Origin: Persephonella sp. IF05-L8
GTDB taxonomy: Bacteria; Aquificota; Aquificia; Aquificales; Hydrogenothermaceae
Direction: 5' to 3'
Length of the DNA: 37,022 bases
Assembly (NCBI RefSeq): GCF_000703045.1
Contig: NZ_JNLJ01000005.1
Location: forward strand, 1 to 37,022
Shown here: piece after piece, positions 1 to 37,022 of the stretch
Position numbering within the stretch: the first letter of the stretch is position 1
How the letters are laid out: every line of letters begins with the position of its first letter
The notes under the pieces: model-generated
Database searches by the model: none
What the model was told of the DNA's origin: nothing
Seen by the model: only the letters and a program-made list of their open reading frames with translations
Translations under genes and position numbers: made by a program

Positions 1-1
1 T

Positions 2-739
2 CAAAATCTATTAAACAACTTGGAAAATGCCTTAAATTGTATACCTTACTCCGACGTAAAGCTAAAAATAAAGGACTCAAAATTATTGGAAAACATCTAT
101 ATTATGATATTTGATTTGAAAAGAAATAAGGAAAGAAAAAAAGATTACTTAGTTCATGCCGATGCTGTTTTAACAAGAAAGCTTATTTTCGACATTTTAA
201 ATATTGCAAATAAATATAATTTCAAAAGCCTAAATCATACTGGTGATGGTTTTATCTTAATTTATACAGAAAATGAACAAAACTTGACTAACGACCTTTT
301 CAACTTCTTATCTGATTTAGGAAAAACATTGAACAAATTAAGCGTTTATCTTTCTACCTTAACACAGGAAATTAGAAATTACAAAGTAAGGGGTATTGTT
401 GGAAAATGTCTCAAACTTTTTGAATTTACATATTTTAGTTCTTATAGTAATAAAATTTTTTATTCTAAAGATCTAGACGAAATTTTCGTTGATTTTAAAG
501 ACATTCTACTCGACGAAGATGAGATACTTGAAGAAATTCCTGATATTTTATTTGCTATAGAAAATGAAATAGAAATTTCCAAAGTAATAAAAAAAGTGGT
601 AAAAAATGACACAAGACTTGAAATAATAGAAAAGGATTCAGAAACTTTTACAATTATAGAAAAAGAAAACAGCAAAAAAATTTTTGAAATAAAAAAAATA
701 CCTGAATTAAGTGAAAACTTTAAATTTTGGATTACATAG
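2..739 (+). CDS. Class III nucleotidyl-cyclase-like protein, N-terminus cut by window edge
   Basis: The reading frame is open to the left edge of the window, so the true start probably lies outside it; an internal TTG at 20 is possible but has no clear ribosome site. Counting from that TTG, the segment around residue 32 (IMIFDLKRN) resembles the first metal-binding Asp strand of class III adenylate/guanylate cyclases. NHTGDGF around residue 76 resembles the second metal-binding Asp hairpin. The later helix that normally carries the transition-state Asn and Arg is not recognisable, so this copy looks catalytically incomplete and may be a partner subunit. It is followed 20 bases later by a second cyclase-like gene, in what looks like a five-gene operon. 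Assignment to the cyclase fold rests on two short motifs and the neighbours; substrate and activity are unknown. Confidence 0.6.
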   Translation, partial: QNLLNNLENALNCIPYSDVKLKIKDSKLLENIYIMIFDLKRNKERKKDYLVHADAVLTRKLIFDILNIANKYNFKSLNHTGDGFILIYTENEQNLTNDLFNFLSDLGKTLNKLSVYLSTLTQEIRNYKVRGIVGKCLKLFEFTYFSSYSNKIFYSKDLDEIFVDFKDILLDEDEILEEIPDILFAIENEIEISKVIKKVVKNDTRLEIIEKDSETFTIIEKENSKKIFEIKKIPELSENFKFWIT

Positions 740-759
740 ATTGAAGGGAAAGATAAACA

Positions 760-1557
760 ATGCCCTATATAGAGAACATAGAAGAATTAGTTCAAAGATA
801 TAGAGAACTTCATAATGAAGATATAAAAACTTTTGTAAAGAATCAAAAGGAACTGGCGAGAACTGCACTTGATATTTTTATAAAAATTGCTGAAATTTCA
901 AACTTAGGTTTAAAAACTGTGGTATTAGAATCCAAAATGTTCAAAAAAGCTTATGAATCCATGAAAGTTTTAACAGAGGCATCAACTATTCCATCTATAC
1001 CTGAATATGGAGATGTTAAGATCTCGAATGCAGAAGGAACTGTAATTTTTCTTGATATTACAAAATCTACAAGATATTTTGAGGAAAAGAAAAATTACAC
1101 AGGTTTTGTTATCTTTAATGCGTATATTCTTTTAGTCAAAACTACAACCCGATTAACTGATGGAGAATTTTTAGAACATACCGGTGATGGGGCAATGATT
1201 TTTTATAAAAATAAAAATATTAAAGAAGATTATGAAAATTGCAGAAGTTTTAATGAAAGAGATCCTATCTGTTTATATTTTATTCTCAGTGAACATCTCA
1301 AAAACTACGCTAAAGAAAAAGAGTTACTAATATTTGATAGGGAAGAAGTTAAGCCTTCAAAATATAAAGAACCTTCTCTAATTCACGTAGGTGCTGATTA
1401 TGGGGAAATATTGGAAGTTAATTTAGGAAATATAAAAAAATTAATATCTAAAACTGTATGGAATGCGGCAAATAAATGTAAAAATGCAGATAGGATAGTT
1501 GAATATGAAGAAGAAAAAGAGAAAAAAACTTATCATAGATTACCCATAAAAACATAG
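760..1557 (+). CDS. Class III nucleotidyl-cyclase-like protein (second of three)
   Basis: The ATG is preceded by GAAGGGAAAG at a good distance. The protein has 265 residues: a helical N-terminal part (about 1-85) and then a class III cyclase-like domain. Visible motifs are TVIFLDITKST with Asp99, EHTGDGAMIFY with Asp143 (the two metal ligands of the family), and VWNAANKCKNADR around 233-245, which matches the Asn-containing helix motif but has Asn-Lys where many cyclases have the Arg-containing AAR sequence. Known Pycsar cyclases (PycC) belong to this fold and make cCMP or cUMP; which base this one would use cannot be read from the sequence. It sits between two other cyclase-like genes and upstream of a Pycsar-effector-like membrane protein. 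Cyclase family confidence is good, activity uncertain. Confidence 0.75.
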   Translation: MPYIENIEELVQRYRELHNEDIKTFVKNQKELARTALDIFIKIAEISNLGLKTVVLESKMFKKAYESMKVLTEASTIPSIPEYGDVKISNAEGTVIFLDITKSTRYFEEKKNYTGFVIFNAYILLVKTTTRLTDGEFLEHTGDGAMIFYKNKNIKEDYENCRSFNERDPICLYFILSEHLKNYAKEKELLIFDREEVKPSKYKEPSLIHVGADYGEILEVNLGNIKKLISKTVWNAANKCKNADRIVEYEEEKEKKTYHRLPIKT

Positions 1558-1569
1558 GATTAAATTATT

Positions 1570-2364
1570 ATGGAACTTTGGAATTTTCTTGATGAACTTA
1601 AAGAAAAATTAGATTCTTTAGAAGATATAAAAACAGAAGATTATAATTCTATAGAAGATGCCGTAAATAATGCAAGACTGGAAAAACCAATCTGGAATAG
1701 GGTTAATAATGTTGTAGCTGTTTTTGCAGATTTAAAGAATTCAACACAGATCTCTAATAGGAAAACTAAAAGAGTATATGCCAAATTTTTGGAATACACA
1801 GGATATCCATTTGTAAAAATTAATGAGAAATTTGATTCTAAATTTATTGATATAAAAGGAGATGGAGGATTATCCCTTTTTTCAGGTAGATACGCAGAAA
1901 TTAAAGCATTTTTAGCTGCTGAAACCTTTAAAACATTTCAAGAAAAATATGTGAGGGGAAAATTTAAAAGCAAATACAATATAAATCTTTCCTTTGGGAT
2001 AGGGATTTCTAAAGGAGATTTGCTGGTAAAACGAATTGGACGAAGAAAAGAGGATAATAATTTTTTTGTCTGGGCTGGCAATGCTGTAAACAATGCAGCA
2101 TTGATTTCAAAATACGTAAAAATCTCTTCTAATAAAACAATAATAGGAGTAAGCAAAGATATTTATCATATCTTAAATCAAGAAAAGTTTAGAGATTATT
2201 TGATTTTATCTTGCGAATGTAGTAATAAAAGAAATCTTTGGGAAAGAGAAGAAAGATTCATAGGAAGCAATATTGATATTTTTTACAAAATTGAAAGTGA
2301 CTGGTGCAAAAAACATGGAGAAGAATATATAAATACTGTTCTGGAGATAATCAATGAGTCTTAA
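1570..2364 (+). CDS. Class III nucleotidyl-cyclase-like protein (third of three, best conserved)
   Basis: 264 residues with the clearest cyclase signature of the three. VVAVFADLKNST carries Asp54 and FIDIKGDGGLSLF carries Asp98 (metal ligands); SFGIGISKGDLLV resembles the core strand after the hairpin; FVWAGNAVNNAALISK carries Asn174 of the N-A-A helix. The Arg usually one turn further (AAR) is replaced in the ALISK segment, so the transition-state Arg may be absent or come from a partner chain. Class III cyclases form active sites at dimer interfaces, so hetero-pairing with the two upstream paralogues is possible (inference). The start has a weak ribosome site (AGGAT). The end overlaps the next gene by 11 bases, which points to translational coupling. 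Confidence 0.8.
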   Translation: MELWNFLDELKEKLDSLEDIKTEDYNSIEDAVNNARLEKPIWNRVNNVVAVFADLKNSTQISNRKTKRVYAKFLEYTGYPFVKINEKFDSKFIDIKGDGGLSLFSGRYAEIKAFLAAETFKTFQEKYVRGKFKSKYNINLSFGIGISKGDLLVKRIGRRKEDNNFFVWAGNAVNNAALISKYVKISSNKTIIGVSKDIYHILNQEKFRDYLILSCECSNKRNLWEREERFIGSNIDIFYKIESDWCKKHGEEYINTVLEIINES

Positions 2365-3667
2365 AAAAGAAGAAGTTGAAAAAGAACTTTTTATTCATTT
2401 TTCTAAAAAAGAACTTGAAAATTGTAAGATTGAAGTATGTGATGTAAATCAAGTTGACAAATGCATTGAAAAATTAACTAAAAATTGTTGCTATATTTCA
2501 GATGATAAAGTATATGCACTTTACTTTATATATTTAAAAGATAATGAGGATGTTTTAGATATAAACTTAATTTTTGAGAAAAAAGAAAAAATATCAAACA
2601 ACCTGAGGAAAACAGTAGAGAAAATTCAAAGTAAAGATTTAGTTAGAACAGATATATGTATAGAACTTATTATATTCACCAATCTCAATCTGGCAGGTAA
2701 AATTTTCAATAAAGTTAATATTTTTAGAAAAAGAACTTTTAGCGATTCAATCGAAGACAAGATCATCATATACTTAACAAAACCTGTTAAATTCTTTATA
2801 CAACATATAGCGGCAATATTAAGTATACTATTCTTACTTTATTCTGCGTTTACTATATCATATTTGATAAAAATTGGTTTACCATTAGATCTTTTAAGTT
2901 CAGATACAATAAAAAGTTTAATTGAGACGGTTATCTTTTTAATTGTTTCGGCATTGATTTATATTTTTATTTTTCCAGCACCATTTATCCTTTTAATAGC
3001 ATTTTTTCTATCCATAGTTATTTATTATTTAAGCTTCGGTAGTGTATTTTCTTTTCGTGCAAAAAGAGATATTTTAGATAGTATTATTTTATTTGGAAAA
3101 TTTTATTTGGCAATAACGGTAATATTTGCAGTTTTAATTTTGATAGTAGAACCAACAACTTTTATAGCAAAAACTATTGGTTTTAAAAATTTTGGGAAAA
3201 CTTTTAAAAAATTGGATACTAATATAGTCAAAATAGCTATATTTGAATATACATATGATTCTTCTTCTGATTTGCGATTTGTAAAAATCAATAATTCTAT
3301 TGAAGTTTTACAACTTGGAACTAAAAATAATTTAATTTATTATTATAGAGTAGAGGACATAAAGAATATATTACAGAACACTCTTGAAAATGATCCTAAT
3401 TCAAAAAAATGTTATTGTGAAAAACTTAGTGCAATTGAAAATTCCAAAAACGCTTTTGAAGACAAAAATTATAAATGGTTTTATATTCTATTCTATCTAC
3501 CAACTGAATGTGATATATATCCGTATGAGAAAGTTTTAAAAGGAAAAATAAATACAAAAGTTATACTTAACACAAAAGTTGATAATATTGAAGATATAGA
3601 TAAAAGTAATTATATAAAAAGTCTCAAAAATTTTTGCGGAGAGGAAGAAAATAATGGAAGAGAATAA
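2354..3667 (+). CDS. Four-helix membrane protein of the cyclase operon, unknown function
   Basis: 437 residues that I do not recognise. A soluble N-terminal region (about 1-145) is followed by four hydrophobic segments near residues 148-172, 189-207, 208-232 and 249-270, then a soluble C-terminal region of about 165 residues. No ATPase, nuclease or protease motif is visible. The ATG follows GGAG by seven bases and overlaps the end of the upstream cyclase; its own end overlaps the next membrane gene by 14 bases, so the five genes are probably translated as a unit. Placement between cyclases and a Pycsar-effector-like protein suggests a second membrane effector or a membrane partner of the signalling module, but this is context only. 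Confidence 0.6.
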   Translation: MSLKKEEVEKELFIHFSKKELENCKIEVCDVNQVDKCIEKLTKNCCYISDDKVYALYFIYLKDNEDVLDINLIFEKKEKISNNLRKTVEKIQSKDLVRTDICIELIIFTNLNLAGKIFNKVNIFRKRTFSDSIEDKIIIYLTKPVKFFIQHIAAILSILFLLYSAFTISYLIKIGLPLDLLSSDTIKSLIETVIFLIVSALIYIFIFPAPFILLIAFFLSIVIYYLSFGSVFSFRAKRDILDSIILFGKFYLAITVIFAVLILIVEPTTFIAKTIGFKNFGKTFKKLDTNIVKIAIFEYTYDSSSDLRFVKINNSIEVLQLGTKNNLIYYYRVEDIKNILQNTLENDPNSKKCYCEKLSAIENSKNAFEDKNYKWFYILFYLPTECDIYPYEKVLKGKINTKVILNTKVDNIEDIDKSNYIKSLKNFCGEEENNGRE

Positions 3668-4253
3668 AAATAATGACTTAAAAGAAAAAAAATTAGAGCT
3701 GCTAAAAGAGGCTATTAAAGATACTCAAACCACCATATCTGTACTGGATTTGAAGGCTCGTTTTTTATTAGCGGTAAATCTGGCTATAATTGGTGGTACA
3801 CTTTTATTTGTAAGAAGTATTTTAAATGTAGTATTTAAAGAAAACACAAATAGTCAAATAGATATACTGTTCATTTTTATTTTTCTATTTGCAGGTTTTA
3901 TTATTGTCTGGAATATATGGATAATTTATAAACTAATTCAAGATGTCATAAACCCTCGCAATAATCCATTTCAGCAAATTTTAAGAGTAGATGCGAAATA
4001 CGAACAATCTCCATTTTTCCCCGTTCCTGAAAAGGGTTATTTTGATTTTGCTCAGTTTAAAAAGCAGATAGATGATTATGATGAAGATGATATAAAAAAT
4101 ATATATATTGTGGAACTACTAAAAGTATCTTATATTAGGCACCAAAAATTAACAAATCTAAATAACATAATTTATAAATATTTCAAATGGTTACTGATAA
4201 CTTTAGGGACCTATCTATTTATAGTTATTGTCTTAATAGCTTGCACAAGATAA
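3654..4253 (+). CDS. Pycsar-effector-like (PycTM type) three-helix membrane protein
   Basis: 199 residues with hydrophobic helices near 35-56, 70-95 and 177-197. The N-terminal helix entering TM1 reads TISVLDLKARFLLAVNLAIIG. The segment before TM3 (VSYIRHQKLTNLNNIIYKYFKWL) has the Ser, His/Lys and Leu-rich pattern seen before the last helix of the Pycsar TM effector family (DUF5706/PF18967). In characterised Pycsar systems such an effector senses cCMP or cUMP made on infection and damages the inner membrane. The ATG is preceded by GGAGAGG and lies inside the end of the upstream gene. It is the last gene of the cyclase operon; a 44-base gap separates it from rubredoxin. The family call is from pattern memory and needs a profile search. 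Confidence 0.7.
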   Translation: MEENKNNDLKEKKLELLKEAIKDTQTTISVLDLKARFLLAVNLAIIGGTLLFVRSILNVVFKENTNSQIDILFIFIFLFAGFIIVWNIWIIYKLIQDVINPRNNPFQQILRVDAKYEQSPFFPVPEKGYFDFAQFKKQIDDYDEDDIKNIYIVELLKVSYIRHQKLTNLNNIIYKYFKWLLITLGTYLFIVIVLIACTR

Positions 4254-4283
4254 TTCTACAAAATCCAGAGATATGAATTTTAT

Positions 4284-4291
4284 GCTATATT
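4284..4291 (+). promoter_or_regulatory. Extended -10 promoter in front of rubredoxin
   Basis: The string TATGCTATATT contains an extended -10 (TGC before TATATT at 4286-4291). Transcription would begin about at the rubredoxin ATG at 4298, so the transcript may be leaderless. The same TATGCTAWAWT form precedes efp and the M24 peptidase in this window. Confidence 0.45.
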
Positions 4292-4297
4292 TTAGAT

Positions 4298-4492
4298 ATG
4301 AAGGGAAAGGTGATTATCAAGGACAGGACTATAGGCAGGTTTAGATGTAAAGTCTGCGGGTATATATATGACCCTGAAAAGGGAGATGAAAAAAGGGCTA
4401 TTTCTCCAGGGATAAGATTTGAGGAACTTTCTGATAAATGGAGATGTCCCGTTTGTGAATATCCAAAATCCCATTTTTACAGGATTGACTGA
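4298..4492 (+). CDS. Rubredoxin
   Basis: A 64-residue one-iron electron carrier. The iron ligands are Cys17 and Cys20 (CKVCGYIYDPEKGD) and Cys50 and Cys53 (CPVC), with the usual spacing and the conserved GYIYDP and W-x-CP context. There is a ten-residue N-terminal extension relative to minimal rubredoxins. No ribosome binding site precedes the ATG, and an extended -10 ends only six bases upstream, so leaderless translation is likely. The stop overlaps the ATG of the following methyltransferase (TGATG). Rubredoxins often serve oxygen or superoxide detoxification in microaerophiles; the partner here is not visible. Confidence 0.95.
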   Translation: MKGKVIIKDRTIGRFRCKVCGYIYDPEKGDEKRAISPGIRFEELSDKWRCPVCEYPKSHFYRID

Positions 4493-5115
4493 TGGATATA
4501 GGAAAACGATTTGATGCAGTTGCAAACAGATACGACACACCGGAAAAATACAAAAGGTCTCAAGATTTCCTGAAAGCTATTTTAGAAAACCTTCCTGATA
4601 CTAAGAATTTCAAAGTTATGGATATAGGAGCAGGCACAGGTATTCTGGATATAATGCTTGCACCCTATGTGAAAGAGATTGTGGCTTTTGACCTTTCGGA
4701 AGGAATGCTTAATGTTTTCAAAGAAAAAATTGAGAAAAATAACATAAACAACATAAGAATTTATAAACACGACATATTGTCAGAAGGCTTTCCTGAAAAG
4801 GATTTTGACCTGATTATTACCTCAATGACATTTCACCATCTTGATGACCCTGTTGAAGCCCTTAGAAAGCTAAAGGAATATCTCAAAACAGGTGGTTATA
4901 TAGCTGTAATAGACCTTTACAAAGAAGATGGCACATTTCACTCAGATAACACTGATGTAAAGCATTTTGGCTTTGATGAAAATGAGATTGAAAACTGGCT
5001 AAAAGAAACCGGTCTGGAAAAAGTCAAATACCAGATAGTCCACACCATAACCAAAGAAAGAGAAGGGCAAAAAAGAGATTATCCTGTTTTTATGATTATG
5101 GCCATAAAAAGATAA
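4492..5115 (+). CDS. Class I SAM-dependent methyltransferase
   Basis: 207 residues with a Rossmann methyltransferase fold. Motif I is VMDIGAGTG (42-50), the acidic residue ending strand 2 is in VAFDLSEGM, and motif IV-like DLIITSMTFHHLDDP lies near the middle. It belongs to the UbiE/Methyltransf_11 type; the substrate is unknown and it could act on a small molecule, a quinone precursor or a metal. It is translationally coupled to rubredoxin by a TGATG overlap, suggesting a shared redox or stress role. The gene ends just upstream of an inverted repeat that includes the ribosome site of the next gene. Confidence 0.85.
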   Translation: MDIGKRFDAVANRYDTPEKYKRSQDFLKAILENLPDTKNFKVMDIGAGTGILDIMLAPYVKEIVAFDLSEGMLNVFKEKIEKNNINNIRIYKHDILSEGFPEKDFDLIITSMTFHHLDDPVEALRKLKEYLKTGGYIAVIDLYKEDGTFHSDNTDVKHFGFDENEIENWLKETGLEKVKYQIVHTITKEREGQKRDYPVFMIMAIKR

Positions 5116-5118
5116 ACT

Positions 5119-5155
5119 TCCCTCCTGCAAATTTATAAAATAAAAACAGGAGGGA
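5119..5155 (+). promoter_or_regulatory. Inverted repeat that can sequester the ribosome site of the triheme cytochrome
   Basis: TCCCTCCTG (5119-5127) is a perfect complement of CAGGAGGGA (5147-5155), separated by a 19-base A+T-rich loop. The right arm contains the AGGAGG ribosome site for the ATG at 5161. In any transcript that includes both arms the site would be paired. A TATAAA at 5134-5139 inside the loop could be a promoter whose transcripts lack the left arm. It may be a translational switch (thermometer-like) or a way to silence read-through mRNA. Confidence 0.6.
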
Positions 5156-5160
5156 CAAAA

Positions 5161-5985
5161 ATGAGAGCTTTAGCAGGGATATTAAGTTTATTACTGCTCA
5201 CATCTGCCTTTGCAAAAAATGTAAAACTGAAAGACCCCCCTGAAGAGTTATCAAAATACTATCCTCCAAAATCTGAAAAATATGAATTTCTAAACCTTAT
5301 GCATCAGCTTTCCACCTCAATGACAGGTATTGTTGTAAATCTGAAAGGAGAGGACTGGAAAAATGCACAGCTATGGGCTGAAAAATTACAGGAAAACTAT
5401 CTAAAAATCGGTCAGATGGTCAAAAAATGGGATAGAAACCTTAAAAAGACCAATGCACAAAAACTTGTAGAAGCTGTTAAAAACAAAGACAAAGCCACAG
5501 CCATGGAAAACCTGAAAGCTATAGGAAGAACCTGTGTCCAGTGTCATAGAGCTTATCAGGCTTCTGTAAAGGTTAAATACCATACACCTGATTTTGAGAA
5601 GATAAATGTTGAAGACCCAGTATCAGGTGAAAAATTAGACTATGGCAAATATATGAAAAATATGACAAACGATATGAAATTACTGAAAATTTACCTTACA
5701 GAAGGTAAAAATAAAGAAGCCAAGAAAGCCGGACTTTCATTCACAAAAAGACTTAAAGGATTATCCCAATCCTGCAGTGAATGTCATACACAGGAAGAAG
5801 GTTCAGAAAAAATATATTTTGGAGAAAGAGCCCAGAAGCATATAAATGCCCTTCAAGAAGCAATCAAAAAATCAGACAAAGAAGCTATCTCACAACATAT
5901 AAGATGGATTTCCCAGAACAATTGTGCAAAATGCCATAATGTTCACCAGACACTTTATTTGATAAAGGAAAAATTTGGTGATTAA
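5161..5985 (+). CDS. Periplasmic triheme cytochrome c
   Basis: 274 residues with an N-terminal signal peptide (hydrophobic run to about residue 17, LLLLTSAFA). Three c-type heme sites are visible: CVQCH (125-129), CSECH (205-209) and CAKCH (255-259). The sequence before each site is helical and Lys/Glu-rich, as in cytochrome c-prime-like four-helix units, and the protein looks like repeated units of that kind, the last one shortened. It is expected to carry electrons in the periplasm. The ribosome site AGGAGGGA is strong but lies in an inverted repeat. A pentaheme cytochrome gene follows after two bases, so the two probably form one electron-transfer unit. Redox partners are not visible here. 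Confidence 0.9.
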   Translation: MRALAGILSLLLLTSAFAKNVKLKDPPEELSKYYPPKSEKYEFLNLMHQLSTSMTGIVVNLKGEDWKNAQLWAEKLQENYLKIGQMVKKWDRNLKKTNAQKLVEAVKNKDKATAMENLKAIGRTCVQCHRAYQASVKVKYHTPDFEKINVEDPVSGEKLDYGKYMKNMTNDMKLLKIYLTEGKNKEAKKAGLSFTKRLKGLSQSCSECHTQEEGSEKIYFGERAQKHINALQEAIKKSDKEAISQHIRWISQNNCAKCHNVHQTLYLIKEKFGD

Positions 5986-5987
5986 AA

Positions 5988-6899
5988 ATGCCTTTACTCC
6001 TGCTACTATTAGCGGTTTTTATAGCAGGTTGCGACAGTATAGAAAAAATATTCTTAGAGGAGGACTTGCTTCAACGTCCTCCTTCCAAAAGATGTGCAGA
6101 ATGTCATCAAAACATATATAACCAGTGGCTTACTTCCAGACATTCAAAGGCATGGACTTCTTCCCATTACGCAGAGGCAACTGATAATTATACAAAAACA
6201 AAATGTCTTTCCTGCCACGCACCCCTTGAGATACATCCTGAAAAAAAACCACAGCTGAGGGATAAACTCAGAGAAGAAGGGGTTAATTGCTTTTCCTGCC
6301 ATTACAAAGAAGAAACAAACTCAATACACGGCCCTTATGATGTATTTTCTCCACCCCACTACTCAACTTACGACCCTGTTTATATAACATCAAAGATTTG
6401 TTCTTCCTGCCATCAAAAAACTTATAAGCAATGGCAACAGACAGTCTCAAAAAGAAATTGTCAGGAATGCCATATGCCAGCCAAAAAAGGTAGGCTTATA
6501 CAAAAATTTCCCTTTACATATCTGCATTCTAAAAAAGATATCCATTCCCATAAATTTCCTGCTTCTATAGCCTCTGAAAAAGACTTTCAGATTAAAATTT
6601 CCATTAATGATGATATTCTTACCCTTAGCATAAAAAACACAGGAATACCCCATTCAGTTCCCACTGCAGATAACGGAAAACCTAAGCTTTATATATATTT
6701 GACAGGATTTAAAAATGGAAATGAAATTTTTAATCAGATGCAGATAATAAATTCAAAAGACCCTCTAAAATTTGGAAAATGGAAAGAACTGGATTTCTTT
6801 ATTGATTTAAAACCTGATAAGGTAGTAGTCACTATTTTAAGAAAGCTTTCATGGAAGAATAAAAAGGAAAAAGTTCTTCAAAAAGAGTTTCAATTCTGA
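5988..6899 (+). CDS. Pentaheme cytochrome c lipoprotein
   Basis: 303 residues. The N-terminus is a short hydrophobic stretch ending in a lipobox (FIAGC, Cys15), so the mature protein is probably lipid-anchored. Five heme sites follow: CAECH (36-40), CLSCH (72-76), CFSCH (100-104), CSSCH (137-141) and CQECH (157-161). The layout resembles the cytochrome c554 family. The C-terminal 130 residues have no heme site and look like a beta-rich domain. It starts two bases after the triheme cytochrome gene, using GGTGA as a modest ribosome site, so coupled translation is likely. The 3' end overlaps the convergent small membrane gene by ten bases. A role in a periplasmic nitrogen or sulfur redox pathway is plausible but not shown. 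Confidence 0.88.
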   Translation: MPLLLLLLAVFIAGCDSIEKIFLEEDLLQRPPSKRCAECHQNIYNQWLTSRHSKAWTSSHYAEATDNYTKTKCLSCHAPLEIHPEKKPQLRDKLREEGVNCFSCHYKEETNSIHGPYDVFSPPHYSTYDPVYITSKICSSCHQKTYKQWQQTVSKRNCQECHMPAKKGRLIQKFPFTYLHSKKDIHSHKFPASIASEKDFQIKISINDDILTLSIKNTGIPHSVPTADNGKPKLYIYLTGFKNGNEIFNQMQIINSKDPLKFGKWKELDFFIDLKPDKVVVTILRKLSWKNKKEKVLQKEFQF

Positions 6900-7150
6900 G
6901 GTTTATCCTCTTCTGATTTTTGATAATACTTTTTCATCCTTTCATCTTGCTGGGCATGTTTTTTCATATATCTGAATACCCAGATTATAATTCCTATTGC
7001 AATTGTCCATCCTATAAAATGGATAATACCCTGCATTGCAGTGTATTGCTTTTCATCCATAGAAACACTTCCCTGATAAGGTTCAAACACCCTAATTCCG
7101 TTATCAAATAAATCTAATATCCATAAAATTATATTTTGTAGTATATCCAT
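6890..7150 (-). CDS. Small membrane protein, unknown function
   Basis: 86 residues starting at an ATG preceded by AGAGG; a longer frame reaching 7204 lacks a ribosome site and would run through the promoter. One clear transmembrane helix (about GIIHFIGWTIAIGIIIWVF) follows a weaker amphipathic N-terminal segment, and the C-terminus is highly charged (KKHAQQDERMKK). I do not recognise the family. It overlaps the end of the pentaheme cytochrome gene on the opposite strand. It has its own promoter-like sequence and a striking 10-bp palindrome upstream, so it is probably regulated separately. Confidence 0.7.
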   Translation of the reverse strand: MDILQNIILWILDLFDNGIRVFEPYQGSVSMDEKQYTAMQGIIHFIGWTIAIGIIIWVFRYMKKHAQQDERMKKYYQKSEEDKPQN

Positions 7151-7180
7151 TCCAACCTCTGAATTTTGTTTATAAAAACT

Positions 7181-7215
7181 ATTATAAGACATACAAACTT
7201 GCAATCAAGTTTGTA
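7181..7215 (-). promoter_or_regulatory. Promoter with palindromic operator for the small membrane gene
   Basis: On the minus strand a perfect -10 (TATAAT, complement of 7181-7186) is preceded, 16 bases upstream, by TTGATT (7203-7208). A perfect inverted repeat with 10-bp arms, TACAAACTTG (7192-7201) and CAAGTTTGTA (7206-7215), around a CAAT spacer covers the -35 region. That is the position expected for a repressor operator. The regulator is unknown. Confidence 0.65.
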
Positions 7216-7228
7216 ATGCTCCAACTAT

Positions 7229-7238
7229 ACTAACTAAC
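7229..7238 (-). repeat. GTTAGTTAGT motif (single copy, not palindromic here)
   Basis: The minus strand reads GTTAGTTAGT, the same ten bases found at 24543-24552 next to an ACTAAC arm. It lies about 80 bases upstream of the small membrane gene. The stretch 7239-7390 holds no gene I can support; it is A+T-rich with no long ORF. Confidence 0.35.
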
Positions 7239-7392
7239 TTTTGACCACTTGTTATATCTATGATTATTTATTTGTTTCTGGCTTTTTATTTTCTTTTTTG
7301 TGTTTTTATTATCAATGAGAGGAAAAAGTTTAATGTAGATAAATAAAAGTATTGGCTGCTATGTGCAAGAAAAGTTTTCATTTTATCCAGAA

Positions 7393-7458
7393 TTAAGACA
7401 ATTTTCTGTCTTAGATTTAAGACAATGAATTTTATGCCGAAATATCTTCTAAGACAAT
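7393..7458 (+). repeat. TAAGACAAT repeats upstream of parA (probable operator or centromere-like site)
   Basis: TTAAGACAAT occurs at 7393-7402 and 7417-7426, and CTAAGACAAT at 7449-7458. An inverted copy TGTCTTA at 7407-7413 pairs with TAAGACA at 7418-7424 around GATT. Such repeats directly before parA are typical of ParA/ParB-family autoregulation or a parS-like site; no canonical TGTTTCACGTGAAACA parS was seen in the window. Confidence 0.6.
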
Positions 7459-7476
7459 ACTTTTAAGGAGTGGGAA

Positions 7477-8328
7477 ATGGGTAAAATTATGGGTCTTGTT
7501 AATCAAAAAGGTGGAGCAGGTAAAAGCAGTCTTACTAATGCAATCTCTCATGAACTTGCCAGAAGAGGGTACAAAGTTCTGGTTGTGGATTACGACCCTC
7601 AGGGAACACAAACTATGCTTTTTGGATTTAACAGGCTTTCTGAATTTGTAAACACAGAGCACGACATCACAAACATTTTTGAAAATGAAGGTGTAATCCC
7701 TGTTAATGTAAAAGAAAACCTTGACCTTATCCCCTCAAATCAAGGTCTTAGAGAAGAGGCAGAAAGTGGAAGAATGGGAAAAGAGCTTGTCCTGGCCAAT
7801 TTCCTGAAAGGTGGTTTTGGCAAAAAGGGCATAGCAGAGGAATATGATTTTGTTCTAATAGATTCCCCTGCCGATAGCGGAGCGTTAACCGTTGGGACTG
7901 TAGCTGCCAGTGATTATATCCTTGTTCCGACCAGATTGACCTTTGTTGATTCTACCGGGTTGGTAGGAACACTTCAGACCGTCATACAGGCAGTAATGAC
8001 CTTTAGGCTTGATTTGTCTATACTTGGATTTATTCCTGTGGCATATAAGCCAAGACTTAGAGAACATAATGATGTCCTTGCTTCCTTAAAGAAAACCATT
8101 CCTGAAATACTTGAAAAATATGATTTTATAAAAACTGCTTCTGATGAATTATTCTTTGAACCTATCAAAGACAGAATTGCCTGGGCAGAAGCAGCAGGGA
8201 AAAGAGTTTCAATCAGAGATTACATAGAAAAAGAAAAAAGAGCCCAAAAGGATATTATCCTTACCGTTGAAAATATCACAGATGAAATTATTAGAAGAAT
8301 TCATCTGCCTGAAACTGTAATGGTATAA
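7477..8328 (+). CDS. parA: ParA-family partition ATPase
   Basis: 283 residues. The deviant Walker A box NQKGGAGKS (9-17, with signature Lys11 and Lys16) is followed by VDYDPQGT (Walker A-prime, Asp40) and VLIDSPAD (Walker B, Asp129). These define the ParA/Soj/MinD class that moves DNA by ATP-dependent nucleoid binding. There is no N-terminal DNA-binding domain, as in chromosomal Soj or type Ib plasmid ParA. The start has a good site (AAGGAG). parB follows after 13 bases, so the two form an operon. The TAAGACAAT repeats immediately upstream are a likely regulatory or centromeric site. Chromosomal versus formerly plasmid origin cannot be decided here. Confidence 0.92.
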   Translation: MGKIMGLVNQKGGAGKSSLTNAISHELARRGYKVLVVDYDPQGTQTMLFGFNRLSEFVNTEHDITNIFENEGVIPVNVKENLDLIPSNQGLREEAESGRMGKELVLANFLKGGFGKKGIAEEYDFVLIDSPADSGALTVGTVAASDYILVPTRLTFVDSTGLVGTLQTVIQAVMTFRLDLSILGFIPVAYKPRLREHNDVLASLKKTIPEILEKYDFIKTASDELFFEPIKDRIAWAEAAGKRVSIRDYIEKEKRAQKDIILTVENITDEIIRRIHLPETVMV

Positions 8329-8341
8329 GGAGGTCAGTAAG

Positions 8342-9292
8342 ATGGATTTAGGAATTTTTGAAGATGTTCTTGACACACCAAAAACACAAAAAGCAAAAAA
8401 GGCAATACAAACAATACAGGAAGTAAAGCCACAGGAAATAGAGATATCAAAAATAAAAAATCCCCGCTTCCATGACAGAAGTTATGTAAGCCCTGAGAGA
8501 ATTGTAGCTCTGGCAGAAAATATTAAAGCCTATGGCCTTGCCCAGCCTATAGTGGTTAGAAAGCTTGAAGATGGCAGTTATGAAAGAATAATCGGATATA
8601 TTCGTATTAAAGCCTACGAGTATCTAAAAAAGGATAAAATTCCTGCAATTGTCCTTGATGTTGATGAAGAAACAGCATTAGCCCTTATGATTTCTGAAAA
8701 TGCCCAGAGGGAAGACCTGAATGATTATGATAAACTTATGTCCCATCTGGAGTATTTATCATTTATACTGGGCAAAGATAAAGAAGAAGTAATTAAAGTA
8801 GCAAGAAAGGTATTTAATTATATTTCTGGAAATGTGAAACAGCTTACTCCAGAAGAGAGAAAAGAGGGACAAATCATAGAAAAAACCCTTCAAAAACTAT
8901 CAGGCACAAACCTAAGAACATTCATAGAAAGACTAAAAATCCTGAATGTTGCACCTCAGATTAAAGAAGCCATCAGAAAATATGGCTGGTCTTATAGTCT
9001 TGCAATAGAGGTTAATAAACTCAGACATATACCTGAAAAAATGGAACAGCTTATACAGGAAATAATAGATAAAGGTCTTACCAAAAAAGAAGTTCAGCAA
9101 AGGGTAAAAGAAATCTTAGGAGAAGAAGCAGAAAAAAGAGTTAAAAACCCATTCAAAGAAACTTTCAAAGAGCTAAACAAAAGAGTATCAGAGCTATACA
9201 GAAAGTTGCCTGAAAAAGAAAAAACAAAAGTAGAAAAAGCAATAAACAAAAAACTCAGTGAAATCTACAAACTTCTTGAAAAATATGAATAA
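8342..9292 (+). CDS. parB: ParB-family centromere-binding protein
   Basis: 316 residues with an N-terminal ParB/Srx-type domain (about 33-130). It carries LAENIKAYGLAQPIVVR, GYIRIKAYEYL in the position of the canonical GERRxRA nucleotide-binding motif, and ENAQREDLNDYD matching the conserved ENxQREDLN box. A helix-turn-helix-like middle part and a Lys/Glu-rich C-terminal region follow. The GERR motif is altered (GYIR), so CTP use may differ from model ParBs. The ribosome site TAAGGAGG is strong. The gene ends at an intrinsic terminator. ParB would load at its site, perhaps the upstream repeats, and be moved by ParA. Confidence 0.88.
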   Translation: MDLGIFEDVLDTPKTQKAKKAIQTIQEVKPQEIEISKIKNPRFHDRSYVSPERIVALAENIKAYGLAQPIVVRKLEDGSYERIIGYIRIKAYEYLKKDKIPAIVLDVDEETALALMISENAQREDLNDYDKLMSHLEYLSFILGKDKEEVIKVARKVFNYISGNVKQLTPEERKEGQIIEKTLQKLSGTNLRTFIERLKILNVAPQIKEAIRKYGWSYSLAIEVNKLRHIPEKMEQLIQEIIDKGLTKKEVQQRVKEILGEEAEKRVKNPFKETFKELNKRVSELYRKLPEKEKTKVEKAINKKLSEIYKLLEKYE

Positions 9293-9300
9293 ATCTTAAG

Positions 9301-9330
9301 CAGGTGTCTGCCCTGGACACCTGTATTTTC
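9301..9330 (+). terminator. Intrinsic terminator after parB
   Basis: CAGGTGTC (9301-9308) and GACACCTG (9316-9323) form a perfect 8-bp stem with a 7-base loop, followed by TATTTTCTCTT. Confidence 0.85.
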
Positions 9331-9406
9331 TCTTAAACCATTCAAAAGTCAGAAAACCCCTAAAAAATCCGTTCTATTAATACAAAATCTTTCAGGAGGT
9401 CTTTTT

Positions 9407-9691
9407 ATGGAAAATAATCCCAATTTAGAAAGGGACAGGAAATATTTTCCTTTTATTATCCATGTTATAGATACTGTTCCTGAACTTACTGAAGCTGCGA
9501 AAAAAGGTAGACTGATTTTTGGTATTCTGGATACGTTGGAAATGGAGGAAACCACTTTGATTTTCTACAAAATCACAACAGACCCGCAGAAAAAAGATTT
9601 TGAGTATCTTATTGTAGAAGTCCAGAATGAAGAGGTTACAAAATTTGAAATAACTTCAGATATTTTTGAAACTCTTTTGTATGCCTTTTAA
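9407..9691 (+). CDS. Small acidic protein, unknown function
   Basis: 94 residues with a very good ribosome site (AGGAGG, 7-8 bases before the ATG). The sequence has an alternating strand/helix character (FPFIIHVIDTVPELTEAAKKG, LIFGILDTLEMEETTLIFYKI), predicting a compact alpha/beta soluble protein. No cysteine or catalytic motif and no signal peptide are visible. It stands alone between the parB terminator and convergent thiL, with only three bases to the thiL stop. I do not recognise the family. Confidence 0.7.
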   Translation: MENNPNLERDRKYFPFIIHVIDTVPELTEAAKKGRLIFGILDTLEMEETTLIFYKITTDPQKKDFEYLIVEVQNEEVTKFEITSDIFETLLYAF

Positions 9692-9694
9692 AAC

Positions 9695-10648
9695 TTAGAG
9701 ATGCTGAAATCCTCCTGGTTTTAAAGGCTCCAGATTGGAGTTTTCTTCTAAAAATAGACCTTCTCCCTGTTCCACATATCCTATCTGAAAGCAATTTTCA
9801 AACTGGTTTAGATTTTCAGGTTTGGTTGTAAACAGAAGTTGATAATCCTCTCCACCATACAAAATATAGTCGTAAGGGTTTTTATTGTATTTATGGCAAA
9901 ATCTTTCAAGGTCTGGATGAACTGGTAGTTTATCTTTTTCTATAATAACTTTTACACCACTTGCCTTTTGGAGATGCCCAAGGTCAGCAACAAATCCATC
10001 GCTTATATCTATGCAGCTGCTTGTATATCTCATTATTTTTTCTGACAGTTCCACAGGAACCACAGGTTTTGTATGGGTTTTAATTAATCTTTCTTCAAAG
10101 TCCTCATAAAAATTTTTATCCATCAATAAAAGCTCAAGACCTGCCCGGGATAAACCTGTATATCCTGAAACAAGAAGAATATCCCCTTCCTGTGCTCCTT
10201 TTCTTAAAACAGGTCTATCTGTCTGCCCAACAATAAATAAATCCAATATTATTTCCTCAGATGCAGAAGTATTTCCACCTATAACGCTGCACTTGTAGTA
10301 ATTACAAGCTTCCTGAATACCTTTATAAAGTCTTTCAACGTATTCAACAGAGGTTTCAGGGGGAAAAGCCACAGATATAAACCCCCATTTTGCCTTTCCA
10401 CCACAAGAAATAATATCGCTTACATTCACAGATACTAATTTCCAGCCAAGGTTTTCAGGGGAAATTTTATCCTTTATAAAATGATGATTTTCAATCTGAA
10501 TATCAGAGCTAAAAAGTAAAAAATTTTTATCTGTTTTTATAACAGAACAATCATCCCCAAAAGAAACAATAACCTGAGGGTCATCAACCTTTAGTAATTT
10601 TGTTATTCTCTCTATAAGACCAAATTCACCTAAATCTCTTAAATTCAC
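9695..10648 (-). CDS. thiL: Thiamine-monophosphate kinase
   Basis: 317 residues matching ThiL of the PurM/AIR-synthase superfamily, which phosphorylates thiamine monophosphate to thiamine diphosphate using ATP. Landmarks are the N-terminal LGEFGLIERI, FGDDCSVI (Asp residues for Mg), NVSDIISCGGKAKWGFIS, VIGGNTSAS, and SCIDISDGFVADLGHL with YGGEDYQLLF near the C-terminus. The start is GTG, preceded by AGGTTAGG; no better ATG is available. It diverges from efp across an 81-base promoter region and is the only thiamine gene in the window. Confidence 0.95.
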   Translation of the reverse strand: MNLRDLGEFGLIERITKLLKVDDPQVIVSFGDDCSVIKTDKNFLLFSSDIQIENHHFIKDKISPENLGWKLVSVNVSDIISCGGKAKWGFISVAFPPETSVEYVERLYKGIQEACNYYKCSVIGGNTSASEEIILDLFIVGQTDRPVLRKGAQEGDILLVSGYTGLSRAGLELLLMDKNFYEDFEERLIKTHTKPVVPVELSEKIMRYTSSCIDISDGFVADLGHLQKASGVKVIIEKDKLPVHPDLERFCHKYNKNPYDYILYGGEDYQLLFTTKPENLNQFENCFQIGYVEQGEGLFLEENSNLEPLKPGGFQHL

Positions 10649-10686
10649 AACTAAAACCTAACCTTTTATTTAGAAATTCTATTATA

Positions 10687-10695
10687 TGCTAAAAT
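10687..10695 (+). promoter_or_regulatory. Extended -10 promoter of the efp operon
   Basis: TGC followed by TAAAAT (10690-10695) forms an extended -10, with no good -35. The leader to the efp ATG at 10730 is about 28 bases and contains GGAGGA. Confidence 0.5.
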
Positions 10696-10729
10696 TATTT
10701 AAGCCAAAATTGAAATTCTGGAGGAATAA

Positions 10730-11299
10730 ATGGGAGTTAAAATCGGCATCAACCAGATTAAGAAAGATATGTTCATTGTTCATGATGGGCAGCCTTATAG
10801 AGTTCTGGATTATGACCATGTTAAACCAGGAAAAGGACAGGCATTTGTAAGAGTAAAAGCAAAAAATATGAAAACAGGAAATGTTATTGAGATAACTTAC
10901 AAATCCTCTGACAGCATAGAGCTGGCAGATTTTGAACAAAGACAGATGGCATATTCATACTTTGATGGAGATTCTTACTGGTTCATAGATGCAAATACAG
11001 GGGATATGATTGCTGTTCCTGCATCTGTTTTAGGAGATGAAGCACAATTCCTTAAAGAAGGAATGGAAGTCTTTATTTTCCTTGATAAAGGACAACCAAT
11101 AGGCGTGGAATTACCAAAATCCGCTGTTTATGAAGTAATTGAAACAGAACCCGGGTTCAAAGGAGACACAGCAACATCAACACTTAAACCTGCAAAAATA
11201 GACACAGGAGCTACTGTTCAGGTGCCATTATTTATAAATGAAGGAGATAAAATAAAAATAGATACAAGGACAGGTAAGTATATAGAAAGAGTTAACTAA
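10730..11299 (+). CDS. efp: Translation elongation factor P
   Basis: 189 residues, the normal EF-P length, with the three beta-barrel domains. EF-P relieves ribosome stalling at proline stretches. The tip loop VKPGKGQAF places Lys35 at the residue that is post-translationally modified in many bacteria; the modifying enzyme is not in this window. Other signatures are IEITYKSSD, the central [17 protein letters not shown] and the C-terminal [16 protein letters not shown]. The ribosome site is GGAGGA. accB follows after 13 bases, an efp-accB linkage common in bacteria. Confidence 0.98.
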
Positions 11300-11312
11300 G
11301 AGGGGTTTTATT

Positions 11313-11765
11313 ATGGATAAGAACCTTATTTTTGAAATTATTGAAAAGATTAAAGGAACAAAAATAGAAGAGGTTGAATTTGAAACAGAGAAGGGGAGAA
11401 TAAAAATAAAGCAGTATGTAGGTCCTAAAAAGGAAGTGGTTTCTGCACCTCAACCAGTAGTAGAAGTAAAAGAGGAAATAAAAGCACCTGCAACAGTTGA
11501 AGTTGAGAAAGATGGTTCAAAGAAATACCACGTTATAAAATCTCCACTGGTTGGAACATTTTACAGAGCACCATCTCCTGGAGCTCCTCCTTTTGTTGAG
11601 GAAGGGGATATGGTTTCTAAAGGGCAGGTTTTATGTATTATAGAAGCCCTTAAAGTTATGAATGAGATTGAAAGTGATGTAAACGGAAAGGTTGTAAAAA
11701 TTCTGGTAGAAAATGGTCAGCCTGTAGAATATGGTCAGGAACTTTTCTATATAGAACCTGTGTAG
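11313..11765 (+). CDS. accB: Biotin carboxyl carrier protein of acetyl-CoA carboxylase
   Basis: 150 residues. A Pro/Ala/Glu-rich linker (about 45-70) connects a short N-terminal domain to the biotinyl domain (about 72-150). The biotin site is EALKVMNEI with Lys114, about 35 residues from the C-terminus as in the family; the usual Met before the Lys is replaced by Leu. [19 protein letters not shown] is the typical start of the bacterial AccB biotinyl domain. It carries CO2 between biotin carboxylase and the carboxyltransferase in fatty acid synthesis. accC is not adjacent downstream, where hldD follows after 11 bases. Confidence 0.96.
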
Positions 11766-11776
11766 AGGTAAGGTGA

Positions 11777-12724
11777 ATGGTAAATAGTATTTTAATAACC
11801 GGCGGTGCTGGTTTTATCGGCGCTAATCTTGCCCTTGAACTTCAGGAAAGATACCCAAAGGCAAAAATTTTGATACTTGATGATTTTTCCAGTGCAAACT
11901 TTAAAAACCTAAAAAAATTCAAAGGCGAAGTCCTTGCCTGTGATGTATCAACTGATGAACTATTTTTTAAAGTGGATGATTTTCAGCCTGAGCTTATTTT
12001 CCACATGGCATCTATTACAGATACAACTGTTACAGACCAGGAACTTATGATGAGAAAAAATGTTGATGGGTTTAAAAATATACTTGAGCTGGCAGAGGAT
12101 ACGGAAGCTACCGTTGTTTACGCCTCTTCAGCCTCCGTCTACGGTAATGTAAAAGAAAAAGTCCCCCTTTCAGAAGATAGGGAGAAATCCCCTGAAAATG
12201 TTTATGCATTTTCAAAATACATTATGGATAATATTGCCCGTGATTTTTCAGAGCAAACAGGGTTGAAAGTGGTAGGTGTCAGATATTTCAACGTGTATGG
12301 TCCCGGAGAAGCACACAAAGGTAAATTCGCCAGCATGATATATCAGCTTTATCTCCAGATGAAAAAAAATAAAAGGCCAAGGATTTTTAAATGGGGTGAG
12401 CAGAAAAGGGATTTTGTTTATGTAAGGGATGCAGTGGATGCAACAATCCTTGCAAAAGAAGCTCCCCAATCTACCGTTTACAATGTAGGTTCAGGGGAGG
12501 CAAGGTCGTTTAACGAGGTTATTGCCTTGCTTAATAAAAATCTGGGAACAGATTTTGAACCTGAGTATTTTGATTGCCCTTACGATTTTTATCAGGAGTT
12601 TACACAGGCAGATATGAGAAAAATAAAAGAGGAGCTTGGCTTTGTTCCAAAGTATAATCTGGAAAAGGGAATTGAAGAATACATAGCTATCTTAGAAGGA
12701 AAAATAGATTATCCAATAAGGTAG
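11777..12724 (+). CDS. hldD: ADP-L-glycero-D-manno-heptose 6-epimerase
   Basis: 315 residues of the extended short-chain dehydrogenase fold. NADP-binding ITGGAGFIGANLA (7-19), the catalytic YAFSKYIMD (Tyr-x3-Lys), YFNVYGPGEAHKGKFAS and KRDFVYVRDAVDA, plus the late CPYDFYQEFTQAD, are specific for HldD/RfaD. It makes the L-glycero-D-manno-heptose donor for the inner core of lipopolysaccharide, so the organism is diderm with an LPS core. It lies in the efp-accB-hldD-thrB operon, 11 bases after accB and with AGGTAAGG as ribosome site. Confidence 0.93.
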   Translation: MVNSILITGGAGFIGANLALELQERYPKAKILILDDFSSANFKNLKKFKGEVLACDVSTDELFFKVDDFQPELIFHMASITDTTVTDQELMMRKNVDGFKNILELAEDTEATVVYASSASVYGNVKEKVPLSEDREKSPENVYAFSKYIMDNIARDFSEQTGLKVVGVRYFNVYGPGEAHKGKFASMIYQLYLQMKKNKRPRIFKWGEQKRDFVYVRDAVDATILAKEAPQSTVYNVGSGEARSFNEVIALLNKNLGTDFEPEYFDCPYDFYQEFTQADMRKIKEELGFVPKYNLEKGIEEYIAILEGKIDYPIR

Positions 12725-12728
12725 AAAA

Positions 12729-13631
12729 TTGAAAAGATTAAAGGTAAAAGTTCCGGCGACAACAGCAAATTTAGGGGCAGGCTTTGATACTTTTGGTCTT
12801 GCCCTTACCTTATATAATGAATTTGAGGTTGAAGAACACGACGGAGTAGTCATACAGACTGTTCCTGAGAATAAATTTCTTGAAATTCCGGAAAATAATC
12901 TTTTTGTTCAGGTTTTGAAATATGCCTGCGAGAAAAGGGGTAAAACCTTCCACGGTGCCAAGGTAAAACAGATTACCAATGTCCCTGTAGCAAGAGGGCT
13001 TGGAAGCAGTGCGACAGCTATAGTGGCAGCAATTTTAATCAGTGCTGCTGTAAGTAAAACCCCTTTAACAGATGAATATTTTTTTGAGATTGCATATAAA
13101 TTTGAGCCTCATCCTGACAATCTCCTTCCTGCATGGAAAGGAGGATTTGTTACTGCTTTAGTTGAAAATGGTAAAACATACTATCAACAGATAGATTTCC
13201 CTGATGATATAAAGGCTGTTGTTGCAATACCACAGCTTGAACTTTCCACAGAAAAAGCCCGTCAGGTTTTGCCAAAAGAAATTCCATTAAAAGACGGTAT
13301 TTTCAATGTTCAGCGGGTGGCACTTTTCCTTGCAGCCCTCCAGAATAAAGATTATTCAGTTTTAAAAGTGGCTATGGAAGACAAATTCCATCAACCATAC
13401 CGAAAACAACTAATTCCCGGTTTTGATGATGTTGTTTCTGCTGCTTACGAAAACGGAGCAATCGGTGCTTCTTTAAGCGGTGCAGGTTCAACAATTCTGG
13501 CTCTGGCAACTGATAATTTTGAAAAAATAGGTTCTTCAATGGTGCAGGCTTTTGAGAAAAACGGATTGGAAGCCCAATATAAAGTATTAGATATAGATAA
13601 GAAAGGGGCAGAGCTTATTATTTTAGAGTGA
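12729..13631 (+). CDS. thrB: Homoserine kinase
   Basis: 300 residues of the GHMP kinase superfamily, phosphorylating homoserine in threonine synthesis. The N-terminus VKVPATTANLGAGFDTFGLAL, the ATP loop VPVARGLGSSATAIVAA and the C-terminal GASLSGAGSTILAL are diagnostic. The start is TTG, four bases after the hldD stop with AAGG upstream; there is no in-frame ATG before the conserved KVPATTANLG segment. It is the last gene of the operon and is followed by a shared terminator. Confidence 0.95.
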   Translation: MKRLKVKVPATTANLGAGFDTFGLALTLYNEFEVEEHDGVVIQTVPENKFLEIPENNLFVQVLKYACEKRGKTFHGAKVKQITNVPVARGLGSSATAIVAAILISAAVSKTPLTDEYFFEIAYKFEPHPDNLLPAWKGGFVTALVENGKTYYQQIDFPDDIKAVVAIPQLELSTEKARQVLPKEIPLKDGIFNVQRVALFLAALQNKDYSVLKVAMEDKFHQPYRKQLIPGFDDVVSAAYENGAIGASLSGAGSTILALATDNFEKIGSSMVQAFEKNGLEAQYKVLDIDKKGAELIILE

Positions 13632-13697
13632 TAATAAGTGTCTTTTATAATCCCCTTCAAATCCGGATACCTGAACAACTTTCTTCAAATATTAATA

Positions 13698-13722
13698 AAT
13701 AAGGGGTAAAAATCCCCTTATT
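13698..13722. terminator. Bidirectional intrinsic terminator overlapping the folE stop
   Basis: AATAAGGGG (13698-13706) pairs with CCCCTTATT (13714-13722) around a 7-base loop. T-rich sequence follows on both strands. The folE stop codon (minus strand, 13718-13720) lies inside the stem, so it ends both the efp-thrB and folE transcripts. Confidence 0.75.
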
Positions 13723-14275
13723 TTCCATTATGTATCAGGTTTAAAAATTCATTCCTTGTTTTTTCATCTTCTTTAAACACGCCTGTGAGTTTACTTGTAA
13801 CAGTATAAGATGTTGGATTTTTAACCCCCCGCATAGCCATACAGAGATGGAGAGCTTCCATAACGACTGCTACACCTTTAGGTTTCAGTTCTTTTTCAAG
13901 GAAATGGGCAATTTCCTCGGTTAATCTTTCTTGAACCTGAGGTCTATATGCAAATTTGTTTACAACTCTAACCAGTTTTGAAAGTCCACATATTTTTTTA
14001 TCTGGAATATATGCTATATGTGCTTTACCAAAAAATGGTAATAAATGATGTTCACATAGAGAATAAAACTGTATATCCCTGACTACAATCATTTCATCAT
14101 ATTCGCCAAATTCTTCAAAGACTGTTATATTAAAGTCTTCATAAGATTTAAATTCCTCCCATAACCTAACAATCCTATCAGGTGTATCTCTAAGACCTTC
14201 TCTGTCTGGGTCTTCCCCGATAGCTTCTAAAAAAAGCCTTACAGATTGTTTTAGCTTTTCTTTATCTATACTCAT
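13718..14275 (-). CDS. folE: GTP cyclohydrolase I
   Basis: 185 residues, the typical FolE length. It converts GTP to dihydroneopterin triphosphate, the first step of folate/pterin synthesis. [22 protein letters not shown] supplies zinc-binding Cys and His, and [12 protein letters not shown] supplies the second zinc Cys. The N-terminal [21 protein letters not shown] is characteristic. The ribosome site AAGGAG is good. It is the last of three minus-strand genes (CoA-binding protein, coiled-coil membrane protein, folE) spaced closely enough for one operon. Confidence 0.97.
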
Positions 14276-14286
14276 ATATTAACTCC

Positions 14287-14607
14287 TTATGTTGATAATT
14301 GTTTTTCAACCCATTTTTTGTATTCTTCAAACTCTTTTTTGAGTTTTTCAAGTTCGGTTTTATGTCTTTCTGCTTCCTGTTTAGCCATTTCCAGTTCCAT
14401 TTTTGCCTGCTGAATTTCAAGTTCTTTTTCTTTTTTCCAGACATAAATCAGCGTGAACCCATATCCAAAAAATACTATGGTATAAAACACAACTGCAGCA
14501 GGTCTAATAAGCCCCTCTCCTTTTAATATGCTTAAATACATTGAACCTACAGTGAGCACAAGAATAAAGAAGAATGTAATTCCAAAAAATTTAACAAACT
14601 TGACCAA
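14287..14607 (-). CDS. Small coiled-coil membrane protein, unknown function
   Basis: 106 residues. Two hydrophobic helices (about 8-26 and 36-56) are followed by a long charged coiled coil (from KKEKELEIQQAK to the end). It starts at TTG, two bases after the upstream stop, with GGAGGG placed inside the end of the upstream gene; this arrangement supports the TTG start and coupled translation. No known family is recognised. The topology, two helices and a cytoplasmic coiled coil, would suit a scaffold or stress protein, but no function can be assigned. Confidence 0.7.
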   Translation of the reverse strand: MVKFVKFFGITFFFILVLTVGSMYLSILKGEGLIRPAAVVFYTIVFFGYGFTLIYVWKKEKELEIQQAKMELEMAKQEAERHKTELEKLKKEFEEYKKWVEKQLST

Positions 14608-14609
14608 TT

Positions 14610-15032
14610 TTATCCCTCCAGATGTTTGATAGCTTCAACCTTCATACATTTGTCTACAATCACATTATACCCCTTTTCTGATAATTCCTTTACCACTTCA
14701 GGATTGACTGTTCCTGGTTGTAGCCAGAATGTTTTGAAACCTTTTTTCATTGCTTCTTCAGCAACTGGAGGGACATCAACAGGTCTTCTGAAAACATCTA
14801 CAATATCTATCTCCTCTGGGATATCTGATAAACTTTTATAAACTTTTTCCCCTAAAATTTCCTGTCCTGCATATTTTGGGTTAACGAAGAATAGCTTAAA
14901 TCCGTATCTTTGGAGAGCCTCTGATACATAATAAGATGGTCTTGATGGGTCTGCAGATATTCCAACCACTGCAACTTTTTTCTGTGTTTCCAGTATTTTC
15001 TTAATATCTTCAGGATTTTCTATTACAGGCAT
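14610..15032 (-). CDS. CoA-binding domain protein (YccU type)
   Basis: 140 residues forming one Rossmann-like CoA-binding domain (CoA_binding_2). The N-terminus VAVVGISADPSRPSYYVSEALQRYGF, then FVNPKYAGQEILGEKVYKSLSDIP, VDVFRRPVDVPPVAEEA, and the late FWLQPGTVNPEVV with a Cys in VIVDKCMKVE, are all typical of the YccU family. The cellular role of this family is not settled; CoA or nucleotide binding is expected. The ribosome site is AAGGGG, and the gene leads the folE operon. Confidence 0.88.
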   Translation of the reverse strand: MPVIENPEDIKKILETQKKVAVVGISADPSRPSYYVSEALQRYGFKLFFVNPKYAGQEILGEKVYKSLSDIPEEIDIVDVFRRPVDVPPVAEEAMKKGFKTFWLQPGTVNPEVVKELSEKGYNVIVDKCMKVEAIKHLEG

Positions 15033-15141
15033 TTTTTACCCCTTTGTATTGTTTTAGATAAAATTTATACTAAAGAATTATTTGTAATCTATGAAAGCAG
15101 TCATATTTGCACTTTTTGGAAAATAAGTTTACCTTTTTCTT

Positions 15142-15498
15142 ATGGAAAGAAATATTTTGCAGCTTTTTGAACCTTATTCTCTGGAATATGATTTCTCAAT
15201 TTTCTTATATATTAGTATTGCTATTACAGTGTTATTTTTGGTCTTTTTGATAATCTATAAGTTATTTAACAAACTCAGATGCTTTCCCTATTCCAGAAAG
15301 AAGGTAATAATTGATTTTAACAACCCTAAAGAAACGGCATACACAATCACATATATGATTTATAACTACGACACACCATATAATCAGGAGCTTTTAAAAA
15401 GGCTTGAACAGTATAAATACAGAAAGGATGTTAAACCTCTTGATGAAGAAACAGTAAAGCTGATTGAAAAATTTTTAGAGTATGTGAAAAATGCCTGA
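15142..15498 (+). CDS. Small single-pass membrane protein of the Bat cluster
   Basis: 118 residues with one strong transmembrane helix (about 20-45, IFLYISIAITVLFLVFLIIYKLF) and a cytoplasmic, charged C-terminal part (KETAYTITYMIYNYD, KFLEYVKNA). It resembles the small DUF4381-like proteins found beside BatA in MoxR/VWA clusters, but that is mostly a positional argument. The end overlaps the VWA gene by eight bases. No good ribosome site precedes the ATG. A 12-codon frame (15091-15126) lies just upstream without support. Confidence 0.65.
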   Translation: MERNILQLFEPYSLEYDFSIFLYISIAITVLFLVFLIIYKLFNKLRCFPYSRKKVIIDFNNPKETAYTITYMIYNYDTPYNQELLKRLEQYKYRKDVKPLDEETVKLIEKFLEYVKNA

Positions 15499-16405
15499 GA
15501 TTAAATATTTATATTTTGCTGTTTTGGGAATAGCGACATTTTTGTGTGTTGTTATATGTTCTATCTTTTTCAAAAGTTCAAAAGTTGTCCAGTTTCCCCA
15601 TATAGAGTTATTTGGAAAGCCTTTAAGATTTATTACAAGGTTTATCCCTTATTCTGTTTTATTGCTGGTAATTTTTCTCACTATTATTGCCGTTCACCCG
15701 TATAAAACAAAGGATATTTTTTCAGAAAAAAAGGTATATAACATCGTTGTCTGCCTTGATGTCAGTAATTCCATGAAAGAGAAAAACAAACTTGAGATTG
15801 CAAAAAAAGTTTTAAGGGATTTTGTGCTAAAAAGGGATAGTGAGGATAGAATTGGAATTGTGGTTTTTGATAATATTCCTTTCAGGCTTGTGTCTCTAAC
15901 CACAGACAGAAAAAAAATCCTAAAGCTGATACCCTCTATACATCCTGCTATGGTAGATAAAGGGGGCACATCTATGTATGACGCTCTCATAGAATGTCTG
16001 GATATTTTTAAACCTCAATGGAAAAATAAGATTGTTATACTCCTGTCTGATGGTGGAGATATAGATAGTAAACATACCCTTGATGATGTGATTAGATACA
16101 ACAAAGTAGTAAAAGCCAAGATTTATACCATTGGAATAAGTAGTGGAATTCATTCCTATGCACTTGAAAGGCTGTCTGCATCCTCTGGAGGAAAAGCATT
16201 TTTTATAACAACAGAGTATAAAACAGCTTTAGAAAATATCTTTAATATTATTAATCATCTGGAACCTTCTGTGATAAAGGAAACCAGTTATAAAATAGAG
16301 GAGCCTGTAGATTTTTATATAAAGATTGCTGCATTGCTTGTAGGATTTTTTATACTAACAAAAATAACATATAGAGCTGTAAAGGATGAAAAAAATACTG
16401 ATTAG
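15491..16405 (+). CDS. BatA-like membrane protein with von Willebrand A domain
   Basis: 304 residues. Two N-terminal transmembrane helices (about 6-25 and 52-70) precede a VWA domain and a C-terminal helix (about 275-295). The metal ion-dependent adhesion site is intact: DVSNS (Asp90, Ser92, Ser94), the Thr in DKGGTSMYDAL and the Asp in LLSDGGD. In Bat (Bacteroides aerotolerance-type) clusters such proteins work with a MoxR AAA+ ATPase, probably in assembling or maintaining periplasmic protein complexes; the exact role is unsettled. It overlaps both neighbours. The MoxR partner is encoded about 4 kb downstream. Confidence 0.85.
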   Translation: MPEIKYLYFAVLGIATFLCVVICSIFFKSSKVVQFPHIELFGKPLRFITRFIPYSVLLLVIFLTIIAVHPYKTKDIFSEKKVYNIVVCLDVSNSMKEKNKLEIAKKVLRDFVLKRDSEDRIGIVVFDNIPFRLVSLTTDRKKILKLIPSIHPAMVDKGGTSMYDALIECLDIFKPQWKNKIVILLSDGGDIDSKHTLDDVIRYNKVVKAKIYTIGISSGIHSYALERLSASSGGKAFFITTEYKTALENIFNIINHLEPSVIKETSYKIEEPVDFYIKIAALLVGFFILTKITYRAVKDEKNTD

Positions 16406-17873
16406 CCTGTTTTTGTTTGGTTTTGTATATGGATTTGAAATTGATTATGGATTTTTGAAATTAAAAGTTGTTCAACTTTATCCTGCAAAAGAGTATTTTT
16501 ATGAGAAAGAGCCTGTTTTTGTAAGGTTTGATATTTATGTAATAGAAAATAAAACAGCTTTGAAAAAGGAAGTCCTGCTTAGTTATCTAAAAATAAAGCC
16601 GGTGGAGCCTTTAATCATAAAATACCAGCAGAAATATTCAATACATCCTGATGAAAAAAAGCTCATAATAAAAAATCTTCTATACCTTAAAAAAGGAAGC
16701 ACGAACTTTCCTTTTGAACTTAGATTTGATGTAAATCAGATGAAGGGACTTTTGGAGGAAAATTTTCTAAAAAAACTATCCCAGAGCTATAAGTTAGAAA
16801 GCCCTACTAACTATACAATAAAACAATCCCCTTACCATTTTGTAGGAAATTTTGATATTAACTCCAGATTGATAGATGAAAATGGAGTGGCAACTTTTTT
16901 GATAGAAATAACAGGCAAAGGCTTTCCAGCCGTCCCAGATTACACCCTTTCAGTCAAAAACGGTTCTGCAAAAAAAATATCAACAGATATTCAAAACAAT
17001 ATGGGATATATAACAGCTGTGCAGAAGTTCAAAATAGTTTATATGGATGGTCTGAAGATTTTACCTGTAAAATTTAAGTATTTTGACCCATTTCAAGAAA
17101 AAATTATCACCAAAAAAACCATTCCTATTGAGCTTAACAAAAACACACAACCACAAAAAATTCCTTTTGAAAAACTATCTCAGGAAGAAAAAAATAAAAT
17201 CTATCTGGAGACATTTAGAGAGCTATACCCTGAATATTTTGAAAAAAAGAATATGTTCAAAGATATTTTAAAAACAGTTAATAGATACAGAGAGGTTATT
17301 ATTTTATTTTTACTGTTTTCAGCTGTTATATTCGTTTTATTTATCAGAAAAATTGCTATAAGCCAGATAGACCCTCAGATTTTACAGATTTTGACACTAC
17401 CTGAAAATGATTTAAAAACAGTTAAGAAACTTTATAAATATATATCTCACCAGCAGGAGTTATTTAAGGATTATCTGAATGTAGCTGACGAATTACTTTA
17501 TAACAGCAAAATAGAACAGAAAAACAACAAAATAATTAAAGTTATAACCTCAGCAGGAGAAATATACCCTAAAGAAATAAAAAAAACCATCCAGAATTTA
17601 AAATTCCAACTAATAAATATAAAGGCACAGACCCTTTCCAAAAAAGTTAATAGAATTATAAAAATCTGGATTTTTATTGAAAAACATAGAGCTTTTTTGA
17701 TTTCAGCAGGTTTTACTTTGTTTATTACAGCAGTTATCCAGTTTTTTATAAAGCTCTACCCTCAACAAAAGTTTTATTTGAGTACTTTAAACATAGTGAT
17801 TTTAATTGTAGGTATCTTTATTTATCTTTTGATGAAACAGGTAATTATAAAGGTGGACAATGATAGAGTTTAA
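16386..17873 (+). CDS. BatD-like oxygen-tolerance-type membrane protein
   Basis: 495 residues with a signal peptide (residues 1-16, ending near FVYGFE), a large periplasmic beta-rich region (DFGFLK, YEKEPVFVRFDIYV, and the late FEKLSQEEK) and three hydrophobic helices (about 300-320, 435-455, 468-485). BatD proteins have a Big-like beta-sandwich ectodomain of this length and sit in the same operon order, between two VWA proteins. Sequence conservation is low, so the call depends on context. The 20-base overlap at the start and 14-base overlap at the end imply coupling. Confidence 0.7.
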   Translation: MKKILISLFLFGFVYGFEIDYGFLKLKVVQLYPAKEYFYEKEPVFVRFDIYVIENKTALKKEVLLSYLKIKPVEPLIIKYQQKYSIHPDEKKLIIKNLLYLKKGSTNFPFELRFDVNQMKGLLEENFLKKLSQSYKLESPTNYTIKQSPYHFVGNFDINSRLIDENGVATFLIEITGKGFPAVPDYTLSVKNGSAKKISTDIQNNMGYITAVQKFKIVYMDGLKILPVKFKYFDPFQEKIITKKTIPIELNKNTQPQKIPFEKLSQEEKNKIYLETFRELYPEYFEKKNMFKDILKTVNRYREVIILFLLFSAVIFVLFIRKIAISQIDPQILQILTLPENDLKTVKKLYKYISHQQELFKDYLNVADELLYNSKIEQKNNKIIKVITSAGEIYPKEIKKTIQNLKFQLINIKAQTLSKKVNRIIKIWIFIEKHRAFLISAGFTLFITAVIQFFIKLYPQQKFYLSTLNIVILIVGIFIYLLMKQVIIKVDNDRV

Positions 17874-19194
17874 ATATCCTCAGTTTTTACCAATAGGCAT
17901 TATGCTAATACTGTGGACTATACTGGTCTGGAAAAAAACAGGGAAAAATTTAAAAGAGTTTATCTTTTATACTGTTATTACATTTCTTCTAATGCTTATG
18001 CTGGCAAGCCCTTATCTAAAAAGGGGAATAGAGAAAATATACAAAATTGATACAGAAATTATTTTACTAATAGACCATTCTTTGTCTATGGGAGCCGATG
18101 ATATAAAACCTACACGTTTAGAAATGGCTAAAAATAAAGCTGTTTATTTACTTGAGAAGATTAAGAAGGAAAAAGCTGGAATTATTACGTTTTCTGATGA
18201 TGTGGAAATCCTATCGTATCCTGAATTCGTAAATGAAAAGCTGGTAAAAGAAGTGAAATCTCTAAGTCTAAAACCTGAAGGCAGCACAGATATTCTAAAG
18301 GCTATAAGTATTGCAAACTCTTTATTCTCAGCTAAGGGTAAAATCATAGTTCTGCTGTCTGATGGTGGAGATGAAAATCTATATAAAGTGAAAAAGCTTC
18401 TTGAGAAATCAGGGGCAAAACTTGTTTTCTGGGCTATAGCAACAGAAAAAGGTGGAAAAGTTCCAAAATACAATGTGATTTCTAAAATAAATAAACAATT
18501 AATAGATATTGCCTATAAAACAGGAGGAATATTTCAAAAGGTTTCCTATGATAACTCAGATGTGGAAAATATATATAGATTTATTTTCCAAATATCATCC
18601 CAGAACATAGAGTTTGCTTTTAATCTACCTAAAGGTGTTGATTTATCACCATTTATAGCAGTTTTTATCCTTGTACTGATATTTCTGAAATTTGCTTTGA
18701 ACAGGATAATTACAATTTTTGCAGGGATTTTACTCTTTTTTAATCTATCTTATGCAGGGGAGATAAAAGGCTACATTTATTATCTGACAGGCAATTATCA
18801 AAAAGCAGGAATAGAATTTTCAGAAGAAAAAGATATAAAAAACAGATACAATGCTGCTCTTTCATTTTTTAAGGCTGGTATGTATGACAGGGCTTTAAAT
18901 ATCTTAAACAGTATTAAAACAGAGGATATTTCTGTTTACAAAAAGGTTAGATATCTGACTGCTCTTTCTTATATTGGAAAAAATGATTTTGAAAAGGCAT
19001 ACACCGTAGCAAAAGAACTTATACAGATTTTTCCTTCTGATAAAAGAATTGAGAAACTTTACAACTTTACGAAGATGGTTGTTAATTTTGGTAAAAAACC
19101 TGAGAAAAAAATAACCATCGTCAAGGTTAAAGAAAAAAGCCAGCAAAAAAATAAAATCGCCCCAAAAAATGTCCAGAGATTAAATCCGTGGTGA
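17860..19194 (+). CDS. BatB/BatC-like fusion: VWA domain followed by TPR region
   Basis: 444 residues. Two N-terminal membrane helices (about 10-25 and 35-52) lead to a VWA domain with the adhesion-site motif DHSLSMG (Asp72, Ser74, Ser76), Thr in EGSTDILKAI and Asp in LLSDGGDE. Two further helices (about 263-282 and 287-302) are followed by TPR-like helix pairs (AALSFFKAGMYDRALNILNSI, ALSYIGKNDFEKAYTVAKELIQIFP). Thus BatB and the TPR protein BatC seem fused in one chain. A Lys-rich tail ends the protein. The gene overlaps the BatD-like gene. Confidence 0.8.
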   Translation: MIEFKYPQFLPIGIMLILWTILVWKKTGKNLKEFIFYTVITFLLMLMLASPYLKRGIEKIYKIDTEIILLIDHSLSMGADDIKPTRLEMAKNKAVYLLEKIKKEKAGIITFSDDVEILSYPEFVNEKLVKEVKSLSLKPEGSTDILKAISIANSLFSAKGKIIVLLSDGGDENLYKVKKLLEKSGAKLVFWAIATEKGGKVPKYNVISKINKQLIDIAYKTGGIFQKVSYDNSDVENIYRFIFQISSQNIEFAFNLPKGVDLSPFIAVFILVLIFLKFALNRIITIFAGILLFFNLSYAGEIKGYIYYLTGNYQKAGIEFSEEKDIKNRYNAALSFFKAGMYDRALNILNSIKTEDISVYKKVRYLTALSYIGKNDFEKAYTVAKELIQIFPSDKRIEKLYNFTKMVVNFGKKPEKKITIVKVKEKSQQKNKIAPKNVQRLNPW

Positions 19195-19291
19195 TTGACT
19201 TATAAGTTTTGAACTTTTATATTAATTGACAATAAGGAAATATTGGTGAGTTTATAACTATTTCGTGAGTTAAGAGTAAGGTGGGGCGGCT

Positions 19292-19597
19292 ATGATGAGA
19301 GAAAGAAAACCTATTGATGTGAGAGGAGAAGAACTTTATACAGCTTTATTAATTGCAAGAAAAAAGGAATATGGGACTGATGAAGACTTAAAAACAGCTT
19401 TAGCACAAAACTTCCCAGGCAAAGAAGAAGAAATCATGGAAGCTTTAGCTTTGCTGGGATTTATTTCACATGGGATAGGAGAAAACCGCAAAAATACGTG
19501 GAGAATTACAAAAAAGGGTATGTTAGAGGCCAGAATATATAAACCACGGAATTTACTTGAAAAAATTCAAAACAAACTTTACGGGCTTAAAATTTAG
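19292..19597 (+). CDS. Small winged-helix-like protein, unknown function
   Basis: 101 residues, starting at tandem ATG codons behind AAGGTGGGG. The helical sequence ELYTALLIARKKEYGTDEDLKTAL, EEEIMEALALLGFIS and the following GENRKNTWRITKKGMLEAR resemble a helix-helix-wing arrangement of a winged helix-turn-helix, with Arg/Lys in the wing. I do not recognise a family. It lies between the VWA-TPR gene and the MoxR gene; a 97-base gap upstream contains TTGACA at 19226-19231 and two GTGAGTT copies at 19246 and 19265. Confidence 0.6.
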   Translation: MMRERKPIDVRGEELYTALLIARKKEYGTDEDLKTALAQNFPGKEEEIMEALALLGFISHGIGENRKNTWRITKKGMLEARIYKPRNLLEKIQNKLYGLKI

Positions 19598-19648
19598 TCT
19601 GCCCTAAAACAAAAAAATTTTAATAAAGCAAAAAATAGGAAACTAAAA

Positions 19649-20440
19649 TTGGGGGAGTATATATCTTATTGGATACCTACAAAAACGCCTATTAATATAC
19701 AAGCATTTAGAAAACGAAAAATTAAAACTTTCTCTATCTCCGAGCCACAAAAGAAAACACAATATAAAATTGATATTGAACTAATAACAGACAACAATTC
19801 AATTCCCAAGTTTATAGAAATAAAATTTTCTGGAACAGATAAAATAGCTGCAAATCTTAAAATAGAAGATTTTACAGAAGATGGAATTCTTATCTGTGAA
19901 ATCATATATATTGATGCTAAAATAAAAGGTGCATTAGATAAAGCAGTATATCATGGGATTAAAGAATTTTATCATGAGCATGAATATCATTCAGAAGATG
20001 AAGATTCGTTAGTTATAGGATATATCTCATCAAAAAAATTATCGCATAAGGAAATAATAGAATATTATCTTCTGATATACAGAAATAAGTTATATGAATA
20101 TTATGAAACAATACAGATTTTTCTAAAGGAAATCTTATCAAAACAAAGTTTTGTTCATCTCCTAAGAGTTTTTGACAAAGCTAAAAAATTAGAAGAAACT
20201 TACACCCAAGCTTTTGGGGAACTACAGTATGCAGAATATCTTGTTACTTTAGCAAAAAAGGAAAATATAAATTCACCCTATTTGTCAGAAATTGAAAAAA
20301 TCTCAAATTTGATAAAGGCAGATTACGAAATATTTACCATACAAAATTCACGAATTTTGACATTAAAAGGGATTATATATTCTTCACTTATAGCCTTAAT
20401 AATCTCTACTCTTTATTTTCTTTTGCCTCTTGTATTATAA
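19649..20440 (+). CDS. C-terminally anchored protein of unknown function
   Basis: 263 residues in the frame from TTG at 19649. The start is uncertain: no ribosome site precedes TTG and the GGGGGAG just after it could serve a start slightly downstream. The N-terminal half is beta-rich and soluble, the middle is a long alpha-helical region with heptad-like leucines (EIIEYYLLIYRNKLYEYYETIQIFL), and one helix near the very end (about 243-262, IYSSLIALIISTLYFLLPLVL) would anchor the protein by its tail. No motif is recognised. It is A+T-rich like the cyclase operon. Together with the preceding gene it separates the Bat genes from MoxR. Confidence 0.6.
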   Translation: MGEYISYWIPTKTPINIQAFRKRKIKTFSISEPQKKTQYKIDIELITDNNSIPKFIEIKFSGTDKIAANLKIEDFTEDGILICEIIYIDAKIKGALDKAVYHGIKEFYHEHEYHSEDEDSLVIGYISSKKLSHKEIIEYYLLIYRNKLYEYYETIQIFLKEILSKQSFVHLLRVFDKAKKLEETYTQAFGELQYAEYLVTLAKKENINSPYLSEIEKISNLIKADYEIFTIQNSRILTLKGIIYSSLIALIISTLYFLLPLVL

Positions 20441-20494
20441 ACTTTTAAAATTCATAATTATGAGTAGTCTTATAAAAAGCATTTTGGAGTAATT

Positions 20495-21457
20495 ATGGAC
20501 ACAATCCAGAAAATCAAAAATGAGTTAAAGAAGGCTATAATTGGTCAGGAAAGAATGATAGACAGCCTTTTGATAGCCCTTATCACAGAAGGGCATATCC
20601 TTATAGAAGGTGTTCCCGGAATTGCCAAAACCACAGCAGTAAAAACCCTTGGAAAAATTCTCAATCTTGATTTTAAAAGGATACAATTCACCCCTGACCT
20701 TATTCCATCAGACATTCTGGGAGGAGAGATATACATAATAGAAAAGGATGAATTCAGGGTCAAAAAGGGCCCCATATTTACCAATCTGCTTCTTGCAGAT
20801 GAGATAAACAGGGCACCTGCAAAGGTTCAGTCAGCATTGCTTGAAGCCATGCAGGAAAGGCAGGTTACAATTGGAGAAGATACATTCCCCCTTGATAAAC
20901 CATTTATGGTAATGGCAACCTTAAACCCTATTGAAGAAGAAGGAGTTTATAACCTGCCTGAAGCCCAGCTGGATAGATTTTTGATGAAAGTTGTAGTTGA
21001 TTATCCATCTGAGGAAGAAGAATATCAAATTCTCAGGCTTGTTACAGCACAGGAAGGGATAAGAAATGAAGGTGTGCAAGTAGAAGAACCACAACAGGTT
21101 GCATCAAAAGAGGATATCATTGCCCTGAAAAAACAGTTAAAAGAAATCCATGTAGACAAAGAAGTTGAAAAATATATGGTTGAATTAACAACGGCAACAA
21201 GACAGCCTGAGAAATACGGAATAGATAAAAAGCTTATTAGACTGGGATTAAGCCCAAGGGCAACTATAAATCTTTATAAAGTTTCAAAAGCAGTAGCTTT
21301 ACTGAACGGGAAAGATTATGTATCACCTGCAGATGTGCTTTTATACCTGAAAGATGTTTTCAGGCACAGATTTATGGTGTCCTTCTATGCAGAAGCCGAA
21401 GGAATAACTACAGACCATATCATAGATATGATAGTTGAAAAAGTCCCTATGCCGTAA
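20495..21457 (+). CDS. MoxR-family AAA+ ATPase
   Basis: 320 residues. Walker A is GVPGIAKTT (39-47), the MoxR variant of GxPGxGKT; Walker B is LLADEINRAPAK; LLEAMQERQVTIG and the sensor ATLNPIEEEGVYNLPEAQLDRF are diagnostic of MoxR. These ATPases act as chaperones with VWA-domain partners. Here the likely partners are the BatA-like and BatB/C-like proteins upstream and the DUF58 protein immediately downstream (8-base gap). The start has GGAG nine bases upstream. Confidence 0.95.
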   Translation: MDTIQKIKNELKKAIIGQERMIDSLLIALITEGHILIEGVPGIAKTTAVKTLGKILNLDFKRIQFTPDLIPSDILGGEIYIIEKDEFRVKKGPIFTNLLLADEINRAPAKVQSALLEAMQERQVTIGEDTFPLDKPFMVMATLNPIEEEGVYNLPEAQLDRFLMKVVVDYPSEEEEYQILRLVTAQEGIRNEGVQVEEPQQVASKEDIIALKKQLKEIHVDKEVEKYMVELTTATRQPEKYGIDKKLIRLGLSPRATINLYKVSKAVALLNGKDYVSPADVLLYLKDVFRHRFMVSFYAEAEGITTDHIIDMIVEKVPMP

Positions 21458-21465
21458 GGTTAAAA

Positions 21466-22275
21466 ATGATTGAAAAAAGCAAAATTATATCCTTAAAAGC
21501 ACAGCACAAAGTTTTATCCTCTCTGGAAGGTATTCACAAAGCAATAATATTTGGTGAGGAGGATGATTTAAAAAATATAAGGGAATACACTTACGGAGAT
21601 AATGTCAAAAGAATAAACTGGATAATAACTGCAAAGGAAAGAAAACCCTATGTTGTAGAACGGGAAGAGCTAAAAAGCCAGAATATAATTATTGTTTTGC
21701 TTTTAGACCAGGAAATGCTTTTTAAAAATAAATTAGATAAGGTTTCAGAGATTTTTGCCATCTTAGGCTATTCAGCCTTATACCATAAAGACAAGCTACA
21801 TACCTATATTTTCACAGATAAGATAGAAAAATATTTTCCCCACAAAAACCATCCACAGCATATTACGAATATTCTTGATTTTATTTACTCATTAGATATA
21901 AAACACAAAAAAATAGACACAGAAAATATATACAGACTTATAAATAGACATAAAAGGTCTCTTGTAATACTGATAGGAGATTTTGTTTATCCGATGAATA
22001 TTTTAAATATAGCCTCAAAACATAAGCTGTCTGTAATCTGTGTAAGGGATAAAGAAGAAGAAAATCCTTCCGGATATACAGGATTTCAGCTTAAATCATT
22101 TGATGAAAAAAGAAAAATCCCGCTCCTTGTAAGCCCTATGGTTAAAATTTATAAAAGAAATCTGGAAAAACTTGATGAAAATCTAAGACACCAGATTGTC
22201 TTAAAAAGAATTCCTTTTCAGAAAATATTTACAGATGAAGACCCATTTATAAAACTGAAATTAATGTTCAGTTGA
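21466..22275 (+). CDS. DUF58 domain protein
   Basis: 269 residues. The conserved DUF58 segment reads DLKNIREYTYGDNVKRINW, then TAKERKPYVVEREELKSQNIIIVLLLD, the start of a degenerate VWA-like domain. DUF58 proteins are routinely encoded directly after MoxR. The gene follows MoxR after eight bases and ends with a 15-base convergent overlap with the MscS gene. Function within the complex is unknown; an adaptor or substrate-receptor role is a common guess. Confidence 0.88.
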   Translation: MIEKSKIISLKAQHKVLSSLEGIHKAIIFGEEDDLKNIREYTYGDNVKRINWIITAKERKPYVVEREELKSQNIIIVLLLDQEMLFKNKLDKVSEIFAILGYSALYHKDKLHTYIFTDKIEKYFPHKNHPQHITNILDFIYSLDIKHKKIDTENIYRLINRHKRSLVILIGDFVYPMNILNIASKHKLSVICVRDKEEENPSGYTGFQLKSFDEKRKIPLLVSPMVKIYKRNLEKLDENLRHQIVLKRIPFQKIFTDEDPFIKLKLMFS

Positions 22276-23391
22276 ATTTCTACTATCATCAAAAAATGTT
22301 AGTTTTTCAGGAACTTTTTCTATATAGATTGACTGGCTTGGGTATGCAAAAGAAGAACCATTTTTTTCAACGATTTCCATAATTTTTAGATTGATATCTT
22401 CTTTAATTGCCATATACTCAATCCAGTCTGCTGTGTTTGTAAAAGTATAAATAAATATATCCAGAGAACTATCATTAAATTTATCAAAGAAAACCAGCAT
22501 TGTTTGGTCTTTTGCAATTCCCGGATGGTTTTCCAGCATTTCTTTTATATCTTTAAGTATTTTTTTCATTGTTTCTCCAGGAGTATCATAAACAAGACCT
22601 ATAGTCATTTTTATTCTTCTTACATTTCTTCTGGAAAAGTTTTCTATTGGATTATTTGCAATATACTGGTTTGGAACTGTTATTAAGGATTTTTCAAAAG
22701 TTCTAATTTTGGTTGTCCTCATCCCAAGGTCTTCAACTATGCCTTCAACACTACCAACTTTTACCCATTCACCAATTTTCAGAGATTTATCTGCAAGGAT
22801 TGTTAAACCTCCAAAAAAGTTAGCAGCTGTATCTTTGGCGGCAAGTGCTATTGCCAAACCACCTATTCCCAGAGAAGCAATAAGAGCTGTTACATTAATG
22901 CCCCATTCCTGAAGAACTGCAAGAAAACCAATAGTTATGATAAATGCTTTTGTGGCTTTTATAAGAAATGAACCGATTTCTCGGTAAAGTTCTTTCCCAA
23001 ATTTTTGGGAAAACTTATATATATCATCTGTAAAAACATTTATACCGTTATAAAAAATCCAGAAGACCATAATAATGAATAAACTACGGACAAAATGCTG
23101 GAGTATATCTGCCCTGAGATTAATAATATCAAAAGCAAGCCATAGACCAATTACGACAAATAAAAACCTTAGAGGGCTTTCTATCATAAGAAGAAGTTTG
23201 TCATCAATGGATGTTTTTGTTCTGGAGACAACGGTTTTTATGCTTTTGACAATAATTGCAGAAAACAGATTTTTCAGGAGTAAGAAAAATAATAGGACAA
23301 CAAGTGCCAGAGCCCATTTATAAAGTGGTGTTCCCAGAATAATCTGATTAAGTATCGTATTTATATTGCTTAAAAGTTCATCCTGGTTCAT
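22261..23391 (-). CDS. MscS-family mechanosensitive channel
   Basis: 376 residues. Four N-terminal hydrophobic segments precede the pore helix ALIASLGIGGLAIALAAKDTAANFFGGLTIL, the Gly/Ala-packed MscS TM3 signature, followed by the beta domain (KIGEWVKVGSVEGIVEDLGMRTTKIRTFEKSLITVPN) and a C-terminal alpha/beta domain. Such channels release solutes at hypo-osmotic shock; close relatives in thermophiles are usually annotated as mechanosensitive ion channel proteins. The gene lies nine bases after the M24 peptidase stop and is probably cotranscribed with it. Confidence 0.93.
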   Translation of the reverse strand: MNQDELLSNINTILNQIILGTPLYKWALALVVLLFFLLLKNLFSAIIVKSIKTVVSRTKTSIDDKLLLMIESPLRFLFVVIGLWLAFDIINLRADILQHFVRSLFIIMVFWIFYNGINVFTDDIYKFSQKFGKELYREIGSFLIKATKAFIITIGFLAVLQEWGINVTALIASLGIGGLAIALAAKDTAANFFGGLTILADKSLKIGEWVKVGSVEGIVEDLGMRTTKIRTFEKSLITVPNQYIANNPIENFSRRNVRRIKMTIGLVYDTPGETMKKILKDIKEMLENHPGIAKDQTMLVFFDKFNDSSLDIFIYTFTNTADWIEYMAIKEDINLKIMEIVEKNGSSFAYPSQSIYIEKVPEKLTFFDDSRNSTEH

Positions 23392-23400
23392 GATTATTTA

Positions 23401-24468
23401 TTATATCCTGATTTCTTCAAGAGACGTTTGGGTTAGTACCTCCCCTTTATCTTTTCTGGCAACAACAATATTTTCAAGCCTTACACCTCCTATCTCTGGA
23501 ATATATATTCCCGGTTCAATGGTAAAAACAGTGTTTTCAAGGAGAATATCTTCATTGTTTTTATATATCCGTGGAGGTTCATGGATTTCTATTCCTACTC
23601 CGTGACCTGTGGAATGGATAAAATAATCTCCATATCCGTATTTGTCTATAACATTTCTTGCGGCAAGGTCTATTTCTTTTATTGGAATTCCTGCTTTTAC
23701 TTTGCTGAGAGCTTCAAGATGGGCTTCTTTTACAATCTGGTGTATCTTTTCTATTTCAGGGTGAACCTGTCCGTAAAATACTGTTCGTGTGAAATCTGAG
23801 CAGTATCCCTCATAAATAAGTCCCATATCTATCAGGACAGGGTTGTTTTTTTCTATTTGTGTATGTGATGTTTCATGATGGGGAACGGCAGAATTTTTTC
23901 CTGCTGCTACAATTGACGGAAAGCTTTCATCTGTTCCACCTTCTATGAATATCTCATTTATTATTCTTCTTCTCAGGTCTAACTCATCTGCAGCCTGTGG
24001 TATCTGGGTAAGTATCTTTTCAAAAATTCTATCGGTTTTATGAACTGCCTCCCTGATTATTTTTATCTCTTCTTCTGTTTTTTGAATTCTAAACTCATCT
24101 AAAAATCCGGAATAACCTTTTAGCCTGGTTTTCAGGCCTTCTTTCAACGATTTATAAAAGGATAGAGCTATCCTATCCTCTTCAAAGCCTATTTGATTGC
24201 CTCCATATTCGTTGAGTATTTCCTGTAAATGTTTTAACTGGGGTTTTCCTCCTTCTCCCAGCTGGATAAGGTTCCATCCTTTGAGCTTTTCTTTTGCAGC
24301 TTCAAAATATCTGCTGTCTGTAATAAAAAACTTTTCCTGAGGAGTTAGCAGTACATAGGCATTTGAGGATTTAAACCTGCTCAAGTAAAAAATATTAGGT
24401 CTGCTTGAGAATAGAAAAGAAGAAAGATTTTCGCCTTGTATTTTATTTTGAATTTCCTTTATTTTCAT
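23401..24468 (-). CDS. M24-family Xaa-Pro aminopeptidase/dipeptidase
   Basis: 355 residues with the creatinase-like N-terminal domain (about 1-130) and the pita-bread metallopeptidase domain. Metal ligands are visible: PVLIDMGLIYEGYCSDFTRT (two Asp), the His in HSTGHGVGIEIHE, the Glu in FTIEPGIYIP and the Glu in GGVRLENIVV. It removes N-terminal residues next to proline. PepP versus PepQ specificity cannot be told. The ribosome site CAGGAGG is strong, with an extended -10 about 30 bases upstream. It heads a two-gene unit with the MscS channel. Confidence 0.9.
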   Translation of the reverse strand: MKIKEIQNKIQGENLSSFLFSSRPNIFYLSRFKSSNAYVLLTPQEKFFITDSRYFEAAKEKLKGWNLIQLGEGGKPQLKHLQEILNEYGGNQIGFEEDRIALSFYKSLKEGLKTRLKGYSGFLDEFRIQKTEEEIKIIREAVHKTDRIFEKILTQIPQAADELDLRRRIINEIFIEGGTDESFPSIVAAGKNSAVPHHETSHTQIEKNNPVLIDMGLIYEGYCSDFTRTVFYGQVHPEIEKIHQIVKEAHLEALSKVKAGIPIKEIDLAARNVIDKYGYGDYFIHSTGHGVGIEIHEPPRIYKNNEDILLENTVFTIEPGIYIPEIGGVRLENIVVARKDKGEVLTQTSLEEIRI

Positions 24469-24495
24469 GCTGAACCTCCTGATTATGCAGGAAAA

Positions 24496-24506
24496 ATTTT
24501 AGCATA
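24496..24506 (-). promoter_or_regulatory. Extended -10 promoter of the M24 peptidase
   Basis: The minus strand reads TATGCTAAAAT (complement of 24496-24506), identical to the element before efp. The leader to the ATG is about 20-25 bases and contains AGGAGG. Confidence 0.5.
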
Positions 24507-24546
24507 AAGGTTGCATTTTGGGATTTTTTGTATTAATATAATGTTA

Positions 24547-24562
24547 GTTAGTGTTTACTAAC
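24547..24562. repeat. 16-bp palindrome GTTAGT-N4-ACTAAC (operator-like, copy 1)
   Basis: GTTAGT, spacer GTTT, ACTAAC. The same arms with the same 4-base spacer recur at 27708-27723. It lies between the M24 peptidase promoter and purF, just downstream of a plus-strand TATAAT (24537-24542), over the place where a plus-strand transcript would start. Confidence 0.55.
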
Positions 24563-24588
24563 GATGCCCTGCTGGAGCCATCCATATT

Positions 24589-24618
24589 GGGGGAGTATTC
24601 TCCCCCTCTTTTTTTTTA
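24589..24618 (+). terminator. Plus-strand intrinsic terminator with no obvious gene (candidate small transcript)
   Basis: GGGGGAG (24589-24595) and CTCCCCC (24600-24606) form a 7-bp stem with a TATT loop, followed by TCTTTTTTTTTA. The T-tract is on the plus strand, whereas the flanking genes are on the minus strand. A plus-strand TATAAT at 24537-24542 could start a transcript of about 65 bases ending here; it would contain a 23-codon frame from ATG 24564 (MPCWSHPYWG...) whose end lies beyond the hairpin. Confidence 0.55.
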
Positions 24619-24619
24619 T

Positions 24620-25999
24620 TTATAAGACAGGATAGTTCTCGTCAAAGCAGGCGGTACAGAAACCTTTTTGACGGTATTTATTTGCTGATTTTATCATTCC
24701 TTCCAGTGAAAGATAGTATATGCTATCGGCTCCTACATAATCTCTAATTTCTTCAATGGTTTTATTAGCTGCAATTAACTCTTCTTTTGTCGGTGTGTCT
24801 ATTCCATAATAACAGGGGCTAATTACTGGAGGTGAGCTTAATAGGAGGTGGATTTCTTTTGCTCCAGCTTTTCTAAGCATATTAACAATTTTTTTGCTGG
24901 TTGTTCCTCGGACGAGGGAGTCGTCTATTACAATAAGTCTTTTGCCTTCAACTACTTGTTTAACAGGATTTAATTTTAATTTTACGCTTAAATCTCTTAT
25001 AGACTGGGTAGGTTGTATAAAACTTCTTCCAACATAATGGTTTCTGATTAAGCCTATTTCCAGAGGGATACCACTTTCTTCAGAATATCCTTTTGCTGCC
25101 AGTAATCCTGAATCTAATACAGGAACAACATAATCAGCATCTACCTGATATTCTCTGGCAAGTGTTCTTCCCATCTCTTTTCTGATTTCATAAACCCAGT
25201 CCTGAAAAATCATGCTATCTGGTCTTGCAAAATAAACAAACTCAAATATACATTTTCTTGGTTCTTCTGTATGTTCAAGGGGAAAGTATGACCTCATTCC
25301 TGCATCATCTATAACCAGAACCTCACCGGGTTTTATATCCCTAAGGTATTCAGCATCAATAATATCAAAGGCACATGTTTCTGAAGCTACAAAGAAGCTA
25401 CCTGATTTATTTTTACCGAGTGCAAGGGGTCTGAAACCGTAAGGGTCTCTAACTGCAATAAGCTGTTTTTCCCGAAGGATTAGTAGAGAATAAGCCCCTT
25501 TTACTTTGGACATGGCAGAAAAAACAAGAGGTAAAAAGTCTTTGTCATTTTTATGGAGCATAATATGTGAAGGTGGTGGTTCTTTGGCTTTTGCTATAAG
25601 GTGAACAAATACCTCTGTATCTGAAGTTGACCTGAATATTGCCCCGTTTTTTTCAAGCTCTTCTCTTATTTGACTGGCATTAACCAGATTTCCATTATGG
25701 GCTATTGCAAAAGAACCCCCATAAAAATGGGCAAAAAATGGCTGGATATTTTTAGGGTCTGAACCACCTGAAGTTGAATATCTAACATGGCCTATTGCAA
25801 GGTCGCCTTTTAGCTCTTTCAGGTCTTTATCTGAAAAAACCCTTGTTACCAGGCCTTCTCCAAGTTTCAGATTAATATCGTATCCATCTGATACAGCTAT
25901 ACCTGCTGCTTCCTGACCTCTATGCTGAAGTGCATGTAATCCTAAAAAAGTCATATATGATGCATCTGTATTATTAAAAACTCCAAATACTCCACACAT
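24620..25999 (-). CDS. purF: Amidophosphoribosyltransferase
   Basis: 459 residues. The N-terminal nucleophile is Cys2 (MCGVFGVF), so cleavage of Met1 or a short propeptide is expected. The glutaminase domain is followed by the PRPP loop VIDDSLVRGTTSKKIV. It catalyses the first committed step of purine synthesis. Cysteines at EPRKCIFEFVYFARPDS, SPCYYGID and FCTACF match the iron-sulfur cluster ligands of the Bacillus-type enzyme rather than the cluster-free E. coli type. The ribosome site CAGGAGA is good. It is separated from the upstream lipoprotein gene by a hairpin and appears to be transcribed alone. Confidence 0.97.
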   Translation of the reverse strand: MCGVFGVFNNTDASYMTFLGLHALQHRGQEAAGIAVSDGYDINLKLGEGLVTRVFSDKDLKELKGDLAIGHVRYSTSGGSDPKNIQPFFAHFYGGSFAIAHNGNLVNASQIREELEKNGAIFRSTSDTEVFVHLIAKAKEPPPSHIMLHKNDKDFLPLVFSAMSKVKGAYSLLILREKQLIAVRDPYGFRPLALGKNKSGSFFVASETCAFDIIDAEYLRDIKPGEVLVIDDAGMRSYFPLEHTEEPRKCIFEFVYFARPDSMIFQDWVYEIRKEMGRTLAREYQVDADYVVPVLDSGLLAAKGYSEESGIPLEIGLIRNHYVGRSFIQPTQSIRDLSVKLKLNPVKQVVEGKRLIVIDDSLVRGTTSKKIVNMLRKAGAKEIHLLLSSPPVISPCYYGIDTPTKEELIAANKTIEEIRDYVGADSIYYLSLEGMIKSANKYRQKGFCTACFDENYPVL

Positions 26000-26043
26000 T
26001 CTCCTGACCTGCAGTTTGTTTTGAAAAAATTTTAACAGAAACA

Positions 26044-26060
26044 GGGGGAGTAAATCCCCC
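26044..26060 (-). terminator. Hairpin after the PEGA lipoprotein gene
   Basis: GGGGGA (26044-26049) and TCCCCC (26055-26060) form a 6-bp stem with a 5-base loop. On the minus strand TGTTTCTGTT follows, a weak U-tract; on the plus strand TTTT follows. It probably ends the lipoprotein transcript before purF. Confidence 0.5.
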
Positions 26061-26068
26061 TTTTAGAG

Positions 26069-27682
26069 CTATTGAACAGTCTGTATCCATTTTTTCATAA
26101 GGTGACCGTTTCTGAAGATATCAATATGAGGATTATCCATTAAAGAAGCTACGATAAGAACTTCTTCATTTGCAAACACCATAGACCTTGGAACAAATAC
26201 TAAATTTTCAATTGTATAAAGGGTTTTACCTGTGTTTATATCTCTAACTTCAACAGATTTATCGCCTTTTCCAAGGGCAATCTCATCTTTTTCGGTGGAA
26301 AGTGCTGCTGAGTAAACAGGATATCCAGCTTCTATTTTCTTAACTATAGATAAGTCTAAACCAAGGATGTTTACTGTGCCATCAAGGGATGAAGTAACTA
26401 TATTTTGCTTGTCTCTGCTATTAGTTAAGGAGGTGATTTCTTGAGAGTGAACCTTTTCTGCTTTTTCTATCTTATCAGAAGTGGTATCAAAGGAGATTAC
26501 ATAGCCATCTTTTGTTCCGATGTATATTTTTCCAGCAACATATTTACCACAAGCAGGCTGATGTCCTAAATCTTTTTCTCCTTTTATAGCTCCTGTTTTA
26601 AGGTCAGCGATTTTAACCTTTCCATCTTTTGTTATGTAATAAACCTTAGTGTTGTCTTTGCTAATTGCTATTATTATAGCTTCCATAGGATACATTTTTG
26701 ACATAACAGGGAAGGTGGTTTCCATGTTCCATACAAGAATTTTATCAACCTTTTTGTTTTTCAGCTCAGGGGGGAGAGCATAAGCCAGTTTTCTAATCGG
26801 TTTAATACCTGCAACATATTTACCGTTTTCAGATATACTGTAGTTGATGAATTTATCAAAGTTTCTTACATCTTTAGGGTCATAAAGGGAAATCTGGGGT
26901 TTGAATTTTTTAATGTCCCAGAAATATATTCCTGCTTTTCCAAGAGTAACCAGATACTTAAAGTCAGGTGTAAAGTCAACAGGTCCATAAGCCTGTATAG
27001 GTGGTAATTGAACAGGTTGTAGTGAGTATTTTACTGTGTATTCATCTCCTTTTTTCAGCTTTAGAACAAAAGTGTCTGCATAACTACCTTTTTTAACTGT
27101 TATTTTGTGAATTCCTTCATCTAACTTAACTGTTTGTGGAAACTGGCCTATTTCTTTGCCATCTATATATAAAGTCGCATCTGAAGGCTCAGCTTTAAAG
27201 TGGAGAACAGCATGTTCCATGTCAACAAAAAGTTTTGTTTCTTTACCGTATTGAATATTTACTTTTCTTGAAGTTCCAACAGAACCTAATTTCAGGACTA
27301 TTTCATGTTCGCCAACATCTATTTTATCTTTGAAAGGAGTTTTTCCAATAGGATTTCTACCTTCTAAAACAATTGCCCCTTGAGGCTTGGTATCTATAAC
27401 GAGTAGTCCTTTTGGTTTAGGTTTAAATGAAAGCTCTGTAGTATGGTCAAAATAAACCCATACATCTTTTTTCCTTTCCATATCAAATGGAGAAGTAGCA
27501 ACCTCTACTGTGTATTTGCCCTCTTTAAGCTCAATTTCCAGTGGGGTTTTACCAACATGTTTTCCGTTAATGTAAACATCTGCATTAGGAGGTTCTTTAA
27601 TTACAAGTTTTCCTTTACCTTCGCAGGATGCTAAGAAAATGGCAGCTATAAAAAACAAAAAAACGGACAGGGCTTTTTTCAT
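26069..27682 (-). CDS. Lipoprotein with three PEGA domains and a beta-propeller
   Basis: 537 residues. The signal peptide ends in the lipobox FLASC (Cys20). Three PEGA-like beta domains follow (about 24-95, 95-155, 155-220): each has the pattern of ADVYINGKHVGKTPLEIELKEGKYTVEV, next QGAIVLEGRNPIGKTPFKDKIDVGEHEIVLK, next ATLYIDGKEIGQFPQTVKLDEGIHKITVK. The C-terminal part (about 230-537) has WD40/PQQ-like blades such as FTPDFKYLVTLGKAGIYFWDIKKF and ITSLTNSRDKQNIVTSSLDGTVNIL. PEGA domains are usual in surface or envelope proteins. It probably sits at the outer membrane or periplasm as a protein-binding scaffold; substrate unknown. Divergent from the NapH-like gene. Confidence 0.85.
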   Translation of the reverse strand: MKKALSVFLFFIAAIFLASCEGKGKLVIKEPPNADVYINGKHVGKTPLEIELKEGKYTVEVATSPFDMERKKDVWVYFDHTTELSFKPKPKGLLVIDTKPQGAIVLEGRNPIGKTPFKDKIDVGEHEIVLKLGSVGTSRKVNIQYGKETKLFVDMEHAVLHFKAEPSDATLYIDGKEIGQFPQTVKLDEGIHKITVKKGSYADTFVLKLKKGDEYTVKYSLQPVQLPPIQAYGPVDFTPDFKYLVTLGKAGIYFWDIKKFKPQISLYDPKDVRNFDKFINYSISENGKYVAGIKPIRKLAYALPPELKNKKVDKILVWNMETTFPVMSKMYPMEAIIIAISKDNTKVYYITKDGKVKIADLKTGAIKGEKDLGHQPACGKYVAGKIYIGTKDGYVISFDTTSDKIEKAEKVHSQEITSLTNSRDKQNIVTSSLDGTVNILGLDLSIVKKIEAGYPVYSAALSTEKDEIALGKGDKSVEVRDINTGKTLYTIENLVFVPRSMVFANEEVLIVASLMDNPHIDIFRNGHLMKKWIQTVQ

Positions 27683-27707
27683 CTCTAACCTCTCTTTTGG
27701 ATTTTTG

Positions 27708-27749
27708 GTTAGTAAAAACTAACAAAATTATACTATAATATACTATAAT
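27708..27749 (+). promoter_or_regulatory. Palindrome GTTAGT-N4-ACTAAC (copy 2) plus tandem -10 boxes
   Basis: GTTAGT (27708-27713), AAAA, ACTAAC (27718-27723) is followed by a perfect 10-base tandem repeat TACTATAATA (27731-27740 and 27741-27750), giving TATAAT at 27734-27739 and 27744-27749. A minus-strand TATAAT overlaps at 27727-27732. The palindrome would cover the -35 region of the NapH-like gene and could also serve the divergent lipoprotein gene. Confidence 0.55.
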
Positions 27750-27789
27750 ATTTTAACGCCTGTTAAATATTTTTGGAGGTAAAGTTTAA

Positions 27790-28674
27790 ATGTCTACTTC
27801 AATTAATTCTGCATCTGCCTGCCCCCAACCATCATTCATGGAAACTCATAAATTTACAGTTTTAAGGAATACTGTTTATATTCTGGTTATTCTATTGCTT
27901 ATTATTATTCCTGTTTTTAAAATAGCAAAAATTGACCTTGCCCACGATGAAGCATGGATTTTTGGTAACAAAGTTGCTGTAGAAGATGGTCTTATGCCTG
28001 TAATTCTGTCTCTCGGATTTTTTGCAATTCTGGTTATTGTTATGAACCTTTTTAATGGAAGAGTATTTTGCGGATGGATATGTCCTGGTGGATGGGTTGC
28101 AGAGATACAGGATGTAATCAGAAAAAGAATGTATAATCCAAGGTCTTCTACCCTAAGCAAAATAGGGTACTATGTGGTATCGCTGATTACTGCTATTTTA
28201 TTCCTCGCCCTTTTCTTTAACTGGGTTACAGATTTGAGAGTGTTTTTCTATAGCACTAATCCTATGTTTCCATGGCTTTGGGCAGCTTTCTTGTCTGCTC
28301 TTGTGGTTGTTTATTTTGAAGTTTTTATAGGAAAAAGATGGTGCAGAACTTTCTGTCCTACAGGAATTTATCAGAAAATTACTCCATATCACCATAAAGT
28401 AAAACCCACAATGGCACCTCAATTTAATCTGGCAGATTGTGGAACATGTAAAGAATGTATCAAAAACTGCCCTATGGCTCTTGACCCACGAAGAATGGCT
28501 TATATCAACGATTTTTATAAAGGAATTCAAGCTTGTATCGTCTGTGGTGAATGTATTGATACATGCAAACAGGTAATGCTGCCACAATGTAAAGAACCTT
28601 TAATGACATGGGTATCAGAACTCCCTGAAAGAGACGCAGACTTTATTGCAGGTAAAATTTCAAAACATTCCTAA
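27790..28674 (+). CDS. NapH/CcoG-like membrane ferredoxin
   Basis: 294 residues with four transmembrane helices (about 27-48, 75-95, 125-150, 158-178). Two polyferredoxin-type membrane motifs, CGWICPGGW and WCRTFCPTG, are followed by two 4Fe-4S clusters: CGTCKECIKNCPMALDP and CIVCGECIDTCKQV. NapH passes quinol electrons in periplasmic nitrate reduction; CcoG and related proteins handle copper or cytochrome oxidase assembly. The length, about 290, fits NapH better than the longer CcoG, but no nap or cco gene is beside it. The ribosome site TGGAGG is strong, and an intrinsic terminator follows, so it is monocistronic. Confidence 0.8.
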   Translation: MSTSINSASACPQPSFMETHKFTVLRNTVYILVILLLIIIPVFKIAKIDLAHDEAWIFGNKVAVEDGLMPVILSLGFFAILVIVMNLFNGRVFCGWICPGGWVAEIQDVIRKRMYNPRSSTLSKIGYYVVSLITAILFLALFFNWVTDLRVFFYSTNPMFPWLWAAFLSALVVVYFEVFIGKRWCRTFCPTGIYQKITPYHHKVKPTMAPQFNLADCGTCKECIKNCPMALDPRRMAYINDFYKGIQACIVCGECIDTCKQVMLPQCKEPLMTWVSELPERDADFIAGKISKHS

Positions 28675-28690
28675 TATTCTTTTCAAAAAG

Positions 28691-28720
28691 AAGATAGGCT
28701 CCTTTGGCCTATCTTTCTTC
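28691..28720 (+). terminator. Intrinsic terminator after the NapH-like gene
   Basis: AAGATAGGC (28691-28699) and GCCTATCTT (28707-28715) form a perfect 9-bp stem with a 7-base loop, followed by TCTTCTCCTT. Confidence 0.8.
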
Positions 28721-28780
28721 TCCTTGATTTAATCCCGCTTTGTGATTTATCATTAAAAAAAATCTGCTGTAGGTTTTTTT

Positions 28781-30187
28781 GTGGATAGAGAGCTTATTAT
28801 TATTTCTTCCCGAAACCTTTATCTATATGTTATCTATGAGGAAAAAGAGCCTGTTGAAGTACGTGTAGAATACAAAGAAATTGGAAGACAATCCGGTAAT
28901 ATATATAAAGGAAAAGTAAAACGTATAGTACCTGCAATGAACGCTGCTTTTGTTGATATTGGAGAAGAAAGGGAGGCATTCCTTCCTTTAAAGGATATAA
29001 ACAACTGTTCAAAAGAATTAAAAGTAAATGAAAATATTATTGTACAGGTTAAAAGGTCTGCCGTAGGTACAAAAGGAGCAAAATTATCCTGCAAAATAGC
29101 TATACCTGGTAAATATCTTGTTTTAATTCCCAATAATCCTTATATATCAATATCCACGAAAATAGAAGACCCAGAGGAAAAAAACAGGCTAAAAGAACAT
29201 ATAAAATGGCTTTTAGAACCCTTTAACGAGGAAAACCATGGATTTATTATAAGAACATCAGCTATAGATGCTCCTGATGAAGCCATAATTGAGGATTTCC
29301 TTTCCCTTAAGCATTTGTGGGATAATATTTCTAAATCTGCAGAAAATAAAAAAACCCCTTCACTTCTTTATGAAGAAACCAGCAAAGTTTATGGAATTTT
29401 AAGGGATTATGCAGGTAGATTTTCCAGAATAATATCTGATGATATAAAAAAGCTAAAAGAAATAAAAGAATATCTTAAAAAAAATTTTCCAAATCAAAAT
29501 ATCAAATTAGAACCTTACAGAAAAAGAAAAGTGTCATTATATTCCTACTACCAGATAGACAAATTAATCCACAAGATATTAAATCCATATGTATGGCTTC
29601 CAAATGGTGGATACATAGTTATTGAGGAAACAGAAGCTCTTGTATCCATTGATGTGAACAGTGGTAGCCATTGTAAACATAAATCCCTTGAAGAAACAGC
29701 ATACCATACGAATTTGGAAGCAATTAAAGAAATTGCAAAGCATCTGAGACTGAGAGATTTAGGGGGAATTATTATTATTGATTTTATAGATATGAAAGAT
29801 ATAGAAAAGAAAAACTCACTTATAGAACATTTTAAGGAAGAAGTAAAGAAGGATAAACGACCGGTAAAAATTAAAAATTTTACATCATTAGGATTATTAG
29901 AGTTAACCCGCAAAAAGCTGGAAGAAAGCCTTGTAAAACAGCTTACAGAAGTATGTTTTACCTGTGGAGGACAGGGGTTTATTCGGAGCAAAAATTTAAT
30001 CTTACTGGAAATAGAGAAAAAAATATCTGAGATGAAGCCATTTGTAAAGTTAAAGATAAAAGTACATCCTGCAATTTACCGTGCTGTAAATAATCTGATT
30101 AAAGACCTGAAATTAATAGATAGAATTGATATACTTTCTGATAATAATATTAACATAAATAAGTTCAGTATAGAGAGAGTGAAATGA
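28781..30187 (+). CDS. rng: Ribonuclease G/E family endoribonuclease
   Basis: 468 residues, the length of RNase G rather than RNase E. The N-terminal S1 RNA-binding domain is visible (GNIYKGKVKRIVPAMNAAFVDIG). The catalytic Asp residues are in VSIDVNSG (Asp291) and IIIDFIDM (Asp334); their 43-residue spacing equals that in E. coli RNase E. CFTCGGQG carries the two cysteines of the zinc link. It matures rRNA and decays mRNA. The start is GTG with a weak ribosome site, and no better codon precedes the conserved ELIIISSR segment. It overlaps bamD by four bases (ATGA). Confidence 0.95.
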   Translation: MDRELIIISSRNLYLYVIYEEKEPVEVRVEYKEIGRQSGNIYKGKVKRIVPAMNAAFVDIGEEREAFLPLKDINNCSKELKVNENIIVQVKRSAVGTKGAKLSCKIAIPGKYLVLIPNNPYISISTKIEDPEEKNRLKEHIKWLLEPFNEENHGFIIRTSAIDAPDEAIIEDFLSLKHLWDNISKSAENKKTPSLLYEETSKVYGILRDYAGRFSRIISDDIKKLKEIKEYLKKNFPNQNIKLEPYRKRKVSLYSYYQIDKLIHKILNPYVWLPNGGYIVIEETEALVSIDVNSGSHCKHKSLEETAYHTNLEAIKEIAKHLRLRDLGGIIIIDFIDMKDIEKKNSLIEHFKEEVKKDKRPVKIKNFTSLGLLELTRKKLEESLVKQLTEVCFTCGGQGFIRSKNLILLEIEKKISEMKPFVKLKIKVHPAIYRAVNNLIKDLKLIDRIDILSDNNININKFSIERVK

Positions 30188-31080
30188 GAAAATTTTTTGT
30201 GGTTTTGATTTGTACAGGATTACTTTTTTCCTGTGGGGAAAAAAGGGTAGTCAAAGAACAAGTTTTACCTAAAGGAATACAGCTTTATAAAGAAGGAAAA
30301 TATGATGAAGCAAAAGAATACTTAAAAAATGCTATTTATAAGGCCAAAAATATGACGACAACAGACATTATGCAAGCCAGATATATGCTTGCCAATATAT
30401 ACTACAAAGAGGAAAATTACATTGATGCAATTGTTGAATTTGAAGAATTCTTATCCCTCTTTCCAACTGCACCCCAAGTTCCAGAAGTTCTTTATAAACT
30501 GGCAGTTTCCTATTTAAAGATATCACCTTCTCCTGATAGGGACTTAACCTATGTAAGAAAAGCTCTTGATAAAGCAGAAGAATTAAAGGATGAATATCCT
30601 GACAGCCCCTATGCAAAAAAAGCAGATGAAATAATAAGAAAAGCTAAAGAAATGGAAGCGACACATCTCCTTGAGATAGCAGATTTGTATGAACATCTTG
30701 GAAAATACTACTCGGCTGTTGTTTATTATGACATGGTTTATAACAATTATGCCGATTTAGTTAACAAAGAAGATGTTATTTATAAAATTGGATATAATCT
30801 CCTGAATGTTGATAAACAGTATAAAGACGAAATTCAAGAATATAAACAAAGGATAAAGGAACTGGAAGATAAAATACGGAAAGAGAAAAACCTGGAGAAG
30901 AAGAATGTTCTAATTAACCGAAAAGAACTTCTACAAAAACATGTAGATAAACTGGAAGAGCGAATTCAACACAGCAAGAAAAGGGGCATAGCTGTTCTAA
31001 AACATATGCTAAAAGAATTTCCTGATACAAAATATAAAAATCATATAAAAGATTTATTAAAAAATGCAAAGGAGGGATAA
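30184..31080 (+). CDS. bamD: BamD/YfiO-like outer-membrane-assembly lipoprotein
   Basis: 298 residues. A lipobox (LLFSC, Cys17) ends the signal peptide. TPR-type helix pairs follow: KGIQLYKEGKYDEAKEYLKNAI, ARYMLANIYYKEENYIDAIVEFEEFLSLFPTAPQVPEVLYKLAVSYL, the five-repeat layout of BamD. The C-terminal third is a long charged coiled coil (IKELEDKIRKEKNLEKKN), longer than usual. It should sit in the outer-membrane inner leaflet as part of the BAM complex. Its ATG overlaps the rng stop. The stop at 31078-31080 is in the same frame as the following rsfS, and its 3' end supplies the AGGAGG ribosome site of rsfS. Confidence 0.82.
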   Translation: MRKFFVVLICTGLLFSCGEKRVVKEQVLPKGIQLYKEGKYDEAKEYLKNAIYKAKNMTTTDIMQARYMLANIYYKEENYIDAIVEFEEFLSLFPTAPQVPEVLYKLAVSYLKISPSPDRDLTYVRKALDKAEELKDEYPDSPYAKKADEIIRKAKEMEATHLLEIADLYEHLGKYYSAVVYYDMVYNNYADLVNKEDVIYKIGYNLLNVDKQYKDEIQEYKQRIKELEDKIRKEKNLEKKNVLINRKELLQKHVDKLEERIQHSKKRGIAVLKHMLKEFPDTKYKNHIKDLLKNAKEG

Positions 31081-31083
31081 ACC

Positions 31084-31440
31084 ATAGATACAAAAGAAAT
31101 CTTAAATGAAATCATAAAGGCAGCCGAAGAGAAAAAAGGAAAGGATATTGTAGCCCTTGAGATAGGGAAAGTATCCCCAATAGCGGATTATATGGTGATA
31201 ATATCAGGTGATGTGCCTATTCATACCAAGGCTATATGTGATGAGATTACATATAGACTAAAAGAAAAAGGAGTAATTCCTTCTCATATTGAAGGATACA
31301 CAGAAGGCAGATGGATAGCTATAGATTACGGGGATATAATGGTGAACATTTTTATTCCTGAGCTTAGAGAGTATTACAACCTTGAATGGCTGTGGTCTGA
31401 TGCACCGGTGGTTTATTCAAACAAGGAAGAAGAAAAATGA
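31084..31440 (+). CDS. rsfS: Ribosomal silencing factor RsfS, apparently starting at ATA
   Basis: 118 residues if the frame begins at ATA 31084. RsfS binds ribosomal protein L14 and blocks subunit joining when nutrients are short. The family signature is intact: TKEILNEIIKAAEEKKGKDIVALEIG, SPIADYMVIISG, and HIEGYTEGRWIAIDYGDIMVNIF. The first ATG in frame (31192) would delete 36 conserved residues, including the first helix and strand. AGGAGG (31069-31075 region) is followed eight bases later by ATA 31084, ideal spacing; no ATG, GTG or TTG lies in frame between the bamD stop and this helix. The end overlaps murI (ATGA). Confidence 0.88.
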   Translation: MDTKEILNEIIKAAEEKKGKDIVALEIGKVSPIADYMVIISGDVPIHTKAICDEITYRLKEKGVIPSHIEGYTEGRWIAIDYGDIMVNIFIPELREYYNLEWLWSDAPVVYSNKEEEK

Positions 31441-32210
31441 GTATAGGTATATTTGATTCAGGTATCGGCGGGCTTACAGTTTTTAAAGAGATAGCAAAAG
31501 AATTTCCCCTTGCTGATATTTATTATCTTGGGGATACTGCCCGTGTCCCTTATGGAAATAAATCTCCTGAAACAGTAATCAGATACTCACTTGAAGCGGC
31601 AGGTTATCTGGCAGGATTTGGAATAGAAGCCCTTATAGTTGCCTGTAATACAGCTTCTTCCTATGCTATAGACAAACTTAGAGATAATTTTGATTTTCCT
31701 GTGATTGGTGTTGTTGAACCAGGAGTTGAGATGGCTTTAAGACATACAAAAAATGGAAAAGTTGGGGTTATCGGAACACAGGCAACAATAAGAAGTAATT
31801 CTTATAAAAATCTGTTGGAAAAAAAAGATATCCAGGTATTTCAAAAACCATGTCCATTGTTTGTTCCCCTTGTAGAAGAAGGTATCACAGAAGGGGAAAT
31901 AGCAAAACTTATTGTAAAAGAATATCTTGATGAGCTCATAGAAAAAGGAATTGATACACTTATTTTAGGCTGCACCCATTATCCATTGCTTAAAAACACA
32001 ATCCATCAACTTTACCCACATATCTCAATTGTGGACTCCTCACAGGCAATAGTAGAGTTTCTTCATGAACACAACATTATTTTCAAAGGCACAGGAAAAA
32101 GGAAAATATACATAACAGATGAGGCTGAGAGCTTCAAAAAATTCAAAGAAATACTTGTTGGTAATATTCCAGTTGAAAGAATAGACCTTTCTCAGATTTG
32201 CAGTCTATAA
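31437..32210 (+). CDS. murI: Glutamate racemase
   Basis: 257 residues. It makes D-glutamate for peptidoglycan. Both catalytic cysteines are visible in VACNTASSYA and LGCTHYPLL, with FDSGIGGLTVFKEI (Asp7) and LGDTARVPYGNKS as further active-site segments. The ATG overlaps the rsfS stop by four bases, and it ends the rng-bamD-rsfS-murI operon. A perfect 16-base palindrome starts eight bases after the stop. Confidence 0.96.
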   Translation: MSIGIFDSGIGGLTVFKEIAKEFPLADIYYLGDTARVPYGNKSPETVIRYSLEAAGYLAGFGIEALIVACNTASSYAIDKLRDNFDFPVIGVVEPGVEMALRHTKNGKVGVIGTQATIRSNSYKNLLEKKDIQVFQKPCPLFVPLVEEGITEGEIAKLIVKEYLDELIEKGIDTLILGCTHYPLLKNTIHQLYPHISIVDSSQAIVEFLHEHNIIFKGTGKRKIYITDEAESFKKFKEILVGNIPVERIDLSQICSL

Positions 32211-32217
32211 AATGTCG

Positions 32218-32233
32218 GAGTTAGGCCTAACTC
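32218..32233. repeat. Perfect 16-bp palindrome after murI
   Basis: GAGTTAGG-CCTAACTC has no spacer and no T-tract follows, so it is not a standard intrinsic terminator. The rest of 32234-32382 holds no gene I can support; an AAAGGAGG ribosome-like site at 32319-32326 precedes only a nine-codon frame beginning ATAGATAAA. Confidence 0.45.
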
Positions 32234-32382
32234 TAAAGATGTAATTCAGCAGATATCACTTAAGTTTATTTAATCTAAATTTTATCATTATACAAACCTA
32301 AATTAATAGAGGAGCTACGAAAGGAGGAAAAGAATTTATAGATAAAAAAACAATAAAGAAGTTTTAAAAGAAAAGCGATAAT

Positions 32383-34497
32383 TTAAGCGGGTTTTAGAAA
32401 ATCTTTAATAATTTGTTTTTCTCCTACATTTTCAAAAATGACTATTGCTTTATTTCCTGAAATAGATTTCACAACACCTTTTCCAAATACATCATGTTTA
32501 ACAAGCTGTCCTATTCTTATACCTGAAGATGAAGAAAAGGCCTTATTTCCATAGCTTGCAGCAGGTTTTGTAGATTTCTGAGATTTTTTAACCACTCCCT
32601 TATCTGCCAGTATTTTTACACTGTCTTTGATACTTTTCAGAAATCTGGATGGTTTGGTTTCATTAAGATAACCACTAAAAGATGCCCTCTGTTTTGCATA
32701 AGTCATAAATAATTTCTCTTTTGCCCTTGTAATTGCTACATAGAATAATCTTTTTTCCTCTTCCATCTGCTCAATATCCTCAAAAGACCTTCCACTTGGG
32801 AATATTCCATCTTCCAGTCCTGCGATAAACACTACAGGAAATTCCAATCCTTTGGCAGCATGGACAGTCATTATTTTTACAGTATTTGAGTTTTCCAGAT
32901 TATCCTGAGCCTGTGAAAGAGAACTTTCTTCTAAAAATTCCATAAATGTTTTTCCGCTTTTTTCTACTTCTTTCAGAGCATTGAAAAGCTCATGAATATT
33001 GGCAACTCTGTCTTCCCAGTCTTTGTATTTATCCATCAAATAATCTTCATATTTAATAACATCTACCACATACTTTGCTGTGTTTGCAGGGGAGGTATTT
33101 GCATGGTTTCTCACATACTCAATCAGTTCAAGAAATTCCTGAAGCCTGAGCTGGATTTTTTTTGACAAGGATGGATAAGCATCATGCAGAGCCTGAAGCC
33201 AGTCTGTTTCATAAAATTGCTTTATTTTTTGAATTGTTTTTTCTCCTATTCCCCTGGAAGGCAGATTAATTATCCTTTTAAATGCCTGTGTATCGGTCGG
33301 AATTAAAGCAAATCTAAGATATGCAAGGATATCCTTTATCTCAGCCCTTTCATAAAACTTAACTCCGCCTATAACCTGATATGGAATGTTATGCTTTATA
33401 AAAGCTTCTTCAATATTACGGGATAGATAAGACATTCTTACAAGCACGGCAAAATCTGAGTATGAATATCCTTCTTCCTTTGTTATGGATTTTATTTTTC
33501 TGGCTATAAAATCACTTTCTTTTTTATCTGTTTCCAGAATTATTAGATATATATCTTCTCCGCCTTTTTTATCTGTCCATAGATTTAAAACCTTTTCTTT
33601 CCAGCGACCTTTTATATCAGATATTACTTTGTTTGCCACAGATAATATTTTTTCTGTAGAACGGTAGTTTCTTTCAAGTTTTATTATTTTGGTGTTGGGG
33701 AAATCATTTTCAAAATCCAGTATATTCTCAGGATTTGCACCTCTCCATGTGTATATACATTGCTGAGGGTCTCCCACAACGGTAATACAATCTCTGTTTC
33801 CGACAATCTGCTTTAAAATCTCATGCTGAACAAGGTTGGTATCTTGATACTCATCTACCAGAATATAATCAAACTTTTCCTGCCATTTTTTCAGGATTTC
33901 TGGATTTTCTTTAAATAGCTTGACAACATTAAGCAGTAGGTCATCAAAATCCATTGCATTACTAAATGCCAGATGCTCCTGATATTTTTGATAGATTTTT
34001 GGAAGATGGGGCATGGTAAAGGCATAAAAGTCCAGTATTGATTTATCCAGATTTTGTTTAATCTGGCTTATTATATTTTTCAGCCTTTCAGGTTTATAAA
34101 CCTCTCCATCAAGGTCTAACTCTTTTATCACATCTTTTAAAACTTTTTTGCTGTCTTCCTCATCATATATAACAAAGTCATTTTTATATCCAATATGCTC
34201 TGCTTCTATTCTGAGGATTTTTGCAGAAAGGCTGTGGAATGTTGTTATCCATTCAGGTTCATTTTGTAAATCAAGGGCTTTGACTACCCTTTCTTTCATT
34301 TCATTGGCTGCTTTATTTGTAAATGTGATAGCAAGTATTCTATTAACAGGAATACCAAATTTTTCCACAAGATACATTATTTTGTGTGTTATAACCCTTG
34401 TTTTCCCTGAACCTGCCCCTGCCAGAACAAGAAGCGGTGAACTAAAGTATTCTACAGCCTCTTTTTGCTGGGGGTTTAAACCTTCTAATATATCCAT
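32383..34497 (-). CDS. UvrD/PcrA-type superfamily 1 DNA helicase
   Basis: 704 residues, a 3'-5' DNA helicase for repair or replication restart. Motif I is AGAGSGKT (26-33), QxxA-like and Q-motif LNPQQKEAVEY precede it, motif II is VDEYQDTN, motif III VVGDPQQCIYTWRGA, motif IV LERNYRS, and motif V/VI KIMTVHAAKGLEFPVVFI and RLFYVAITRAKEKL. The C-terminal tail after about 640 ends in a PcrA/UvrD-type Tudor-like domain (VKHDVFGKGVVKSISGNKAIVIFE). The ATG is preceded by GGAGG. It is isolated on the minus strand between the murI palindrome and the chemoreceptor terminator. Confidence 0.95.
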   Translation of the reverse strand: MDILEGLNPQQKEAVEYFSSPLLVLAGAGSGKTRVITHKIMYLVEKFGIPVNRILAITFTNKAANEMKERVVKALDLQNEPEWITTFHSLSAKILRIEAEHIGYKNDFVIYDEEDSKKVLKDVIKELDLDGEVYKPERLKNIISQIKQNLDKSILDFYAFTMPHLPKIYQKYQEHLAFSNAMDFDDLLLNVVKLFKENPEILKKWQEKFDYILVDEYQDTNLVQHEILKQIVGNRDCITVVGDPQQCIYTWRGANPENILDFENDFPNTKIIKLERNYRSTEKILSVANKVISDIKGRWKEKVLNLWTDKKGGEDIYLIILETDKKESDFIARKIKSITKEEGYSYSDFAVLVRMSYLSRNIEEAFIKHNIPYQVIGGVKFYERAEIKDILAYLRFALIPTDTQAFKRIINLPSRGIGEKTIQKIKQFYETDWLQALHDAYPSLSKKIQLRLQEFLELIEYVRNHANTSPANTAKYVVDVIKYEDYLMDKYKDWEDRVANIHELFNALKEVEKSGKTFMEFLEESSLSQAQDNLENSNTVKIMTVHAAKGLEFPVVFIAGLEDGIFPSGRSFEDIEQMEEEKRLFYVAITRAKEKLFMTYAKQRASFSGYLNETKPSRFLKSIKDSVKILADKGVVKKSQKSTKPAASYGNKAFSSSSGIRIGQLVKHDVFGKGVVKSISGNKAIVIFENVGEKQIIKDFLKPA

Positions 34498-34568
34498 ACT
34501 TCCTCCGTGAGAAAAAACTGTATCTATTATAGGACAACAGAGGAAAAATTTGGGAAGAAAAAAGAAAA

Positions 34569-34590
34569 AGGCAAGGAGGAAGCCTTGCCT
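34569..34590 (-). terminator. Intrinsic terminator after the chemoreceptor
   Basis: AGGCAAGG (34569-34576) and CCTTGCCT (34583-34590) form a perfect 8-bp stem with a 6-base loop. On the minus strand TTTTTCTTTTTTC follows, a strong U-tract. Confidence 0.88.
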
Positions 34591-34599
34591 GAGAAACTT

Positions 34600-36594
34600 T
34601 TATGTCTTGAATTCTTCAAGAATTTTACTGAGATTTTCTGTCATTGTATATAGATGCTCTGTTGCTTTGGCAATTTCTTCAACACTCTGGGTGTTGGCAG
34701 TTGAAATCTCATTAATCTTTTCTATATCAGCTATAATTCCCTTGATTTCTTCTACTATTGCTTTAATGGATTCTGATGCGTCTTCTGAGACTTCGGCTGT
34801 TTCTTTCATGGTGGTTGTTATGTTGTTTACATCCTCTTCAACTTTTGAGGATTCCTCTGCAAGTTTATTGACAGCCTGTGCATTGCTGGAGATTTTTTCG
34901 GCTATGTTATTTATATGGGTTAAAAGCTCCATAATGGTGTTTGTTATGTTTTCAACATACTCCCTTGATTTTTCTGCAAGGTTTCTTACTTCATCAGCAA
35001 CAACTGCAAATCCTTTTCCAAATTCTCCAGCTCTTGCTGCCTCAATAGCAGCATTAAGGGCAAGCAGGTTTGTCTGATTTGCTATATCCTCAATAAGTTT
35101 AAGAACCTCTTTTGTTTTTTCTGTGGCTTCTTTTAGTGCTTCAAGCTCCTGAACAATTTTGATTTCTTCTGCAGCACTGGATTTTACAGTTTCTATGAGA
35201 CTTGAAATCTTACCTTTTGCTTCATCAAGTGTTTCACTTGCCTTTATTATTTTTTCTTTGGTCTGTTCAAGTTTTTCTACAGAAACCTCAAGGGGTTTTC
35301 TTATAGAGTGGGCTTTTGTTGTTGTGTTATTGACTATATGAGTTTCCTCTTCTGCTCTTTTCTCTATTTCTGTTGCAGTTGCAGAAAGCTCAGCCGCAAT
35401 AGATGTGTTTTCCTGGGAAGCAATTTTTGCCTGTTCAATGGCTTCTCTTGAGGCTTCAATCAGGTAGTTAATAGAGTCTGCAATATTTTTCATCTCATCA
35501 TTTGTATTTATTCTGACTTTTTTCGTGAAGTCTTTTGTATCAGCTATGTATTTAAGTTCTTTCTGTATAGTGGTTATCGTAGTGCTGATTGATTTGTTTA
35601 TCATAAATCCTATAAGTACTATGAAGGTTATTATCGCTGAAGAAATAATAAAGTCTGCTATAAGATTACCTTTAGCATGGGATTGGATATCATTTATAGT
35701 TTTAATTAGTGTGGCAGACATATAATCTTCTGCTTTTTTCATAAGATTGATTTTCTTTGTAATAGTATCAAACCAGTAGTGTGGGTCTACACCAAAGTTT
35801 CCTTCCTGTGCTTTTTGAATGGCTATGTTCTCCATTCTTTTAACTTCTTCAACAACCTGACCACTGACTATCTGGCGGTATTTTTGAAGGAAATCCTCAG
35901 GTGCTATAGTTTCAAATGATATCAGGAAGGCTCTTTGTTCACTTAAAAGAGATATAAATCTGGTATAAAGTTCAGGTGTAAAGCTTCCTTGTGCAAAAAC
36001 AGCAGATAAAACAGCTCTTTCTACCCCCATTCTTTCTTTTGCAAATAAAAAGTCTGTATAAGCCGTTAGCTGTTTTGTTATAGTGGCATCGGAGCTATTT
36101 TTTGCAAAAGAACCTATTGTTTCCAGAAATAGTCTGTTGAGATTTGTATAAAAGCCTATTGCTTTGTTTACAGGAATGTCTAAACTATCAACCTGATTTC
36201 TTATAAAATTAAGTTTATTAAGTTCTTCCAGTGCTGTCTGGAGTTTCATATATGTTTTTTCTGGAATACTACTTTTATCTATCTTATTTAAATAGTTTTT
36301 AAGCTGGGATATTTTCTGGTCTGTTAGTCTTCGTTGTTCTTGAAGTTCTATTTTGAATTTTGTTCCACCACTTCCCAGATAGCCTGCTGTTCTTCCCCTT
36401 TCTTTTTGTAATTCATGAACAACTGCTGATATTTTTGTTGCAAGATTTACACTGTTCTCAATAATTTGAGATTCAGAGTAGCTTTTGTAGTGGTTATACA
36501 AAAAAATGGAGGTGTAAATTAAGATTGCCAGAAGGGGAATAATAGAAAGAATGAGAACTTTCATTTTAATGGTTAGATTTGATAAAAATTTCAT
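34600..36594 (-). CDS. Methyl-accepting chemotaxis protein with NIT-type sensor domain
   Basis: 664 residues. I place the start at ATG 36594 ([12 protein letters not shown]) because GGAGG lies five bases before it; an ATG 12 bases earlier would place that site inside the gene. One transmembrane helix near the start and one about 312-333 flank a helical periplasmic domain of about 260 residues. That domain begins [19 protein letters not shown], the signature of the NIT (nitrate/nitrite sensing) fold. A HAMP linker and a signalling hairpin with [38 protein letters not shown] follow. Nitrate or nitrite is a plausible ligand. Ligand choice is inference; the chemoreceptor call is firm. Confidence 0.93.
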
Positions 36595-36663
36595 CCATTC
36601 CTCCATTAATATTTTTTTATCTGTTTTATTAATTTTCGGTTGTTTATGGGAATTTTATAGATT

Positions 36664-37022
36664 TTAATTGACAAAATATTTTCTCATGTACTGATTATAA
36701 AGACCTTCTTTTTCCATAAGTTCCTGATGAGTTCCTTCTTCTACTATTTCCCCTTTATCAAGAACATAGATATAATCTGCCTGTTGAACTGTTGATAATC
36801 GGTGGGCAATGATGATGGCTGTTTTTTTCTCCAGATATTTTTGAAGAGCATTAAACAGTTTATATTCTGTATGGGTATCAAGGGCTGATGTGGATTCGTC
36901 AAGGATAACAATTTTAGGGTCTTGTAAAATCATTCTGGCTATAGCAAGTCGTTGTCTTTGGCCTCCGGAAAGTCTAACCCCGTTTTTTCCGATAAGTGTA
37001 TCCAGTTTTTGTGGTAATGCCT
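36664..37022 (-). CDS. ABC transporter ATP-binding C-terminal part, cut by window edge
   Basis: The frame continues through the right edge of the window, so only the last 118 codons are present. The end of the nucleotide-binding domain is visible: the signature VRLSGGQRQRLAIARMIL, Walker B IVILDESTSALD, and the H-loop IIIAHRLSTVQQADYIYVLDKGEIVEEGTHQELM. The LSGGQRQR and AHRLSTVQQADYI patterns are those of exporter-type half-transporters (MsbA/MdlB group) with a fused membrane domain, which would lie beyond the window. Transported substrate cannot be inferred. Confidence 0.95.
   Translation of the reverse strand, partial: ALPQKLDTLIGKNGVRLSGGQRQRLAIARMILQDPKIVILDESTSALDTHTEYKLFNALQKYLEKKTAIIIAHRLSTVQQADYIYVLDKGEIVEEGTHQELMEKEGLYNQYMRKYFVN

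What the first reader, a model, noticed from the sequence alone, without database searches (positions are those of the whole stretch)
5119..5155. Ribosome-site-sequestering hairpin before a cytochrome operon
A perfect 9-bp inverted repeat pairs the AGGAGG of the triheme cytochrome with TCCCTCCTG 28 bases upstream. The left arm is only four bases after the methyltransferase stop. A promoter inside the loop would give mRNA that lacks the left arm, so read-through mRNA would be shut while self-initiated mRNA is open; alternatively the hairpin melts with temperature.
Basis: partly seen in the sequence, partly recalled or inferred. Interest (0 to 1): 0.65.

Follow-up and report, generated by a model that had tools for sequence, protein, structure and literature searches.

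The report
Hairpin coupling methyltransferase and cytochrome translation
In a heat-loving Persephonella-type bacterium, a short RNA hairpin that relatives have preserved hides the ribosome-binding site of a cytochrome gene and sits exactly where a ribosome finishing the gene before it would pull it open, so the cytochrome is probably made only when its neighbour is translated.

Summary
The hairpin is real and exact: left arm 5119-5127 (UCCCUCCUG), loop 5128-5146, right arm 5147-5155 (CAGGAGGGA) containing the AGGAGG of the triheme cytochrome gene (ATG 5161). Among 297 genes with a recognisable ribosome site in 400 kb of the same genome, it is the longest and strongest such lock. It is kept in six of nine distinct junctions of the genus that have the same methyltransferase-cytochrome neighbourhood. 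The arm sequences drift, with changes on both sides of three pairs, and the left arm always lies 2-4 nt after the methyltransferase stop. Most cytochrome orthologues without that neighbour lack it. It stays closed at 70-75 C in the energy model, so it is not a simple thermometer. No conserved promoter lies in the loop; a conserved promoter-like element precedes the rubredoxin gene that begins the cluster. Masking 8-9 nt after the stop, as a terminating ribosome would, frees the ribosome site in the model. Best reading: an RNA-unfolding translational-coupling hairpin in a rubredoxin-methyltransferase-cytochrome-cytochrome operon, a new member of a known kind. No transcript or translation data exist here.

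The parts
4286..4291 (+). extended -10-like element (TGC-TATATT) of the likely operon promoter; the transcript would start at or next to the rubredoxin ATG (4298)
   Evidence: sequence; T(G/A)TGnTATATT-like element kept just before the first gene in the nine loci compared; transcription start not mapped
4298..4492 (+). rubredoxin gene, first gene of the cluster; stop overlaps the next start (TGATG)
   Evidence: Pfam PF00301 E 3.9e-21; junction
4492..5115 (+). class I SAM methyltransferase gene (207 aa; UbiE/BioC-like, exact substrate unknown); stop codon 5113-5115
   Evidence: PF13847, PF08241 and others; only sub-threshold NCBIfam matches
5119..5127 (+). left arm of hairpin, UCCCUCCUG, three bases after the methyltransferase stop
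   Evidence: relatives
5128..5146 (+). A/T-rich loop (19 nt; longer and different in most relatives)
5147..5155 (+). right arm CAGGAGGGA, containing the Shine-Dalgarno AGGAGG 5148-5153
5161..5985 (+). triheme c-type cytochrome gene (274 aa, three CXXCH, signal peptide-like start): the gene whose ribosome site is hidden
   Evidence: PF01322 E 3.5e-10, PF14537 E 1.5e-6; found in 34 of 41 family genomes
5988..6899 (+). multiheme lipoprotein-like cytochrome c554-type gene, start 2 nt after the previous stop and without a clear Shine-Dalgarno of its own
   Evidence: PF13435 E 1.5e-9; junction spacing -4 to +5 in relatives

Best explanation
The hairpin is a translational-coupling gate of the RNA-unfolding type. 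In mRNA transcribed from upstream (rubredoxin-methyltransferase-cytochrome-cytochrome), the left arm pairs with the cytochrome's Shine-Dalgarno and blocks initiation. A ribosome ending translation of the methyltransferase stands with its leading edge over the left arm, which begins only 2-4 nt past the stop, so the helix cannot form. The ribosome site, which starts about 32 nt after the stop, is then exposed and a new ribosome can load. The cytochrome pair is thus made in step with the methyltransferase. Shown: the helix, its conservation with covariation, the fixed distance to the stop, its restriction to this gene neighbourhood, and its modelled stability. Inferred: that the genes share one mRNA, that the hairpin lowers initiation, and that terminating ribosomes open it.
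For: Strongest SD sequestration of 297 genes. The hairpin recurs in the own/G028/G019/G025 clade, G018 (weaker), G023, JALVEJ and G020. Three pairs have changes on both sides; the true register scores 0.267 in covariation against at most 0.170 for any slid register. A G-U pair inside the stem of three lineages points to RNA, not DNA. Left arm 2-4 nt after the stop in every hairpin-bearing lineage, although the stop is TAA, TAG or TGA and the gap varies from 44 to 54 nt. Masking 8-9 nt after the stop lowers SD pairing at 70 C from 1.0 to 0.20-0.05 in the window's own sequence and from 0.99 to 0.28-0.24 in G020. Most orthologous cytochromes without the methyltransferase upstream have an open SD. 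The other two junctions of the cluster are also of coupling type, overlapping or a few nt apart. A promoter-like element is conserved before the first gene. Literature precedent for this geometry: E. coli rpmI-rplT, +52 nt spacing with inhibitory structure (review PMC12548453).
Against: Two relatives (G017, G024) keep the gene pair but lack the hairpin, and G029 has at best a weak one, so it is not essential. Covariation is modest: 17 of 500 shuffles reach the score, with only six rows in an arm alignment made by hand. G018's helix is weak and not better than shuffles (0.257). Structure directly after a stop codon correlated negatively with coupling in one screen cited in the review PMC12548453. 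The short intergenic gap itself limits where a left arm could lie. No expression data.
Confidence: 0.62

Rival explanations
1. Read-through lock: cytochrome mRNA normally starts at a promoter in the hairpin and lacks the left arm; mRNA arriving from upstream keeps the arm and is translationally shut, as in T4 gene e or IS10 transposase (from memory).
For: The loop holds A/T-rich -10-like letters (TATAAA 5134-5139, TAAAAT 5136-5141). The same genome has a hairpin placed that way behind a sigma-54-like promoter at another gene.
Against: No promoter-like site on the + strand near 5119-5155 in the scan. The best -35/-10 pairs differ in kind and place among relatives and mostly score 7-8 of 12. The left arm is within reach of ribosomes terminating on the methyltransferase, which would open the lock on translated read-through mRNA.
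Confidence: 0.09
2. RNA thermometer: the hairpin melts as temperature rises and admits ribosomes.
For: It hides the SD; thermophiles at vents meet steep temperature changes (general knowledge).
Against: Modelled SD pairing 0.99 at 75 C and 0.96 at 90 C; 7.8 kcal/mol still needed to free the SD at 70 C. The stem is a perfect GC-rich helix with none of the mismatches or U-runs of ROSE or fourU thermometers (from memory). Energies are extrapolated and in-cell salt may lower them.
Confidence: 0.05
3. Regulated switch: a protein (for example the methyltransferase, or a redox or heme sensor) or a small RNA stabilises or opens the hairpin.
For: Conserved hairpin before genes of one respiratory-type function; many operator hairpins look like this.
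Against: Loop sequence and length are not conserved among hairpin-bearing relatives, no Rfam family matches, and no partner was found. Not excluded.
Confidence: 0.12
4. mRNA processing or stability element between the methyltransferase and cytochrome parts of the transcript.
For: An intercistronic position is typical of such hairpins.
Against: The right arm is the SD itself; no T-run, so not a terminator. The helix follows SD changes with matching left-arm changes.
Confidence: 0.07
5. DNA-level dyad, the operator of a transcription factor.
For: A perfect inverted repeat in DNA.
Against: Arm spacing varies (19 nt in the own sequence, more in relatives), arm sequences change, and G-U pairs that break DNA symmetry are kept in three lineages.
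Confidence: 0.03

Closest known systems
E. coli rpmI-rplT translational coupling (RNA unfolding model; review PMC12548453)
   Same: stop-to-start spacing of about +50 nt; structure blocks the downstream ribosome site; the ribosome on the upstream gene opens it
   Different: rpmI-rplT is also controlled by the L20 protein and a pseudoknot (from memory); here a simple local hairpin with no known regulator
E. coli atpHA coupling switch (Rex et al. 1994, cited in PMC12548453 and PMC7538156)
   Same: mRNA structure over the downstream ribosome site, opened by translation of the upstream gene, followed by new initiation
   Different: different genes; here the pairing partner lies entirely in the spacer just past the stop, and the organism is a thermophile
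T4 gene e / IS10-type read-through locks (from memory)
   Same: inverted repeat whose 3' arm is the ribosome site
   Different: those rely on a promoter inside the repeat; none is evident here, and the left arm is exposed to terminating ribosomes
ROSE / fourU RNA thermometers (from memory)
   Same: SD-sequestering hairpin
   Different: perfect GC-rich stem that stays closed through 75 C in the model

Membership tests
translational-coupling hairpin (RNA unfolding type) | structure that occludes the downstream gene's ribosome site | tested here: met
   SD paired 1.0 at 37 C, 0.99 at 70-75 C; first of 297 genes. Prediction only.
translational-coupling hairpin (RNA unfolding type) | structure lies where upstream translation or termination disrupts it | tested here: met
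   Left arm 2-4 nt past the stop in all hairpin-bearing lineages; masking 8-9 nt frees the SD in the model.
translational-coupling hairpin (RNA unfolding type) | both genes on one mRNA | tested here: inconclusive
   Same strand, kept together in the genus; promoter-like element before the first gene, none conserved at the junction. No transcript data.
translational-coupling hairpin (RNA unfolding type) | downstream translation depends on upstream translation | not testable with these tools
   Needs reporters with an upstream stop mutation.
read-through lock (T4 e / IS10 type) | promoter whose start lies 3' of the left arm | tested here: not met
   No conserved promoter-like element; a start site could still be missed by consensus scans.
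read-through lock (T4 e / IS10 type) | read-through RNA keeps the hairpin closed | tested here: inconclusive
   Untranslated read-through RNA would be closed; translated read-through RNA should be opened at the stop.
RNA thermometer | melting within the growth range | tested here: not met
   Energy model only: 0.99 paired at 75 C, 0.96 at 90 C.
any Rfam family | match at gathering score | tested here: not met
   Only two chance-level snoRNA matches far below gathering score.

The most novel reading that the evidence does not exclude
The genus uses the same part, a hairpin whose 3' arm is the SD, in two opposite ways. Here it is a gate that translation of the upstream gene opens. At a sigma-54-type promoter (C1:837487) the start site would fall inside the left arm, so that only mRNA from the dedicated promoter is translatable. 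SD-sequestering hairpins would then be a working device of gene control at about 70 C, with opening by ribosome or by start-site choice rather than by heat.
Probability: 0.25. Interest if true: 0.55.

Novelty: new member of a known kind. Interest (0 to 1): 0.37.

Why it matters
It would show that hairpin-gated translational coupling operates in deep-branching thermophiles, where weak RNA structure melts and only strong, dedicated stems can act. It also offers natural variants (hairpin present, weak, lost) for a direct test of the RNA-unfolding model. It ties a rubredoxin and a methyltransferase of unknown substrate to two multiheme cytochromes, suggesting a common function.

Tried and rejected
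Thermometer: rejected on modelled stability. Terminator: no T-run. Known RNA family: none. Promoter in the loop: no conserved element. A plain MAFFT alignment of the junction shifted the right arms and was not used for pair counts; arms were aligned in register with an artificial linker instead. Checked whether the 12 CCTCCT..AGGAGG sites of the genome share this architecture: most have no sizeable gene after the SD, one (L084) lies between divergent genes, and L077 is a different, sigma-54-associated hairpin. Literature searches for Persephonella transcriptomes, read-through locks and thermophile RNA thermometers gave nothing directly relevant.

Full report
Observation. The inverted repeat is exactly as described: left arm 5119-5127 UCCCUCCUG, 19-nt loop, right arm 5147-5155 CAGGAGGGA, which contains the AGGAGG of the gene at 5161. 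The methyltransferase stop is 5113-5115, so the spacer between stop and arm is three bases. The gene at 5161 encodes a 274-aa protein with three CXXCH motifs and cytochrome c domains; the upstream gene is a class I methyltransferase. The closest named record, a contig whose length and match position equal those of the same-species genome G028, is labelled Persephonella sp., a genus of Hydrogenothermaceae.

Chance. I took a 400-kb sample of the same genome (G+C 34%), called genes crudely and scored SD sequestration for 297 genes with a recognisable SD. This gene is first in helix length (9; the next are 8, 7 and 6) and first in mean pairing of the SD core at 37, 70 and 75 C. With the SD fixed and the left region shuffled, 0.05% of shuffles pair as well. 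The full-length pattern CCCTCCT..AGGAGGG occurs at two places in the whole genome, with no hit for the reversed-pattern control.

Relatives. The cytochrome is found in 34 of 41 family genomes. Among the loci read, only those of the window's genus (g1), plus a MAG contig labelled Flavobacteriales that carries the same cluster at genus-level identity (L036, JALVEJ; probably mis-binned), have the methyltransferase directly upstream. Counting near-identical junctions once, nine distinct junctions were compared. Six have the hairpin: own/G028; G019/G025; G018 (weaker, 6 bp with a G-U); G023; JALVEJ; G020 (11 bp with two G-U). G017 and G024 lack it, and G029 has at best a weak one. In a tree of both proteins these fall in several lineages, with the hairpin-less pair G017/G024 weakly beside hairpin-bearing G020 (support 41), so loss is the simplest reading.

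Covariation. With arms in register, own CCCUCCU/AGGAGGG becomes CCUUCCU/AGGGAGG in G020 and G023: one C-G to U-A change on both sides and one U-A to U-G. The first own pair U-A becomes A-U. In all, three of ten pairs show changes on both sides, and 81.7% of cells are paired against at most 64.8% in slid registers; 17 of 500 shuffles reach the covariation score and 36 of 500 the percentage paired. This is moderate, not overwhelming, support from six rows. The in-stem G-U pairs and the variable arm spacing favour RNA over a DNA operator.

Geometry. In every hairpin-bearing lineage the left arm starts 2-4 nt after the methyltransferase stop, whatever the stop codon (TAA, TAG, TGA) and although the gap to the cytochrome start runs from 44 to 54 nt. 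If the first k nt after the stop are made unavailable, SD pairing at 70 C in the window's sequence falls from 1.0 (k=0-3) to 0.71 (k=6), 0.20 (k=8) and 0.05 (k=9); G020 falls from 0.99 to 0.24 at k=9. A ribosome with the stop in its A site covers roughly that much (established knowledge, not tested here). Most cytochrome orthologues without this neighbour have an unsequestered SD; of 21, two (L019 and L022) pair 0.75 or more at 70 C.

Operon. The other junctions are tight: rubredoxin and methyltransferase overlap or lie within 3 nt, and the two cytochromes lie from -4 to +5 nt apart (some of these starts come from alignments and are approximate). A TGnTATATT-like element stands just before the rubredoxin start in the nine loci compared. 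At the cytochrome junction no promoter-like element is kept, and the scan finds none on the + strand there. So the simplest view is one transcript from before the rubredoxin gene.

Mechanism. The RNA-unfolding model of translational coupling (review PMC12548453; also favoured by PMC7538156) fits: the hairpin blocks new initiation, and the ribosome terminating on the methyltransferase prevents its formation. The spacing is like that of rpmI-rplT (+52), which the review gives as a case where the upstream ribosome can prevent the structure without occluding the downstream ribosome site. Here the ribosome site begins about 32 nt after the stop. The thermometer idea fails in the model, since 7.8 kcal/mol are still needed at 70 C to free the SD. 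Persephonella species grow at about 70 C (own knowledge); energies are extrapolated from 37 C parameters.

Limits. There is no transcript, structure-probing or translation data. Gene calls are crude, the sample is 22% of the genome, and the arm alignment was made by hand. The review also cites a screen in which structure right after the stop lowered coupling. Loss in G017/G024 shows that the device is dispensable.

Verdict. A real, conserved and well-placed RNA element, most likely an RNA-unfolding translational-coupling gate: a new member of a known kind in an unusual host.

Noticed in passing
own genome C1:837487-837513 (L077 1501-1527; L105 just upstream of 1501), relatives L106-L111: A second, stronger SD-sequestering hairpin (AACCTCCTGAAAAATTATTTTTCAGGAGGTT, z -6.6) precedes a 149-aa exported protein gene and is kept in seven genomes with arm changes. 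A sigma-54-like element (TTGGCAC-N5-TTG) stands at near-constant distance, so that the expected start would fall inside the left arm; an NtrC-type activator gene follows.
   Followed up: partly
window 6058-6083 (codons 24-32 of the second cytochrome): Coding-region inverted repeat AGGAGGAC-N10-GTCCTCCT kept at nucleotide level in all ten copies of the genus, using codons that are disfavoured here (CGT is 4% of Arg codons, GAG 25% of Glu), and absent from the orthologue in G016 of another genus. Suggests a conserved RNA hairpin inside the gene; function unknown.
   Followed up: partly
window 5102-5111: Near the end of the methyltransferase the stretch GCCATAAAAA is invariant in nucleotide sequence across the ten junctions, part of the only run of identical codons found in that gene.
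   Followed up: no
window 4283-4300: The conserved extended -10-like element lies so close to the rubredoxin ATG that the mRNA may be leaderless or nearly so.
   Followed up: no
L036 (JALVEJ010000194.1): A contig labelled as a Flavobacteriales MAG carries the same gene cluster at genus-level identity (70% in the methyltransferase), probably a binning error.
   Followed up: no
window 7477-9292: ParA/ParB-like genes directly follow the cluster.
   Followed up: no
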